In this document: positions 1-64,000 of the stretch, one piece after another
How the letters are laid out: the number at the start of each line of letters is the position of its first letter
Position numbering within the stretch: position 1 is the first letter of the stretch
Source: Sphaerisporangium rufum
Lineage (GTDB): Bacteria; Actinomycetota; Actinomycetes; Streptosporangiales; Streptosporangiaceae
Assembly: GCF_016863395.1 (NCBI RefSeq)
Contig: NZ_BOOU01000007.1
Coordinates: forward strand, 62,001 to 126,000
Direction: 5' to 3'
DNA: 64,000 nucleotides
Notes under the pieces: generated by a model
Database searches by the model: none
Told to the model about the DNA's origin: nothing
What the model saw: the letters and a program-made list of their open reading frames with translations, nothing else
Made by a program: the position numbers and the translations under genes

Positions 1-627
1 ATCGTCTCCTCGTCCCTGCTCGGCAAGATCGCCAAGGCGCGCGGGGTGCGGCACGCCGAGACGCTGACCGGGTTCAAGTGGATCGTGAAGGCCGGCGACG
101 GGATGGTCTACGGCTACGAGGAGGCCCTCGGCTACACCGTCGGCTCAGACGCCGGGCTGCCGGTGCGCGACAAGGACGGCATCGGCGCCGCGCTGGCCGT
201 GGCCGCACTGGCGGCGCAGGCGAAGCGGGACGGCCGGACGCTGCTCGACCTGCTGGACGACCAGGCCCGGGCGTACGGGCTGCACGCGACCGCGCAGCTG
301 TCGGTGCGGGTGGCCGACCTGTCGCTGATCACCGGCGCGATGGCCCGGCTGCGCTCGGCGCCGCCGGATCGGCTGGGCGGCCGGGACGTGCTGGCCGCCG
401 ACGACCTGAGCGCCGGGGTGGCCGGGCTGCCGCCGACCGACGGCCTGCGTTACCGCCTGGACGGCGACGCCCGGGTGGTGGTCCGCCCGTCCGGTACCGA
501 GCCCAAGCTCAAGTGCTACCTGGAGGTCGTCGTCCCGGTCACCGCGAACCCCGGAGAGGCCCGCGAGCGGGCCACCCGGGACCTCGCGGCGCTGAAGGCC
601 GACCTCGCCGCCGTCCTGGAACTGTGA
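1..627 (+). CDS. Phospho-sugar mutase (phosphomannomutase/phosphoglucomutase family), C-terminal part
   Basis: This is the C-terminal part of an alpha-D-phosphohexomutase-type enzyme. The reading frame is already open at base 1, so the catalytic serine and metal-binding domains lie outside the window. The visible part contains TGFKWI followed by GYEEALGY, matching the sugar-specificity region of this superfamily, and near the end RPSGTEPKLKCYLE, the phosphate-binding loop of domain 4. Members move phosphate between positions on a hexose or pentose phosphate. In actinomycetes this gene often lies near nucleoside-salvage genes and may act on pentose phosphates. Adenosine deaminase and thymidine phosphorylase nearby fit that role, but this is inference. 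It ends in TGA, with no same-strand partner downstream. Confidence 0.9.
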   Translation: MVSSSLLGKIAKARGVRHAETLTGFKWIVKAGDGMVYGYEEALGYTVGSDAGLPVRDKDGIGAALAVAALAAQAKRDGRTLLDLLDDQARAYGLHATAQLSVRVADLSLITGAMARLRSAPPDRLGGRDVLAADDLSAGVAGLPPTDGLRYRLDGDARVVVRPSGTEPKLKCYLEVVVPVTANPGEARERATRDLAALKADLAAVLEL

Positions 628-852
628 TCGGCCGCCGCCGGGCCGCTGTCCGGCATGATGTCGTCGTCCGCGCCACCGATCGAGGTGGGCGTCGCCTCGC
701 CGGTCACCGAGCTTGACCTGATCACGCGGCCCGGCGGTCGTAAGACTCCAGGGCCGATGGAGCGGGGGTCGATGTGTCGACCCGTCGCACCCAGGGCCGC
801 GGCCGGCGAAGCCTGACGACCGCGGGCCGGGCCCGGTCTTCCGGGGACCGGG

Positions 853-1485
853 TCAGGAGAAGATGAGGGCGGCGATGACCAGGATCAGGGCGGCGGCGAT
901 GGCGGCCAGCGCGGTGGGCGACCAGGTGGACGTCATCGTCCCGCGCTCGGTGGCCAGGCGGGCGCGGCGCTCGGCGGTCTCGGTGAGCTGCTGGGCGACC
1001 CAGTCGGCGTGCGTGCGGCCGGCCATGGCCGACAGCGCGGCCTGCTCGGCCTTGGAGACCTTCGGCTGCAGGTCGAACCCGCGCGCCTTGGGGCCGGTCG
1101 AGGTGGGCGAGGCGGCCGCGGCGCCGCGGCGGGCGGCTCTGGCCCGCTCGCGCGCCGAGGCCTGCGGCGTCCAGCAGCGGACGCTCTGCTCGCCGGACTC
1201 GATGGCGATGGTGTGCGAGACGCGCACCGCGTCGACGGCCTTCCATGGCACGAGGATGTTGCGCAGCGGGTTGCGCACCAGCACGCCGTCCTCGCCGGCG
1301 ACGATGGCCGGGCGCAGGCAGCCGACGAAGACGGCCGCGGTCAGCACCCCGAGGACCGCGCCGGCGACCAGCGCGGTCGGGATCCGGCCGTTGAGGATCA
1401 GGTCGACGGCGTTGAAGCCGGCGAACGCCATCCACACCCAGCCCAGGAACCAGGCGATCTTCGACCGGAACACCTGTGGCTTCAC
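853..1485 (-). CDS. PH-domain-containing membrane protein
   Basis: This 210-residue protein has an N-terminal pair of hydrophobic segments (about residues 10-30 and 38-57). A bacterial PH-like (bPH) stretch follows, with LRPAIVAGEDGVLVRNPLRN and the WKAVDAVRVSH strand. A charged Ala/Arg-rich middle leads to a final hydrophobic helix at the C-terminus (about 188-209). Such proteins are membrane proteins of unknown function in actinobacteria. The start is GTG after a weak purine-rich stretch. It lies just downstream of the adenosine deaminase gene on the same strand, about 80 bases away, so co-transcription is possible. A 7-bp hairpin (832-852) abuts the stop codon and may help termination. No enzymatic residues are visible. 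Confidence 0.75.
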   Translation of the reverse strand: MKPQVFRSKIAWFLGWVWMAFAGFNAVDLILNGRIPTALVAGAVLGVLTAAVFVGCLRPAIVAGEDGVLVRNPLRNILVPWKAVDAVRVSHTIAIESGEQSVRCWTPQASARERARAARRGAAAASPTSTGPKARGFDLQPKVSKAEQAALSAMAGRTHADWVAQQLTETAERRARLATERGTMTSTWSPTALAAIAAALILVIAALIFS

Positions 1486-1566
1486 CGCTCACCGGCCCCT
1501 TTCCGTCTACCGGCCCGGCCTGCCAGCGGGCCGGGCGCTCCAACGCTAACGCCTGCGGCGCGGTGC

Positions 1567-2646
1567 TCAGGCCTGCCACTTGAGTTTGGCGAATCCGGGC
1601 TTGATGACGCCGTTGATCAGGGCGAGCCGGTCGTCGAACGGGATGAACGCCGACTTCATCGCGTTGACCGTGAACCACAGCAGGTCGTCCCAGTCGTAAC
1701 CGAACGTCTGGACCAGGGCGGCGAACTCCTTGGAGACCGAGGTGTCGCTCATCAGCCGGTTGTCGGTGTTGACGGTCACCCGGAAGTGCAGGCGGCGCAG
1801 CAGGCCGATCGGGTGCTCGGCCAGCGAGTCCGCCGCGCCGGTCTGCAGGTTGGACGTGGGGCACATCTCCAGCGGGATGCGCTTGTCGCGCACGTAGGCG
1901 GCCAGCCGGCCGAGCTTGGCGGTGCCGTCTGCGGCGACCTGGATGTCGTCGATGATGCGCACGCCGTGGCCGAGCCGGTCGGCACCGCACCACTGGATGG
2001 CCTGCCAGATCGACGGCAGCCCGAACCCCTCGCCGGCGTGGATGGTGAAGTGCGCGTTCTCCCGCTGGAGGTACTCGAAGGCGTCCAGGTGGCGGGTGGG
2101 CGGGTAGCCGGCCTCGGCGCCGGCGATGTCGAACCCGGCCACGCCGACGTCCCGGTACCGCACGGCCAGCTCGGCGATCTCCATGGACCGGGCCTGGTGG
2201 CGCATCGCGGTGAGCAGCGTGCCGACCCGGATGCCACGCCCCTGCGAGCCGGCCTGGAAGCCGTCCAGTACCGCCGTGACGACCTCGTCCAGGGACAGGC
2301 CGGTGGAGGTGTGCTGCTCGGGCGCGAACCGCACCTCGGCGTAGACCACGCCGTCGTCGGCGAGGTCCTCGGCGCACTCGGCGGCGACCCGGACCAGCGC
2401 CTCCCGGGTCTGCATCACGCCGACGGTGTGGTCGAAGGTCGTAAGGTAGCGCTCCAGCGAGCCAGAGTCGGCGGCCGCGCGGAACCAGGCGCGCAGCTCT
2501 TCGGCGTCTGTGGTGGGCAGCCCGGTGTAGCCGGTCTCCCGGGCGAGGTCGATGATCGTCTGCGGTCGCAGGCCGCCGTCGAGGTGGTCGTGCAGCAGCA
2601 CCTTCGGGGCCCGGCGGATCGCGTCGAGCTGTGGCTGGTCGTTCAT
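1567..2646 (-). CDS. add: Adenosine deaminase
   Basis: This enzyme hydrolyses adenosine or deoxyadenosine to inosine or deoxyinosine plus ammonia in the cytoplasm. The 359-residue length is typical. Zinc ligands and catalytic residues of the family are visible: the [10 protein letters not shown] motif near residue 19, HAGEGFG near 204-210, [11 protein letters not shown] in the middle, and the [10 protein letters not shown] segment towards the C-terminus that supplies the last Asp pair. The ATG start follows a short spacer from a divergent region. It forms part of the nucleoside-salvage set in this window (thymidine phosphorylase, cytidine deaminase, BMP-type importer), although those genes lie about 4 kb away beyond an MFS/MarR pair. 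Confidence 0.95.
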
Positions 2647-2699
2647 CTCAGCATCTTATGGACTCGTCCCGCGTTCCGGCGGGCCGGGCGGGGGGGTTC

Positions 2700-3053
2700 T
2701 CACTCCTCGCGGCCGGCGGTCTCCGGGGAGAAGGCGGGCGTGCACACCGCGACGTACTCGGCGCCCTCCGGGCCGGCCGAGTAGCGGACCTTCTCCCCCG
2801 GCGCGGCGACGAACGCCTGGCCGGCCGGGACCTCGGTCACCCCGTCGGCGTGCTCGACCACGACGGTGCCGCGCAGCACCACGGTGTACTCGGTGAACTC
2901 CGGGGCCTGGGCCGGCTCCGACCAGCCGGCCGGGGCGGTCATGTGGGCGATGGACAGCCCGTCGTCGCCGCTGTTCACCCGGCCGACGTACTCGTCGATG
3001 ACCTTGCCGCCCGGCACCGGGACCCGGGTGGGCTCGCTGATGATGCGTACCAT
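2700..3053 (-). CDS. Cupin-domain protein
   Basis: This small 117-residue protein has a single-cupin appearance: an N-terminal strand region, the EYTVVLRGTVVVEHADG motif, a VPAGQAFVAAPGEKVRY second-motif region, then PEGAEYVAVCTPAF. The usual HxH metal ligands of the first cupin motif are not obvious, so metal binding is uncertain. It resembles the EutQ-like or generic cupin-2 proteins often found beside adenosine deaminase in actinomycetes. Its substrate is unknown. It starts at an ATG and lies 53 bases upstream of add on the same strand, so it may be transcribed with it. Confidence 0.75.
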   Translation of the reverse strand: MVRIISEPTRVPVPGGKVIDEYVGRVNSGDDGLSIAHMTAPAGWSEPAQAPEFTEYTVVLRGTVVVEHADGVTEVPAGQAFVAAPGEKVRYSAGPEGAEYVAVCTPAFSPETAGREE

Positions 3054-3108
3054 CGCGCCAGTCTATTGAACCTCTGCCGTCCGGTCGCCCCAGGTCGGCG
3101 GGCGGGCG

Positions 3109-3825
3109 TCAGTGCGCGATGTCGATGATCAGGCGCGGCGGGGACGGCTGCTCGAAGACGCGGAACGCGGCCGGGTGCCGCAGCCCGAGCCCGACGGTGA
3201 CCACGCCCTCGAAATCGCCGGCGCGCACGACGCCGCGCAGGTTGGGCAGGTCCGCGCGCAGCACCGGCCGGCGCTTCCAGGTCGGCCGGCCGTCGTCGGT
3301 GTGCGCGGCGGCCGGGGAGATCCGCACCCGCAGGAACGCCTCCCCGGGGAGGTCCACCGGGTCGCCGGAGCCGTCCTCGACCAGGCGCGCCACCCGGTCG
3401 ACGGTGTAGCCGGTGCGGGTGCCGCGCAGGTCGATGACGACCCGGTCGTACCGCTGGTGGGCGGCGAACCGCACGCCGAGGACCAGCGGCGGCTCGGCCG
3501 GGGAGCGGCGGACCCGGACCGGGTCGGTGCCGGTGGGCGGTGGCAGGTCCTGGACACCGGCCGCGGCGGTCGGCGGCCCGGAGGCCGGGACGGACGGCGA
3601 GGGCACCCTGACCGGCGGGGCGGTCGGCGGCGTGGCCGGCGGGACGGCGGACGGCGAGGCGGGCTCGGCTGACGGCCCGGAAGGCTCGGCGGAGGCCCCG
3701 GCGGAGGGCACCGCGGAAGGCTCGGTGGTCGTCGTGGCGGCCGTGCCGGGCGGGGTGCCGGTGCCGCCGCATCCGGCGAGCAGGACGAGAGGAACCAGCG
3801 CGGCGGCGGCGGAGATCCTCTTCAT
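3109..3825 (-). CDS. AMIN-like domain lipoprotein
   Basis: This secreted lipoprotein of 238 residues begins with a short signal sequence ending in a lipobox (VPLVLLAGCGG, Cys at about residue 19). A roughly 90-residue Thr/Pro/Ala/Ser-rich tether follows, likely spanning the wall. The C-terminal half (about 110-238) has the AMIN-like pattern LGVRFAAHQRYDRVVIDLRG and ends in PRLIIDIAH, as in actinobacterial AMIN-like lipoproteins. The role is unknown; related AMIN domains target proteins to peptidoglycan. The ATG start is preceded by a GAGGAGG ribosome site. It is 55 bases upstream of the cupin gene on the same strand. Confidence 0.8.
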   Translation of the reverse strand: MKRISAAAALVPLVLLAGCGGTGTPPGTAATTTTEPSAVPSAGASAEPSGPSAEPASPSAVPPATPPTAPPVRVPSPSVPASGPPTAAAGVQDLPPPTGTDPVRVRRSPAEPPLVLGVRFAAHQRYDRVVIDLRGTRTGYTVDRVARLVEDGSGDPVDLPGEAFLRVRISPAAAHTDDGRPTWKRRPVLRADLPNLRGVVRAGDFEGVVTVGLGLRHPAAFRVFEQPSPPRLIIDIAH

Positions 3826-4123
3826 GGCGCCTCGGCCTCCTCAGGGCGGGTGCACCGGGCTCCCGGTGTCCCTTCGTTGCTCCTTGCTGCCGACAATGCC
3901 TCACCCGGCCGCCGGGAAACCCGCCGTCATCGAAAAGTGTCCATGTCCGGCCGCCCGGCCGGCCGATCCTTCTTCTGGGCACCGCCCTACACCTGGACGA
4001 AACGCACCGGGGCCGCTGCGGGCCCCCGCGGACGGCTCCGCCCCGGCGCCCAAAGCGCGTACCGGTCCGGCGGAGGCGGGGAGAGCCCTGGGAGCGGGCG
4101 TGACGCGGAGCCTGGAACGGTGC
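3826..4123 (+). other. Non-coding region upstream of the lipoprotein
   Basis: I see no credible gene here. It should hold the promoter of the leftward lipoprotein gene. A near-perfect 7-bp inverted repeat (CACCGGG CT CCCGGTG, 3853-3868) lies in what would be the 5' leader, about 28 bases before the start codon. The rest is GC-rich sequence with chance open frames only. No clear -35/-10 pair could be assigned by eye. Confidence 0.4.
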
Positions 4124-4152
4124 GGCCCCCGGCGCGGGTGGCGCCGGGGGCC
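4124..4152 (-). terminator. Hairpin terminator after the MFS gene
   Basis: A perfect 12-bp stem (GGCCCCCGGCGC paired with GCGCCGGGGGCC) has a 5-base loop and lies about 54 bases past the MFS stop codon. It lacks a U-tract, as is usual in high-GC actinomycetes. Confidence 0.7.
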
Positions 4153-4205
4153 GATCAGGGGTTCGGGATGATCACATGCTCAGGACGGTCACGCGTTGAG
4201 GACGG

Positions 4206-5654
4206 TCAGACGGTCGCCGGGACCTCCGCCTCCTCCTCGGTGGCACCGGGGGCCGCCGGGACGGCGGCCGGCCGGGCCCGGACCAGGCCGGTGACGGCGA
4301 TGCCCAGTCCGATCAGGGCGACCACCGCGCACACCGCGAAGGAGGCGTGGATGGCGGGCAGGGTGACCGTGCCCCCGTCGGCGGTCACCACGGCGGCCAC
4401 GACGGCGAGCACCAGCGCGCCGCCCACCTGGCCCGAGGTGTTGAGCAGCCCGGACGCCAGGCCCTGCTCCTCGTCGGCCACCCCGTTGGTGGCCTGGATG
4501 TTCAGCGACGGGAACGACAGGGCGAACGCGACGCCGAGCAGCAGCATGCCGGGGATGACCAGGGTCACCAGGCCCGGGTTCTCGCCGGCGCCGAGGAAGA
4601 CGGCGTACCCGCCGGCCAGCGCGGCCGAGCCGATCACGATCAGCCGGCCGGTGCCGAACCGGTCGGCGAGGTCGCCCATCTTGGTGGAGGTGACCGCGAC
4701 GAGCAGGCCGGCCGGGAGGAACGCCAGCGCCGTCTGCAGCGCGGACCAGCCGAGCAGGTTCTGGAAGTACTGCATGGCGACGAACTGGAAGGAGACGTAG
4801 GAGCCGAACAGCACGACCAGCCCCAGGTTGGCCCGGACCAGCGGCGCGGACTTCAGGATGGACAGCCGGACCAGCGGGTGCCGTACCTTCAGTTCGATGG
4901 CCACGAACAGGCCGAGCAGCGCGACGGCGGCGGCGAGCACGCCGATGGTGCGCGGCGAGCCCCAGCCGGACTCGGGCGCCTGGACGACGCCGAACACCAG
5001 CAGCAGCATCGAGAAGGTGATGGTGGCGGCGCCGGCCAGGTCGTAACCGCCGGCCGGTGGCTTCTCGCCCGAGTGCCGGGGCAGCAGCCGCAGGCCGGCG
5101 ACCAGGGTGATGACGGCGACCGGCACCGGCATCAGGAAGGTCCAGCGCCAGCCGATCTCGGTCAGCAGGCCGGAGAGCACCAGGCCGAGGGAGAAGCCGC
5201 TGGCGCCGCAGGCGGTGAAGATGCTGAGGGCCCGGTTGCGGGCCGGCCCCTCGGCGAAGGTCGTGGTGATGATGGACAGCGCGGCCGGGGCGGTGAAGGC
5301 GGCGCTGATGCCCTTGACGAACCGGGCGACGATCAGCAGGGCGCCGTCGTTCATCAGCCCGCCGAGCAGGGACGCGACCGCGAACACCGCGAGGGCGGTC
5401 AGGAAGACCCGCCGGCGTCCGAGCAGGTCGGCGGCCCGGCCGCCGAGCAGGAGCAGACCGCCGTATCCGAGGACGTACCCGCTGACCACCCACTGCAGGT
5501 TCGCGGTGGACAACCCGAGGTCGGCCTGGATGGACGGCAGGGCGACGCCCACCATCGAGACGTCCAGCGCGTCGAGGAAGACGACGGCGCAGAGCACGGC
5601 GAGCGCGCCCCACAGGCGCGCGTCCCACCGATCGGCTTGTGCGGAGGGGATCAT
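4206..5654 (-). CDS. MFS drug/solute exporter (DHA2-like, 14-TM type)
   Basis: This is a 482-residue proton-driven major facilitator. The start was set at the ATG at 5654 (MIPSAQADRW); an upstream in-frame TTG would run through the operator region and is unlikely. It shows the N-terminal helix with LDALDVSMVGVALPSI, a common pattern of DHA2-type exporters (motif D1 region), and GGRAADLLGRRRVF, the loop 2-3 motif A (GxxxDxxGRRxxF). About 14 hydrophobic segments can be counted. It is divergent from a MarR regulator, with palindromic sites between them, the usual layout for an inducible efflux pump. The substrate cannot be told from sequence. Confidence 0.88.
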   Translation of the reverse strand: MIPSAQADRWDARLWGALAVLCAVVFLDALDVSMVGVALPSIQADLGLSTANLQWVVSGYVLGYGGLLLLGGRAADLLGRRRVFLTALAVFAVASLLGGLMNDGALLIVARFVKGISAAFTAPAALSIITTTFAEGPARNRALSIFTACGASGFSLGLVLSGLLTEIGWRWTFLMPVPVAVITLVAGLRLLPRHSGEKPPAGGYDLAGAATITFSMLLLVFGVVQAPESGWGSPRTIGVLAAAVALLGLFVAIELKVRHPLVRLSILKSAPLVRANLGLVVLFGSYVSFQFVAMQYFQNLLGWSALQTALAFLPAGLLVAVTSTKMGDLADRFGTGRLIVIGSAALAGGYAVFLGAGENPGLVTLVIPGMLLLGVAFALSFPSLNIQATNGVADEEQGLASGLLNTSGQVGGALVLAVVAAVVTADGGTVTLPAIHASFAVCAVVALIGLGIAVTGLVRARPAAVPAAPGATEEEAEVPATV

Positions 5655-5660
5655 GTGAAG

Positions 5661-5727
5661 CACATTACATGCGCATGCATTCAATGCACAAACATTTAAT
5701 GCTTTTGCATCTAATGTGTGCGCATGC
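5661..5727 (+). promoter_or_regulatory. MarR-type operator region between divergent genes
   Basis: This AT-rich island in GC-rich DNA carries several symmetrical elements. One is the palindrome TGCATT-C-AATGCA (5676-5688). Another is ATGC-TTTT-GCAT (5699-5710). A widely spaced inverted pair, CACATTACATG (5661-5671) and CATCTAATGTG (5709-5719), matches at 10 of 11 positions. GCGCATGC occurs twice (5671-5678 and 5720-5727). MarR proteins bind such palindromes as dimers. The location between the MFS and MarR starts suggests both promoters are repressed from here. Confidence 0.75.
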
Positions 5728-5740
5728 TACTATCGCGGGC

Positions 5741-6112
5741 ATGGCGGAGCCCGATGTCGTGACCTCCTGGCGGGAGCTGATGGCGCGGCATGCCGATTGC
5801 TCGGGCCGGCTGGAGCGGGAGCTGGGCGAGAAGCACGGCCTGGGCGTCAGCGACTTCGAGGTGCTGGACCGGATGGCCGAGTCCGAATGCGGCAAGTACC
5901 GCGTGCAGGAGCTGGCCGACGTCGTCCACCTGAGCCAGAGCGCGCTGTCCCGCCTCATCTCCCGGCTGGAGAAGGCCGGGCTGGTCTGCCGCAGCATGTG
6001 CGTCGACGACCGCCGGGGCGTCTTCGTCGCGCTCACCGACGCCGGGCGGGAACGCCACCGCGAGGCCCTGCCCACCCACCGCGCCGTGCTCCGCGATTCC
6101 TTCAGCGGCTGA
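5741..6112 (+). CDS. MarR-family transcriptional regulator
   Basis: This is a 123-residue winged-helix repressor. The start was chosen at the ATG at 5741 (MAEPDVVTSW), since upstream in-frame starts run through the operator. The MarR fold is visible as FEVLDRMAESECGKYRVQEL, the recognition helix region VVHLSQSALSRLISRLEKAG, and the wing DDRRGVFVALTDAGRE. It is slightly short at the C-terminus compared with many MarR proteins (about 140 residues). It is divergent from the MFS exporter and probably represses it and itself. Two cysteines (LVCRSMCVDDR) flank the wing, so thiol or redox sensing is possible but unproven. Confidence 0.88.
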   Translation: MAEPDVVTSWRELMARHADCSGRLERELGEKHGLGVSDFEVLDRMAESECGKYRVQELADVVHLSQSALSRLISRLEKAGLVCRSMCVDDRRGVFVALTDAGRERHREALPTHRAVLRDSFSG

Positions 6113-6319
6113 CCGCGCCACCCGCGCGGAGCCGGCCCCACGGCCGAGGAGCGGTCCCGGCCGCGCCGGGCGCGGACCGGCGCGCGTCACCGGCGGCCGG
6201 GTGCGCCAGGGCCGGCCCCGAAGGCCCGAGCCGGCGCGCCGGGCGGCCGCGGAAAGCACTCGCCCACCGGCGGCCGCCAGGCACCGGGTCAGCCCGATCA
6301 GGCCGGCCCGGCACTCCCG

Positions 6320-7597
6320 TCAAGCGGTGATCTTGTCGATGACCAGCGGCAGCAGCGCCGGATCGGCCGCTTCGCCGACCTCGTAGGCGTTGTCCAGCGC
6401 CGCCAGCGCCCGCGGGAAGCGCTCGGCGTCGTCGGCGTGCAGCGTCATCAGCCGCTGCCCCTCGCGTACCGCGTCGCCTGGCCGGGCGTGCAGGGTGATC
6501 CCCGCGCCGAAGGACACCGCGTCCTCCTTGCGCGCCCGCCCGGCGCCGAGCCGCCAGGCGGCCAGCCCGACCCGGTAGGCGTCCAGCCGGGACAGCACCC
6601 CGGTCGCGGGCGCGGTCACCTCGGCGGTCTCCGCGGCGACCGGCAGCGGCGCGTCCGGGTCGCCGCCCTGCGCGGCGATCATCCGCCGCCAGGCGTCCAT
6701 GGCCGACCCGTCCGCCAGCGCGTCCGCCGGGTCCTTGCCGGACAGCCCGGCGGCGGCGAGCATCTCGCGGGCCAGCCGCACGGTCAGCTCCACCACGTCG
6801 GCCGGGCCGCCGCCGGCCAGCACCTCGACGGACTCGGCGACCTCCAGCGCGTTGCCCACCGCCAGGCCGAGCGGCCGGTCCATCGCGGTCAGCAGCGCGA
6901 CGGTGGTCACCCCGTGGTCGGTACCGAGCTCGACCATGGTGCGGGCCAGCTCGCGCGCCGCGCCGGCATCCTTCATGAACGCGCCGGAGCCCACCTTCAC
7001 GTCCAGCACCAGCGCGCCGGTGCCTTCGGCGATCTTCTTGGACATGATCGAGGACGCGATCAGCGGGATCGACTCCACCGTGCCGGTGACGTCGCGCAGC
7101 GCGTACAGCTTCTTGTCGGCCGGCGCGAGCCCCTCCCCGGCCGCGCAGATGACCGCGCCCGCCTCGCGCAGCACGCCGAGCATCTCCTCGCCGGACAGCG
7201 AGGCCCGCCAGCCGCGGATCGACTCCAGCTTGTCCAGGGTGCCACCGGTGTGGCCGAGACCGCGCCCGGACAGCTGCGGCACGTAGCCGCCGCACGCGGC
7301 CACCAGCGGGGCCAGCGGCAGGGTGATCTTGTCGCCCACCCCGCCGGTGGAGTGCTTGTCGGTGGTGGGCCGGTCCAGCGACGACCAGTCCATCCGGGTG
7401 CCCGAGCGGATCATCGCCTCGGTCCACCGGCCGATCTCCGCCCGGCCCATCCCGTTGAGCAGGATCGCCATGGCGAGCGCCGACATCTGCTCGTCGGCCA
7501 CCTCGCCCCGGGTGTAGGCGTCGACGACCCAGTCGATCTGCTCGGCGGACAGCTCGCGGCCGTCTCGCTTGGTGACGATGACGTCGATCGCGTCCAT
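6320..7597 (-). CDS. deoA: Thymidine (pyrimidine-nucleoside) phosphorylase
   Basis: This 425-residue enzyme splits thymidine or uridine with phosphate to give the base and (deoxy)ribose-1-phosphate. The family signature region is clear: KHSTGGVGDKITLPLAPLVA followed by SGRGLGHTGGTLDKLE. The C-terminal domain (about 340-425) has the usual glycine-rich barrel-sandwich pattern (GAGITLHARPGDAV). Length is standard. It is the last gene of a leftward cluster with cytidine deaminase 33 bases upstream, two permease genes and the BMP lipoprotein, forming a nucleoside import and breakdown pathway. It is convergent with marR across about 200 bases of GC-rich non-coding DNA. Confidence 0.95.
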   Translation of the reverse strand: MDAIDVIVTKRDGRELSAEQIDWVVDAYTRGEVADEQMSALAMAILLNGMGRAEIGRWTEAMIRSGTRMDWSSLDRPTTDKHSTGGVGDKITLPLAPLVAACGGYVPQLSGRGLGHTGGTLDKLESIRGWRASLSGEEMLGVLREAGAVICAAGEGLAPADKKLYALRDVTGTVESIPLIASSIMSKKIAEGTGALVLDVKVGSGAFMKDAGAARELARTMVELGTDHGVTTVALLTAMDRPLGLAVGNALEVAESVEVLAGGGPADVVELTVRLAREMLAAAGLSGKDPADALADGSAMDAWRRMIAAQGGDPDAPLPVAAETAEVTAPATGVLSRLDAYRVGLAAWRLGAGRARKEDAVSFGAGITLHARPGDAVREGQRLMTLHADDAERFPRALAALDNAYEVGEAADPALLPLVIDKITA

Positions 7598-7630
7598 GTG
7601 GTCCCCCCGGATGATCGGCAGATGTAGCGG

Positions 7631-8095
7631 TCAGGCGCCGCGGGACAGGTCGTCCGGGCCGAACGCGAACGGCAGGAGGTCGGCCATCCGCGCCGGGCCG
7701 TCCGGCGTCTCCACCCACAGCTCCGGGCCGCCGTGCTCGAACAGCAGCTGCCGGCAGCGCCCGCAGGGCATCAGCAGCTCACCGTGCCCGTCCACGCAGG
7801 TGAAGGCCACCAGGCGGCCGCCCCCGGAGGCGTGCAGCGCCGACACCAGCCCGCACTCCGCGCACAGGCCGAGGCCGTAGGAGGCGTTCTCCACGTTGCA
7901 TCCGGTCACCACCCGGCCGTCGTCCACCAGGGCGGCGGCGCCGACCGGGAACTTGGAGTACGGCGCGTAGGCGTGCGCCATCGCGTCGGTGGCCAGGCCG
8001 CGCAACGCGTCCCAGTCGACGGTCCGGCCGGTGTCGACCGTGTCCGCGGTGTCGCCGGTGTCGCCGGTGTCGCCGGTGCGGTCCTGCTGGGTCAT
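7631..8095 (-). CDS. cdd: Cytidine deaminase
   Basis: This small, tetrameric-type cytidine deaminase has 154 residues and converts cytidine to uridine. Zinc and catalytic residues are visible in GLCAEC (Cys-Ala-Glu) and PCGRCRQLL. The N-terminus carries about 25 extra residues made of GDT/ADT/VDT triplets before the conserved VDWDALRGLA segment; these come from a tandem 9-base repeat in the DNA. The ATG at 8095 was kept, but an internal start near VDWDAL would also give a family-length protein. It lies between the permease gene (31 bases upstream) and thymidine phosphorylase. Confidence 0.93.
   Translation of the reverse strand: MTQQDRTGDTGDTGDTADTVDTGRTVDWDALRGLATDAMAHAYAPYSKFPVGAAALVDDGRVVTGCNVENASYGLGLCAECGLVSALHASGGGRLVAFTCVDGHGELLMPCGRCRQLLFEHGGPELWVETPDGPARMADLLPFAFGPDDLSRGA
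8033..8077 (+). repeat. 9-bp tandem repeat inside the start of cdd
   Basis: GTCGCCGGT occurs three times perfectly in tandem (8051-8077), preceded by two degenerate units (8033-8050). It encodes Gly-Asp-Thr style triplets in the cytidine deaminase N-terminus. Being a multiple of three, copy-number change would keep the frame. Confidence 0.8.
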
Positions 8096-8126
8096 GTCGC
8101 CTTGCTCCCCCGGGTGGTCTGGCCGG

Positions 8127-9398
8127 TCATTTGCCCTGCCCGCGCCGGTACGGCAGGCCGTCGGCGGCCGGCATGCGCAGCCGCTGGGACGCCACCGACA
8201 GCACCAGCAGCGTGGTCAGGTGCGGCGTGAACGAGGTGAACTGCTCGGGCACCGTGTCGGTCAGCGCGAAGACCGCGAAGACCAGCATCGCGAAGATGCC
8301 GCTGATCAGCGCCGCCCGGCTCCGGCCGAGCCGGACCAGCTGGTAGACGCCCACCGCGGCCAGCAGCAGCGCCACCACCAGCAACAGCGCGTGCACCGAG
8401 GTGCCGCCCTGGCGCAGTTGCAGGGCGTCGGTGTACCCGAACAGCAGCGCGCCGCCGGCCAGCCCGCCCGGCCGCCAGTTACCGAAGATCATGGCCGCCA
8501 GGCCGATGAACCCGCGGCCGCCGGTCTGCCCCTCGCGGTAGATGCCGGCCGCCACGATGGCCAGGAACGCGCCGCCGAGCCCGGCCAGCGCGCCGGAGAC
8601 CACCACCGCCACGTACTTGTGGAAGTAGACGTTGACGCCGAGCGACTCGGCGGCCACCGGCCGCTCGCCGCAGGCGCGCAGGCGCAGGCCGAACGCCGTC
8701 CGCCACAGCACGTAGTAGCTGAGCGGCACCAGCAGCACGGCCACGATGGTGAACAGCGACACGTTCTGCGTCAGGCCGCGCAGCAGGCCGGCCAGGTCGG
8801 CGAGCAGGAACCAGCGCGTCCGTTCCAGGTCCTCCAGCGGCCCGCCGACGAACGGCAGGCTGACCGTCGAGATCGCCGGGATGCGCGGCGACTGGGTCTC
8901 GCCGCCGCCCTTCATGCCGACGAAGACCAGCTTGGACAGGTACTGGGTGACGCCCAGGCCGAGGATGTTCAGCGCGACGCCGGAGATGATGTGGTCCACC
9001 CCGAAGCTGACGGTGGCGACGGCGTGCAGCAGGCCGCCGAGCGCGCCGCCGATCGCGCCGGCCACCACGCCCGCCCACGGCGAGCCGAAGGCGAGCCCGC
9101 CCCAGGCGCCGAACCAGGTGCCGAGGATCATCATGCCCTCGAGGCCGATGTTGACCACGCCGGACCGCTCCGACCACAGGCCGCCGAGCGCGGCCAGCCC
9201 GATCGGCACGGCCAGGCCGATGGCGGCACCGATGGTCCCGCCGGAGGTGATGTCGGTCGCCCCGGTGAGCGCGCGGGCCAGCGCCACAAGCACCAGCAGG
9301 CCGAGCCCGGCCAGCAGGATCATCCGCCGGTCCAGGCGCGGCCGGCGGGGGTCCGGCGGCGCGGCGGGCGGGGCCGCGGTGACCTCGGAGACCGTCAT
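8127..9398 (-). CDS. Nucleoside ABC transporter permease (second subunit)
   Basis: This 423-residue inner-membrane permease is of the BMP-partner (YufQ/NupQ-like, branched-chain amino-acid-permease superfamily) type. After a proline-rich cytosolic start (about 1-27) it shows about nine or ten hydrophobic segments, with the family motifs ERSGVVNIGLEGMMILG and GRGFIGLAAMIFGNWRPGG. The start ATG at 9398 overlaps the stop of the upstream fused ATPase-permease gene (ATGA), so the two are translationally coupled. It forms the transmembrane channel with the permease half of that fusion. The substrate class is inferred from the neighbouring cytidine deaminase and thymidine phosphorylase. Confidence 0.93.
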   Translation of the reverse strand: MTVSEVTAAPPAAPPDPRRPRLDRRMILLAGLGLLVLVALARALTGATDITSGGTIGAAIGLAVPIGLAALGGLWSERSGVVNIGLEGMMILGTWFGAWGGLAFGSPWAGVVAGAIGGALGGLLHAVATVSFGVDHIISGVALNILGLGVTQYLSKLVFVGMKGGGETQSPRIPAISTVSLPFVGGPLEDLERTRWFLLADLAGLLRGLTQNVSLFTIVAVLLVPLSYYVLWRTAFGLRLRACGERPVAAESLGVNVYFHKYVAVVVSGALAGLGGAFLAIVAAGIYREGQTGGRGFIGLAAMIFGNWRPGGLAGGALLFGYTDALQLRQGGTSVHALLLVVALLLAAVGVYQLVRLGRSRAALISGIFAMLVFAVFALTDTVPEQFTSFTPHLTTLLVLSVASQRLRMPAADGLPYRRGQGK

Positions 9399-12300
9399 GC
9401 CGTCGCTCCTTCCACCGGCGCGGCGCCGGCCGACAGCTGCCGGCTCACCCGGCGCTGCTGGGCGGCCATCCGGTACCGGTGCACGAGCTCGTAGGCGATG
9501 ATGACCGAGAGCACGGTGGTGCCCTGCATGATGATCACGATCTCCTTGGGGATCCCGTTGAAGTCCAGGATGTCGGAGGAGCTGTCCAGGAAGCTCCACA
9601 GCAGCGCGCCGACCGCGATGCCGGCCGGGTTGTTGCGGCCGAGCAGGGCGATGGCGATGCCGGTGAAGCCGAGCCCGGTCGGGAAGTCCAGGCTGTAGGA
9701 GTAGGACGCGCCGAGCAGTTGGGGCATGCCGACCAGGCCGGCCACCGCGCCCGAGATGATCATCGTGGTGAGGACCATCTTGCGGACGTTCACCCCGCTG
9801 GCCACCGCCGCCGACTCCGACCGGCCGGTGGCGCGCATGTCGAAGCCGAGCCGCGTCCGGTTGAACAGCACGTAGTACGCCAGCCCGAGCACGGCGGCGA
9901 CGATGACGAACCCGAAGACCTTGGCCTGGGTGCCGGGCACCAGGGCGAGCCCCGGGAACTGGCCGGACGCCGGGATCGGCCTGGTGCCGATGTTGTTGCT
10001 GCCCGACACCGGCACCGCCAGCCGGTCCGGGTGCAGCAGCCAGGCGCCGATGCCGGTCGCGATGGCGTTCAGCATGATCGTGGAGATGACCTCGCTGACG
10101 CCCCGGGTGACCTTCAGCAGGCCGGCGATGGACGCCCAGACCCCGCCCACGATCACCGCGACCAGCACGGTGGCGCCGACGTGCAGCGGGCCGGGCAGCA
10201 CCAGCGTGCCGCCGACCGCCGCGGCGACCAGCGCCGCCAGCCGGTACTGGCCGTCCACCCCGATGTTGAAGAGGTTCATCCGGAAGCCGACGGCGACCGC
10301 CAGCGCGGAGATGTAGTAGGTCGTCGCCAGGTTGACGATCATCACGATCGTGCGCGGCTGGGTGCCGAAGTCGACGAGCAGCGCCAGCGTCTCCAGCGGC
10401 GCGCTGCCGGTCAGCAGCAGCACGACCGAGGTGATCAGGGCGGCGAAGGCGATGGCCAGCAGCGGCGCGGCCAGCCCGAGCAGACCGCCCAGGTGCACCC
10501 GGCCGAGCAGCCGGTCGGTGAACGACGACCCCTCGGTGCCGGCCGGCCGCCGGCGGGTGGCCGGCGGCGCCGCGTCCGCCGCACCGGCGGTGCCGCCCTC
10601 GCGAGCGCCGCCGTCCTCGCGGGTGGTGCCGTCCGCACGTGCCGGACCGTCCTGGACCGCACCGTCCTGGACCGTGCCGTCCCGGGTCGGGGCGCCCGGG
10701 CCGGCCGGGCCGTCCAGCCGCGAAGCGCCGTCCTGCCTGGCCGTCTCACCGGTGACACCGGCCGGGCCGGCCGCGGTGCCGGAGGTACCACCGGCCGCGA
10801 TTTCGGCGGCGGTCCCGTCCACCGAGCCGTCCACCGAGCCGTCCGCGGTCCCGGCCGCGGTGCCGGCCACCCGGCCGTCCGGGATGCCGTCCGCCGGGGT
10901 GGCCGCCGTCCCGGGTGCGGGGGCGTCCGGGTCCCCCGGCGGGTCTGCGTGGCCGGACCGGCGCTCGCCCGCGCCGGTCATCGCCGAGCCGAGCCGTTCG
11001 GGGGTGACGTCCCGGGGGTCGACGTCGGCGACCATCCGGCCGCGCAGGATCACCTTGAGCGAGTCGGACAGCCCGATCAGCTCGTCCAGGTCCGCCGAGA
11101 TCAGCAGCACGGCCAGGCCGGCGGCCCGGGCCGCCCGCAGGTGGTCCCAGATCGCGGCCTGCGCACCCACGTCGACGCCGCGCGTCGGGTGCGAGGCGAT
11201 CAGCACCACCGGCTCGCCGCTCAGCTCGCGGCCGACGATCAGCTTCTGCTGGTTGCCGCCGGACAGGGTGGCGGCGTCCACGTCGATGCCGGGCGTGCGG
11301 ACGTCGTAGTCGCGGACGATCCGCTGGGTGTCGGCGCGGGCGCCGGCCCGGTCGACGAACGGGCCCTTGACGTTCGGCCGGCGGGTCTGGTGGCCGAGGA
11401 CGCGGTTCTCCCAGAGCGGCGCCTCCAGCAGCAGGCCGTGCCGGTGCCGGTCCTCGGGGATGTAGGCGATGCCGCCCTCGCGCCGGCGCAGCGTCGGCCA
11501 GCCGGAGATGTCGATCTCGCCGAGCCGGACGGCGCCGGTGGCGGCGCGCATGCCCATGATGGCCTCGACCAGCTCGGCCTGGCCGTTGCCCTCGACCCCG
11601 GCGATGCCGAGCACCTCGCCCCGATGGATCTCGAAGGAGACGTCCTCGACCAGCGCGCGGCCCTCGGCGTTGCGCACGGTCAGGCCGCGCACCGACAGCG
11701 CCACCTGGTCGGTCACCGTCGACTCGCGGGTCTGCGGGCTCGGCAGCTCGCTGCCCACCATCAGCTCGGCCAGCTGCCGCGAGGTGACCTCGCCGCGCCG
11801 GACGCCGGCCACCGTGGTGCCGCGCCGGATGACGGTGATCGCGTCCGCGACCGACAGCACCTCGTCCAGCTTGTGGGAGATGAAGATGATCGTCAGGCCC
11901 TCGCGGACCAGCCCGCGCAGGTTCTCGAAGAGCTCGTCGACCTCCTGCGGCACCAGCACCGCGGTCGGCTCGTCCAGGATCAGGATGCGCGCGCCGCGGT
12001 AGAGCACCTTGAGGATCTCCACCCGCTGGCGGGCGCCGACACCGAGGTCCTCGACCAGCACGTCGGGCTGGACGCCGAGGCCGTAGAGATCGGAGATCTC
12101 CTTGATCCGCCGGCGGGCGCCGGCGAAGTCGATGCCCGGCCCGCCCGCGCGCGGCTCGCTGCCCAGGATGATGTTCTCCAGGACGGTGAGGTTGTCGGCG
12201 AGCATGAAGTGCTGGTGGACCATACCGATGCCGGCCGCGATCGCGTCGGCCGGGGTGCGGAAGGAGACCGGGGCGCCATCGATCCTGATCTCCCCCTCGT

Positions 12301-12532
12301 CCGGCCGCTGCATGCCGTAGAGGATCTTCATCAGCGTGGACTTGCCCGCGCCGTTCTCGCCGACGATGGCGTGCACGTGGCCGCGCCGCACGCTGAGCCG
12401 GATGTCCCGGTTGGCGACGACGCCGGGGAACCGCTTGGTGATGCCCCGGAGCTCGACGGCCGTGTCGGTCCCGGTATCGGCATCGGTCGCGGTTACCGGA
12501 GGATTCGAAGTGCTGATGGCCGCCTCCTCCAT
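9395..12532 (-). CDS. Nucleoside ABC importer: double ATPase fused to permease
   Basis: This single open frame of 1045 residues joins two proteins that are normally separate. Residues about 25-515 are a RbsA/YufO-type duplicated ATPase. The first nucleotide domain has GENGAGKST (58-66), ILILDEPTAVL and a degenerate signature. The second has a weak Walker A (VEGNGQAEL) but a good LSGGNQQK signature. Residues about 516-675 are a low-complexity Gly/Ala/Asp/Thr linker with short repeats. From about 676 a full permease of the YufP type follows (INLATTYYISALAVAVGFRMNLFNIGVDGQ region, about eight to ten helices). No stop codon or frame change is visible at the junction. It would supply ATPase and one channel subunit, with the next gene giving the second channel subunit and the BMP lipoprotein capturing the nucleoside. 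Confidence 0.9.
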   Translation of the reverse strand: MEEAAISTSNPPVTATDADTGTDTAVELRGITKRFPGVVANRDIRLSVRRGHVHAIVGENGAGKSTLMKILYGMQRPDEGEIRIDGAPVSFRTPADAIAAGIGMVHQHFMLADNLTVLENIILGSEPRAGGPGIDFAGARRRIKEISDLYGLGVQPDVLVEDLGVGARQRVEILKVLYRGARILILDEPTAVLVPQEVDELFENLRGLVREGLTIIFISHKLDEVLSVADAITVIRRGTTVAGVRRGEVTSRQLAELMVGSELPSPQTRESTVTDQVALSVRGLTVRNAEGRALVEDVSFEIHRGEVLGIAGVEGNGQAELVEAIMGMRAATGAVRLGEIDISGWPTLRRREGGIAYIPEDRHRHGLLLEAPLWENRVLGHQTRRPNVKGPFVDRAGARADTQRIVRDYDVRTPGIDVDAATLSGGNQQKLIVGRELSGEPVVLIASHPTRGVDVGAQAAIWDHLRAARAAGLAVLLISADLDELIGLSDSLKVILRGRMVADVDPRDVTPERLGSAMTGAGERRSGHADPPGDPDAPAPGTAATPADGIPDGRVAGTAAGTADGSVDGSVDGTAAEIAAGGTSGTAAGPAGVTGETARQDGASRLDGPAGPGAPTRDGTVQDGAVQDGPARADGTTREDGGAREGGTAGAADAAPPATRRRPAGTEGSSFTDRLLGRVHLGGLLGLAAPLLAIAFAALITSVVLLLTGSAPLETLALLVDFGTQPRTIVMIVNLATTYYISALAVAVGFRMNLFNIGVDGQYRLAALVAAAVGGTLVLPGPLHVGATVLVAVIVGGVWASIAGLLKVTRGVSEVISTIMLNAIATGIGAWLLHPDRLAVPVSGSNNIGTRPIPASGQFPGLALVPGTQAKVFGFVIVAAVLGLAYYVLFNRTRLGFDMRATGRSESAAVASGVNVRKMVLTTMIISGAVAGLVGMPQLLGASYSYSLDFPTGLGFTGIAIALLGRNNPAGIAVGALLWSFLDSSSDILDFNGIPKEIVIIMQGTTVLSVIIAYELVHRYRMAAQQRRVSRQLSAGAAPVEGATA

Positions 12533-12714
12533 GCGGGTGGCCTCGGTGGCGGAACTGGCGCGCCCAGGCGGCGAGGCGGTGGCCCGGCCGGAGGACGGCC
12601 GTGCTGCCCGGGTGGCGCAGCCTGCCGGAAACGGACGGGCTGACCTGCGCGGACGCTCCAGCGGCCTGGTGGGCGGGCCGGGACGTCGCGGGACGCAGCG
12701 AACTGTAGCCGAAA

Positions 12715-12741
12715 GGGCCCGGTGGTACGACCGCCGGGCCC
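12715..12741 (-). terminator. Hairpin between BMP lipoprotein and ABC genes
   Basis: An 11-bp stem (GGGCCCGGTGG with CCGCCGGGCCC, one G-T pair) has a TACGA loop and starts about 16 bases after the lipoprotein stop. A partial terminator or RNA-stabilising hairpin here would favour higher expression of the binding protein than of the membrane parts. Confidence 0.7.
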
Positions 12742-12756
12742 TGTCCGCTCAGATCG

Positions 12757-13824
12757 TCACTCGGTGGGAACCTTGATCTCGCCGCTGATGATCTTGTCCT
12801 TGTACTCGTCCAGCTTGGACTTGATGTCGCCGACCTGGTCACCGGTGGTGGAGTAGTCGACGCCACCCGCCTTGAGGTCGTAGACGGTCGGGCCCGCCTT
12901 GACGGTGTTCTCGCTGAAGCTCTTGAGGAAGTCGAACACCGCGACGTCGACCTTCTTCAGCATCGAGGTCATGATGACGTCGCGCACGCTCTCGTCCGCG
13001 GTGAGCGCCTGGTCGGAGTCGACCCCGATGGCCTTGGCCTTGGCCGCCTTGGCCGCCTCGAACACGCCGCCGCCGGAGCCGCCGGCCGCCTGGTAGACGA
13101 TGTCGGCGCCCGCGTCGTACATGCCCTCGGCCGCGGTCTTGCCCTTGGCCGGGTCGTTGAACCCGCCGAAGTCCGGCGGCTGGCTCAGGTACTTGACGTC
13201 GATCTTGATGTCCGGCTTGACGGCCTTGGCGCCCGCCGCGTAACCCGCCTCGAACTTCTTGATCAGCGGGACCTGCACGCCGCCGACGAAGCCGATGTGG
13301 CCCTTCTCGCTCTTCAGTGCCGCCGCGGCGCCGACCAGGAAGGAGCCCTCGTTCTCGGCGAACACCAGGTTGCTGATGTTCGGCCCCTGGGCCGCGTCGT
13401 CGACGATCGCGAACTTGGTGTCGGGGAACTCGGTCGCGATCTTCTTGATGGCCTCGGAGTAGGCGAAGCCCACCGCGATCACCGGGTTGAAGCCGCTCTG
13501 CGCGAGCAGGCGCAGCCGCTGCTCCTTCTGGGCGCCGGTCTCGCCCGAGCCGGCCTCCAGCTCCTTGACCTCGCCGAGCTTCAGCTCGGTCTTGGCCTTG
13601 TCCATCCCCGCGGCGGCGGCGTCGTTGAACGACTGGTCACCGCGGCCGCCGATGTCGTACGCGAGCCCGACCTTGGCGCCCTCCGGCGCCGCCGAGGAGG
13701 CGCCCGACGCACCCGGCGCGGCCGAGGTCTCGCCACCGTCACTGTTCCCACACGCCGCGGCGGCCATCAGCATGGCCCCCATCGCGGCGGTGGCGGCCAA
13801 CCTGCCGGCATGCATCCGAAGCAA
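12757..13824 (-). CDS. BMP-family nucleoside-binding lipoprotein
   Basis: This is the extracytoplasmic receptor of the importer, 355 residues. The signal peptide ends in a lipobox (MAAAACGN). The mature protein has the BMP-family pattern: VGLAYDIGGRGDQSFNDAA near the start, PVIAVGFAYSEAIKKIA, GHIGFVGGVQVPLIKKFEAG and GADIVYQAAGGSGGGVFEAA. Such proteins bind purine nucleosides in characterised relatives. I set the start at TTG 13824 because GGGAGGAG ends five bases before it, whereas the in-frame ATG at 13815 is too far from that site and upstream starts have none. It is followed by a hairpin and then the ABC genes. Confidence 0.93.
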   Translation of the reverse strand: MLRMHAGRLAATAAMGAMLMAAAACGNSDGGETSAAPGASGASSAAPEGAKVGLAYDIGGRGDQSFNDAAAAGMDKAKTELKLGEVKELEAGSGETGAQKEQRLRLLAQSGFNPVIAVGFAYSEAIKKIATEFPDTKFAIVDDAAQGPNISNLVFAENEGSFLVGAAAALKSEKGHIGFVGGVQVPLIKKFEAGYAAGAKAVKPDIKIDVKYLSQPPDFGGFNDPAKGKTAAEGMYDAGADIVYQAAGGSGGGVFEAAKAAKAKAIGVDSDQALTADESVRDVIMTSMLKKVDVAVFDFLKSFSENTVKAGPTVYDLKAGGVDYSTTGDQVGDIKSKLDEYKDKIISGEIKVPTE

Positions 13825-13829
13825 GGTGA

Positions 13830-13837
13830 CTCCTCCC
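13830..13837 (-). promoter_or_regulatory. Ribosome-binding site deciding the TTG start of the BMP lipoprotein
   Basis: GGGAGGAG is complementary to the 16S 3' end and leaves a 5-base spacer to TTG. No comparable site precedes the other candidate starts. Confidence 0.7.
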
Positions 13838-14038
13838 GTGTCTTCGCCGTGTGTGCACGCGCGAAGGAACGCACGGCAACCCTGCACGGAAGATAGTTGT
13901 TCTACCGGGGTTGGCCAAACCAGAGCCATGCTCCGCAATAGGTCCGTTATGCAGCTAGGGCCGGCCTGTGACCTGCGGAACCGTGATACGGGTCCGCCGG
14001 GGCGGCGCGCTCGGGGCGCCCGCGCCGCGGGGCGGCGC

Positions 14039-15277
14039 TCAGACGTTCACCGGTTCGGCGGAGTCCCGGTCGGTCGCGTGGCAGCCGTCCCACAGCGCGG
14101 TGAGCGCGGTGGCCGCCAGCACTCGCACCCCGGCCGCGATGCAGCGCTCGTCGACGTCGAAGGTGCCCTGGTGGATGTCGACCTGCCGGGTCTCGTCGGG
14201 GGCGCGGACGCCGAGCCGGGCGTAGGCGCCGGGCACCGACTCCAGGTACCAGCCGAAATCCTCCCCGCCCAGGGACTGCGGCGTCGGCACCGCGGCGTCC
14301 GGGCCCAGGACCTGGCCGGCCGCGTCGCGCAGCATCTGCACGCTGGCCGGCTCGTTGATCGTCGGCGGCACCCCGCGGACGTAGTTCATCTCGGCCTCGA
14401 CCCCGTAGGCCATCGCCACCGAGTCCAGCAGCGCCTTGAACAGGTCGGGGGCCTCGTGCCAGGCCTGCTCGTCCAGGCAGCGGATGGTGCCCTCGGCCAG
14501 GCCGTCGTCGGGGATGGCGTTGGCCACCGAACCGGCCTGGACCCGGCCCCACACCAGCGACAGCGACGAGCGGGGGTCGACGCGCCGGCTCAGCGCGGCC
14601 GGCAACTCAGTGACGATCTTGGCGAGGGCGAAGACCAGGTCGGCGGTCAGGTGGGGGCGAGCGGTGTGGCCGCCGGGGCCGGCCACCCGGACGCTCACCT
14701 TGTCGCAGGCACCGGTGATCGGGCCGACGCGCAGGCCGATCTTGCCGACCGTGAGGCGCGGATCGCAGTGCAGGCCGAAGATGCGGTCCACCCCGCTGAT
14801 ACCGCCCGCCTCCAGCACCTTCAGCGCCCCGCCGGGCATGACCTCCTCGGCGGGCTGGAAGATCAGCCGGACCCGGCCGGGGAGCAGCCCGGCGGCGGCC
14901 TGCCCGGCCAGGAACAGCCCGGTGCCGAGCACGACCGTGGTGTGCACGTCGTGCCCGCAGGCGTGGCACACGCCCGGGATGGTCGAGCGGTAGGAGACGT
15001 CCTTCTCGTCCGGCAGCGGCAGCGCGTCGATGTCGGCGCGCAGCGCGACGATCGGGCCGTCACCGGAGCCGATGTCGCAGATCAGGCCGGTGCCGCGCGG
15101 CAGGGTGGTCGGCACCAGCCCGGCCTCGGCCAGCCGGGTGGCGATGCGCTCGGTGGTGCGGTGCTCGACGAACCCGAGCTCGGGATGGGCGTGCAGATCG
15201 CGCCGGAACTCGATGAGGGACTCGTCGTGCGCCTTCAGGAACGCGTCGAGCTCCCCTGGTAGATCACGTGCCGGCAT
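14039..15277 (-). CDS. M20-family amidohydrolase
   Basis: This cytosolic metalloenzyme of 412 residues belongs to the M20D amidohydrolase group (hippurate hydrolase/IAA-amino-acid hydrolase-like), which cleaves N-acyl amino acids. Metal-binding motifs are visible: HAHPELGF early, HACGHDVHTTVVLG, and EEVMPGGALKVLEAGG with the catalytic glutamates; the final His lies in the SLGGEDFGWYLE region. Length is normal. Its start overlaps the end of the YbdK-like ligase gene by about 14 bases, so the two are probably co-transcribed. The true acyl substrate is not evident. Confidence 0.9.
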   Translation of the reverse strand: MPARDLPGELDAFLKAHDESLIEFRRDLHAHPELGFVEHRTTERIATRLAEAGLVPTTLPRGTGLICDIGSGDGPIVALRADIDALPLPDEKDVSYRSTIPGVCHACGHDVHTTVVLGTGLFLAGQAAAGLLPGRVRLIFQPAEEVMPGGALKVLEAGGISGVDRIFGLHCDPRLTVGKIGLRVGPITGACDKVSVRVAGPGGHTARPHLTADLVFALAKIVTELPAALSRRVDPRSSLSLVWGRVQAGSVANAIPDDGLAEGTIRCLDEQAWHEAPDLFKALLDSVAMAYGVEAEMNYVRGVPPTINEPASVQMLRDAAGQVLGPDAAVPTPQSLGGEDFGWYLESVPGAYARLGVRAPDETRQVDIHQGTFDVDERCIAAGVRVLAATALTALWDGCHATDRDSAEPVNV

Positions 15278-16445
15278 GACCGATCGCCCCGTTCGACATC
15301 CTCGGATTGGTGGTGACGAAGCGGTCGTCCCTCAGCTCCACGATCGTCGCGTCCACGACGTCGTCGAGGGTGCCGCCTTCGGAAAGCATCGCCCGCTGGC
15401 GCTCGCAGGAGTTGCCCTGCTCCACCACGTCGGACATCACCGCGAGCTCCTCGGCGCAGCCGAGCCGCTCGGCCACCGGCGCGAGCTCGCGGGTCAACTC
15501 GTACAGCATGTCGCGCATCGGCGCGGTCGAGCCGTGGTCGTCGGTGATGACGAGGGCGTCCATGCCGTACCGGGTGGCCCGCCACTTGTTGTCGCGCACC
15601 ACCCAGGGAGCCGGGTGGGGCAGCCGGTAGCCGCGGTCGAGCTGCTGGTCGAACTGCTGCACCAGACACTGCGACAACGCCGTCACCATCCCGACCTCTC
15701 TCAGGGTCGGTATACCGTCGAACATTCGAATCTCAATCGTGCCGAAGTCGGGGTGTGGTCGAATGTCCCACCACACCTCCTTGATGCTCTTGATGGTCCC
15801 CGCGCGCTTCAGGGTGTCCATGTACTCTTCGAACTCCGCCCAGTCCGCCAGCATCTGCGGCGGGCCCGCGGTCGGCAGGGCGCCGAAAACGATGGCCCGA
15901 CTGGAGGCGAGACCGGTGTCCTGGCCGCCCCAGTACGGGCTGGAGGCCGTCAACGCCAGGAAGTGCGGCAGGTAGGCCGCCAGCGCGTTGACGATGGGAA
16001 TGACTTTATCCCTTTCCCGGACCCCCACGTGGACATGTACGCCAAATGTTTGGATCCGCCAGGCCAGCCACTGCATCTCCTCGACCAGCTCGGTGTACCG
16101 CTGCACCGGGGCGTACACCGCCTCGCGCCAGTCGCTGATGGCGTGCGTCCCCGTGCAGGCCAGCGACAGGCCGCGCGGCTCCACCACCTCGCGCAGCCGG
16201 TCGATCGTGCCCCGCAGGTCGCGCAGCGACTCCGACACCGTGTGCCGGACATCGGTGATGATCTCCAGCTGGGACTGCATCAGCTCGTGCATCACCTTCG
16301 GCCGGGGGCCCTCGCTGAGCTCGGGGATGGCCGCCAGGACGTGTTTGGCGTCCTGGCGCAGGCGCCGGGTGTGCGTGTCGACCAGCTGGAGTTCCCATTC
16401 CACGCCCAGTGTCGGGCCGCGCGAAGGATTGAACTGGATCGTCAC
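15264..16445 (-). CDS. Carboxylate-amine ligase, glutamate-cysteine ligase 2 (YbdK) family
   Basis: This 393-residue ATP-dependent ligase is of the GCS2/YbdK family, which forms an amide bond between a carboxylate (often glutamate) and an amine. It shows LGVEWELQLVDTHT at the start, LACTGTHAISDW, QTFGVHVHVGVRERDK and IEIRMFDGIPT, all conserved in this family. The start is GTG at 16445, six bases after GGAGG; the frame stays open further upstream but without a ribosome site. It overlaps the next gene, an M20 amidohydrolase, so one enzyme may make and the other break an amide. Whether it makes gamma-glutamylcysteine is doubtful, because mycothiol is the usual thiol of actinomycetes. Confidence 0.88.
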   Translation of the reverse strand: MTIQFNPSRGPTLGVEWELQLVDTHTRRLRQDAKHVLAAIPELSEGPRPKVMHELMQSQLEIITDVRHTVSESLRDLRGTIDRLREVVEPRGLSLACTGTHAISDWREAVYAPVQRYTELVEEMQWLAWRIQTFGVHVHVGVRERDKVIPIVNALAAYLPHFLALTASSPYWGGQDTGLASSRAIVFGALPTAGPPQMLADWAEFEEYMDTLKRAGTIKSIKEVWWDIRPHPDFGTIEIRMFDGIPTLREVGMVTALSQCLVQQFDQQLDRGYRLPHPAPWVVRDNKWRATRYGMDALVITDDHGSTAPMRDMLYELTRELAPVAERLGCAEELAVMSDVVEQGNSCERQRAMLSEGGTLDDVVDATIVELRDDRFVTTNPRMSNGAIGHAGT

Positions 16446-16607
16446 CGGGCGCCTCCATGGCAGGTTCCAAGGCCGAGTCTCCGCCGCGCCAGGAAATCCG
16501 CCAACCCGTACGGGCACCCCAGTCCGCCACGCCTTATCTCTTAACTCGGCCAGGCTGGCAGATCGGAGAGAGGACTCACCTACCGACGGCCGACCGCAAA
16601 GCGGTCG

Positions 16608-16835
16608 TTAATCATCTGCCCTCCCCGCGGAGCTCGTAAGCGAGCCACCCCGCCAGCCGCGCCATCCCACGATGCCCAGCGCCAGGGCGAGCAGGAGGTT
16701 GACCCCGACCAGAACGCCGTGCACGACGTAGAAGGCGGTGGGATGCCCGTCAGCCAGGTTGACGGCGAGGTTGACCCACTCCACGGCCATGAAGGCGGCC
16801 AGCACCAGCAGGAACGCCGCGACGCGTCGTGTCAT
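16608..16835 (-). CDS. SCO4848-family small membrane protein
   Basis: This 75-residue protein has two hydrophobic helices (about 5-28 and 37-59) and a basic, then acidic C-terminal tail. The strong ribosome site AGGAGGTGA in front of the ATG supports this start and shows the gene is real. It lies next to, and divergent from, a D-alanyl-D-alanine carboxypeptidase gene, exactly as SCO4848 lies by SCO4847 in Streptomyces coelicolor. Its role is unknown; the conserved pairing hints at an envelope function. Confidence 0.82.
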   Translation of the reverse strand: MTRRVAAFLLVLAAFMAVEWVNLAVNLADGHPTAFYVVHGVLVGVNLLLALALGIVGWRGWRGGSLTSSAGRADD

Positions 16836-16937
16836 CTTCACCTCCTCCATGTTACCGCGCGCCATTGACCAGGCTCTTCGCGATCTTTGTCGTGTCTTGC
16901 CCCACATGAAAAGCGACAAAGCTACGCTGATTTCCCT

Positions 16938-18104
16938 ATGGGGATGAAGCACGTAACTGTCATCGGCGCCATCGCGCTGGCCGGCGGACTGGCACTCGCC
17001 GTCCCGGGCGGCGGCGCGCGCGCCGCGTCCGACGACGGCGGGCCCGTCGGCGGCGCGCTGCTGGCGGGCCGCGGCGTGGTGGTCGCCGAGAACGCCCGGC
17101 GGCTGCCGAAGACCGAGGCGTCCGCCTTCGTGGTGGCCGACGCCGACACCGGCCAGGTACTGGCCGCCAAGGATCCGCACGGCCGCTACCTGCCGGCCAG
17201 CACCCTCAAGATCCTCACCGCGGTCACCCTCATCCCCCGGCTGAAGAAGAACCGGACGGTGCTGCCGAGCGCGGAGGCCTGCAACCAGGAGGGCAGCGCC
17301 GTCGGCCTGACCCGGCACCGGATCTACACGATCGAGGACCTGTTCCGGGCGCTGATGATGGTCTCCGGCAACGACGCGGCGGTGGCGCTGGCCGAGGCGA
17401 ACGGCGGCCTGGCCCGCACGCTGGCCGACATGAACGCCGAGGCCCGCCGGCTGCGCGCGACGGACACCGTGGCCAAGACGCCGAACGGCCTGGACAAGCC
17501 GGGCCAGAGCAGCTCGGCCTACGACCTGGCACTGATCGCCCGCGCCGGGCTCGGCCACCCCGACTTCCGCCGCTACATCAGCACCAAGGTCGCGGAGTTC
17601 CCTGCTCCCGGCGGCAAGCACTACCAGATCGCCAACCACAACCGGCTGCTCGGCCGCTACCCCGGCATGCTCGGCGTGAAGAACGGCTGGACGAGCAAGG
17701 CGCTCGGCAGTTTCGTCGGCGCCGCCCGGCGGGACGGCCACACCATCATCGTGTCGATCATGCATCACGAGGGCGGGTTCTGGAAGGAGGTCGAGGACCT
17801 GCTGGACTGGGGGTTCGCCGCCCGGGGGAAGGTGACCCCGGTCGGCGCCCTGGTCGGACCGGTGCCCTCGGTCAAGCCCACCCGGCCGGTCGGCGGCCCG
17901 CCGAAGGCCGCTCCCCCGGCCGGCCGTCCCGTGCCGCCCGCCGAGGTGGCCGACGACTCCCCGGTGGTGGGAGCCGGCGCCCTGGTACTGGCGGTCGCCC
18001 TGCTCGGCGGCGCGGTGTGGATCGTGTACGGCGTGCGGCGGCGGGCGCGGGCCGGCGCGGCCTCCTCGCCCGGCGGCGGTCCGCACCAGGTCGACCACGA
18101 CTGA
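16938..18104 (+). CDS. D-alanyl-D-alanine carboxypeptidase (serine, S11 family)
   Basis: This membrane-anchored penicillin-binding protein of about 388 residues trims the terminal D-Ala from peptidoglycan pentapeptides. A signal peptide (about 1-30) precedes the catalytic domain. The active-site triad is visible: LPASTLKIL (SxxK), VSGNDAAVAL (SxN) and GVKNGWTSKA (KxG form, KNG here). A Pro-rich stretch then leads to a C-terminal membrane helix (about 345-365) with basic residues behind it. The start is ATG 16938, or possibly the ATG two codons later. It is divergent from the SCO4848-like gene. Confidence 0.92.
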   Translation: MGMKHVTVIGAIALAGGLALAVPGGGARAASDDGGPVGGALLAGRGVVVAENARRLPKTEASAFVVADADTGQVLAAKDPHGRYLPASTLKILTAVTLIPRLKKNRTVLPSAEACNQEGSAVGLTRHRIYTIEDLFRALMMVSGNDAAVALAEANGGLARTLADMNAEARRLRATDTVAKTPNGLDKPGQSSSAYDLALIARAGLGHPDFRRYISTKVAEFPAPGGKHYQIANHNRLLGRYPGMLGVKNGWTSKALGSFVGAARRDGHTIIVSIMHHEGGFWKEVEDLLDWGFAARGKVTPVGALVGPVPSVKPTRPVGGPPKAAPPAGRPVPPAEVADDSPVVGAGALVLAVALLGGAVWIVYGVRRRARAGAASSPGGGPHQVDHD

Positions 18105-18137
18105 TCCGGGCGGCGGCGCGGCGTCCCGCCGGGACGG

Positions 18138-19088
18138 TCAGGCGAACTCGTTGACCGGCATCGGCGTCGGCTCCGGCGGCGGGGCGCCGTCGGCGGTGGA
18201 CGTCCACGCCGCCACATACAGCGAGAGGCGGGCGGCCAGGTTGATCCAGACCAGCAGGCCGACCACCACGGCGAACGCCCCGTAGATCGGGTTGGTCAGC
18301 GTGTGGGCGAGCAGCAGGGTCGCCAGCTGCTTGAGCAGGCCGAACCCGATGGCGCCGAGCAGCGCCCCCTTGAGCACGGTGATCAGCGGCTTGCCCACCT
18401 TCCCCAGCCAGGTGAGGATGATCAGGAACACCAGCATGTCGGCCACGACGCTCATCACCACGCCGGCGGTGCGCACCAGGACGGTGGCGACCATCGAGTC
18501 GCCGAGGCCGATCCAGCCGAGCACGGTGCCGGTGGCCTGCACGGCGAACCCGCCGACCAGCACCGACAGCACGCCGGCCCCGCCGATCAGCAGCAGCGCC
18601 ACCAGGTCGCGCAGCTTGCCGAGGAACCAGTTCAGCGGCTCCTCGCAGCTCACGACCATCTCGCGGAGCGCCTCGCGCAGCGCGTCGATCGCGCCCAGCC
18701 CGGCGTAGAGCAGGCCGAGCAGGCCGATGACGCCGGCGCCGCGGCGCGCCTCGGCGAGCTGTCCGATGTTCACCTGGTCCGCCAGGCCGGGCAGTTGCCG
18801 GTTGATCGTATAGATGATCACGTCCCGCAGGTCGGCGCGCACCGCGACCACGTATCCGGCCAGCGCGAAGGCCAGCGCGAGCAGCGGGAAGAACGACAGG
18901 AACGCGAAGTAGGTGATGCCGCCGGCCAGCCGGTCGCCGCGCTGGCTCTGGTAGCGGTGCACGGTGCGCAGCAGGTGGTCGAACCATGCCCAGCGGATGC
19001 GGTAGTGCTCGGTCGCGGCCCGGCCGCGTTCTTTCGCCGCCTCGATCCGGTGCGGGATCGAGGCCCACGCGCTTCCCATTACTCGCAT
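18138..19088 (-). CDS. YihY/BrkB family inner-membrane protein
   Basis: This 316-residue polytopic protein has six or so hydrophobic helices and the family start pattern RLAGGITYFAFLSFFPLLAL, followed by INRQLPGLADQVN and the late GAFAVVVGLLVWINLAARLSLY. The family was once called ribonuclease BN, but that activity has been withdrawn. Current proposals include transport, and the function is unknown. It ends 34 bases from the convergent DD-carboxypeptidase gene and its start faces the trpS terminator hairpin. Confidence 0.9.
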   Translation of the reverse strand: MRVMGSAWASIPHRIEAAKERGRAATEHYRIRWAWFDHLLRTVHRYQSQRGDRLAGGITYFAFLSFFPLLALAFALAGYVVAVRADLRDVIIYTINRQLPGLADQVNIGQLAEARRGAGVIGLLGLLYAGLGAIDALREALREMVVSCEEPLNWFLGKLRDLVALLLIGGAGVLSVLVGGFAVQATGTVLGWIGLGDSMVATVLVRTAGVVMSVVADMLVFLIILTWLGKVGKPLITVLKGALLGAIGFGLLKQLATLLLAHTLTNPIYGAFAVVVGLLVWINLAARLSLYVAAWTSTADGAPPPEPTPMPVNEFA

Positions 19089-19140
19089 CTACCCGCAGCG
19101 CGGCCGGTATGCCCGCCGGGCCGCGGGTGATGCGGCCTTT

Positions 19141-19179
19141 CCCGGCCGCCCCGCCCGGCGGCCGGGCGGGGCGGCCGGG
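19141..19179 (-). terminator. Very strong hairpin after trpS
   Basis: This is a nearly continuous 39-base palindrome, CCCGGCCGCCCCGCCCGGC pairing with its complement around one or a few loop bases. It begins 11 bases past the trpS stop. The long GC stem without a U-tract is typical for actinomycete termination. Confidence 0.8.
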
Positions 19180-19189
19180 CGGCGCGGCG

Positions 19190-20194
19190 CTAGACCTTGG
19201 GCAGCAGGCCGCGGTTCTCCCGGGCGGACGCCATGGTCTCGCGGGCGATGGCCGCGGCGCGGGCCGAGCCGATGGCCAGCAGCTTGTCCAGCTCGGCCTC
19301 GTCGGCCAGCAGCTTGACGACCCGCTCGCGGATCGGGGCGAAGGTGTCGGTCACCACCTCGGCGACGTCCTTCTTGAAGGTGCCGTAACCCTGCCCGGCG
19401 TACCGCGCCTCCAGCTCGGGCACCGGGGTGCCGGTCAGCACCGACTGGATGCGCAGCAGGTTGGTGACGCCCGGCTTGTTCTCCGGGTCGGCGACCACCT
19501 CCGAGCCGGTGTCGGTCACCGCCCGCATGATCTTCTTGCGCAGTGGGCCGGGCTCCTCCAGCACCTCCAGCAGGCCCTGCGGGCCGGACGACGTCTTGGA
19601 CATCTTGGCCAGCGGATCCTGCAGGTCGGCGATCTTCTCGACCTCCTTGACGATGTAGGGCTCGGGCACGGTGAAGGTCGGCCCGTACCGGCTGTTGAAC
19701 CGCTGGGCGAGATCGCGGGTGATCTCCAGGTGCTGCTTCTGGTCGGCGCCCACCGGCACCTGGTCGGTCTGGTACAGCAGGATGTCGGCCGCCATCATCA
19801 TGGGGTAGGCGAACAGGCCGACCCCGGCGGCGCTCTCGCCGAGCCTGGCCACCTTGTCCTTGTACTGGGTCATCCGGCCGGCCTCGCCCATGCCGGTCTC
19901 GCACATCAGCATCCAGGCCAGCTCGGCGTGCTCGCGCACGTGGCTCTGCACGAACAGCGTGCTGCGCTCGGGGTCGATGCCGGCGCCGAAGAGCTGGGCC
20001 GCGGCGACCCGGGTGCGGCGGCGCACCTCGGCCGGCGAGGGGTGGACGGTGAGCGCGTGCAGGTCGGCGATGAAGTAGAAGGCGTCGTGCGTCTCCTGCA
20101 TGCCGACCCACTGCCGGACGGCGCCCAGGTAGTTGCCGAGGTGGAAGGAGTCGGCGGTCGGCTGGATGCCGGAGAGTGCACGAGGTCTGGCCAT
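19190..20194 (-). CDS. trpS: Tryptophan--tRNA ligase
   Basis: This class I aminoacyl-tRNA synthetase of 334 residues charges tRNA(Trp). The HIGH-type motif appears as [10 protein letters not shown] near residue 17, and the KMSKS loop as [10 protein letters not shown] around residue 200. [12 protein letters not shown]-like core segments ([19 protein letters not shown]) are also present. The ATG start at 20194 gives the usual N-terminus ([18 protein letters not shown]). It is one of two tandem leftward genes after a hemolysin-family protein, about 60 bases apart. Confidence 0.96.
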
Positions 20195-20257
20195 GGTCCC
20201 TGATTCTGTCAGGTGCCGGGCAGGGTCCGCGACCTGATGGCCCGGTACCGCGGGCGG

Positions 20258-21715
20258 TCAGGCCGCCGGGCCGCCGCCCGCACCCTCATCGGCGGGCGGG
20301 ACCTCCCGGTCTCCCGCGTCCGTCCGACCTCGCGCACCGGCGCCGTCCGCTGCGGCGGCCCGGCCCTGCGCGGTGGCCCGGTCTCCCGCGGCCCGGTCCT
20401 CCGCCCCGGCGGGCGGGGCGTCCGCGGCGTCGGCGACGATCCGCTTGACCACCCGCACCCGGGCGACCCGCCGGCCGTCCATCTCGGTCACCTCCAGCGA
20501 GTGGCCGGGGCCGTCCACCGTGTCACCGTGCCCGGGCAGCCGGCCGAGCGCGGCCATCAGGTAGCCGCCGAGCGTCTCGTACGGCCCGGGTTCCAGCCGG
20601 ATGCCGGTCTCGGCGGCGAAGTCGTCCAGGTTGACCAGGCCTTCGATCTCGATCTCGCCGGCCGCCAGCCGCACCGGCCGCCCGTCGGCGTCGTACTCGT
20701 CACGGATGTCACCGGTGAGCTGCTCGACCAGATCCTCCATGGTCACGATGCCGGCGGTGCCGCCGTACTCGTCCACCACGATCGCCAGATGGTGGCCGTC
20801 GTTGCGCATCTCGGTCAGCGTGGACAGCACCCGCTTCGAGGCGGGCAGCAGCTTGACCGGGCGGATCGGCACCAGCTCGCTGATCGGCTCGATCCGGCCG
20901 ACGAGCACCGGATCCAGCAGGTCGCGCACGTGGACGAACCCGATGACGTCGTCGTAGGAGTCGCGGTACACCGGGAAGCGCGAGTGCGGCATCGCGGCGG
21001 CGAGCACGGCGGCCTCGGCGAGCGGGGTGTCGGCCGCCATGAACTCGACCTCGGTGCGCGGCAGCATGACCTCGCGCAGGGCGCGCTTGCCCGCGGTGAA
21101 CACCTCGTCGATCAGGTCGCGCTCGTCCTGGGGCAGTTCCTCGTGCGCGACCACCAGATCGCGCAGTTCCTCGGTGGTCATCGCGGCGCGGTCGGCCTCG
21201 GGGTTGCCGCCGACCAGCCGGACCACCCCGTCGGTGGACTTCGACAGCAGCCAGATCACCGGCCGGGACAGTGCCGCCAGCCGGTCCAGGAACGGCGCGG
21301 CCAGCATCGACAGCCCTTCGGCGCGCTGCAGGGCCAGCCGCTTGGGTGCCAGCTCGCCGAGCACCAGCGTGACGTAGGTGATGGCGATGGTCACCACCGC
21401 CAGCGACAGCGGCTTGGCGGCCCCGGACGGCAGCGACGTGCCGGCGAAGACCGGCTCCAGCTGGCCGGCCAGGGTGTCGGCGCCCACCGCGGCCGACAGC
21501 ACGGTGGCCAGGGTGACCCCGATCTGCACCGCGGACAGGAAGCGGTTGGGGTCGCGGGCCAGCCGGGCGACGCGCGCCCCGCGGCGGCCCTCCTCGGCGA
21601 GCCGGCGCACCTGGCTCTCGCGCAGCGAGACCATGGCGATCTCGGCTGCCGCGAAGAACCCGCCGATCAGCACGAAGACCAGCACGAGGAGGATGTTCAC
21701 CGCGAGGTTCTGCAC
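20258..21715 (-). CDS. CNNM/HlyC-CorC family membrane protein with CBS domains
   Basis: This 485-residue protein is made of an N-terminal DUF21 (CNNM) transmembrane region (about 1-180, with [17 protein letters not shown]), a CBS pair (about 205-330, with [20 protein letters not shown] and [20 protein letters not shown]), and a C-terminal CorC_HlyC domain (about 345-425). A disordered tail rich in Ala, Arg and Gly follows. Relatives are linked to magnesium or cobalt efflux; older 'hemolysin' labels are misleading. Its ATG start lies 60 bases or so into a divergent region shared with galE. Confidence 0.92.
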
Positions 21716-21864
21716 GTCGATCGAGTCCGTTCGCAGAAGGCTCAGATGATGATGATCTGGTCAGCGTACCCGGTGGTGACTTACCGTCCGTCATCGGGCA
21801 CAGCGTAGGCTTAGGTCGTACAATTTCCGACAGGATCACACAAGTTCCCACGAAGGGCGGCACA

Positions 21865-22827
21865 GTGAAGCTTCTGGTAACCGGGGGCGCGGGGTACGTC
21901 GGGAGCGCCGTGGCCGCCCGGCTGGTCGATACCGGGCACGACGTCACCGTGCTGGACGACCTGTCCACCGGCCACGCCGACGCCGTGCCGGACGGGGCCG
22001 CCTTCGTCCAGGCGCCGATCACCGAGGCCGCGGGTGTGCTGGCCGGGGGTTTCGACGGGGTGCTGCACTTCGCCGCCCGGTCGCTGGTCGGCGAGTCGGT
22101 GGCCCGGCCCGGCCTCTACTGGTCCAGCAATCTCGGCGGCACGCTGGCGCTGCTGGACGCCATGCGCGAGACCGGGGTCCGGCGCATGGTGTTCTCCTCG
22201 ACCGCCGCCACCTACGGCGAGCCGGAGAGCACCCCGATCCCGGAGACGGCGCCCACCCGGCCGACCAACCCCTACGGCGCCTCCAAGCTCGCGGTGGACA
22301 CCGCGCTGACGGCGTACGCGGGTCTGCACGGCCTGGGCGCGGTCAGCCTGCGCTACTTCAACGTCGCCGGCGCGCACACCGGCGCCGACGGCCGGGTGTA
22401 CGGCGAGCGGCACGCGGTGGAGACCCACCTCATCCCGAACGTGCTGGCCGTGGCGCTCGGCCGCCGCGAGTCGGTGAGCGTCTTCGGCACCGACTACCCC
22501 ACGCCGGACGGCACCTGCGTGCGGGACTACATCCACATCACCGACCTGGCCGAGGCGCACCTGCTGGCGCTGGACGCCTGCCGGCCCGGCGGCCACCAGA
22601 TCTACAACCTGGGCAGCGGCAGCGGGTTCTCGGTCCAGGAGGTGATCGAGACGTGCCGGGAGATCACCGGCCATCCGATCCCGGCGGTGGTCGGCGAGCG
22701 CCGCGCGGGCGACCCGGCGGTGCTGGTCGCCTCCTCCGAACTCATCCGGCGCGAGCTGGGCTGGAAGGCCGAGCACGCCGGCCTGCGCACGATCGTCGGC
22801 GACGCCTGGGCGGCGCTCACCCGCTGA
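21865..22827 (+). CDS. galE: UDP-glucose 4-epimerase
   Basis: This extended short-chain dehydrogenase of 320 residues interconverts UDP-glucose and UDP-galactose with bound NAD. The Rossmann motif TGGAGYVGS opens the protein, [12 protein letters not shown] and NPYGASK hold the catalytic Ser/Tyr/Lys, and [11 protein letters not shown] is the typical sugar-binding end segment. The GTG start follows AAGGGCGG. It is divergent from the CBS membrane protein and convergent with, and overlapping by 11 bases, the DUF11-like gene. Confidence 0.94.
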
Positions 22828-23704
22828 CGTGCGGGCCGGCCGCACGCCGGCGGCCACTCCGGCGGCCGGCCGGCCGTACCGGCACCCGGGCGCGGGCGAG
22901 GTTGTCGGCCGGCCGGCGGTCGCCGAACCGGCGGGAGTAGATCATCGCCTCAGCGGCGGCCGGGCCGGCCGCGCCGCGCGGCACCCGGAAGACCAGGCTG
23001 AGCGTGCCGCGGGCCCCCGGCCGGATCGGGTGCAGCGCGCACCCGACCCGGCCGCCCCGGGCGGCGCACCGGGCCCCGCGGGCGGACAGGAAACGGGCGT
23101 CGCGCCCGGTGAGCCGCATCCGGGCGTCGGCGACCGCGTGCGGGCCGGCGTTGCGCACCGCGGCGGTGACGGTGAACCGCTGCCCGGGCCGGGCGCTCGG
23201 CGGGGAGGCCGACAGGCGGACGGCCAGGTCGGCGCCCTCGTCCACCCGGGTCGTCACCACCGCGCGGTTGTCGGCGTCGCGCCCGTCGACCACCTCCGAG
23301 CTCAGCCGGGCCGACGCCCGCAGCGGGCCCCGGGCGTCCGGGCTCACCAGGCCGACCACGGTCACCGCGCCGGTGGCGCCGGCCGGGATGTCCGCCGAGG
23401 AGGGGCACACCACCACGTGCCCGGACCGCCCCGGACGGCAGGTGGTCACGTTGACGGCGGCCACGTCCACCTCGTCGGGGACCCGGATGGTCAGCACCGG
23501 AAGCACCGCGTCGCCGGGGCCGGAGTTGCGCACCCGCGCCTGGTAGGTCAGCCACTGGCCGGGCTGCGCCACCCGCGGCCGGACCGCGAGGCGCACCGCC
23601 AGATCGGCGCCGCCGGCCCGGACACCGCCGGGCGCCGCCGCGGGGACGCCCGCGACCGCGAGCGCGACCAGACCGGCGGTGAACCCCGCCGAGAGCAGAA
23701 CCAT
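22817..23704 (-). CDS. Secreted DUF11/CARDB-like repeat protein
   Basis: This 295-residue exported protein has a signal peptide (about 1-28, [20 protein letters not shown]) and two Ig-like repeats. These read [20 protein letters not shown] and [20 protein letters not shown], each beginning with the DUF11 'PxxxxPGxxxTYxxxVxN' type pattern. An arginine-rich tail has no sortase or membrane motif. It is probably an extracellular structural or adhesive protein, but no function is known. The ATG at 23704 gives a sensible signal peptide; the frame extends upstream without one. Its 3' end overlaps galE on the other strand. Confidence 0.72.
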
Positions 23705-23843
23705 GGAACCCGACCCCCGTTCGCGACCATTGAACGCCCCGCGGGCCGCGTCGCGCCGTCCGACACGCGCGCGAAGGTCCCGGCGAACCTCACAGGAGCG
23801 CAAACTCTCCCCTGCCGGCCGATCACCTGGTAGAAGACATTCC

Positions 23844-23863
23844 ATATGTCACAGTGAACATAT
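23844..23863 (+). promoter_or_regulatory. PadR operator (ATGT-N8-ACAT palindrome)
   Basis: The core ATGT-CACAGTGA-ACAT matches the known PadR-type binding consensus ATGT-N8-ACAT, and is extended by ATAT on both sides to a 20-bp inverted repeat. It sits 24 bases before the padR start and so probably gives autorepression. Confidence 0.82.
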
Positions 23864-23886
23864 CCGTGATGGCTAGCATGGTCGGC

Positions 23887-24420
23887 ATGTCGCTCCGCGT
23901 CGCCCTCCTCGGACTGCTGTCATTCGCCGGACCGGCCAGCGGCTATGACCTGACCAAGATGTTCACGCTGACGATCAACCATGTCTGGCAGGCCAAGCAC
24001 AGCCAGATCTACCCCGAGCTCAACCGGATGGCGGCCGACGGCCTGATCAGCGTGGCCCAGCCGGGGCCGCGCGGGCGCAAGATCTACACGATCACCGAAC
24101 ACGGCGCGGCGACGATGCGCGACTGGTTGGTGTCGCACACCCCGAGCGGGACCATGCGCAGCGAGCAGTCGCTGCAGGCGTTCCTGCTGCCGCTGCTGGA
24201 GCCGCCACAGGCGCTGGAGGCGCTCGAACGCATGGCCGACGCCACCCAGGCCAGGCTGGACGGGCTGGAGGAGATGAAAAAGGTGCACATGTCCGGACAG
24301 GGCGGCGGCGACATCGGCCACTACGCCCTGGACCTCGGCATCATGCAGCTGCGCGCCATCCTCGCCTGGACCCACCAGACCGCCGACGACATCCGGGCCT
24401 CCGCCGCCCCGGACTCATGA
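23887..24420 (+). CDS. PadR-family transcriptional regulator
   Basis: This 177-residue repressor has a winged-helix domain at the N-terminus (LRVALLGLLSFAGPASGYDL, then the VWQAKHSQIYPELNRMAADG recognition helix region and the wing GPRGRKIYTITEHG). A C-terminal helical dimerisation domain (about 95-177) has Vir_regul/PadR-C character. I chose the ATG at 23887, which starts the conserved domain; ATGs at 23869 and 23878 are alternatives. A perfect PadR operator lies just upstream. No obvious regulated transporter is next door, so its target beyond itself is unknown. It is convergent with the kinase gene, 10 bases apart. Confidence 0.88.
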   Translation: MSLRVALLGLLSFAGPASGYDLTKMFTLTINHVWQAKHSQIYPELNRMAADGLISVAQPGPRGRKIYTITEHGAATMRDWLVSHTPSGTMRSEQSLQAFLLPLLEPPQALEALERMADATQARLDGLEEMKKVHMSGQGGGDIGHYALDLGIMQLRAILAWTHQTADDIRASAAPDS

Positions 24421-24430
24421 GCCGGCCGCC

Positions 24431-26299
24431 TCAGCGGCAGCTCACCGGCGTGGGCCGCTCGGATTCGAACCGGAAGGCGACCTTGCCGAAGTACTTGCGC
24501 AGCAGCGCGATGGCGGTGCCGTCCGCCCACATGCGGTCGACCGCGTCCCGGACCGCCTCGCAGGTCTCCACGTCGCCCCGGCGCACCCCCACCGCGTACC
24601 GCTCGTCGGTGAGCCGCGCGCCGAGCACCTTGTAGCGGATGCTCTCGCGGTTGGCGAACCCGGCCAGCAGCAGATCGTCACCCGGAACCGCGTCGACCTT
24701 GCCCTCGCGCAGCAGGGACATGCAGTCGGCGTAGTTGTCGGCCGACACCAGCCGCACCTTGACCGCGTCCTGCACGATACCGACCGACGCGTTGGACCCC
24801 GGCGAGCACATCCGCCGGCCCGCCAGGTCGCCGAGCCGCCGGAACGGATCGCCCTGGCGCACCAGCAGGTCCACGTGGGCCAGGTAGTAGGGGCCGGCCA
24901 GGGTGATCGGCGCGCCCGCCCGGATCGGGTAGGTGGCGATGACCAGGTCGGCCTGGCCCGAGTCGAGCATGGCGAGTCGCTGGGCCGAGCCGGCGGCGTC
25001 GAATACGACCCCGTCCGGCGGCACGCCGAGCCGGCGCGCGATGTACCTGCCGACCTCCACCTCGAAGCCGCCCCACTCGCCGTTGTCGAGCAGCGCCACC
25101 CCCGGCAGCAGGTCACGTACCGCGATGGTGAGCCGGCCGGTCGCGGCCACCTTGTCCAGCACCGAGGAGTACACGCCCGGGCTCGGCGCCGTCCGGCTCG
25201 GCACCGCGGCCGCCACCCCGCCGCCCCGGCCGAACGGCAGGCCATACCGGTCGACGGCGTACGCGCCGCCGCCGCCCAGCACCAGCAGGCCGAGGACGGC
25301 GGCGACGAGCCGGCCGCGCCACGACCGGCGCCGGGGGACGGCCGGCGCCGGGGCGGCCGGCGGGGCCGCGGCCGGCGGCACCGCGCGGGCCGCGCGACGG
25401 GCGGTCTCGACCGTCCGCCGGCTCGCCACCTCCGCGCCCTCGCTGAGCACCGCGGTGGAGGCGCCGTCCCCGCCGTCCACGCCGTCCGCCCCCGCGTGGC
25501 CGAGCAGGCGCAGCAGGATGCGGTCGGCGGTCGGCCGCTCGTCCGGCGTCTTGTGCAGGCAGGAGCGCACCACCCCGCGCAGCGGCTCGGACAGCTCCTC
25601 GACGTCGACCTCGTGGTTGAGCACCCGGTTGAGCACCGCCGCGATCGACCGGCCGCCGAACGGCGCGGTCCCGGTGGCGGCGAACATCACCGTCGACGCC
25701 CAGGCGAACACGTCGGCGGGCGGGCCGACCTCGCCGCCGGAGATCTGCTCGGGCGCCATGTAGGCGGGGGTGCCGACGGCCCGGCTGGTGATGGTGCCGG
25801 TGGAGTCCAGGATGCGGGCGATGCCGAAGTCGACGACCCGGGGGCCGTCCGCGGCCATGAGCACGTTGTCCGGCTTGAAGTCGCGGTGCACGATGCCGGC
25901 CTGGTGGATCGCGGTCAGCGCGGTCGCCGTGCCGACGGCCAGCCGCTGCAGCGCGCTGCCGGACAGCGGTCCGGAGCCCTCCACGGTCTCCCGCAGCGAC
26001 GTCCCGTCGATGTACTCGCTGGCGATGTAGGGCGTGTCGCCGTCCAGATCGGCGGCCAGCACCCGCGCGGTGCAGAACGACGCCACCCGCTCGGCGGCTC
26101 GCAGCTCCCGCGCGAACCGCGACCGCGCCGTGCGGTCGCCGCTGAACTTGACGTGCAGCAGCTTGATCGCGGCACGCTCGCCGGTGGCGCTCTCGCCCAG
26201 GTAGACCACGCCCTGGCCACCCTCGCCGATACGGCCGGCGAGCCGGAAAGGGCCGAGCCGGTCGGGGTCTCCCCGGTCCAGCGGGCCGATGTTCGGCAT
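24431..26299 (-). CDS. Transmembrane Ser/Thr kinase with extracellular solute-binding sensor
   Basis: This is a 622-residue receptor kinase. The cytosolic Hanks-type kinase (about 15-275) has the glycine loop GEGGQGVVYLG, the invariant Lys in AAIKLLH, HRDFKPDNVLM, DFGIAR and the APEQ element. The catalytic loop has HRDF rather than HRDL. A Pro/Ala linker leads to one membrane helix (about 327-346). The outside part (about 380-622) is a bacterial solute-binding family 3 domain, with LTIAVRDLLPGVALLDNGEW, GFEVEVGRYIARRLG and DLVIATYPIR, as in glutamate/amino-acid receptors. The simplest reading is ligand sensing outside and phosphorylation inside. A TCA-cycle gene pair lies immediately upstream. 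Confidence 0.9.
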   Translation of the reverse strand: MPNIGPLDRGDPDRLGPFRLAGRIGEGGQGVVYLGESATGERAAIKLLHVKFSGDRTARSRFARELRAAERVASFCTARVLAADLDGDTPYIASEYIDGTSLRETVEGSGPLSGSALQRLAVGTATALTAIHQAGIVHRDFKPDNVLMAADGPRVVDFGIARILDSTGTITSRAVGTPAYMAPEQISGGEVGPPADVFAWASTVMFAATGTAPFGGRSIAAVLNRVLNHEVDVEELSEPLRGVVRSCLHKTPDERPTADRILLRLLGHAGADGVDGGDGASTAVLSEGAEVASRRTVETARRAARAVPPAAAPPAAPAPAVPRRRSWRGRLVAAVLGLLVLGGGGAYAVDRYGLPFGRGGGVAAAVPSRTAPSPGVYSSVLDKVAATGRLTIAVRDLLPGVALLDNGEWGGFEVEVGRYIARRLGVPPDGVVFDAAGSAQRLAMLDSGQADLVIATYPIRAGAPITLAGPYYLAHVDLLVRQGDPFRRLGDLAGRRMCSPGSNASVGIVQDAVKVRLVSADNYADCMSLLREGKVDAVPGDDLLLAGFANRESIRYKVLGARLTDERYAVGVRRGDVETCEAVRDAVDRMWADGTAIALLRKYFGKVAFRFESERPTPVSCR

Positions 26300-26425
26300 T
26301 CTTGTCCCCGTGGTTCGTCAAATGTCGACCAAGAGAACCATACGATCCCGCCGGGGCTCCGCCGGTCCGCCGAGACCACGCCGTGATCTCAGCGAGCCCG
26401 GAGGGACGCGTGGAGAACGCCGCCA

Positions 26426-26461
26426 GGGCCGCCGCCCGCCCGCGCGGCCGGGCGGCGGCCC
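26426..26461 (-). terminator. Hairpin after isocitrate dehydrogenase
   Basis: A perfect 13-bp stem (GGGCCGCCGCCCG with its complement) and a 10-base loop start 14 bases past the icd stop codon. Confidence 0.75.
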
Positions 26462-26474
26462 CGGGAGGCCGCTG

Positions 26475-27692
26475 TCAGGCCGCCATCTTGCGCTTGAGGT
26501 TCTCGTCCAGGGCGGCCAGGAACTCCTGGGTGGTCAGCCACTTGGTGTCGCCGCCGACGATGAGCGCCAGGTCCTTGGTCATCTGACCGGCCTCGACGGT
26601 CTCGACGCAGACCCGCTCCAGGGTCTCGGCGAACGCGGTGACCTCCGGCTGCCCGTCCAGCTTGCCGCGGTGCGCCAGGCCCCGGGTCCAGGCGAAGATC
26701 GAGGCGATCGGGTTGGTGGAGGTCGGGTTGCCCTTCTGGTGCTCGCGGTAGTGGCGGGTCACCGTGCCGTGCGCGGCCTCGGCCTCGACGGTGCGCCCGT
26801 CCGGCGACATCAGCACCGAGGTCATCAGGCCGAGGGAGCCGAAGCCCTGGGCGACGGTGTCGGACTGCACGTCACCGTCGTAGTTCTTGCACGCCCAGAC
26901 GTAGCCGCCCTCCCACTTCATCGCGGCGGCGACCATGTCGTCGATCAGCCGGTGCTCGTAGGTGATGCCGGCGGCCTCGAAGTCGGCCTTGAACTCGCTC
27001 TCGAAGATCTCGGCGAAGATGTCCTTGAACCGGCCGTCGTAGGTCTTGAGGATGGTGTTCTTCGTCGACAGGTAGACCGGGAAGCCGCGGTCCAGGCCGT
27101 ACCGCATGGAGGCACGGGCGAAGTCGCGGATCGACTCGTCGAGGTTGTACATCGCCATCGCCACGCCGGAGCCGGGGAAGTCGAAGACGTCCAGTTCCAT
27201 CGGCTGCGAGCCGTCCTTCGGAGTGAAGGTCAGCGTCAGGGTGCCCTCGCCGGGGACCTTGATGTCGGTGGCCCGGTACTGGTCGCCGAAGGCGTGCCGG
27301 CCGATCACGATGGGCTTGGTCCAGCCGGGGACCAGGCGGGGCACGTTGGCGATGACGATCGGCTCGCGGAAGATGACGCCGCCGAGGATGTTGCGGATGG
27401 TGCCGTTCGGCGACCGCCACATCTTCTTCAGGCCGAACTCCTCCACCCGCGCCTCATCGGGGGTGATGGTCGCGCACTTCACGCCGACGCCGTGCTCGCG
27501 GATCGCGTTGGCCGCGTCGATCGTCACCTGGTCGTCGGTGGCATCGCGGTGCTCGATCCCCAGGTCGTAGTACTTCAGGTCGACGTCCAGGTAGGGGAGG
27601 ATCAGCTGGTCCTTGATGAACTTCCAGATGATCCGGGTCATCTCGTCGCCGTCGAGTTCGACGACCGGACCCGCTACCTTGATCTTGGGCAT
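26475..27692 (-). CDS. icd: NADP-dependent isocitrate dehydrogenase (eukaryotic-like dimeric type)
   Basis: This enzyme oxidises isocitrate to 2-oxoglutarate and CO2, making NADPH. The 405-residue length and motifs ([59 protein letters not shown]) place it in the homodimeric subfamily II shared with eukaryotic enzymes, not the monomeric 740-residue form common in Streptomyces and Corynebacterium. The start is ATG at 27692; the upstream in-frame extension has no conserved residues. It sits beside a citrate synthase gene on the same strand, separated by a small membrane-protein gene. Confidence 0.95.
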
Positions 27693-27803
27693 GCTTGGGG
27701 TTCCCCTTCTCACAACTTCTGACGAACTGGGCTGGACCGGACTTATCGCGGACGCGGTGAGGCTACCCGAAGGGGCGGATCCGGCCATCGTCCGCCCACG
27801 CCG

Positions 27804-28109
27804 CTACCCACGGCCGACGATCTCCGGCAGGGCCACCGTGAGGGCCACCACGGCGAGCGCGCCGCCGATGAGGGCGAAGGTCACCGCGTCCGCCCGCCGG
27901 CCGCGGACCGCGAGCAGGCCTTGGCCGCCGTCCGGGCCGGCCAGCCGGGCGACCGCGCCGCCGAGCAGCGCCGCGGACACGACCAGCGAGCCCGCCCACG
28001 CGGGCAGGCCCAGCGCCATCGCCCCGAGGCCGGCGGCCGCCCCGGCCAGGACCAGCAGGTACGGCAGGCCGACCCTACCTCTCGTCAATCGGCGCCCACT
28101 TTTGGTCAC
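27804..28109 (-). CDS. Small membrane protein, DUF3017-like
   Basis: This 101-residue protein has three hydrophobic segments (about 15-34, 36-54 and 74-95) and short charged loops, the layout of DUF3017 proteins. The GTG start has GGAGAG just ahead and overlaps the end of the citrate synthase gene by about 35 bases; a TTG start at 28088 would shorten the overlap. In other actinomycetes DUF3017 genes often neighbour folD or central-metabolism genes. Function unknown. Confidence 0.6.
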   Translation of the reverse strand: MTKSGRRLTRGRVGLPYLLVLAGAAAGLGAMALGLPAWAGSLVVSAALLGGAVARLAGPDGGQGLLAVRGRRADAVTFALIGGALAVVALTVALPEIVGRG

Positions 28110-29196
28110 GCTCTCCGATGTACTCGCTGTCCGGGCGGATCAGCCGGTTGTCGGCGTGCTGCTCGATCACGTGCGCGGTCCAGCCGGCCATCCTGCTCAC
28201 CGAGAACACCGGCGTGAACAGGTCGGTCGGGATGCCGAGGTAGTGGTAGACCGTCGCGGCGTAGAAGTCGACGTTCGGGTAGAGCCCCTTCTCGGCGTGG
28301 ACGACCTCCTCCATCTCCTTCGACATCCGATAGTAGGTGTCGTCGCCGCTCGCCTCGGCCAGCTCCCGGGACATCTTGCGCAGGTGCGTCGCCCGCGGGT
28401 CCTCGGTCTTGTAGACGCGGTGGCCGAAGCCCATGATCTTCTCGCCGGCGGCCAGCCGGTCGCGCACCGCCCGCGCGACACCGTCCGCCGGGATGCTCTC
28501 CAGGGTGCGCATGACCTGCTCGTTCGCCCCGCCGTGCAGCGGGCCCTTGAGGGTGCCGATGGCCGCCACGATCGCCGAGTGCATGTCCGACAGCGTCGCC
28601 GCGCAGACCCGGGCGGCGAAGGTCGAGGCGTTCATCGTGTGGTCGGCGTGCAGCACCAGGCAGGTGTCGAAGATCTCCACCGCCCGCGGGTCCGGCTCCC
28701 GGCCGGTGATCTGCAGCAGGAAGTTCGCCGCGATGCTGCGCGCCGGATCCGGTTCCGGGGCCCGCCCGCCGCTGCGCGCCGCGTGGTAGCGCGCGACCAG
28801 GATGGGTTGCTGCGCGGTGAGCCGCGCGGCCTTGCGCCGGTTCGCGGCCGCCTCGTTGGAGTCCTTGTCCGCGTCCTCCGCGCCGGCCAGCGACACCAGC
28901 GAGCGCAGGGCCTCCATCGGCCCCTGCTTCTCGGCGATCTCCGCGACGTTGCCTTCGGCCAGCGCGCCGAGCGCCCGCCCGGAGGCGAGCTCGGCGCCGT
29001 AGTCGGCCAGCTGCCGGCGGGTGGGGAGCGCACCGTGCTGGAGCAGATGCGCCGTCTCTTCGAACGAGACATGGCCCGCCAGGTCGTGGATGTCGTAGCC
29101 GCGGTAGAACAGGCGACCGGCTCGGCCGTCGATGTCGCTCAGCGCGGTGGACGCGGCGACGACATCGGCGAGGCCTTTAGTGGGGTTGTCCGCCAT
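28075..29196 (-). CDS. Citrate synthase (citrate/methylcitrate synthase family)
   Basis: This enzyme condenses acetyl-CoA with oxaloacetate. The 373-residue length fits the short Gram-positive-type (type I) citrate synthases. The start has LADVVAASTALSDIDGRAGRLFYRGYDI. Catalytic regions are visible in LVLHADHTMNASTFAARVCA (first His), GPLHGGANEQVMRTL and GFGHRVYKTEDPRATHL (second His), with the Asp near NVDFYAATVYHYLGIP. Whether it prefers acetyl-CoA or propionyl-CoA cannot be told by eye; the nearby icd favours the TCA cycle. Divergent from the FHA gene across about 180 bases. Confidence 0.93.
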   Translation of the reverse strand: MADNPTKGLADVVAASTALSDIDGRAGRLFYRGYDIHDLAGHVSFEETAHLLQHGALPTRRQLADYGAELASGRALGALAEGNVAEIAEKQGPMEALRSLVSLAGAEDADKDSNEAAANRRKAARLTAQQPILVARYHAARSGGRAPEPDPARSIAANFLLQITGREPDPRAVEIFDTCLVLHADHTMNASTFAARVCAATLSDMHSAIVAAIGTLKGPLHGGANEQVMRTLESIPADGVARAVRDRLAAGEKIMGFGHRVYKTEDPRATHLRKMSRELAEASGDDTYYRMSKEMEEVVHAEKGLYPNVDFYAATVYHYLGIPTDLFTPVFSVSRMAGWTAHVIEQHADNRLIRPDSEYIGERDQKWAPIDER

Positions 29197-29379
29197 GTGT
29201 GGTTTCCTCCGCTTATCTTCACGGGAAGTCTACCCGTGAGCTGGTAAAACCGGCCGCGAAGGTCCAGACCAATTTCTGGTGCGATTCTCGATATGGCAAA
29301 GGACGATTCCTCGACCCCTCCTTTGGGTAAGCCGCAGCTGTAGCGCAAGTAACGGCGGGCTACCTGGGGAGGAACTGCC

Positions 29380-30030
29380 GTGGAGGGGCCGTTCATACGT
29401 GTCGAGGAGACCGGCGAGGTCATCCCGTTGCGCCCCGAGGTCACGACGGTCGGCCGCGGCCGGGGCGTCGACGTGCGGCTGGCCGACCCGAGCGTGTCGC
29501 GGTTGCACGCCGAGTTCGTCCGGCGCGGGCCTTACCTTTACGTCGTCGATCTCGGGCTGTCCCGCAACGGCACCCGGGTGAACGGCCGGCCGATCGCCCG
29601 GAGGGTGCTGGACGACGGCGACGTCGTCTCCTTCGGCGCGGCGCGCTGCCGGGTCGGCGGCGTCCCGCGGGAGGACTTCACCCCCGAGGTGGAGCTGCGC
29701 CGCGCGGCCGCGCCCGAGCTGACCCGGCGCGAGGTGGACGTGCTCACCTCGCTGTGCCGCCCGGCGCTGTCGGACGAGGCGTTCGTCGCCCCGGCGACCG
29801 CGCGGGAGATCGCCGACGACCTGGTGGTGACGGAGGCCGCGGTCAAGCAGCACCTGCTGCGGCTCTACCAGAAGTTCCGCATCCCCGAAGGGATCAACCG
29901 GCGCACCCGGCTCGCCAACGAGGTGGTCGCGCTCGGCCTGGTCCGGCCGACCCCGGTGGTGCCGCCGCAGCGCACCTCCGGCCCCGGCGAGTCCCCGCCC
30001 CCGCAGACCGCCGGCCGCCGCGCCTCGTGA
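29380..30030 (+). CDS. FHA-domain protein with C-terminal helix-turn-helix
   Basis: This 216-residue protein begins at once with an FHA domain (about 5-85: TTVGRGRGVDVRLADPSVSR, then LHAEFVRRG and LSRNGTRVNG), which binds phosphothreonine. A second part (about 105-195) looks like a helix-turn-helix: LTRREVDVLTSLCRPAL and ATAREIADDLVVTEAAVKQH, then LLRLYQKFRI. A Pro-rich tail ends it. The likely role is a phospho-dependent regulator, possibly DNA-binding. The GTG start has GGGGAGGA seven bases ahead. It is divergent from citrate synthase and about 3 kb from a Ser/Thr kinase gene, a plausible partner. Confidence 0.85.
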   Translation: MEGPFIRVEETGEVIPLRPEVTTVGRGRGVDVRLADPSVSRLHAEFVRRGPYLYVVDLGLSRNGTRVNGRPIARRVLDDGDVVSFGAARCRVGGVPREDFTPEVELRRAAAPELTRREVDVLTSLCRPALSDEAFVAPATAREIADDLVVTEAAVKQHLLRLYQKFRIPEGINRRTRLANEVVALGLVRPTPVVPPQRTSGPGESPPPQTAGRRAS

Positions 30031-30031
30031 C

Positions 30032-30060
30032 CCCGCCCGATCCCGCGCGCGGCGGGCGGG
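30032..30060 (+). terminator. Possible hairpin between FHA and ABC genes
   Basis: An 8-bp stem, CCCGCCCG with CGGGCGGG, has a 13-base loop and lies directly after the FHA stop. The modest stem means it may be only a weak or chance structure. Confidence 0.35.
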
Positions 30061-30077
30061 CGCCGTAGAGTCGAGCG

Positions 30078-30695
30078 GTGATCGTCTCGGCGCGTGGAAT
30101 GGACGTGGAACTGGCCGGCCGTACGGTGCTGCGCGGGGTGGACCTGGCCGCCGCCCCCGGAGAGATCGTCGCGGTGCTCGGCGAGAACGGCGTGGGCAAG
30201 TCGACCCTGCTGCGCTGCCTGGCCGGGCTGCAGCCGCCGGCGGCGGGCGAGCTCGGCGTGCTCGGCCGCCCACCGGCCGACGAGCCGGCGTTCTGGCGCG
30301 AGGTGGTGCTGGCCGCCGACGAGCCGGCCTGGTATCCGGGCCTGAGCGTGCGCGAGCACCTGGAGCTCATGCACGCGGTGCACGGCGCGGCCCGGCTGGA
30401 GGTCGGCGCGGCGCTCGACGCCTTCGAGCTGGCCGGACGCGGCGACGTGTCCCCCCTCGCGCTGTCCACCGGGCAGCGGCAGCGCCTGTGCCTGGCGATG
30501 GTCCTGCTGCGGCCGAGCCGGCTGCTGCTGCTGGACGAGCCGGAACGCGGGCTCGACACCGCCTTCCGGCGGCGGCTCGGGTCCTACCTGGCCGGGTACG
30601 CCGCGACCGGCGGCGCGGTGGTGATGGCGACGCACGACCCGGCCCTGGCCGACGCCGTCGCCACCCGCCGCGTGCTGCTGGAGACCGCCGCGTGA
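30078..30695 (+). CDS. ABC transporter ATP-binding protein
   Basis: This 205-residue ATPase subunit contains Walker A GENGVGKSTL, a signature written LSTGQRQRL (LSxGQ type), Walker B LLLLDEPERGLD and a switch His in ATHDPAL. It is short but complete. The next gene, a multi-helix membrane protein, begins inside its stop codon (GTGA), so the two form an ABC exporter-type pair. The cargo is unknown. The translation start is GTG at 30078. Confidence 0.9.
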   Translation: MIVSARGMDVELAGRTVLRGVDLAAAPGEIVAVLGENGVGKSTLLRCLAGLQPPAAGELGVLGRPPADEPAFWREVVLAADEPAWYPGLSVREHLELMHAVHGAARLEVGAALDAFELAGRGDVSPLALSTGQRQRLCLAMVLLRPSRLLLLDEPERGLDTAFRRRLGSYLAGYAATGGAVVMATHDPALADAVATRRVLLETAA

Positions 30696-32383
30696 CCGGG
30701 GTCCGCGCGGTCCGGGGCTTCATCCGCGAGCGCCGTCACCGGCCGGCGCGCTGGACGGATCGGTACACCGCCGGCTTCGCGCTCGCGATGGCGGCCCTGC
30801 TGGCGAGCCGGCCGATCGGCTCGGCGATCGCCTCGGTCGCGCACCCGATCGCCCCCGGACGGCTCGGCGCCGCGTTCGCCCTGGTGACGCTGGCCTTGGC
30901 CGGCCTCCTCGCGCTCGCCCGCGCCGCCGGCCCGATCGTACTCCCGGCCGCGGAGGCCGCCTGGCTCGTGCTGTCGCCGCTGCCGCGCCGCGGGGTGCTG
31001 GCCCGCTCCGCCGTGGAACTGGCGGTGGCCGCGCTGCTGGGCGGGGCGGTCCTCGGCGTGGCCGCGCTCGCGCTGGTGGGCGCAGCCGACCAGGTGGGCG
31101 TGCGGCTGATCGTGGCGGTGGTGCTCGGCATGTCCGCCACGGCCGGCGGCATGGCGTCCGCCGTGCTCGGCCAGGCGTCCGAGCAGTGGCAGTCCGGGAC
31201 CCGGGCGGCGATCACCGTGCTCACCGTGGCGGCCGTCCTGATGGCGGTCCTGGGCGCCGGGCCCGGCCGCGGCCTGCTCGCCGCGGTCGCCGCCGCGCCG
31301 GCCGCGCTCGGCGCGGCGCTCGCCGGCCTGACCGCCGCGGCGGCCGCCCTGGTGGGCCGGCGGGCGTGGGCCGCGCTGGACCGGATGCCCGCCTCGAAGG
31401 TCCTGGCCGCCTCCACCCGGGCCGGCCACCTGGCGGCGGCGACCACCGTCATGGACCCCGGCGCGTTGACCTGGGCCGCCGAGGACAACCGGTGGCGCGG
31501 CCGCATCCTGCGCTCCCGCCGCTGGCCCGCCAGACTGCGTGCCGCCGGCGCGACCGCGCTCGCCCCGGGACCACTCGCCCTCGCCCCGCAGCACGCCGCC
31601 GGCGCACCCGCTCCGGCGCGGCCGGCCGGCCGGTCCGCCTCCCTCGGCGCCCGCCGTCCGGCTCCGGACCCGCGGGCCGGGCGGGGAACGGCGGCACCCC
31701 CCTGGCCGGCCGCGATGGCGGTGGCCTGGCCGGACTGGCGGCTGCTGTCCCGCCGCCCGTGGCGGGCGGCGGGCCTGCTCGCCAGCACGGTGCTGCCCGC
31801 CGCGGTCGGGCAGGCGAGCGGGACCCCGTCCACGCTCACGCTGGTCACGCTGGCCATCGGCGCGCTCTCCGCCGCCGCGACCTGCACCTCCGGCGCACGG
31901 CGGGACGGCGACAATCCGGCGCTGGCCCGCCTGCTCGGCGTCGACCCGCGCGCGGTGCTGGCCGCCCGGGCGGTGCTGCCCGCGCTACTCGGCGCCGGGT
32001 GGCTCGTCCTCGCATTGGCCGGGCTCGCCGCCGCCGGCCCGCTGCCCGGCGGCCCGTGGTGGCTCTTCGGACCGGCCGCCGCACCGGCCCTGGCCGCGGG
32101 CGCGCTGCGGATGGCCCGCCGGGCGCCGATCGACCACTCGATGCCGGTGATCGACACCCCGGGCGGTGCCGTGCCCACCGGTCCGCTGATCTGGGCGGCG
32201 ACCGGCCCCGACCTGGCCGCGGCCGGCTGCGCGCCGCTGCTGTGGGCCCTGTTCAGCGGTTCACCGCTGTCACCCGCGCTGGTGGCCGGGCAGGCGCTGC
32301 TCGCCCTCGGCGTGCTGGCCGCCTACCTGCGGCGCGGCGCGGCGCGGCCGCCCGCGGACCGGCCGGCCGCGGGCGCCGCCTGA
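30692..32383 (+). CDS. Multi-pass membrane protein, probable permease partner of the ABC ATPase
   Basis: This 563-residue, Ala/Leu/Gly-rich protein has many hydrophobic helices (roughly ten to twelve) and a basic, Pro/Ala-rich cytosolic loop around residues 265-345. I recognise no specific motif. Its start overlaps the ATPase stop codon (GTGA), and length and layout fit actinobacterial permeases of the DUF6297-like kind. The pairing is inferred from gene order. Charged residues are scarce in the helices. No conserved loop (such as EAA) could be picked out by eye. Confidence 0.7.
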   Translation: MTGVRAVRGFIRERRHRPARWTDRYTAGFALAMAALLASRPIGSAIASVAHPIAPGRLGAAFALVTLALAGLLALARAAGPIVLPAAEAAWLVLSPLPRRGVLARSAVELAVAALLGGAVLGVAALALVGAADQVGVRLIVAVVLGMSATAGGMASAVLGQASEQWQSGTRAAITVLTVAAVLMAVLGAGPGRGLLAAVAAAPAALGAALAGLTAAAAALVGRRAWAALDRMPASKVLAASTRAGHLAAATTVMDPGALTWAAEDNRWRGRILRSRRWPARLRAAGATALAPGPLALAPQHAAGAPAPARPAGRSASLGARRPAPDPRAGRGTAAPPWPAAMAVAWPDWRLLSRRPWRAAGLLASTVLPAAVGQASGTPSTLTLVTLAIGALSAAATCTSGARRDGDNPALARLLGVDPRAVLAARAVLPALLGAGWLVLALAGLAAAGPLPGGPWWLFGPAAAPALAAGALRMARRAPIDHSMPVIDTPGGAVPTGPLIWAATGPDLAAAGCAPLLWALFSGSPLSPALVAGQALLALGVLAAYLRRGAARPPADRPAAGAA

Positions 32384-32524
32384 CGAAGCGCGCACCGCAC
32401 CGCCCGATCCGCGCACGGTGAGCGGGCGACTCCGTTTCGTCATTGACGGAACGGCTGCGATGGGCGGATGCTCGCAGCGAGGCCGGCGGGGGCGGCGCAC
32501 CGTGAGCGAGAACGAGGTGGACGT

Positions 32525-33268
32525 ATGACCGACCAGGCCGGCGGCGGCGAGATCCGCGAGCCGCTGATATTACGCGACGACGCCGTCACCGGCGGCGTGC
32601 CCGCCCTGTTCGCCGCGATGCGCGCCGACGACGCGCTGCGGCGGCGGTTCGCCGAGGACCCGGCCGGCGTGCTGGCAAAGGTCACCGGGAACGTCGGCCT
32701 GCCGCCACAACGCCTGTCGTCGACCAACCGCCTGGTGTTCTCGCTGCTCGGCAACGCCGAGCTGGTCGACTGGCTGCGCTCCTACGCCGAGGAGCGACGC
32801 GGCGAGCCGATCGAGCGGACCCGGTTCTCCCGCGACTTCGCCGAAGCGGTGCTGGAACACGGGCACGGCAGCCCGGAACTCGACATCATCCGGAACGCGA
32901 TCCGCGACGACGCCGGAATCCGCATCGCGCCGGACGCGTCTCCCTTCATTCACCACAGCGACTTCCTGCTGCCCGGCATCGCGGTCACCACCGATCACAA
33001 GGTGCAACAGCACCAGACCCAGGACCAGGTGCAGGACGCCCAGACCCGGCACGACCACTCCTCCACCCAGAGCTTCACTCCGCAGACCCACTTCACCACC
33101 CCGCACAGCGGCGTGGACCCGGAGGAAGACCTGACGATCTCCCCGGAGTGGCTGCGCATCACCGTCGACGCGCTGGTGAACCAGGCCGGCCTGCTGCGCC
33201 GCAGCAGGCTGTTGGACGTGGACGCGCCGCTGGACCTGCACCTGGACTCCCCGCTGGACCTCGGATGA
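32525..33268 (+). CDS. Putative substrate/precursor protein coupled to a radical SAM enzyme
   Basis: I do not recognise this 247-residue protein. It has no signal peptide or membrane helix. The N-terminal third (about 24-55) has a helical, leader-like look (PALFAAMRADDALRRRFAED), somewhat like the short leader domains of ribosomal peptide precursors. A hydrophobic motif LVFSLLGNAELVDWLRS follows (70-86). Residues about 157-195 are a His/Gln/Thr/Asp-rich tract. The tail ends with acidic leucine repeats (DAPLDLHLDSPLDLG). The ATG at 32525 has GAGGTGG ahead. It overlaps the radical SAM gene by ATGA, so the two are made together. A substrate or partner role is inferred. Confidence 0.7.
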   Translation: MTDQAGGGEIREPLILRDDAVTGGVPALFAAMRADDALRRRFAEDPAGVLAKVTGNVGLPPQRLSSTNRLVFSLLGNAELVDWLRSYAEERRGEPIERTRFSRDFAEAVLEHGHGSPELDIIRNAIRDDAGIRIAPDASPFIHHSDFLLPGIAVTTDHKVQQHQTQDQVQDAQTRHDHSSTQSFTPQTHFTTPHSGVDPEEDLTISPEWLRITVDALVNQAGLLRRSRLLDVDAPLDLHLDSPLDLG

Positions 33269-34344
33269 GCGCGCCGGACCCGGGCCGGGGCGTCTTCGCC
33301 GGCCCGCGCACTCTGTCGATCATGCCGACCTTCGCCTGCCCGGCCGCGTGCGCCGAGTGCGGCACGCTGTCCAGCCCGCACGCCGCGGGCCGGCTGGACC
33401 TCGCCCAGATCGTCGCCGCGATCGACGAGGCCCGCGAGCTGGGCTTCTACAACGTCGTCTTCACCGGCGGTGAGGCGACGCTGCGCTGGCGCGACCTGCT
33501 CGCCGGCATCACGCACGCGCGCGACCGGGGGTTCCCGGTGCGGCTGGTGACCAACGCGCACTGGGCCCGGAGCCTGGAACGGGCCCGTGCCCGGGTGGCC
33601 GCGCTGGCCGGCGCCGGGCTCACCGAGATCAACTACAGCACCGGCGACGAGCACGTCCGCTTCGTCCCGGTTGACCGGGTGGCCTACGCGATGGTCGCCG
33701 CGGCCGAGCGCGATCTGCCCGTGCACGTGATGGTGGAGATGAAGCTCGGCAACGAGATGACCCGCGACCGGCTGCTGGCCCACCCGGCGCTGGACCTGCT
33801 GGACGCCGGGCGGCGGGCGGCGATCTCGGTGAAGTCCAGCCCGTGGATGCCGCTCAGCCCCGACCGGTTCCACCGCTACGAGCCCGGCACGGCCGCCGAC
33901 CGCGGCAACCTGGGCTCGCGGACCGGGTGCCCCAGCGTGCTGCAGACCTACACCGTGCAGGGCGACGGCCGGATCGGCGCCTGCTGCGGCATCGGGTTGC
34001 GCGCGATCGGCGAGTTGAACGTCGGGCGCGCCGAGGGTGCCGAGCCGCTGCGCCGGGCCGTCCAGGAGGCCGAGCAGGACTTCCTCAAGCTGTGGATCCA
34101 CTACGAGGGCCCGGAACGGGTGATCGCCTGGGCGGCGTCGCACGATCCGTCCATCGAGTGGGAGGGCCGGTACGGCCACCACTGCCAGGCCTGCCGCCGC
34201 CTGTATCAGGACGACACCATCCGGGCGGTCGTCCGCCGGCACTGGAAGGAGGTGGTCGCCCGGGTGCTGCAGGCCGCCTGGTTCGACGAGGTGGACGGCC
34301 CCCGGCGGCTGCGCGAGATCGCCGCCCCGGCGCCGGCCGGCTGA
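33265..34344 (+). CDS. Radical SAM enzyme with extra C-terminal cysteines
   Basis: This 359-residue protein has the classic radical SAM motif CPAACAEC (Cys25, 29, 32) binding a 4Fe-4S cluster, and TGGEATL (67-73), the SAM-binding loop. Additional cysteines lie at 222, 240, 241, 307 and 310 (with HHCQAC), suggesting an auxiliary cluster as in SPASM-type peptide-modifying enzymes. It starts within the stop codon of the upstream 247-residue gene, which is probably its substrate or partner. Such enzymes make carbon-carbon or thioether crosslinks in peptides. The actual reaction is unknown. A perfect 9-bp hairpin follows about 70 bases downstream. Confidence 0.85.
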   Translation: MSAPDPGRGVFAGPRTLSIMPTFACPAACAECGTLSSPHAAGRLDLAQIVAAIDEARELGFYNVVFTGGEATLRWRDLLAGITHARDRGFPVRLVTNAHWARSLERARARVAALAGAGLTEINYSTGDEHVRFVPVDRVAYAMVAAAERDLPVHVMVEMKLGNEMTRDRLLAHPALDLLDAGRRAAISVKSSPWMPLSPDRFHRYEPGTAADRGNLGSRTGCPSVLQTYTVQGDGRIGACCGIGLRAIGELNVGRAEGAEPLRRAVQEAEQDFLKLWIHYEGPERVIAWAASHDPSIEWEGRYGHHCQACRRLYQDDTIRAVVRRHWKEVVARVLQAAWFDEVDGPRRLREIAAPAPAG

Positions 34345-34413
34345 GCCCCGGACGCACCCGCTCGCCCGCGTCCCGGCGTACCCGGCCGTCGCCCGCGTCT
34401 CGGCGGCCGGCCC

Positions 34414-34434
34414 GCCGGGACGCGACGTCCCGGC
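34414..34434 (+). terminator. Hairpin terminator after the radical SAM gene
   Basis: A perfect 9-bp stem GCCGGGACG / CGTCCCGGC with a 3-base loop CGA lies 70 bases downstream of the radical SAM stop codon and closes the two-gene unit. Confidence 0.6.
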
Positions 34435-34515
34435 GCCGGAAGCGGGCGGCGAACGGGGTGGCCGGACCGGGAGAATTCTCCTGGCAAGCGTGGGCGTGAT
34501 TGCTACGGTGAAGGC

Positions 34516-35121
34516 ATGACGGTCCAGGTCAGGAGCGAAATCGTGACAGATGCCCATCTTCCCGGCTGGCTGCGGCCGCCGCCGGAAGGATTCACGGCAG
34601 AAGACCTCGATCACTTTCCGGATTTGCCCGCGCACACAGAGTTGATTGACGGAAGCTTGGTCTTCGTGAGCCCGCAGAAGGACTTCCACTCCGTCATCGT
34701 CGACCTGCTCGTCACCGCGCTACGACGCTGCGCCCCCGAGCGATACCGGGTACGCCGGGAGATGAGCATCATCCTCGGCCCGCGGCAGCGGCCGGAGCCG
34801 GATATCGCCGTCATCCACGCCGACGCCCTGACGGGGCCGGACACGACCGCCTACCAGGCCGCCGACGCGGTGTTGCTGGTCGAAGTGGTGAGCCCCGACT
34901 CCGAGACCCGCGACCGGGAGCGCAAGCCCGAGCTGTACGCCACAGCCGGCATCAAGCATTTCTGGCGGGTGGAGCAGGACAAGGGACGCCCGACGGTCTA
35001 CGTCTACGAGATCGACCCGGCGACCAAGAAGTACGTGCCGACCGGCATCTTCCACGACAAGCTGCGACTCACCGTACCCTTCAAGATCGACATCGACCTG
35101 ACCGAGGCCGACCGCCTCTGA
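34516..35121 (+). CDS. Uma2-family (DUF820) restriction-endonuclease-like protein
   Basis: This 201-residue protein has the Uma2 pattern: TELIDGSLVFVSP (Glu of the PD-(D/E)xK fold), PDIAVIHADAL, VLLVEVVSPDSETRDRERKPELYATAGIKHFW with catalytic Asp/Glu/Lys-type residues. The family is common in actinomycetes and cyanobacteria; its biological target is not established. Base composition is a little lower in GC at its start (34500-34700) than in neighbours, which may point to transfer. It lies between the radical SAM pair and a degenerate copy of part of the 247-residue gene. The start ATG has AAGGC ahead. Not obviously in an operon. Confidence 0.88.
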   Translation: MTVQVRSEIVTDAHLPGWLRPPPEGFTAEDLDHFPDLPAHTELIDGSLVFVSPQKDFHSVIVDLLVTALRRCAPERYRVRREMSIILGPRQRPEPDIAVIHADALTGPDTTAYQAADAVLLVEVVSPDSETRDRERKPELYATAGIKHFWRVEQDKGRPTVYVYEIDPATKKYVPTGIFHDKLRLTVPFKIDIDLTEADRL

Positions 35122-35143
35122 CCGGCCCCGGGAGCGGCCGGTC
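35120..35143 (+). terminator. Hairpin overlapping the Uma2 stop codon
   Basis: An 8-bp stem, GACCGGCC with GGCCGGTC and an 8-base loop, begins within the stop codon of the Uma2 gene. Confidence 0.5.
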
Positions 35144-35199
35144 GACCGCAGGCGTGCCGCACGGTGGGCGTGGACGCCGGGACGCGCCCGCCGCACGAT

Positions 35200-35266
35200 T
35201 GCCGTCGACCGACCACCTGGTGTTCTCGCTGCTCGGCAACGCCGACCTGGTCGACCGGCTGCGCTC
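35200..35266 (+). pseudogene. Degenerate fragment of the 247-residue putative substrate gene
   Basis: This 67-base stretch matches bases 32715-32781 at 62 of 67 positions by my own alignment. In the corresponding frame it encodes RLPSTDHLVFSLLGNADLVD, versus RLSSTNRLVFSLLGNAELVD in the complete gene. All five differences change an amino acid. No similarity continues downstream, and no start or stop consistent with a working gene is apparent. It is probably a remnant of a second copy. Confidence 0.7.
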
Positions 35267-35319
35267 GGGCGGCGACCCCCTCGGCGCGGCGGGGCGCTGG
35301 ATCCGCGGGGCGGAAAGGG

Positions 35320-36171
35320 TCAGCCGGCGCGGCGTTCGGCGGCCTCGACGACGTTGGCGAGCAGCATCGCCCGGGTCATCGGGCCCACCCCGCCAGGGTT
35401 GGGCGCCACGAAACCGGCGACCTCCCGCACCTCCGGCGCCACGTCGCCGGCGAGCTTGCCGTCCACCCGGGAGACGCCCACGTCCAGCACCGCGGCGCCG
35501 GGCTTCACCATCTCCGCGGTGATCAGGCCGGGCACGCCGGCCGCGGCCACCACGATGTCGGCCTCGCGGACCCGGCCGGCCAGCCCTCGGGTGCCGGTGT
35601 GGCACAGCGTGACGGTGGCGTTCTCGGTGCGCCGGGTGAGCAGCAGGCCGAGCGGCCGGCCGACGGTGATGCCGCGGCCGATCACCGTGACGTCGGCGCC
35701 CTTGATCGGCACGCCGTACTCCTGGAGCAGCGCCACGATGCCGCGCGGCGTGCAGGGCAGCGGGGCGTCCACCATGTGCACCAGCCGGCCGAGGTTCACC
35801 GGGTGCAGGCCGTCGGCGTCCTTGGCCGGGTCCATCCGCTCGATCAGCGCCTGGGCGTCCAGGTGCCGGGGCAGCGGCAGCTGGACGATGTAGCCGGTGC
35901 ACGCCGGGTCGGCGTTGAGCTCGTCGATCGCCGCCTCGACCTCGACCTGGGAGGCGGTCTCCGGCAGGTCGCGGCGGATCGAGGAGATGCCCACCTCGGC
36001 GCAGTCGCGGTGCTTGCCCGCGACGTAGATCTGGCTGCCGGGGTCGTCACCGACCAGGATGGTGCCGAGGCCGGGCACGACCCCGCGGGCGGCCAGCACG
36101 GCCACCCGCTCCTTGAGGTCGGCCTTGATCTTGGCGGCGGTCGCCTTGCCGTCGAGAATCTGCGCGCTCAC
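35320..36171 (-). CDS. folD: Bifunctional methylenetetrahydrofolate dehydrogenase/cyclohydrolase
   Basis: This 283-residue enzyme interconverts 5,10-methylene-THF and 10-formyl-THF, supplying formyl groups for purine synthesis. Conserved parts: QILDGKATA at the start, [16 protein letters not shown] with the catalytic Lys, [11 protein letters not shown], and [13 protein letters not shown], the cofactor loop. The pattern [11 protein letters not shown] replaces the usual GRSxxVGxP, with Ser to Gly. The GTG at 36171 fits the family start; an ATG six codons upstream is the alternative. It is followed on the map by the purH terminator hairpin and then purH upstream, which uses its product. Confidence 0.94.
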
Positions 36172-36206
36172 AGCTCGCCATCCTTCCATGCCGGGCCGGC
36201 CCGGCG

Positions 36207-36250
36207 CGCGCCGCGGGGGACGGACCGGGCGGTCGGTCCCCCGCGGCGCG
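36207..36250 (-). terminator. Hairpin between purH and folD
   Basis: A 15-bp perfect stem (CGCGCCGCGGGGGAC with its complement) has an inner loop that can itself fold (GACC/GGTC). It lies 15 bases after the purH stop and before the folD start, so it likely ends or attenuates the pur transcript. Confidence 0.75.
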
Positions 36251-36265
36251 GCCGGCGGGCCCGGC

Positions 36266-37816
36266 TCAGTGGAAGAAGTGCCGGGTGCCGGTGAAGTAGA
36301 GCGTGATCCCGGCCTTGGCGGCGGCCTCCACCACGACGTCGTCCCGGACTGAGCCGCCGGGCTGCACCACCGCGGTCACCCCGGCCGCCAGCAGGATCTC
36401 CAGCCCGTCGGCGAAGGGGAAGAAGGCGTCGGAGGCGGCGACCGACCCGGCGGCCCGCTCGCCGGCCCGGGCCACCGCCAGCCGGGCGGCGTCCACCCGG
36501 TTGACCTGGCCCATGCCGACGCCCACCGTGGCGCGGTCGGCGGCGAGCAGGATGGCGTTGGACTTCACCGACCGGCAGGCCCGCCAGGCGAACGCCAGGT
36601 CGGCCAGCATCTCGGGCGGGGCGGCCGGGCCGGTCTTCAGCTCCCAGGAGGCCGGGTCGTCGCCGGGGGCGTCCACCCGGTCCACCCGCTGCGCCAGCAG
36701 GCCGCCGTCGATCCGGCGATACTCCACCCGGTTCGCCGGGCCGGCCGGGCAGCGCAGCAGCCGGATGTTCTTCTTGGCGGTCAGCACCGCGAGCGCCTCG
36801 GCGGTGAAGGACGGCGCCACCACGACCTCGGTGAAGATCGGTGCGATCTGCTCGGCCAGCTCGGCGCCGACCTCGCCGTTCACCGCGATCACCCCACCGT
36901 AGGCCGACAGCGGATCGCAGGCGTGCGCCTTGCGGTGCGCCTCGGCCACGTCGGCGCCGACCGCGAGCCCGCACGGGTTGGCGTGCTTGATGATCGCCAC
37001 CGCCGGCTCGGCGAAGTCCCACGCCGCCCGCCAGGCCGCGTCGGCGTCGACGTAGTTGTTGTAGGACATCTCCTTGCCGTGCAGCTGCTCGGCCGCCGCC
37101 AGGCCGCCCTCGCCGCCGGTGTACAGGGCGGCCCCCTGGTGCGGGTTCTCGCCGTACCGCAGCACCGCGCGGCGCCGCCAGGTCGCCCCCATGAACGACG
37201 GCCAGCCGGCGTCCTCCTCCTCCGGGGCGTGCACGCTCGCGAACCAGGAGGCCACGGCGGTGTCATAGGCGGCGGTGCGGGCGAAGGCCCGGGCGGCGAG
37301 CCGCCGGCGCTCGGGCTCGGTGAACCCGCCCTGCGCCACCGCGCGCAGCACGTCGCCGTAGCCGGCCGGGTCGACCACGACGGCGACCGTCCCGTGGTTC
37401 TTCGCGGCCGCGCGGATCATCGCCGGGCCGCCGATGTCGATCTGCTCGACGCACTCGTCCGGGGCGGCACCGCCGGCGACCGTCCGCTCGAAGGGGTAAA
37501 GGTTGACCACAACGAGCTGGAACGGCTCGATCTCCAGCTCTTCGAGCTGCTTGACGTGGGAGGGGTCGGCGCCGTCGGCCAGCAGGCCCGCGTGCACTCG
37601 CGGGTGCAGCGTCTTCACCCGGCCGCCGAGGCACTCGGGGAAGCCGGTCAGCGACTCCACCGGGGTCACCGGCACGCCGAAGGAGGCGATCGCCGACGCG
37701 GTGCCGCCGGTGGACACGATCTCCACGTCCGCGGCGTCCAGTGCCCGGGCCAGTTCCTCCAGACCTGACTTGTCATGAACCGTGATCAACGCGCGCCGGA
37801 TGGCGATGCTGGTCAC
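36266..37816 (-). CDS. purH: Bifunctional AICAR formyltransferase / IMP cyclohydrolase
   Basis: This 516-residue enzyme catalyses the last two steps of IMP synthesis. The N-terminal MGS-like domain (about 1-140) has [17 protein letters not shown] and [11 protein letters not shown]. The C-terminal AICAR transformylase has the motif [11 protein letters not shown], with Lys and His for catalysis, and ends [29 protein letters not shown]-like sequence, typical for the family. The GTG at 37816 follows an AGGAGGAA ribosome site. It overlaps no gene, but purN lies 62 bases upstream on the same strand, forming purN-purH, then folD. Confidence 0.96.
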
Positions 37817-37878
37817 TTCGTGTTCCTCCTTGATTCCGGACGGTCCGGACTCCCGGCCGATCCGTGGTCGAGACCGGC

Positions 37879-38520
37879 TCACCGGCCGCCGCCCGGGGCG
37901 CCGGACGCCGCGGGGCGCCCGCCGCCGAGCCGGACGTGCCGGCCGGTCACACTCCAGCCGTCGCGCACCATGCGCCCGACGACGTCCACCAGCAGCCGGC
38001 GCTCCACGGTCTTGATGCGCTCGTGCAGGCTCGCCTCGTCGTCGCCGTCGCGCACCGCGACGGCCTGCTGGGCGATGACCGGCCCGGTGTCCACCCCGGC
38101 GTCCACCAGGTGGACGGTGCAGCCGGTCACCCGGACCCCGTAGGCCAGCGCGTCGCGCACCGCGTGCGCGCCGGGGAAGGCGGGCAGCAGGGCGGGGTGG
38201 GTGTTGACGACCGGGAACGCCCCGAGCACCCGGGGCCCGAGGATCTTCATGAAGCCGGCCGAGACGACGAGATCGGGGCGGTGTGCCGCGATCCGCGCGT
38301 GCAGCGCGGCGTCCCACGCCTCGCGGCCCTCGTGGTCGGTGACCTTGACGACGAACGCGGGCAGGTCCGCGCGCCGGGCGCGGGCCAGGCCCTCGATGCC
38401 GTCGCGGTCGGCGCCGACCGCGACGATCTCCGCACCGAAGGCGGCATCTGCGGCGGCGTCCATCAGGGCCTGTAGGTTGGATCCCGAACCGGAGACGAGG
38501 ACCACGAGCCGAGCCGACAG
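37879..38520 (-). CDS. purN: Phosphoribosylglycinamide formyltransferase
   Basis: This enzyme transfers a formyl group from 10-formyl-THF to GAR in purine synthesis. The core is clear: [49 protein letters not shown] with the catalytic Asn/His, and [19 protein letters not shown] propose the start at CTG 38520 because AAGGAG lies seven bases ahead and the resulting [17 protein letters not shown] matches the family; a GTG five codons later (38505) has no ribosome site. A proline/glycine-rich tail of about 15 residues ends the protein. Adjacent purH and folD complete the pathway segment. Confidence 0.93.
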
Positions 38521-38527
38521 GGCTGCA

Positions 38528-38533
38528 CTCCTT
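38528..38533 (-). promoter_or_regulatory. Ribosome-binding site pointing to a CTG start of purN
   Basis: AAGGAG stands seven bases ahead of CTG and 22 bases ahead of the alternative GTG. The spacing supports the rare CTG start. Confidence 0.55.
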
Positions 38534-38602
38534 CGGGCGATACGTTGACGGTACGGCAGTCAGCGTATCGGCCCGCCCGCTCCACAACGCCAAGGAGGTC
38601 AG

Positions 38603-39010
38603 GTGCTTCCATCCGCTGAGACGTCGGCGGTCGAGATCGGGCGACGGGCGCTGCTGCTCTCCATCGGCGCGATCGCGCTCACGTTCATGGTGCCCGTCCT
38701 CGGTCTGGCCCTCGGCGTCTTCGCCGCCGTCGCGTGCGTGCGGGCCTGGCGGGCCGCCTCCGGCGGCCGCGCGCCGGTGTTCATGCCGGTGGCCGGTCTG
38801 GTGACGTCGGCGCTCGCCATCCTGCTCGCCGCGTCGGTGGCCTGGTTCCAGACCTACTTCGATGACGAGCTCGGTGTCTACACCGAGTGTATGAAGGGGG
38901 CCGGCACCACCACCTCCCAGCAGGCTTGCGTGGCCGATCTGGAGCACGCCATGGAGTCGCGGCTGCCGTTCGTCCCCGAGGGCGGGTTGCGGCTGCCGTT
39001 CGCGCCATGA
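38603..39010 (+). CDS. Small membrane protein (DUF4190-like)
   Basis: This 135-residue protein has two hydrophobic segments (about 17-45 and 58-80), then a soluble C-terminus with two cysteines (YTECMKGAG and QQACVADL). The layout is that of DUF4190-type proteins, but the match is weak and function unknown. The GTG start is six bases or so after AAGGAGG. It is divergent from purN, and the pair leaves only about 80 bases for two promoters. The Cys pair is spaced so that an external disulfide is possible. Confidence 0.75.
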
Positions 39011-39107
39011 CCGGCCGGGCCCGTCTCGGCCGCCGGCCGGCCCGGGCGCGCCGGGCCGCCGTACCATCCGCCGCGGGCCGGGTGCCCGCGCACCGCAAGG
39101 AGATGCC

Positions 39108-39404
39108 GTGACCGACTGCTCCCACCTTCACGAGATCCGCGACGTGCAGCCCGGCGATCCGCGCGGCTGCCAGGAGTGCCTGGCCGACGGTTCGCGCTGG
39201 GTCCACCTGCGCACCTGCCTGACCTGCGGGCACGTCGGCTGCTGCGACTCCTCGCCGAACCGGCACGCCACCGCCCACTACCGGGCCGCCGGGCATCCGA
39301 TCATCGAGTCGTTCGAGCCCGGCGAGGACTGGGCCTGGTGTTATCCCGACCAGCTGCTGCTGGACCCCTCCCCCAGCGGCGCCGGCTCGCGCTCGCACGA
39401 GTGA
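39108..39404 (+). CDS. UBP-type zinc-finger protein
   Basis: This 98-residue protein is almost wholly a zf-UBP domain. The zinc ligands are CSHL near the start, [21 protein letters not shown] and [13 protein letters not shown]. Such stand-alone fingers occur widely in actinomycetes, though ubiquitin is not present; the function there is unknown. The ATG is preceded by AAGGAGATGCC. It is convergent with the DUF6350-like gene, with 13 bases between stops. Confidence 0.9.
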
Positions 39405-39417
39405 CGGCGGCCGGCGG

Positions 39418-41079
39418 TCACGGATCCCGGTCCCAGGCGTAGGGGTCGACGTAGATCACGTGACCGCCGCGGTCGTCGGTCTCGTCCACGATGTCGCGGC
39501 GCGGCGGCCCGGCCGGCCGCGCCTTCGCGGGCCGCGCCGCTCCGGGCCGCGCCACGCCAGGCCGGGGCGGCCGTCCAGGGTCGCCGGCCCCCTCGGCCAA
39601 CGTGTGCTCGTCGGCCCAGTCGGCGCGGATCACCGGGATCGGCCGGGTGTCGTCCTCGGCGGCGTCCATCCAGTGCCTGGACGGCGGTGCGGCGGGTGGC
39701 GCGGCCGGCCGGACCCTGCCCGCCACCTCCGCCACCTTGGCGATCACCGCCGCTCCCCGCACCGGGGTGATCACCTGGGCGCCGTGGAAGATCAGCCACC
39801 AGTTCGCCAGGCCGGCGGAGATGCCGGCGGCGACGCCCGCCTCCAGCCCCACCGACACCGCGACCTCCCAGGCCGACGGTCCGACGGCCGACAGCCGGGA
39901 CCCGCCGAGCGGGCCGCCGGCGAGCGCGGCCAGCACTCCGGCGGCCAGGCCGGTGGTCAGGCCGCAGACGAACCCCCACAGCGGCGCCGACTCGAACTGC
40001 GGGGTGGGTGCCACCCGGGCCACCACCACCCCGGCGACCGCGCCGGCCAGGAACGGGATCGCCAGCACGCTCATGGTCCACGGCGAGGCGACCCCGGACT
40101 CCGGCAGCGCGCCCAGCACGGGCAGCGCCGGGACGGTGCCGAGTTGCACCCCGGTCGGCGCGACCAGCGTGCCGGTGCCGAGCGCGAATCCCGCACCGCT
40201 GATGTAGGCCATCCCCCAGACGACGAAGTTCAGCAGGTACAGCAGTTCCACGAGCAGCAGCAGCGAGCCGCCGACGAACCCGGGGGCCAGCAGTTCCGAC
40301 AGCCGCTGCACCTCCGCGAGGTTCCGTACGACGGCGAACACCACCAGCGCCAGCCCGGCGGCCAGCAGCAGGCTGAGCGCGACGGCGGTGCCCGCCACCA
40401 CCGAGCGGGCCCGCTCGGGCAGCAGGCGCAGCATCGACCGCCAGGGGCCGATGGTCCGGGCGGTCGCCAGCGAGCCGGCGACGAAGGCGAGCAGGAAGTG
40501 GCTGAGCAGCGCCTCGCCGACGAACGGCCGGGTCACCTCGTTGCGGGCGGCCAGCGCGATCACCCCGGCCAGCAGGGCGTAGGGCGCGGCCAGCGAGATG
40601 CCGGCCTGGGCGATCAGCACCAGCTGGGCACGGCGGCGGGCACTGGCCCGTTCCTTGGGGCTGCCCTTGGGCAGCCGGGCGGGCAGCCGCAGCCGCAGGT
40701 CGGCGTCCCGGGCCATCCACATCGCGGCCCGGTACAGCAGGGCGGCGGGCAGCACCATCAGGCCCAGCGGGAGCAGGCCGACCCGGCCGGCGGGGATGGC
40801 GAACCCGGCGTGGTGGGCGGCCAGCCAGACCTGGCAGGCGGCGCGGAACACCCCCGGCAGCCCCTGGCCGAAGGCGCCGCGCGGCGCGGCGATCCAGCCG
40901 ACCAGGGTGAGGGTGGTGAGCGCGGCGAGGCCGACACCGAGGGTCCACGCGGCGCCGAGCATGCCCGAGACCGGCAGCGGCCGGCGGGTCTCCTCGTCGT
41001 CGCCGCCGCCGGCCACCAGGGGGATGCGGCTGAGCACGGTGCGGGGGGCCGTGCGGAGCTGATGCAGAAGGGCCGTCAC
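39418..41079 (-). CDS. Large polytopic membrane protein, DUF6350-like
   Basis: This protein of about 553 residues has roughly ten to twelve hydrophobic helices over residues 45-430. A cytosolic tail follows, rich in Ala, Pro, Arg and acidic residues (PAAPPAAPPSRHWMDAAEDD) and ending in YVDPYAWDRDP. Its place between purN and sucD is the same as that of DUF6350 family proteins in Streptomyces. I could not find a catalytic motif. The start is uncertain: GTG 41079 (VTALLHQLRTAPRTV) is taken; the frame extends to 41121. No clear ribosome site precedes either. Confidence 0.72.
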   Translation of the reverse strand: MTALLHQLRTAPRTVLSRIPLVAGGGDDEETRRPLPVSGMLGAAWTLGVGLAALTTLTLVGWIAAPRGAFGQGLPGVFRAACQVWLAAHHAGFAIPAGRVGLLPLGLMVLPAALLYRAAMWMARDADLRLRLPARLPKGSPKERASARRRAQLVLIAQAGISLAAPYALLAGVIALAARNEVTRPFVGEALLSHFLLAFVAGSLATARTIGPWRSMLRLLPERARSVVAGTAVALSLLLAAGLALVVFAVVRNLAEVQRLSELLAPGFVGGSLLLLVELLYLLNFVVWGMAYISGAGFALGTGTLVAPTGVQLGTVPALPVLGALPESGVASPWTMSVLAIPFLAGAVAGVVVARVAPTPQFESAPLWGFVCGLTTGLAAGVLAALAGGPLGGSRLSAVGPSAWEVAVSVGLEAGVAAGISAGLANWWLIFHGAQVITPVRGAAVIAKVAEVAGRVRPAAPPAAPPSRHWMDAAEDDTRPIPVIRADWADEHTLAEGAGDPGRPPRPGVARPGAARPAKARPAGPPRRDIVDETDDRGGHVIYVDPYAWDRDP

Positions 41080-41186
41080 GGTAACCGATGGTCTCAGCCG
41101 GGACGCCCGGGGCGGGCGCACCCCGGCCGCGTGTCGCCCCCTTTGTCATTCGATGGTGCTTTGTCCGGGCGGCCGGGCCGAACAAA

Positions 41187-41217
41187 CGGAAACGCCCGGC
41201 GCGGCCGGGCGTTTCCG
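41187..41217 (-). terminator. Hairpin after sucD
   Basis: A perfect 14-bp stem (CGGAAACGCCCGGC with its complement) and a 3-base loop end 17 bases beyond the sucD stop. The AAAC/GTTT base helps give direction-independent symmetry, but the most likely user is sucCD. Confidence 0.85.
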
Positions 41218-41233
41218 CGGGGCGGGCGGCGGG

Positions 41234-42120
<887 letters not shown>

Positions 42121-42121
<1 letters not shown>

Positions 42122-43299
42122 TACGCACCTACCGCGGCGAGCTCGGCGGCACGCTTGGCCGCGTCGTCCATGGTGTCGACCAGCTCGACGCCGTCCAGCG
42201 CGGCGTCGGCCAGGATCTGCCGCCCGAGGGTGGCGTTGTTGCCGTCCAGGCGGACGACCAGCGGGTGGGTCACCGTCTCGCCGCGCTCGTCGAGGAGCTT
42301 GAAGGCCGAGACGATGCCGTTCGCCACCGCGTCGCAGGCGGTGATGCCGCCGAACACGTTGACGAAGACCGACTTCACGCTCGGGTCGGAGAGCACGATC
42401 TCCAGCCCGTTGGCCATCACCTCGGCCGAGGCGCCGCCGCCGATGTCGAGGAAGTTGGCCGGCTTCTGCCCGCCGAACGTCTCCCCGGCGTAGGCCACCA
42501 CGTCGAGGGTGGACATGACCAGGCCCGCGCCGTTGCCGATGATGCCGACCGACCCGTCGAGCTTGACGTAGTTGAGGTCCTTCTCCTTGGCCCGGGCCTC
42601 CAGCGGGTCCTCGGCGGCCTTGTCGGCGTAGGACTCGTGCTCGGTCTGGCGGAAGGTCGCGTTGTCGTCCAGGGTGACCTTGCCGTCGAGGGCCTTCACC
42701 TCGCCGTCGGCGGTGAGGATCATCGGGTTGACCTCGACCAGCGTGGCGTCCTCGTCCACGAAGACGGCCCACAGCTTCTCGATGATCTCGGCGGCGCCGT
42801 CCAGCGCGGCCTCGGGCAGGCCACCGGCCTGGGCGATCTCCCGGCCCCGGGCGCGGTCGACCCCGGTCAGCGGGGAGACCGGGATCTTGGCCACCTTGTC
42901 CGGCGTGCTGTGCGCGACCTCTTCGATGTCCATGCCGCCGGCGGCCGAGCAGATGGCGAGGAAGGTGCGGTTGGCGCGGTCGAGCAGGAAGGAGAAGTAG
43001 TACTCCTCCGCGATCGCGCTGGCCTCTTCCACCAGGACCTTGTGGACCGTGTGACCTTTGATGTCCATGCCGAGGATGCCGGTGGCCTTGCCCTCGGCGT
43101 CGGCGGCGTCGGCGGCGACCTTGACACCGCCCGCCTTGCCGCGGCCACCGGTCTTCACCTGGGCCTTGACGACGACGCGCCCGGTCAGGCGCTCCGCCGC
43201 CGCCCGCGCCTCCTCCACGGTGTGCGCGACCACGCCGCGCGGCACCGGGATGCCATACTCCGCGAAGAGCTCCTTCGCCTGATGTTCGAACAGGTCCAC
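42121..43299 (-). CDS. sucC: Succinate--CoA ligase [ADP-forming], beta subunit
   Basis: This 392-residue subunit has an ATP-grasp nucleotide-binding half and a CoA-ligase half. Motifs: [20 protein letters not shown] start, [22 protein letters not shown]-type [27 protein letters not shown] and FLDIGGGAS, ending in [16 protein letters not shown] start at 43299. The gene is first of the sucCD operon; the 430-base upstream stretch holds its promoter. TCA-cycle role together with icd and citrate synthase elsewhere in the window. Confidence 0.97.
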
Positions 43300-43736
43300 G
43301 AGGGTCCGTCCTTGCTTGTCCGGCTTACTTCTTCTCTACGTTGAGACCAGGCCTCGGGGCACCCGCGTTCGGCCGGAAGCCTGGCGCATGCAGCCTAGCC
43401 GCCGCCGGGACCCGGAGCGCTCGCCGGGGGCCGCCGACTGGGGTCATCAGGGTAACGAGATACCTGCAAAATGCCCAAAATTCCATAAAAAAGCCGCCGA
43501 TAAACCCGGGCGGACCTCCGGTCCACCCCGCACTCCGGCCTGGCCGGTACCGGCCGCCGGCGACCCGCCCCGTACCCCGCGACCACCGGCGGCGATGCAG
43601 CGGTGGCGCGATCCCCGCCAATTCAGCCATCCGCGTTGATATTTCCGATAAATGACCATTATTGGGAGATCGTTTCTTGGCAGAATGTCGGGGCCCTCCC
43701 CTACCGGCGAGGGCCTACTTACGGGAGGACCCCTCG
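43300..43736 (+). other. Non-coding region between divergent sucC and secreted-protein genes
   Basis: This region of 437 bases has no convincing gene; the open frames in it are chance. It holds the two divergent promoters. An AT-rich patch (about 43468-43504) lies on the sucC side and a second (about 43636-43672) on the other. TTGATA at 43636-43641 is a possible -35 element for the rightward gene, but no convincing -10 follows at the right spacing. GGCCCTC/GAGGGCC around 43692-43715 could form a leader hairpin before the secreted-protein start. Confidence 0.4.
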
Positions 43737-44639
43737 ATGAGGAGATGGCTGGCCCTTGCCGCGACGACCCTGGTCGCGCCGGCGATGGCCCTGACGGTAC
43801 CGGCCGCGGCCCAGGCCGCCCCGGCCACCGCGCGAACCGGCGCGATCACCGCGCCGGTCGGGGCGGGCACCGGCGCCGCGAACGCGCTGCGGCGGCAGTT
43901 CGCCAAGAAGACCGGTATCACCGTGCACGAGACCGCGCGGATCAGGCTGGACGGCGAAGTGCTGTTCTCCCACCGCCTGGGCGGCCGGCTGCGGTTCGCC
44001 CCCACGGGCGTGGACGCCGCCGACGTCAGCATCGTGGCCGAGTCCGGCGGTCCGGGCGGCGACGCCCGGACGCGCGTCATCATGCTCGACGGCCACCAGT
44101 ACATGAAGAGCTCGATGTACGACGGGCTGCTGCCCGAGGGCAGGACCTGGCTGCGCACCCCCGGAGCGGACCCCGCGGGGCTCGCCGGCGACGGCCTGGT
44201 GGACGCGCTGCGGCCCGAGGTGCTGGCCGCGGTGCTCGCCACCGCCGACGGCAAGGCGTCCGGCGGCCGGGTCGGCGGGGCGCCCACCACGCTGCTGCAC
44301 GGCGCCATCTCGCTGAAGGCGCTGGGCAAGGTCTCGCCGACCGCGCGGATCTACCAGAGGGCGGCCGGGAAGAAGAAGATCACCGTGCCGTGGAAGCTGT
44401 GGCTCGGCGCCGACCGGCTGCCGCGGCGGGTGCAGTCCACCTTCACGTTGCCCACCCGCCACAAGAGCCCCGCTCTGTCGATCTCCACCGACGTCACCTT
44501 CACCGGGTGGGGCGGCAAGGTCACCGTCACCGCACCGCCCGCCTACCTGACGGTCGACGTCCAGGACCTGCGGTACGTGCCGCCGCCGCCGCCGGACTTC
44601 ACCACCAAGATCGAGGGTCTGGTCCGCGACGAGCACTGA
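43737..44639 (+). CDS. Secreted protein of unknown function
   Basis: This 300-residue exported protein has a signal peptide (about 1-28, with LAATTLVAPAMALTVPAAAQ and cleavage near AQA-AP). The rest is a beta-rich, single-domain-looking sequence with several lysine-rich stretches (AGKKKITVPWKLWLGADRLP). The overall pattern, SMYDGLLPEGRTWLRTP and 'PRRVQSTFTL', resembles actinobacterial LolA/LppX-like or related lipoprotein-fold exported proteins, but there is no lipobox. The ATG has GGGAGGA ahead. No partner gene is nearby; it ends at a strong hairpin. Confidence 0.6.
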   Translation: MRRWLALAATTLVAPAMALTVPAAAQAAPATARTGAITAPVGAGTGAANALRRQFAKKTGITVHETARIRLDGEVLFSHRLGGRLRFAPTGVDAADVSIVAESGGPGGDARTRVIMLDGHQYMKSSMYDGLLPEGRTWLRTPGADPAGLAGDGLVDALRPEVLAAVLATADGKASGGRVGGAPTTLLHGAISLKALGKVSPTARIYQRAAGKKKITVPWKLWLGADRLPRRVQSTFTLPTRHKSPALSISTDVTFTGWGGKVTVTAPPAYLTVDVQDLRYVPPPPPDFTTKIEGLVRDEH

Positions 44640-44659
44640 GCCCGCGTATCGAGCACCGG

Positions 44660-44699
44660 GCGGCGTATCGGCCGGGCCACGGCTCGGCCGATACGCCGC
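44660..44699 (+). terminator. Bidirectional hairpin between convergent genes
   Basis: A 15-bp perfect stem (GCGGCGTATCGGCCG with its complement) and a short internal loop serve both the secreted-protein gene and pcrA. Nearby CGCAGAGC-type repeats (44698-44770) follow. Confidence 0.8.
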
Positions 44700-44786
44700 G
44701 CAGAGCGCGCAGAGCCGCGCAACCGGCGCAGAGCCGGACGGAGCCGCTGAGAGCCCGTCAGAGCGGGCAGCGCTGCTCGGCGGTGG

Positions 44787-47042
44787 TCAGAGCTTCTCCA
44801 GCGGGGCGTAGGCCAGCAGCAGGGTCTTCTCCCCACCGGACCCGAAATCGATCTTCACTTTGGTCTTCTCGGCCACCCCGTCCACCGTGACGACCGTGCC
44901 GAGACCGAAGGTGTCGTGGGTGACCCGGTCGCCCGGACGCAGGCTGGGCACGACCCGCCCGCCGGCCTTCTTCGGCGCCGCCGTGCGGCTCTCGCGCACG
45001 GTCGCGGCGCTCCACGCCGACTTGGCCGGATCGCCGTGCCAGTCGAGCAGGTCGGCCGGCACCTCGGCGAGGAAGCGGGACGCCGGGTTGAAGGCGGGCG
45101 CCCCCCACGAGCTGCGCACCGCCGCCCGGGACAGGTACAGCCGCTGCTGGGCGCGGGTGATGCCGACGTAGGCCAGCCGGCGCTCCTCCTCCAGCTCGCG
45201 CGGCTCGCCCAGCGAGCGCATGTGCGGGAAGACGCCGTCCTCCATACCGGTGAGGAAGACCACCGGGAACTCCAGCCCCTTGGCCGTGTGCAGGGTCATC
45301 AGGGTGACCACGCCCTGGTGGTCCTCGCCCTCGGGGATCTGGTCGGCGTCGGCCACCAGCGAGACCTGCTCCAGGAAGTCGACCAGCGTGCCCTCGGGGT
45401 TGGCGCCCTCGAACTCCGAGGCGACCGAGATCAGCTCGTTGAGGTTCTCCAGCCGGCTCTCGTCCTGCGGGTCGCCGGAGTTCTCCAGCTCGGTGCGGTA
45501 GCCGGTGACGGCCAGCACCTCCTCGGCCAGCTCGGAGATCGGCAGTTCCTTGGCCCGCAGGTCGTCCAGCAGCGCGACGAAGTCACGGATCGCGTTCAGC
45601 GAGCGGGTCGCCATGCCCGGCGCCTCGTCCGCCCGGCGCAGCGCCTCCCAGAAGGGGACGCGCTCGCGGGTGGCGAACGCCTCCACCATCGCCTCGGCCC
45701 GGTCGCCGATGCCGCGCTTGGGGACGTTGAGCACCCGGCGCAGCGACACGGTGTCGCCGGGGTTGGCCACCACCCGCAGATAGGCCAGCAGGTCGCGGAC
45801 CTCGCGCCGCTCGTAGAAGCGCACGCCGCCGACGACCTTGTACGGCAGGCCGGTGCGGATGAAGATCTCCTCGAAGACGCGGGAGGCCGCGTTGGTGCGG
45901 TAGAAGACCGCCACCTGACCGGGGGTGACGTCCTCCTCGTCGGCCAGCCGGTCGACCTCGTGGGCGACGAACATCGCCTCGTCGTGCTCGTTGTCGGCCA
46001 CGTAGCCGACGATCTTGGGCCCGGCGCCCTGGTCGGACCAGAGGTTCTTCGGCTTGCGGCCCTCGTTGCGGGCGATCACCGCGTTCGCGGCCGACAGGAT
46101 GGTCTGGGTGGAGCGGTAGTTCTGCTCCAGTAGGATGGTGCGGGCCGCGGGGTAGTCGCGCTCGAACTCCAGGATGTTGCGGATCGTCGCGCCACGGAAC
46201 GCGTAGATCGACTGGTCGGCGTCACCCACCACGCACAGCTCGGCCGGCTCGACCGCGCCCTCGCGCACCACCTCACCCTCGGCGGTGCGCAGCTCGGGCA
46301 GCCCGACCAGCTCCCTGATCAGGATGTACTGGGCGTGGTTGGTGTCCTGGTACTCGTCCACCATCACGTGGCGGAACCGGCGCCGGTAGTGCTCGGCCAC
46401 CTCGGGGAACAGCTGGAACAGCGTGACCGTCAGCATGATCAGGTCGTCGAAGTCCATCGCGCCGGCCTCGGTCAGCCGCCGCTGGTAGACGCGGTAGGCC
46501 TCGGCGAGCGTGCGCTCCAGGTGGGTCTGCGCCCGGTCGGCCGCCGTGTCGTAGTCGATCAGCTCGTTCTTCAGGTTGCTGACCTGGGCGGAGAACGACC
46601 GGGGCGGATAGCGCTTGGGGTCGAGCTCCAGCTCGCGGCAGACCATGGCCATCAGCCGCTGCGCGTCGGCCTGGTCGTAGATGGAGAAGCTGGAGGTGAA
46701 GCCCAGGCGCTTGGCCTCCCGCCGCAGGATGCGCACGCAGGCGCTGTGGAAGGTCATCACCCACATCGCCCGGGACCGCGGCCCGATGAGGCGGTCGACC
46801 CGCTCCTTCATCTCCTTGGCGGCCTTGTTGGTGAAGGTGATCGCCAGGATCTCCCCCGGCTGGACGCCGCGCTCGCCGAGCAGGTAGGCGATGCGGTGGG
46901 TGAGCACCCGGGTCTTGCCCGAACCGGCGCCGGCGACGATGAGCAGCGGGCCGCCCGCGTGCACGACGGCCTCGCGCTGCTGCGGGTTGAGCCCGTCGAG
47001 CAACGGATGATCAACGGTGGGGTTCACGGCTCGGGTCGACAC
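44787..47042 (-). CDS. pcrA: ATP-dependent DNA helicase, UvrD/PcrA family
   Basis: This 751-residue SF1A helicase unwinds DNA in repair and replication. Motifs in order: GAGSGKTRVLTHRI (I), ITFTNKAAKEMKERV (Ia), DDLIMLTVTLFQ, DEYQDTNHAQY (II), VVGDADQSIYAFRGA (III), LEQNYRSTQTIL (IV), HTAKGLEFPVVFLTGMEDG (V) and ITRAQQRLYLSRA (VI). The C-terminus ends with the PcrA-type SH3-like extension GDRVTHDTFGLGTVVTVDG. Length is typical of actinobacterial PcrA. Monocistronic in appearance, between a hairpin and a divergent PIG-L gene. Confidence 0.97.
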   Translation of the reverse strand: MSTRAVNPTVDHPLLDGLNPQQREAVVHAGGPLLIVAGAGSGKTRVLTHRIAYLLGERGVQPGEILAITFTNKAAKEMKERVDRLIGPRSRAMWVMTFHSACVRILRREAKRLGFTSSFSIYDQADAQRLMAMVCRELELDPKRYPPRSFSAQVSNLKNELIDYDTAADRAQTHLERTLAEAYRVYQRRLTEAGAMDFDDLIMLTVTLFQLFPEVAEHYRRRFRHVMVDEYQDTNHAQYILIRELVGLPELRTAEGEVVREGAVEPAELCVVGDADQSIYAFRGATIRNILEFERDYPAARTILLEQNYRSTQTILSAANAVIARNEGRKPKNLWSDQGAGPKIVGYVADNEHDEAMFVAHEVDRLADEEDVTPGQVAVFYRTNAASRVFEEIFIRTGLPYKVVGGVRFYERREVRDLLAYLRVVANPGDTVSLRRVLNVPKRGIGDRAEAMVEAFATRERVPFWEALRRADEAPGMATRSLNAIRDFVALLDDLRAKELPISELAEEVLAVTGYRTELENSGDPQDESRLENLNELISVASEFEGANPEGTLVDFLEQVSLVADADQIPEGEDHQGVVTLMTLHTAKGLEFPVVFLTGMEDGVFPHMRSLGEPRELEEERRLAYVGITRAQQRLYLSRAAVRSSWGAPAFNPASRFLAEVPADLLDWHGDPAKSAWSAATVRESRTAAPKKAGGRVVPSLRPGDRVTHDTFGLGTVVTVDGVAEKTKVKIDFGSGGEKTLLLAYAPLEKL

Positions 47043-47197
47043 GCCTTTAGATTAGGGCCGCCCACCGACAACGCCGACCCGCCCGCCGGCACCGGCGATG
47101 CCCCCGGCGCGGCCACCGCCGGGACATGCGGCATCATGGCCGGAAATATCATGACGCCGCGTTGCGTTCGCCACGTCATGCCCCTAGGAGGACGACC

Positions 47198-47923
47198 GTG
47201 ACCGCACTCGACGACGCCGAGATCAGCACGATCCTCGTCGTGACCGCCCACCCCGACGACGTCGACTTCGGGGCCGCCGGCACCGTCGCGACGTTCACCG
47301 GCAAGGGCATCCGCGTGGTGTACTGCGTGGTCACCGACGGCGACGCCGGCGGCTTCGACCGCCTGGTCGACAACGGCGGGATGGCCGAGCTGCGGCGCGA
47401 CGAGCAGACCGCGGCCGCCCGGGAGGTGGGGGTGACCGAACTGCACTTCCTCGGCTACCCGGACGGCACCGTGGAGCAGACCCTGGCGCTGCGGCGCGAC
47501 ATCGCGCGGGTGATCCGCCAGGTGCGGCCGGACCGGGTGCTCACCTCCACTCCCGAGCGCAACTACGCCCGGATCGGGCCGAGCCACCCCGACCACCGCG
47601 CCGTGGGCGGCGCGACGCTGGACGCCGTCTACCCCGACGCCCGCAACCCGTACGCCTTCCCCGAACTGCTGGCCGACGAAGGGCTGGCGGCCTGGACGGT
47701 CCGCGAGGTGTGGCTGATGGGCGGCCAGGCCAACGATCACTACGTGGACGTCACCCCCGTCCTGGACCGCAAGTTCGCCGCGCTGCGGGCGCACGCCAGC
47801 CAGACGTCGCACATGGACACGCTGGAGGATTTCGTCAAAGGCTGGCTCGCGATGAACGCCCAGGCCGCCAGGCTCCCGGAGGGGAGCTACGCCGAGGCGT
47901 TCCAGGTGGTCTCCACCGGCTGA
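47198..47923 (+). CDS. PIG-L family deacetylase
   Basis: This 241-residue zinc enzyme family removes acetyl groups from N-acetylglucosamine derivatives or hydrolyses related amides; MshB and Mca of mycothiol metabolism belong here. The metal motif AHPDDVDFG lies near residue 20 and the second histidine region is GPSHPDHRAVGGATLDAVYP. Start GTG 47198 with AGGAGG seven bases ahead. It differs from MshB in length and is not visibly in a mycothiol operon, so the substrate is open. It overlaps the convergent CPBP gene by 37 bases. Confidence 0.9.
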   Translation: MTALDDAEISTILVVTAHPDDVDFGAAGTVATFTGKGIRVVYCVVTDGDAGGFDRLVDNGGMAELRRDEQTAAAREVGVTELHFLGYPDGTVEQTLALRRDIARVIRQVRPDRVLTSTPERNYARIGPSHPDHRAVGGATLDAVYPDARNPYAFPELLADEGLAAWTVREVWLMGGQANDHYVDVTPVLDRKFAALRAHASQTSHMDTLEDFVKGWLAMNAQAARLPEGSYAEAFQVVSTG

Positions 47924-48645
47924 CCGCCCGACCCCCCGGCCGACAGGCGCCGGGCGGCGCGGGCCGCGGGGTGGCCGAGCATGTTGGTCGCCAGGTGGGT
48001 CAGCGCGGGCGCGAGCAGCCCGCCGCGCGCGCGCAGCGCGTGGAAGAGCAGCCCGGCCGGCACGGTGGCGGCCACCGACCCGGCGACCACCCACCCGCGC
48101 CGGGCCGGGCCGCCGAGCGCGGGGTTGGCCGCTGCCAGGTCCAGCGCGGGCAGCACGTGCCAGAGCCCGAACAGCGCCGCCGCGCCGGCCGCCGCACCGG
48201 CGGGCCCGCACCGGCGGGCCAGCAGCGCGGGCAGCACGCCGCGGAACGCGGTCTCCTCCAGCAGCACCGTGCCGAGCGGCACCTGGACCAGCGCCTCCTC
48301 CAGCAGCCGGGCCCGGGACAGGCCGAGCGTGCGCTCGTCCAGGAAGAGCCGCCGGGTGCCCGGCAGCAGCACGCCGGCGCCGTAGCAGGCGGCGACGGCG
48401 GCGGCCAGCGCCCCGCCGAGCCGCGCGCCCGGGCCGGGCCGGGTGAACCCCATCTCCGCCCATGACAGCCCGGCCCGCCGGCCGAGGCCGGCCAGCGCGG
48501 CCGCGGCGGCGGTGGAGGTGACCGGCGCCAGCCGGCGGGCCACCCGGTTGTTCAGCAGGTTGGCGGCCAGCAGCACGCCGAGCGCGGCGGCCAGCGGGGC
48601 CCGGCCGGTGGACCGTCCTCGACCCATGCCGGCCAGCCTACGCAT
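47887..48645 (-). CDS. CPBP-family intramembrane metalloprotease
   Basis: This 252-residue membrane protein with about six helices has the CPBP signature: EETAFRGVLPALL (EExxxR) and FGLWHVLPAL with the histidine, then a late THLATNMLG histidine region. The family (Rce1-like) cleaves membrane substrates; in bacteria, many handle peptides or bacteriocin-immunity roles. It begins at ATG 48645, in the stop of the metallopeptidase gene (TGATG), so the two are coupled. Its 3' end overlaps the PIG-L gene on the other strand. Confidence 0.85.
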   Translation of the reverse strand: MRRLAGMGRGRSTGRAPLAAALGVLLAANLLNNRVARRLAPVTSTAAAAALAGLGRRAGLSWAEMGFTRPGPGARLGGALAAAVAACYGAGVLLPGTRRLFLDERTLGLSRARLLEEALVQVPLGTVLLEETAFRGVLPALLARRCGPAGAAAGAAALFGLWHVLPALDLAAANPALGGPARRGWVVAGSVAATVPAGLLFHALRARGGLLAPALTHLATNMLGHPAARAARRLSAGGSGGQPVETTWNASA

Positions 48646-49376
48646 CAGCAGGCGCCCGCCCCGCGCTGGTAGCCCTTGGCGAACGCCTGCTGGCGCTGCT
48701 CGGGCGTGCCGTGCGCGTCCTCGGCGAAGAAGGCGTCCGTCGGATCGCCGGCCGCGGCCAGGTTGGCGAGCAGTTCCTGCTCGTCGCCCTCCTGGGCGGA
48801 CAGCTGCTGCGAGTCGATCATGCCTTTCAGCGCGCCGCCGGCATAGCAGTCGGCCTGCAGCTCCCGCTCGATGTTGAACCGGAAGTCGGTGGTGAGCTGC
48901 GCCTGGACCGCGTGCCCGATCTCGTGCGGGATGATCACGTAGATCGCGCCGTCCCCCAGCTCGTCGTACAGCGTCCGCAGCCATGCCGCGTCGTAGGCGA
49001 TGAAATGGCCCACCGGGCAGTAGAAGGCGTTGTCCGGCACCGCGGGCTGGCCACCACAGGCCGGCCCGTCGTTTCCGCGATACGCCTGGAAGCGCTGGAC
49101 GGGCCGGTACTCCTCGCCGGAGGCCTGGAACTGTTGCTGCCAGAACCGCTCGGTCAGGATGCTCGCCAGCTGGATGTCGTCCTCGAACGTCTCCCCCAGC
49201 GGCAGCCGGCTCGCCTGGGCGTCCTGACCGTTCTGGCCGCTCTGACCGTTCTGGGCGTCCTGGGAGGCCTTGGCGCGGGGACGCAGGGTGAACTGGTCCT
49301 TCCAGAACGCCACGGACGAGCAGCCCGCGACGAGCACGGCGGCCAACAGGAGGGACAGGACCCCGCGAACTCTCAC
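48645..49376 (-). CDS. YpfJ-like neutral zinc metallopeptidase, lipoprotein
   Basis: This 243-residue extracellular lipoprotein has a signal peptide ending in VLVAGCSSV. A Gln/Asn/Gly-rich linker (about 36-56, GQNGQDAQ type) leads to the metallopeptidase domain of the neutral zinc (YpfJ) family, with the active-site motif IPHEIGHAVQAQL and the third ligand in ERELQADCYAGGAL. A C-terminal half has typical EQRQQAFAKGYQRG. Activity unproven for close relatives. It is first in a two-gene unit with the CPBP protease. Confidence 0.88.
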   Translation of the reverse strand: MRVRGVLSLLLAAVLVAGCSSVAFWKDQFTLRPRAKASQDAQNGQSGQNGQDAQASRLPLGETFEDDIQLASILTERFWQQQFQASGEEYRPVQRFQAYRGNDGPACGGQPAVPDNAFYCPVGHFIAYDAAWLRTLYDELGDGAIYVIIPHEIGHAVQAQLTTDFRFNIERELQADCYAGGALKGMIDSQQLSAQEGDEQELLANLAAAGDPTDAFFAEDAHGTPEQRQQAFAKGYQRGAGAC

Positions 49377-49417
49377 ATGGCCATCTTTACCGATTTGTCA
49401 CACTGTCGTGTGGGCAT

Positions 49418-50050
49418 TCACACCAATCGCCGCGCGGTGGCCCAGCGCGACAGCTCGTGCCGGTTGGAAAGCTGCAGCTTGCGCAGCACCGAGGACACGT
49501 GCGTCTCCACCGTCTTCACCGAGATGAACAGCTCCTTGGCGATCTCCTTGTAGGCGTACCCGCGGGCGATCAGCCGCAGCACTTCGCGCTCGCGGGTGGT
49601 CAGCGAGTCCAGCTCTGGGTCGATCGACGGTGCCTCGGTGGAGGCGAAGGCGTCCAGCACGAACCCGGCCAGCCGCGGCGAGAACACCGCGTCGCCCTCG
49701 GCCACCCGGACGATCGCGTCGGTCAGCTCGCGACCGCTGATGGTCTTGGTGACATATCCGCGGGCGCCGCCGCGGATGACCCCGATGACGTCCTCGGCGG
49801 CGTCGGAGACCGACAGCGCCAGGAACCGCACGGCCGCCCCGGAGCCGAGCACCCGGCGCAGCACCTCCTGGCCGCCGCCCCCGGGCATGTGCACGTCGAG
49901 CAGTACGACGTCGGGCTCGAGCGACTCGATCGCCCCCACCGCCGACTCGACGTCCTCCGCCTCCCCGACCACCTCGATCTGCGGTCCGAGCTCGGCGCGC
50001 ACGCCGGACCGGAACAGCCGGTGGTCGTCCACGATCAGCACTTTGACCAT
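49418..50050 (-). CDS. LuxR/NarL-type response regulator
   Basis: This 210-residue regulator has a receiver domain (acidic Asp8 and Asp9, phospho-acceptor Asp52 in LLDVHMPG) and a C-terminal LuxR helix-turn-helix (LTTREREVLRLIARGYAYKE, VKTVETHVSSVLRKL). The ATG 50050 is taken; a GTG two codons upstream is possible. It follows the histidine kinase by about 40 bases in the same direction, forming the usual pair. The divergent PspC/LiaF-like gene is a likely target. Confidence 0.92.
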   Translation of the reverse strand: MVKVLIVDDHRLFRSGVRAELGPQIEVVGEAEDVESAVGAIESLEPDVVLLDVHMPGGGGQEVLRRVLGSGAAVRFLALSVSDAAEDVIGVIRGGARGYVTKTISGRELTDAIVRVAEGDAVFSPRLAGFVLDAFASTEAPSIDPELDSLTTREREVLRLIARGYAYKEIAKELFISVKTVETHVSSVLRKLQLSNRHELSRWATARRLV

Positions 50051-50090
50051 CGTCACGGCTCCCTCGGGGCTCGGCGGGCCACCTGGTGGA

Positions 50091-51287
50091 TCACGGTCGC
50101 TCCCGCTTCATCGTCAGCATCACTTCGGTGCCGTCGCCCGGCTCGGTCCTGACCCGGGCGCTCCCGCCGTGACGCTCCATCCGGCCGATGATCGACTGGC
50201 GGATGCCCATGCGGTCCTCCGGCACCTCCTCCATGGTGAAGCCTTTCCCGCGGTCGCGCACGAACACCGTGACCTCCTCCGGCTCGACCTCGGTGTAGAC
50301 GGAGATCACCGGCGCCTCGGCGTACTTGGCCGCATTCACCATGGCCTGCCGGGCCGCGTGCAGCATCGCGCGCAGGCCGTCGTCCAGGTCGCAGTCTCCC
50401 ACGCAGACGATCTCGATCGGCACCCCGTGCTCGTCCTCGATCTCCGCGGCCACCCGGCGCACCGCGGCGGCCACCGTCGCGTCCGCGTCGGCCTTCGGCT
50501 GGTACAGCCAGTTCCGCAGCTCGCGCTCCTGCGAGCGGGCCAGCCGGGTCACCTCGAACGGATCCTGAGCGTTGCGCTGGATGAGCGTGAGCGTGTGCAG
50601 CACCGAGTCGTGCACGTGCGCGGCCATCTCGGCGCGCTCCTCCTGGCGGATGCGCTCGCGGCGCTCCTTCTGCAGTTCCTTCCACAGGGCGGTCAGCCAG
50701 GGGGCGGCGATCAGCGCGATGCCGCCGACCACGACCGCGGTGAACGCCAGGCCGGCCCGGGCCTCGGCCAGCTTGCCCTGGGCGGCGAGGAAGCCGATCG
50801 CCCCGACGACCACCAGGAGCAGGCCGATGCCGGTGCGGATCCAGGACCGGCGCACCTGGCGGACCGCGTCGGTCATCCATCGCTGGCGGCGGCCGGGCTC
50901 GGCCTGCTGCCAGAGGATCAGCGCGCCGATGCCGCCCACCGCGATCGACCAGGTGCCGACGCCGCCGGAGGAGGCACCGGTGAGCCACCCGAAAGCGGTC
51001 AGCGCCATGCCGATCACCGCGTAGGCGGCCACCTGGCCCCAGTCACGGCCGGGCGCCGGACCCCCCTGCCGCTCGCGCGGGGTGAACATCCACAGCGCGG
51101 CGTACGCCAGCACGCCCAGGCCGTCGAGCACGCTGAGCAGCACGAAAGCCAGCCGCAGCACCACCGGGTCCAGCCGCAGCTGCGCGGCGGCGCCCTGCGC
51201 CACGCCCGCGACGAGCCGGCCCCGCAACGGGCGCACCATGCGGGGATAGGCCGACGGAGCCGAAGGAACGGTCGGATTCTCAGACAT
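50091..51287 (-). CDS. Sensor histidine kinase with N-terminal PspC domain
   Basis: This 398-residue membrane kinase starts with a PspC domain (about 15-80: RPLRGRLVAGVAQGAAAQLR), then several more membrane helices. The cytosolic part has a HisKA_3-type dimerisation helix, AAHVHDSVLHTL (His near 224), and a HATPase_c domain with NAAKYAEAPV and GKGFTMEEVPEDRMG. Architecture matches actinobacterial envelope-stress kinases. Start ATG 51287. Response regulator follows; PspC/LiaF-like gene is divergent. Whether PspC is inhibitory is inferred from Psp systems. Confidence 0.92.
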   Translation of the reverse strand: MSENPTVPSAPSAYPRMVRPLRGRLVAGVAQGAAAQLRLDPVVLRLAFVLLSVLDGLGVLAYAALWMFTPRERQGGPAPGRDWGQVAAYAVIGMALTAFGWLTGASSGGVGTWSIAVGGIGALILWQQAEPGRRQRWMTDAVRQVRRSWIRTGIGLLLVVVGAIGFLAAQGKLAEARAGLAFTAVVVGGIALIAAPWLTALWKELQKERRERIRQEERAEMAAHVHDSVLHTLTLIQRNAQDPFEVTRLARSQERELRNWLYQPKADADATVAAAVRRVAAEIEDEHGVPIEIVCVGDCDLDDGLRAMLHAARQAMVNAAKYAEAPVISVYTEVEPEEVTVFVRDRGKGFTMEEVPEDRMGIRQSIIGRMERHGGSARVRTEPGDGTEVMLTMKRERP

Positions 51288-51390
51288 ATCCCAAGCATCG
51301 TCACACGTCACGGCACCGCCCCGCCATCAGGGCCGTCCCTGACCCGACCCGGAGGTCCGCCCGCGTGAGGGGGACACGGGAGAGGATGCG

Positions 51391-51431
51391 GGGAGACACG
51401 GGGAGACACGGGGAGACACGAGGGAGACGCG
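51391..51431 (+). repeat. 10-bp tandem repeat in the divergent promoter region
   Basis: GGGAGACACG occurs three times exactly (51391-51420) and is followed by a degenerate copy (51421-51430). It lies in the 290-base gap between the divergent histidine kinase and PspC/LiaF-like genes. Confidence 0.85.
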
Positions 51432-51580
51432 GGGGAGTCGCCTTGGAGACACGGCCGGGCCTCGCCGCCCGCCGGTCCGGACGATCCCGCCCGGCGGCGA
51501 GGCCCGCCGCGCCGGCGGCACCGGGTCGGGGACGAGTCAGGGGTGTCCCGGATGGCCGGGAGCGGCCACCGCCCACCACG

Positions 51581-53284
51581 ATGGGACCCATGACCGCAGC
51601 AGGACGTCCGGACCGGACGGTCGACCCGGGCCCGCCCACCGGCGAGGAGCGCGTACTCGGGCGCAGCGACGAGGGGCGCATGATCACCGGTGTCTGCGCC
51701 GGCCTCGGCCGGCACACCGGGATGGACCCGGTGATCTTCCGGGTGGGCTTCGCCCTCCTGGTGGTCGGCTCGGGCATCGGCATCATGATGTACGTCGCCG
51801 CATTCCTGCTGATGCGCAACCCGAAAGGCGGTCCCGGTCTCGCCGAGCACTGGAGCCGCCGGTCCTTCGACACCGAGACCGTGCTGGCACTGCTCGCCGC
51901 GATCTTCGCGTTCGGCCTGATCGTCAACGTGGCCGCCGACGGCATCAGCCGGGCCACCATCGTGATCGGCACGGTCCTGGCCGTCGCCATGCTCGCCGCG
52001 CACTCCCGCGGGGCGGACCTGCGGGGCCTCGCCCGAAGCCTGCCGGAGCGGCTGCGCCGCCGGCGGTCCGCCCAGCCGCCGTCCGCCGTCCCCGCGTTCT
52101 CCGCCGCCGCACCGTTCACCGCCGGCATGGCCGGGGAGCCGGCGGCGTACGCCGACGCGCCGCGGGCCGCCGGGTCGAACGACGCGCCGCCGGCGGGCGC
52201 GCGGCCGGCCGCGGGGCCCGTCCCGCCGACGATGACGCTGCCGATGCCGCCGGTGGCGGCGCACCCGGCGGACGCGCCGCCCGCGCCCGCCGCACCGGAC
52301 CGGTCCGCCCCGGCCGCCACCTCCGCGGCGGCACCGCCGGACGCACCGCCGGCCGCCGCATCGCCATCGGACGCACCGCCGCCGGACGCAGCGCCATCGG
52401 ACGCACCGCCGGCCGCCGTACCGCCGTCGGGCGCCCGGCCGTCGGACGCGCCGCCGGCCGGGGCACCGGAGTACTACCGCAGGCTCGCCGACCTGGCCGT
52501 GGAGGCGCGCCTGGCCGCGCGCCCCCGGTTCGACTCCTCCGGCGAGCCCTTCGCCCCGCGCGGCCCCTACGGCGCGCAGGTGCGCCCGTACGCGCCGCCC
52601 GGATACGAGGGACCGCCCGGCCGGGACGCCGGAGCGCCCGCCCCCCGGTGGCCGGACGCGCCCGCGCGCCGCACCCGGCCGCGGTCCTTCGTCGGCGCCG
52701 CCACACTTCTCCTCGCGCTCATGGTCGGAGGGATCATGGTTGCCACACAGCCGTCGACCGGCACCCCGCTGCCGTTCATCGGGGGCGCCGTGCTCGTCGT
52801 CCTCGGTGCCGGGTTGCTCATCACCGCCTGGTTCGGCCGGGGCGCCGGGCTGGTGGCCACCGGCACGGTGCTCTCCCTGCTGCTGGTGGCGGGCTCGGCG
52901 GTCGGCGACGTGCCGAGGAAGGTCGGCAGCTACACCTGGGAGCCGGTGGACGCGGCGGCCGTCGCCCGCACCTACTCGGTGGGCATCGGCGACGGCACGC
53001 TCGACCTGCGCGACACCCGGTTCGCGCCGGGGTCGCGGACCCGCTTCGACGCCTCGATCTCCTTCGGCGAGATGCGGGTGATCGTCCCGGCGACCGCCCG
53101 GGTGGAGGTGCACGGGTACGCGCGGCTCGGCGACGTGCAGATCGAGCACTCGGTGCGCGGCGGCCACGACGTCCGCTACGAGAAGGTGCTGGAGCCGGAG
53201 GTCCCGCAGGCGGGCCGGGTCCCGGTGATCGAGCTGTACGTCAAGGCGGGAATCGGGGACGTGGAGGTGCGCCGTGCGGCATAA
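51581..53284 (+). CDS. PspC domain protein with LiaF-like C-terminus
   Basis: This protein of about 567 residues has a PspC domain (about 25-90: GRSDEGRMITGVCAGLGRHT), further helices, and a very long low-complexity stretch (about 170-300) of DAPPAA-type repeats. A second membrane region (about 365-440) and a C-terminal beta domain (about 460-567: VGIGDGTLDLRDTRF, MRVIVPATARVEVHGYARLG) like LiaF/DUF2154 follow. It lies divergent from its presumed kinase-regulator pair, so a Lia/Psp-like envelope-stress function is likely. The start is uncertain: ATG 51581 or 51590. An upstream extension of the frame crosses the tandem repeat and is not taken as coding. Confidence 0.82.
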   Translation: MGPMTAAGRPDRTVDPGPPTGEERVLGRSDEGRMITGVCAGLGRHTGMDPVIFRVGFALLVVGSGIGIMMYVAAFLLMRNPKGGPGLAEHWSRRSFDTETVLALLAAIFAFGLIVNVAADGISRATIVIGTVLAVAMLAAHSRGADLRGLARSLPERLRRRRSAQPPSAVPAFSAAAPFTAGMAGEPAAYADAPRAAGSNDAPPAGARPAAGPVPPTMTLPMPPVAAHPADAPPAPAAPDRSAPAATSAAAPPDAPPAAASPSDAPPPDAAPSDAPPAAVPPSGARPSDAPPAGAPEYYRRLADLAVEARLAARPRFDSSGEPFAPRGPYGAQVRPYAPPGYEGPPGRDAGAPAPRWPDAPARRTRPRSFVGAATLLLALMVGGIMVATQPSTGTPLPFIGGAVLVVLGAGLLITAWFGRGAGLVATGTVLSLLLVAGSAVGDVPRKVGSYTWEPVDAAAVARTYSVGIGDGTLDLRDTRFAPGSRTRFDASISFGEMRVIVPATARVEVHGYARLGDVQIEHSVRGGHDVRYEKVLEPEVPQAGRVPVIELYVKAGIGDVEVRRAA

Positions 53285-53450
53285 GACCGACTGGTTCGCG
53301 CTGCTGGCCGGGCTGCTGTTCATCGGGATCGGCGTGCGCTACCTGCTGCGGCCGCAGCCGGACACGCTGGTGATGGGGCTGCTACTGGTCTTCGGCCTGG
53401 GCTTCGCCGGGCTGGTCGGCGTGATGGCCCGCACCATGCGCCGCCGCTGA
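53274..53450 (+). CDS. Small membrane protein after the PspC/LiaF-like gene
   Basis: This 58-residue protein starts at GTG within the last codons of the upstream gene (11-base overlap). It has two hydrophobic helices (WFALLAGLLFIGIGVRYLL and VMGLLLVFGLGFAGLVGVMA) split by a short LRPQPDT loop, and a basic end MARTMRRR. The overlap implies coupling to the PspC/LiaF-like protein. It is likely a small accessory protein; function unknown. Confidence 0.65.
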   Translation: MRHKTDWFALLAGLLFIGIGVRYLLRPQPDTLVMGLLLVFGLGFAGLVGVMARTMRRR

Positions 53451-53663
53451 CCTCCGGCGCGCGGTTCCCGGGGTTCGCGGGACAGGGGGGTTGACGGGGG
53501 ACGGCAGGGGCGTAAGTTCGCATTGTCGGCAATCCTCACTCTCGCCCATCACCGCCAGTGCGCTCGCCAACTCCCCGTCAGCCTTCGACAGATCACCTCC
53601 AGCGAGGTTCGCACCGGCCGGCGCACGGCAATAGAGCAACCAGCCACCGCGCTTGGAGGATCG

Positions 53664-54148
53664 ATGGCCCGTATCACCGTCACCGTCGACGGCGTCGCCT
53701 ACCAGGAGGAGGTGGAGCCCCGGCTGCTCCTGGTGCACCTCCTGCGCGACCGCATCGGGAAGACCGGCACGCCCATCGGCTGCGACACCGGCAACTGCGG
53801 CGCCTGCACGATCATGCTGGACGGCCGCAGCGCCAAGAGCTGCTCGGTCCTGGCGGTCCAGGCGGACGGCGCCGAGGTGCTCACCGTGGAAGGGCTGGCC
53901 GGGCCGGACGGCTGGCATCCGATGCAGCGGGCCTTCCACGAGGAACACGCCCTCCAGTGCGGCTACTGCACCCCCGGCATGATCATGGCCGCCATCGACC
54001 TGCTCAAGGACGATCCAGACCCCTCCGAGGACGCCGTGCGGGCCGGCCTGGAGGGCAACCTGTGCCGGTGCACCGGGTACAGCAACATCGTCCGGGCCGT
54101 GCGCGGCGGCGCGCGGGCCATGCGGGACGCCGGGGCGGTGGGCGACCG

Positions 54149-54152
<4 letters not shown>
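53664..54152 (+). CDS. CO-dehydrogenase-type small subunit (2Fe-2S)
   Basis: This 162-residue iron-sulfur subunit of a molybdenum hydroxylase has the plant ferredoxin-like cluster site CDTGNCGAC (Cys40, 45, 48) with Cys60, and the second cluster with Cys99/102 (QCGYCTPG) and Cys134/136 (CRCTGYSN). It passes electrons from the molybdenum subunit to FAD. The ATG 53664 has GGAGGATCG ahead. The start of the operon: S, then L, M and a CoxG. Stop overlaps the L start (GTGA). Confidence 0.93.
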
Positions 54153-56550
<2,398 letters not shown>

Positions 56551-56554
<4 letters not shown>

Positions 56555-56589
56555 GTTCCCGGATCACCGTGGAGAGAGGTGCCGCATGA
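56551..56589 (+). CDS. 12-residue bridging ORF between large and FAD subunit genes
   Basis: The frame MSSRITVERGAA starts in the large-subunit stop (ATGA at 56551) and ends in the start of the FAD-subunit gene (ATGA at 56586). It therefore links both genes by overlapping codons. GAGAGG for the FAD-subunit gene lies inside it. It may act as a coupling leader or be a chance frame. Confidence 0.35.
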
Positions 56590-57485
56590 TCCCGCCGGCG
56601 TTCGACTACGTCCGCCCCTCCTCGCTGCCGGAGGCCCTGGCCGCGCTGGCCGAGGCCGGCGAGGACGCCAAGGTGCTGTGCGGCGGCCAGTCGCTGCTGC
56701 CGCTGCTCCGGCTGCGACTGGCCTACCCGAGCGTGCTGGTCGACGTCGGCCGGCTGCCCGAGTTGCACGGAGTGCGGGAGGAGGGCGGGCATGTCCGGAT
56801 CGGCGCCGCCACCACGCATGACGAGGTGCTGCGCTCGCCGGTCGTCCGCGCCGGGTGCCCGCTGCTGCCGCTCGCCACCGCGACCGTCGCCGACCCGGCG
56901 GTGCGGCACCGCGGCACCCTCGGCGGCTCGCTCGCGCACGCCGACCCGGCCGGCGACCTGCCGGCGGTGGCGGTGGCGCTGGACATGGAGTTCGTGGTCG
57001 CCTCCGCCGCCGGGGAGCGGGCCGTCCCGGCGGGCGAGTTCTTCGTCGACTACCTGGAGACGGCGCTGCGGCCCGCGGAGATCCTGGTCGCCGTGCGGGT
57101 GCCCCGGCTGGGTGACGGCTGGGGCTTCCACTACGAGAAGTTCCACCTCACCGCCCAGGCGTGGGCGGTGGTCGGGGTGGCCGCGGCGGTCCGGCCCGGC
57201 GGCGCGGGCGGGGACCGGCGCGTCGAGGAGGCCCGGGTCGGCCTGACCAACATGGGCCCCACCCCGGTGCGGGCAGGCGGCGTCGAGCGGGCGGTGCGCG
57301 GCGCGCCGCTGCCCGGCGCCGGGGCCGGCGGGTCGCCGGGCGGTGCCGGGGACGGGGTCCGGGACGCCGCCGCGCTGGCCGACGAGGGGACCTCCCCGCC
57401 CGGTGACCTGCACGCCACCCCCGAGTACCGCCGCCACCTGGCCCGCGTCCTCACCCGCCGTGCCCTGCTCGCCGCCGCCGCCTGA
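56586..57485 (+). CDS. CO-dehydrogenase-type FAD-binding medium subunit
   Basis: This 299-residue subunit carries FAD. The PCMH-type FAD-binding motifs are LCGGQSLLPLL near residue 32 and RHRGTLGGSLAHADPAGDLP near residue 110. The C-terminal domain has GFHYEKFHLTAQAWAVVGVA and a Gly/Ala-rich insertion (about 237-262). GAGAGG ribosome site. It is third in the S-L-M order; M last rather than first, a known variant of this operon type. Confidence 0.92.
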   Translation: MIPPAFDYVRPSSLPEALAALAEAGEDAKVLCGGQSLLPLLRLRLAYPSVLVDVGRLPELHGVREEGGHVRIGAATTHDEVLRSPVVRAGCPLLPLATATVADPAVRHRGTLGGSLAHADPAGDLPAVAVALDMEFVVASAAGERAVPAGEFFVDYLETALRPAEILVAVRVPRLGDGWGFHYEKFHLTAQAWAVVGVAAAVRPGGAGGDRRVEEARVGLTNMGPTPVRAGGVERAVRGAPLPGAGAGGSPGGAGDGVRDAAALADEGTSPPGDLHATPEYRRHLARVLTRRALLAAAA

Positions 57486-57663
57486 TCCTGCGCCGCCCCG
57501 TGCCCGCCGGCCGGCGGGCACGGGAGGCAGACGATGGCCGCGCGCCGGGCCTTCGAGGAGCTGATTGGCATGTCCGGCCCCGGCCGGGTAGCAAGGTAGG
57601 AGATGTCGGCGAGCGGTGGAAGACGGGGCGGTCCTGGCCGCCACGGTGAAGAGGAGCGGGACG

Positions 57664-58632
57664 ATGGCGATGCGATTCGAGCACGAGTTCACGGTCCCGG
57701 TGCCGGTCGAGCAGGCGTGGCCGGTGCTCCTGGACGTCGAGCGGGTCGCCCCGTGCCTGCCGGGCGCCACGCTGGACGCCGTGGAGGGCGACGCCTTCAC
57801 CGGGCGGATGAAGGTCAAGGTGGGCCCGGTCACCGTGACGTACAAGGGCCGGGCCGCGTTCACCTCGGTGGACAAGGACGCGCACGCGCTGACCCTGGAG
57901 GCGTCCGGCAAGGAGGCGCGGGGCACCGGCACCGCCGGGGCGACGGTCGACGCCACGCTGGCGGCCGACCCGGACGACACCGAACGGACCAAGGTCGCGG
58001 TGCGCACCTCGTTCAACGTGACCGGCCGGCCGGCGCAGTTCGGCCGGGGCATGATGGCCGAGGTCGGCGAAAGGCTGATCGACCGGTTCGCCGCCAACCT
58101 GGCGGCCCTGCTGGCCGAGGCCCCCGGCGAGGTGCCCGCCGGCGAGCGGGAGACGGGGGCGGTCCCGCCCCTCGCGGCCGAGCCCGCCGCCACCCCGTTC
58201 AACCAGCCGGTGGACAGCCCGCTCGGCACGGCCCGGCCGGACGACGCCGCCGAGCCGCTCCTGCAGGTCGCGCCGCCGGTCAACGGCGCCTCCACCGTGC
58301 CTGGCGAGCTCGCCGAGCAGGCCGTGTCGGAGCTGCCGGCCGCCGAGGCGGAGGCGCCCGCCACCCGGCCCATCCCCGGACGGGAGGCGGCGCCACGGCC
58401 GGCCCCCGCCGAGCGCCACCTGGCCGCCGTGCCGGACGACGCCCTCGACCCCACCGGCCGCGAGGCCCACCCGGCGGGCACGACCCGCACGTCGCGGACG
58501 GCGGAGGAGGAGGCGCTGGACCTGCTGCGGGTCGCCGGGGTGCCGATGCTCAAGCGCGTCGCCCCGGTGGTCGCCGTGCTCGCCGCGCTGCTGGCCGTCG
58601 CCTGGTACGTCCGCCGCCTGCTCACCCGCTGA
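57664..58632 (+). CDS. CoxG-like SRPBCC protein with membrane anchor
   Basis: This 322-residue protein has an N-terminal CoxG domain (about 1-150: MRFEHEFTVPVPVEQAWPVL, LDVERVAPCLPGATLDAVEG) that in known systems helps place the enzyme at the membrane. A 140-residue Pro/Ala/Glu-rich linker follows and then one C-terminal helix (about 298-316, VAPVVAVLAALLAVAWYV) with basic residues after it. The usual CoxG is about 150-200 residues, so the long tether is extra. ATG 57664 with GGAG ahead; the next ATG is two codons on. Confidence 0.88.
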   Translation: MAMRFEHEFTVPVPVEQAWPVLLDVERVAPCLPGATLDAVEGDAFTGRMKVKVGPVTVTYKGRAAFTSVDKDAHALTLEASGKEARGTGTAGATVDATLAADPDDTERTKVAVRTSFNVTGRPAQFGRGMMAEVGERLIDRFAANLAALLAEAPGEVPAGERETGAVPPLAAEPAATPFNQPVDSPLGTARPDDAAEPLLQVAPPVNGASTVPGELAEQAVSELPAAEAEAPATRPIPGREAAPRPAPAERHLAAVPDDALDPTGREAHPAGTTRTSRTAEEEALDLLRVAGVPMLKRVAPVVAVLAALLAVAWYVRRLLTR

Positions 58633-58753
58633 ACCGCCGGACCCGTGGCGCAAAAGTAGGCCAAGGAGCGGTCAGCAGTCGCCCTGGCCGGACGGATGCG
58701 CCTTTCGTCCGGGAATACCCGAGTCACGGGGATGCCGACTCGGGAGACCAAGC

Positions 58754-61414
58754 ATGCGACCGGACGTCAGCGTTGTGCTCATCGCCTCCGACGCGTCCCC
58801 GCCGCTGACCCGGGCGCTGGCGTCCGCGCTCGACCAGTCGCTGCGCCACCTCGAGGTCGTGGTGGTGGACGAGGCGACCACCGGAGCCGTCGAGCGGGCG
58901 GTGGCCCGCCGCGCCGACCCGCGGGTGCGCCACATCCGGCGGGCGAGCCGGGGGGCCGGCTGCGGCGGCCCGCGCAACGCCGGGCTGGACGCGGCCCGCG
59001 CCCCCTTCGTCATATTCCTGGACCCGGACGGCGAGCTGCCGAAGCACGCCTGCCGCAGCCTGCTGGACGAACTGGAACGGACCGGCGCCGACTTCGCCGC
59101 CGGCCAGGTCACCCGGCGGGCCGCCGGTGGACGGGCCCAGCGGTACCGTCCCGAGCTCTACCGGCCGCGCCGGGTCGTGGAGGGCATCCGGGCCGAACCG
59201 TCGATGTTCTTCGACGGGTTCGCGACGAACAAGCTGTACCGGACCGCCTTCCTGCACGACCATGGGCTGCGCTTCGCCGAGGCGACGCACTACGCCGACC
59301 ATGTGTTCACCGCCGCCCTGTTCTGCGCCGCCCGCCGCTTCGCCGTCGTGCCGTGGGTGGTCTACCACCGGCACGGCCGGCCCGGTGGGCTCGATCAGGC
59401 CGACCTGCGGCACCGGGTGGCGGCGGCACGCGCCGCGGACGCGGTGCTGCGCGACGGCGGATGCTCGGGCCTGGTGGGCGCCCGGCAGCGGCGCTTCCTC
59501 GACCAGGACCTGCCCGGCCACCTGGCCCGGCTGCCCGGCGAGCCCGTCGCCCGGGCCAGGGAACTGGCCGCGGCGACCGCCCCGTACCTCGCCGAGCTGG
59601 AGCCCGGCGCCCTGGCCGGCGCCGAACCGATGACCCGGGTGTGCTGCCACCTGATCCTGACCGGCCGGATCGCCGACCTGCTGGTGGCGGCCCGCTCGCT
59701 GACCGTGCCGGTCGCCCCGCCCCGGCACGCGGTGCGGGTGGACGGCCGGACGTACTGGGGGACGCGGGCCGATCCCGGACTGGACATCACCGATCTGCGG
59801 CTGGCCGAGCTGCCCTTCGGGGCGTCCCGGATCCGCCACGAGATCGCCGAGGTCCACGCCGCCGGCACCGTGCTGTCGCTGACGGTGCGCACCTACGACC
59901 CGTTCGCCGTGCTGCGCCGCCGGCGGACCGCCGCCACCCTGGTTCTCGGCGGCCTGCGGGTGCCGCTGGCGCCGCGGCGGCAGCCGGACGGCGGCTACCT
60001 GTCCCACGTGGAGGCCGACCTGTCCGGCGTCCGGCTCGACCGGACCGGCGGGCGGGACGCGCGCGTGGTGTTCACCCGGTCCGACGGGCACCGCACCGGC
60101 GACCGGCTGCTGGCGGATCCGGTGATGGCGCCGCTGGTCCTGGCCGTCCGGGGCCACGAGGTCACCGTCGGCCCGGCCGGCCGGGACGCGGCGCTGCGGG
60201 TCGCCTGGCGGCCGGCCCGGCGGCCGCACCCGGCGGCCGGGGCACGCGGCCTGCTCGCGCTGGCCGGCCGGCCCGCGGTGAAGCGGTGGGTGTACCGAGG
60301 GCTGGCGCGCGTGCTGCCGCGCCGCCGCGACCTGGCGATCTTCGAGGCCGACCTCGGCACGGCCCGCACCGGGAACCCCAGGTATCTGCACGAGGAGATC
60401 GTCCGGCGCGGGCTGCCGCTGCGGGTGTGCTGGTCGCTGCGCGAGCCGGGCCGGCACCGGGCCGGCGGGGGGCCGGCGGTCCGGCGGCTGGGATGGCGGT
60501 ACGTCTGGGTGCTGGCCCGGGCGGCCTACCGGGTGGACACCCACGGCTTCCCGCCGGACTTCCCCAAGCCGCGCGGCACCCGGCACCTGCAGACCTGGCA
60601 CGGGCAGCCGCTGAAGACGGTCGGGCTGGACGTGCCCGGCGCCCGCGGCGACTTCGCCGGTCCGCCGGAGCGGATCCGGGCCGCGGCGGCGCAGTGGGAC
60701 GCGGTGGTGTCCCCCGGCCCGGAGTTCGAGCGGACGTTCGTGCCGGCCTTCGACTACACCGGTACCGTGCTCGGCTTCGGATCGCCACGCTGCGACGTGC
60801 TGGTCAACGGCGACCCGTCCGCCGGGCCGCGGGTGCGCGCGGCGCTGGAGATCCCCGACGGCCGCAAGGTGCTGCTGTACGCGCCGACCTACCGCGACCT
60901 GTCGCGCGGTACCGGCTCCTCGATCCGGGTGGACCTGGCCGAACTCGCCGAGGCGCTGGCCGGCGAGTGGGTGGTCCTGCTGCGCCCGCACCCGGCCGAA
61001 CGGTTCCGGGTGCCCGAGCGGGTACGGCACGCCGTCCGGCCCGCCGGCCGGTACCCGGAGGTGAACGACCTGATCCTCGCCTCGGACGCGCTGCTCAGCG
61101 ACTACTCCTCGATCATCTGCGATTACGCCTGCACCGGTCGGCCGATCCTGCTGTACGCCGACGACCTGGAACGGTACGCCCGGGTGGAGCGCGGCCTGTA
61201 CCACGACCTGCCGGAGATCGCCCCCGGCCCGGTGCTGGCCACCACCGCCGAGGTGGTCGCGGCGCTGCGCGACCTGCCCGCGGTCACCGCCCGGTACGCC
61301 GACCGCTACGCCGACTTCGCCCGCCGGTTCTGCGCCGAGGAGAACGGGAAGGCCGCCTCCCGGGTGGTGGACGCCTTCTTCCACCCCGCCGGACCGGGGG
61401 CGCCGCCGCCGTGA
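58754..61414 (+). CDS. GT2 glycosyltransferase fused to CDP-glycerol:glycerophosphate glycerophosphotransferase-like domain
   Basis: This 886-residue protein has an N-terminal GT2 domain (about 1-230: DVSVVLIASDASPPLTRALA, FLDPDGE as DXD-like) and a C-terminal TagF-like domain (about 490-880: TWHGQPLKTVGLD, KVLLYAPTYRD, RPHPAERF, SDYSSIICDYA). The middle (230-480) is a beta-rich spacer. This arrangement is common for makers of teichoic-acid-like polymers in actinomycetes. Its stop overlaps the next GT gene (GTGA). ATG at 58754; the polymer made is unknown. Confidence 0.9.
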   Translation: MRPDVSVVLIASDASPPLTRALASALDQSLRHLEVVVVDEATTGAVERAVARRADPRVRHIRRASRGAGCGGPRNAGLDAARAPFVIFLDPDGELPKHACRSLLDELERTGADFAAGQVTRRAAGGRAQRYRPELYRPRRVVEGIRAEPSMFFDGFATNKLYRTAFLHDHGLRFAEATHYADHVFTAALFCAARRFAVVPWVVYHRHGRPGGLDQADLRHRVAAARAADAVLRDGGCSGLVGARQRRFLDQDLPGHLARLPGEPVARARELAAATAPYLAELEPGALAGAEPMTRVCCHLILTGRIADLLVAARSLTVPVAPPRHAVRVDGRTYWGTRADPGLDITDLRLAELPFGASRIRHEIAEVHAAGTVLSLTVRTYDPFAVLRRRRTAATLVLGGLRVPLAPRRQPDGGYLSHVEADLSGVRLDRTGGRDARVVFTRSDGHRTGDRLLADPVMAPLVLAVRGHEVTVGPAGRDAALRVAWRPARRPHPAAGARGLLALAGRPAVKRWVYRGLARVLPRRRDLAIFEADLGTARTGNPRYLHEEIVRRGLPLRVCWSLREPGRHRAGGGPAVRRLGWRYVWVLARAAYRVDTHGFPPDFPKPRGTRHLQTWHGQPLKTVGLDVPGARGDFAGPPERIRAAAAQWDAVVSPGPEFERTFVPAFDYTGTVLGFGSPRCDVLVNGDPSAGPRVRAALEIPDGRKVLLYAPTYRDLSRGTGSSIRVDLAELAEALAGEWVVLLRPHPAERFRVPERVRHAVRPAGRYPEVNDLILASDALLSDYSSIICDYACTGRPILLYADDLERYARVERGLYHDLPEIAPGPVLATTAEVVAALRDLPAVTARYADRYADFARRFCAEENGKAASRVVDAFFHPAGPGAPPP

Positions 61415-62481
61415 GCGTGGTCGTCTTCGCCTGCGAGGACGCCGACGCCCTCGGCGGCGTCCAGCTGGTCACCCACACCGTGGCCCAGGGGCTGGCGCTG
61501 CGCGGCCACCAGGTGCACGTGGTGGGGCTGCGCCGCGCCCGCGCGCCGGTGCGCCACATCGAGCGGCCGCTGTACGAGCGGCACCTGGCGGCGGGCGGGC
61601 CCGGCGGCGGCCGGCAGGCGGCCCGCCGCCGGTTCGCCCGGCTGCTCGGCGACGTCGGCCCGGGGTTCGCGGTGCTGACCTCGCCCGCGGTGGTCTCCTG
61701 GGTGGCGGACCTGCTGCCGCCGCGGCTGCGCAGCATCGGGCAGTACCACGGCTCCTTCGAGCACGCCCGCGCAACCCGGCACTTCGCCCAGGTGCGCCGG
61801 GCCTACCCGGCGCTGGACCAGGCGGTGTTCCTCAGCGGCGACGACGCCTGGCGGTTCGCCGAGGAGGCGCCGCTGCCGAACGCGACCCACCTGCCCAACC
61901 CGCTGCGCGCCTGGCCGGACGCCACCTCCTACCTGGACGTGCCGCGGGTGCTGGGCGTGGGCCGGCTGGTCCCGGTACGGCGGTTCGACCGGCTGATCAC
62001 CGCGTTCGCCCGGGCGGCCCGCAACCGCGCGGCCTGGGAGCTGCACCTGGTGGGCCAGGGCCCCGAGCTGCCCCGGCTGCGCGCGCACGCCGCCGCCCTC
62101 GGGGTCGCGGGGCGGGTGGTGTTCCGCGGCGCGGTGCCGGCCGCCGAGGTGGGCCGGGAGTACCTCAACGCCGCGGTCCTCGGCATGACCGGCGAGCACG
62201 AGGGCTTCCCGCTGGCCGTGGCCGAGGCGGCGTCCTACGGCATGCCGGCGGTCGCGTTCGCCGTGTCCGGCGGGGTGCGGTCGCTGGTGGCGGACGGCTC
62301 GACCGGCGTCCTGGTCCCGCCGGGCGACGTGGAGGCGTTCACCGCGGCGCTGAGCGCGCTGATGGCCGACCCGGCCCGGCGGCGGCGGCTCGGCGCGGCC
62401 GCCCGGCGGCACGTGGCCGCGTTCCGGGTGGAGAAGGTGGTGGACGCCTGGGAGGAGCTGTTCGCCCGGCTGGCCCGCTGA
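61411..62481 (+). CDS. GT4-type glycosyltransferase
   Basis: This 356-residue family 4 glycosyltransferase shows VLGVGRLVPVRRFDRLITAF, LHLVGQGPELPRLRAHA and the donor-binding EHEGFPLAVAEAASYGMPAV with the E-x7-E motif. GTG start overlaps the previous stop, so the pair is translationally coupled. Probably adds a sugar to the polymer or its linkage unit. It is convergent with the sulfotransferase gene, six bases apart. Confidence 0.9.
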   Translation: MSVVVFACEDADALGGVQLVTHTVAQGLALRGHQVHVVGLRRARAPVRHIERPLYERHLAAGGPGGGRQAARRRFARLLGDVGPGFAVLTSPAVVSWVADLLPPRLRSIGQYHGSFEHARATRHFAQVRRAYPALDQAVFLSGDDAWRFAEEAPLPNATHLPNPLRAWPDATSYLDVPRVLGVGRLVPVRRFDRLITAFARAARNRAAWELHLVGQGPELPRLRAHAAALGVAGRVVFRGAVPAAEVGREYLNAAVLGMTGEHEGFPLAVAEAASYGMPAVAFAVSGGVRSLVADGSTGVLVPPGDVEAFTAALSALMADPARRRRLGAAARRHVAAFRVEKVVDAWEELFARLAR

Positions 62482-62487
62482 CGGCGG

Positions 62488-63537
62488 TCACCGGCCGCCG
62501 GCGGCGTGCCGGGCGGCCGTCCGCTGCTGGGGTATCCGCACTTGCGGGCGCGGGCCGGCCGGCAGGGCGGCCAGCGGTCCCGGTTCCCGGCGGCGGCTCA
62601 GCCAGTCGCGGGCCTGCTGCCGGTACCGGGCCAGCCGGCGGTGCGCGGCCACCCGCCGGTAGGCGGCCAGGTCACCCGGCGCGGCGCCGGCTCCCCCGCC
62701 GGCCGGCTCGTACCCGTGGGCCCGCAGCCGCTCGCCGAGCACCTCCTCGCACAGCGCGATCTCCCACGGGGCCAGCCGGCCGGCCCAGCTGCCCACCCGG
62801 ACCGGGGTGACCTCGCCGAGCGTGTTGCGGTGCCACACCTTGCGGGGCGGCACCGCCACCGCGGCCACCCGGCGCGGCTCGCACATCGCCGGGTCGAAGT
62901 CCTCGCCGAGGAACGCGCACAGCCGGCCCAGCTCGCCTTCGGGGTCGGCGGTCAGGTCCTCGTAGCGCAGCATGTGGTAGGTGCCCGCGGGCAGCCGCCG
63001 GGCGTGCCGCCGCCCGAAGTCGACGGCCTCGGCCCAGGTGGAGATGGCGTGCAGCACGCCCATCGGGTACCAGGGCATCTCCTTGAGCGAGGCCACGCAG
63101 TCGCGGCCGTCCCGGACCAGGTGGACGAACTGGGCGTCGGGGAACAGCCGCCGCAGCGCGTCGACGTGCCGGACGTAGGCCGGTCGCTTGTCACCCCAGC
63201 GTGGCCGCTCGAACCGCGCGGCGTAGCCGGCGAACGCCGCGCCGAGCACCGAGCCGAGCGATCCGGGGCCTTCGACGGCCGCCCGCACGTAGCCGGCCCG
63301 CGCCACGCCGAGCTCGTGGAACCGGGTGGACCGGTCGGTGGCGATCCGCTCGGCCAGCCGCCGCCGGTTCTCCGGACGCCGCATGTCGCCGTACAGCCGG
63401 CGGTGGTAGTAGACGTCGGTGAGGAACCGCGTCTCCGGCGGCACGGCGATCCGCCGGTGCGCGTGCAGCATGAGCTGCAGCAGCGTGGTGCCCGAACGCG
63501 GGCAGCCGACGACGAAGATCGGCCGGTCGGGGCGCAC
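62488..63537 (-). CDS. Sulfotransferase
   Basis: This 349-residue PAPS-dependent sulfotransferase-family protein starts with the phosphosulfate-binding motif FVVGCPRSGTTLLQLMLHAH and has the 3'-phosphate loop in FVHLVRDGRDCVASLKEMPW. It would transfer a sulfate to a sugar or other hydroxyl. Next to polymer glycosyltransferases, a sulfated surface glycan or glycolipid is plausible. Its ATG/GTG start abuts the next leftward gene at the right edge (stop 63540), so they are probably in one operon. Confidence 0.88.
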   Translation of the reverse strand: MRPDRPIFVVGCPRSGTTLLQLMLHAHRRIAVPPETRFLTDVYYHRRLYGDMRRPENRRRLAERIATDRSTRFHELGVARAGYVRAAVEGPGSLGSVLGAAFAGYAARFERPRWGDKRPAYVRHVDALRRLFPDAQFVHLVRDGRDCVASLKEMPWYPMGVLHAISTWAEAVDFGRRHARRLPAGTYHMLRYEDLTADPEGELGRLCAFLGEDFDPAMCEPRRVAAVAVPPRKVWHRNTLGEVTPVRVGSWAGRLAPWEIALCEEVLGERLRAHGYEPAGGGAGAAPGDLAAYRRVAAHRRLARYRQQARDWLSRRREPGPLAALPAGPRPQVRIPQQRTAARHAAGGR

Positions 63538-63539
63538 GG

Positions 63540-64000
63540 CTACACCTCCGTGTAGAACGGATCGGTCCTTACCTGGGGCTCCTCCCGTGCCGGCTCACCC
63601 GCCCGGTCCGGCGCGCCCGGCGCCCGGGTGGCCTGCCACATGCGGTACACCAGGTAGGTCTCGTTGGCGACGAGCAGGGCGCCGGCGCCGATGGTGACCG
63701 GTATCAGCGCGGCCGGGCCGAGGAGCGGCGCGACCACGAAGACCGCGGCGTGGAACTCGATGCCGCTCATCAGGTGGCTGCGCACCCGGTGGCGGGCGAG
63801 GTACTCCTGGACGAGCCGGCGGGCGCCGGGCCGCGGGTCCGGCTCCGGCGGGCGTGGCGGCGGCGGCCGGTAGCGCGCGGGCGGCGCGAACTCGGGCGGG
63901 TCGTGCCGCGGGACGCGGGCGAACGGCCGGGTGGCGATCATCGCGTCCAGCGGGGCGCCCGCCTGCCGGGGGACCACCGGCCCGCCGTCCGGCGCCAGGC
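63540..64000 (-). CDS. Unknown protein with C-terminal membrane segment (partial)
   Basis: This leftward frame runs off the right edge with no stop before 64000, so the N-terminus is missing. A GTG at 63977 would give a 145-residue protein, but it has no ribosome site. The visible part is Pro/Arg-rich for about 55 residues, has VQEYLARHRVRSHLMSG, then two hydrophobic segments (FHAAVFVVAPLLGPAALIPV and IGAGALLVANETYLVYRMW). It is translated just upstream of the sulfotransferase with two bases between. Function unknown; possibly an envelope-biosynthesis partner. Confidence 0.55.
   Translation of the reverse strand, partial: LAPDGGPVVPRQAGAPLDAMIATRPFARVPRHDPPEFAPPARYRPPPPRPPEPDPRPGARRLVQEYLARHRVRSHLMSGIEFHAAVFVVAPLLGPAALIPVTIGAGALLVANETYLVYRMWQATRAPGAPDRAGEPAREEPQVRTDPFYTEV

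What the first reader, a model, noticed from the sequence alone, without database searches (positions are those of the whole stretch)
32525..34344. Unrecognised protein coupled to a radical SAM enzyme: candidate modified-peptide system
Seen: a 247-residue protein with a leader-like N-terminus, a His/Gln/Thr-rich tract and a repetitive acidic-Leu tail overlaps (ATGA) a 359-residue radical SAM protein with CPAACAEC and five extra C-terminal cysteines. Known: such pairs in RiPP pathways have a short precursor followed by a SPASM-type maturase. Inference: the first gene may encode a large precursor or partner whose C-terminal part is modified. The length (247) is much greater than usual precursors, which makes it unusual.
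Basis: partly seen in the sequence, partly recalled or inferred. Interest (0 to 1): 0.75.

Follow-up and report, generated by a model that had tools for sequence, protein, structure and literature searches.

The report
Long peptide precursor with radical epimerase
Two overlapping genes in an actinomycete appear to make an unusually long protein and an enzyme that probably flips some of that protein's amino acids into mirror-image form; similar gene pairs occur in a few distant bacteria and an archaeon.

The parts
32525..33268 (+). Gene A: 247-aa putative RiPP precursor (leader-like domain, probably disordered middle, C-terminal helix)
   Evidence: no Pfam match above cut-off, NCBIfam TIGR04509 (NHLP-related RiPP peptide) E=0.006, below cut-off
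32558..32914 (+). Leader-like domain of A (residues about 12-130), shared with A relatives
   Evidence: alignment A1 and profile searches
32942..33046 (+). Conserved block in the middle of A (residues 140-174), candidate core; contains QHQTQDQVQ from residue 162
   Evidence: 86% identical to Planobispora over 35 residues, shuffle p=0.00055; run of five Q at every second residue, p=0.008, test chosen after looking
33137..33202 (+). C-terminal helix of A (residues about 205-226)
   Evidence: alignment; low-confidence model
33265..34344 (+). Gene B: 359-aa EpeE/YydG-like radical SAM enzyme
   Evidence: PF04055 E=1.3e-8; TIGR04078 E=1.4e-12, far below cut-off; best PDB fold match EpeE
33337..33360 (+). 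CxxxCxxC radical SAM cluster motif of B (C25, C29, C32)
33982..33987 (+). Cys-Cys of B (C240, C241); C241 aligns with Cys223, the hydrogen donor of EpeE
   Evidence: role of Cys223 from PMC5682303 passages
35195..35275 (+). Relic of a second A-type gene, beyond the Uma2 gene
   Evidence: 81 nt at 86% identity to 32710-32790; found again by whole-genome search, E=9.4e-5
30078..32383 (+). ABC ATPase and DUF6297 protein, same strand upstream of A; possible but unproven exporter, perhaps unrelated
   Evidence: by tblastn DUF6297 is in none of the seven other A-B loci, and the ATPase has only a 33% identical match on the opposite strand in Planobispora; missing together with A-B between FHA and Uma2 in G175 and G064

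Best explanation
A and B form a two-gene RiPP cassette. B recognises A, probably through the N-terminal helical domain, takes a hydrogen from the alpha carbon of chosen residues in the middle of A with a 5'-deoxyadenosyl radical, and a hydrogen from Cys241 is given back on the other face, producing D residues as EpeE does in the epipeptide. The leader (and perhaps the C-terminal helix) is later removed, giving a D-residue-containing peptide from about residues 138-200. Shown: the pair, its conservation, the EpeE-like predicted fold and cysteine set, the domain layout by alignment. Inferred: that A is the substrate, that the reaction is epimerisation, how B recognises A, the core limits, leader removal and export, and the role (SdpI-type genes beside two distant relatives suggest an antibacterial peptide).
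Against: No modified product is known. B scores 47.8 bits against the TIGR04078 cut-off of 300, and StsB and PqqE models also match (E 2.7e-10, 1.3e-9). The acid mutated in EpeE (D210) has no clear counterpart in B; the alignment has a two-residue indel there. The model of A is poor (pLDDT 49). In G016/G003 the middle of A is as conserved as the leader. None of the nine A proteins that pair with B orthologs passes the main alternation test at p<=0.01. No protease, immunity gene or dedicated exporter is shown for the window. The cassette is rare.
Confidence: 0.57

Rival explanations
1. B modifies A, but by another radical reaction (carbon-carbon or carbon-oxygen cross-link, cleavage), not epimerisation.
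For: Other peptide-modifying radical SAM models match the N-terminal half of B (StsB 2.7e-10, PqqE 1.3e-9); D210 of EpeE not clearly kept.
Against: EpeE stands well above other radical SAM folds, and the H-donor cysteine column separates B from the one SPASM outgroup row. A has no cysteine, so a thioether within A alone is excluded.
Confidence: 0.2
2. A is not a precursor but a full-length structural or cell-surface protein (IniB-like layout: small N-terminal domain, then a low-complexity region; layout recalled) whose middle is modified in place, with no leader cleavage.
For: Weak IniB_NTERM similarity (2 of 7 A1 members, best E 0.025; a lanthipeptide-like relative E 0.0015). Tat-like N-termini, by my reading, in G187 and Thermus proteins. 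Long (TG)n regions in relatives beside a putative 2OG oxygenase.
Against: The A1 profile also finds a lanthipeptide-type precursor. Distant relatives lie beside SdpI-like genes, ABC transporters and an Rgg regulator.
Confidence: 0.17
3. A is an adaptor or chaperone for B, and the real substrate is encoded elsewhere.
For: A is far longer than most precursors.
Against: Its middle does not align between orthologous loci while leader and C-terminal helix do, which fits a substrate better than an adaptor; no other ORF of 30 aa or more outside the A-B span is shared by more than two of the eight loci.
Confidence: 0.06

Closest known systems
EpeE (YydG) with EpeX (YydF), epipeptide system of Bacillus subtilis
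   Different: B is 13% identical over the structural alignment and scores 47.8 bits against a cut-off of 300; A has 247 aa with a domain-like N-terminus (YydF of Macrococcoides 51 aa); no YydH-type peptidase and no conserved ABC pair beside B.
Proteusins (polytheonamide, aeronamide: PoyD-type epimerase, NHLP leader, PoyE/AerE Asn N-methyltransferase)
   Same: Long leader followed by a less ordered part; an epimerase-like enzyme; in Thermus, Klebsiella and Collinsella relatives alternating Asn middles and a methyltransferase gene, HemK-like in Thermus.
   Different: The leader reaches no NHLP-type model cut-off; the enzyme is EpeE-like; the window has no methyltransferase next to A-B and no alternating Asn.
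NHLP-related RiPP peptides TIGR04509
   Same: Short motif (D..LR..F..DP..VL) at residues 27-53 of A, E=0.006 (0.001 for the domain alone).
   Different: 16.6 bits against a cut-off of 34; A is much longer than the 87-position model.

Membership tests
YydG/EpeE peptide epimerases (TIGR04078) | score above the curated cut-off of 300 bits | tested here: not met
   47.8 bits, E=1.4e-12; a Streptosporangiaceae protein from a yyd-like operon scores 283
YydG/EpeE peptide epimerases (TIGR04078) | CxxxCxxC radical SAM motif and EpeE fold | tested here: met
   (predicted model)
YydG/EpeE peptide epimerases (TIGR04078) | cysteine equivalent to H-donor Cys223 | tested here: met
   C241; Cys in 21 of 21 YydG-like rows, Pro in the one outgroup row
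YydG/EpeE peptide epimerases (TIGR04078) | acid equivalent to D210 | tested here: inconclusive
   L226 in B, gap in YydG rows; two-residue indel at this place
YydG/EpeE peptide epimerases (TIGR04078) | short YydF-type precursor, YydH peptidase and YydIJ ABC genes | tested here: not met
   A is 247 aa; no peptidase next to B; ABC and DUF6297 genes of the window not conserved beside the other seven pairs
YydG/EpeE peptide epimerases (TIGR04078) | epimerisation of the precursor | not testable with these tools
   needs expression and chiral analysis
Proteusins (NHLP leader) | NHLP-type leader above a model cut-off | tested here: not met
   only TIGR04509 below cut-off; no Pfam match above cut-off
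Proteusins (NHLP leader) | alternating core with Asn and an adjacent N-methyltransferase | tested here: not met
   not in the window; present in three distant relatives
SPASM maturases | SPASM domain | tested here: not met
   no SPASM match in Pfam at E<=1
Sactipeptides | cysteine in the substrate | tested here: not met
   A has no Cys

The most novel reading that the evidence does not exclude
B and its relatives are the core of an unrecognised class of long-precursor RiPPs whose middles are turned into alternating L/D (or L/Gly) beta-helical peptides by an EpeE-type epimerase, reached independently of the PoyD proteusins and spread over actinomycetes, Thermus, lactic acid bacteria, proteobacteria and a haloarchaeon. 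Thermus, Klebsiella and Collinsella members would be Asn-ladder peptides with amide N-methylation; the window and Planobispora member would be a Gln-ladder version without methylation.
Probability: 0.25. Interest if true: 0.88.

Novelty: new variant of a known kind. Interest (0 to 1): 0.69.

Why it matters
It links an EpeE-type enzyme to precursor-like proteins of 127-301 aa, against 51 aa for a YydF, in several phyla, and makes testable whether polytheonamide-like alternating peptides arose more than once with different epimerases. A two-gene cassette is simple to express. The leader domain also occurs beside two other enzyme kinds in relatives (a putative 2OG oxygenase and a LanL-like synthetase), so it may be a reusable recognition domain.

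Tried and rejected
SPASM maturase: no SPASM match. Sactipeptide: A has no Cys. Chance neighbours: rejected by 8 of 8 co-conservation.

Alternating pattern in the window's A: the whole-middle lag-2 test gave p=0.45 and the best 24-position stretch p=0.46 (Planobispora 0.77). In one search, 8 of 25 tested proteins reached p<=0.01 (G136, G111, G003 C27, G141, Thermus, Halocatena, Collinsella, Klebsiella), and none of these is one of the nine A proteins that pair with B orthologs in the family; 1 of 44 control proteins did. A run-length test made after looking gave p=0.008 for the window, 0.067 for Planobispora and 0.089 for Collinsella; 6 of 25 reached p<=0.01, one of them (G187b) in its signal-like region and not the middle; controls 0 of 45 at p<=0.01 and 4 of 45 at p<=0.05. 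I do not claim the pattern as shown for the window.

Hypervariable core: in G103/G095 the middle is 56% identical against 88% for the leader and 95% for B, but in G016/G003 it is 96% against 93%, and in window/Planobispora 51% against 52%, so fast core change is not general.

2OG oxygenase identity of the other partner gene: Pfam gives 2OG-FeII_Oxy_3 in 1 of 3 members at E=0.066, and a PDB profile search found only an unrelated-looking antigen at E=0.0004; the HxD...H reading is recalled. The name is kept as putative.

Homology of A with the Lactococcus, Enterococcus, Halocatena, Collinsella and Klebsiella upstream proteins was not shown: only Streptomyces canus (E 1.4e-15) and Thermus (2.9e-7) match the A profile. 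The ORFs directly upstream of the Eleftheria and Rhizobium radical SAM genes (129 and 126 aa) look unlike A; Eleftheria has a downstream candidate by eye (E 0.79 to the profile). G724 matched the broad B profile but lacks the Cys-Cys and was dropped. G030, G559 and G073 are other radical SAM types and were not counted as orthologs. G007 was a hit inside a large unrelated protein. G614 was a fragment with stops and was not studied. A PDB profile search with A found nothing below E 0.49. A fold search with the poor A model was not run. No match of A in plasmids and of B in phages. rpoB as a transfer control failed because the window's assembly gave no rpoB match. One search, a first neighbourhood comparison, had left out the window's ABC ATPase and several true ORFs; one search repeated it with all ORFs of 30 aa or more.

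Literature: ten searches; in the titles and abstract starts listed I saw no paper on this pair. Only open PMC papers are held, and the EpeE structure paper was not held.

Full report
What is there. Gene A (32525-33268, 247 aa) and gene B (33265-34344, 359 aa) overlap by ATGA on the + strand. A has no Pfam match above cut-off; its only NCBIfam match at E<=1 is TIGR04509, NHLP-related RiPP peptide, E=0.006, below the cut-off. Upstream on the same strand lie an FHA-domain gene, an ABC ATPase and a DUF6297 protein; downstream a Uma2 gene and folD (named by my reading). Between Uma2 and folD lies an 81-nt relic of a second A-type gene.

The pair is conserved. A profile of B was run on 341 genomes of the window's family: 11 match at E<=1e-20, of which 8 are orthologs (E<=1e-129) and 3 are other radical SAM types (E 9e-22 to 7e-28). 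All 8 orthologs have an A-type gene directly upstream, the two genes overlapping by 4 or 14 nt or lying 4 nt apart. Two of the eight A genes (G103, G095) are short, 127-129 aa, were missed by the genome-wide A search, and match the A profile only at E 1e-4 and 4e-5 in a local set with 857 background ORFs. In the eight loci (12-17 kb each) no ORF of 30 aa or more outside the A-B span is shared by more than two, apart from the close pairs G016/G003 and G103/G095, which I left out of that list; the one other shared ORF is an ABC ATPase (33% identical, opposite strand) in Planobispora. In the class sample B was found in 4 of 394 genomes at E<=1e-30, all of this family, and in a phylum sample of 98 only in the window's genome, apart from one distant non-member. 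The cassette is therefore rare. Two same-genus genomes, G175 and G064, have the FHA and Uma2 genes side by side, so the stretch with ABC, DUF6297, A and B (about 30031-34515) is an insertion in the window, or a loss in both; six other genomes fetched were uninformative, as their stretch held folD but not FHA or Uma2. DUF6297 is present in 3 of 10 genomes tested, in Planobispora on another contig than A-B.

A is precursor-like. Its relatives share a helical N-terminal domain and a C-terminal helix, with middles of different length and make-up. The A model is of low confidence (pLDDT 49): helices between 19 and 127 (block means 43-79 from residue 21) and at 207-226, and pLDDT under 50 at 131-202. 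Between the window and Planobispora the best 35-residue stretch, 140-174, is 86% identical, the median stretch 51%; shuffled identities reach this in 0.055% of cases. The same leader domain occurs with other enzymes: in G136, G111, G003 and G141 of the family and G236 and G397 outside it, A-type proteins, several with (TG)n or repeated middles, precede a putative 2OG oxygenase; in G009 a 120-aa protein with the motif precedes a LanL/LanKC-like synthetase. This last case is independent, if thin, support that the domain is a RiPP leader.

Distant relatives hint at what the class may do. B finds radical SAM genes on 8 plasmid records, and a search with the Thermus enzyme adds Klebsiella. Of nine such loci read, seven have a same-strand ORF of 168-301 aa directly upstream (S. 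canus, Thermus, Lactococcus, Enterococcus, Halocatena, Collinsella, Klebsiella); in Eleftheria and Rhizobium the upstream ORF (129 and 126 aa) looks unlike A, and Eleftheria has a candidate downstream. Only the S. canus and Thermus proteins match the A profile. The Thermus, Klebsiella and Collinsella middles carry Asn at every second residue over long stretches (lag-2 p below 0.0005, below 0.0005 and 0.0015; 1 of 44 control proteins at p<=0.01), and each of these loci has a methyltransferase gene; the Thermus one is HemK-like, below cut-offs, a group that includes glutamine amide methyltransferases. A related methyltransferase also follows the Rhizobium gene, where no Asn-rich ORF was found. 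Thermus and Klebsiella also have an SdpI-family gene; Enterococcus has an Rgg regulator and an ABC gene, Lactococcus a C1 peptidase and an ABC gene. In polytheonamides, methylated asparagines along a beta-helix stabilise it (PMC11285071, passages), and proteusin leaders are long and partly folded (PMC10858898, abstract and passages). The resemblance is one of pattern, not of shown descent.

How it most likely works. B takes A as substrate, probably through the leader domain, and epimerises residues in the middle; a protease not identified here releases the product. The window's middle has a Q-x-Q-x-Q-x-Q-x-Q stretch (run of five, four of them kept in Planobispora; p=0.008, test chosen after looking), but two broader tests of alternation are not significant, and there is no methyltransferase or SdpI gene beside it. 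I hold the epimerised long precursor at 0.57 and the beta-helix reading at 0.25; both were lowered slightly after I recounted that none of the nine A proteins paired with B orthologs passes the main alternation test.

Known or new. B works like EpeE by predicted fold and residues but is not a member of TIGR04078, since the cut-off is not met; A is not a proteusin by any model tested. Ten paper searches listed nothing on this pair in titles or abstract starts, within an open-access library only. I call it a new variant of a known kind, with a more novel reading open.

Noticed in passing
window 35195-35275: Relic of a second A-type gene (81 nt, 86% identical to 32710-32790) between Uma2 and folD; G187 has two tandem A genes before its B.
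   Followed up: partly
L015, L016, L019, L020, L059, L060: A-type proteins, several with (TG)n or repeated SGTHxS middles, followed directly by a putative 2OG oxygenase of about 420 aa; a second enzyme kind beside the same leader domain.
   Followed up: partly
L104 2599-6074, L110 3240-6176, L111 2865-6084: Long proteins with Asn at every second residue beside an EpeE-like radical SAM gene and a methyltransferase gene; SdpI-family gene in L104 and L111.
   Followed up: partly
L064 3978-6974: 120-aa precursor-like protein with the A leader motif beside a LanL/LanKC-like lanthionine synthetase (NF038150 E=2.6e-113, below cut-off).
   Followed up: partly
L061 3318-6464: A YydG-like gene (TIGR04078 283 bits, cut-off 300) followed, by my reading, by a membrane protease-like gene and ABC genes: a probable epipeptide operon in the window's family.
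   Followed up: no
L016 8480-9919: TIGR03913 (GDL motif peptide-associated) radical SAM/SPASM gene shortly after the A/2OG pair in G111, not at this place in the close relative G136 (L015).
   Followed up: no
L110 4061: The annotated start of the Collinsella radical SAM gene is probably too late: the CxxxCxxC columns are empty in the annotated protein while the DNA match starts at 4001.
   Followed up: no
window 30031-34515: ABC ATPase, DUF6297, A and B are absent between FHA and Uma2 in G175 and G064, so they look like one inserted stretch.
   Followed up: partly
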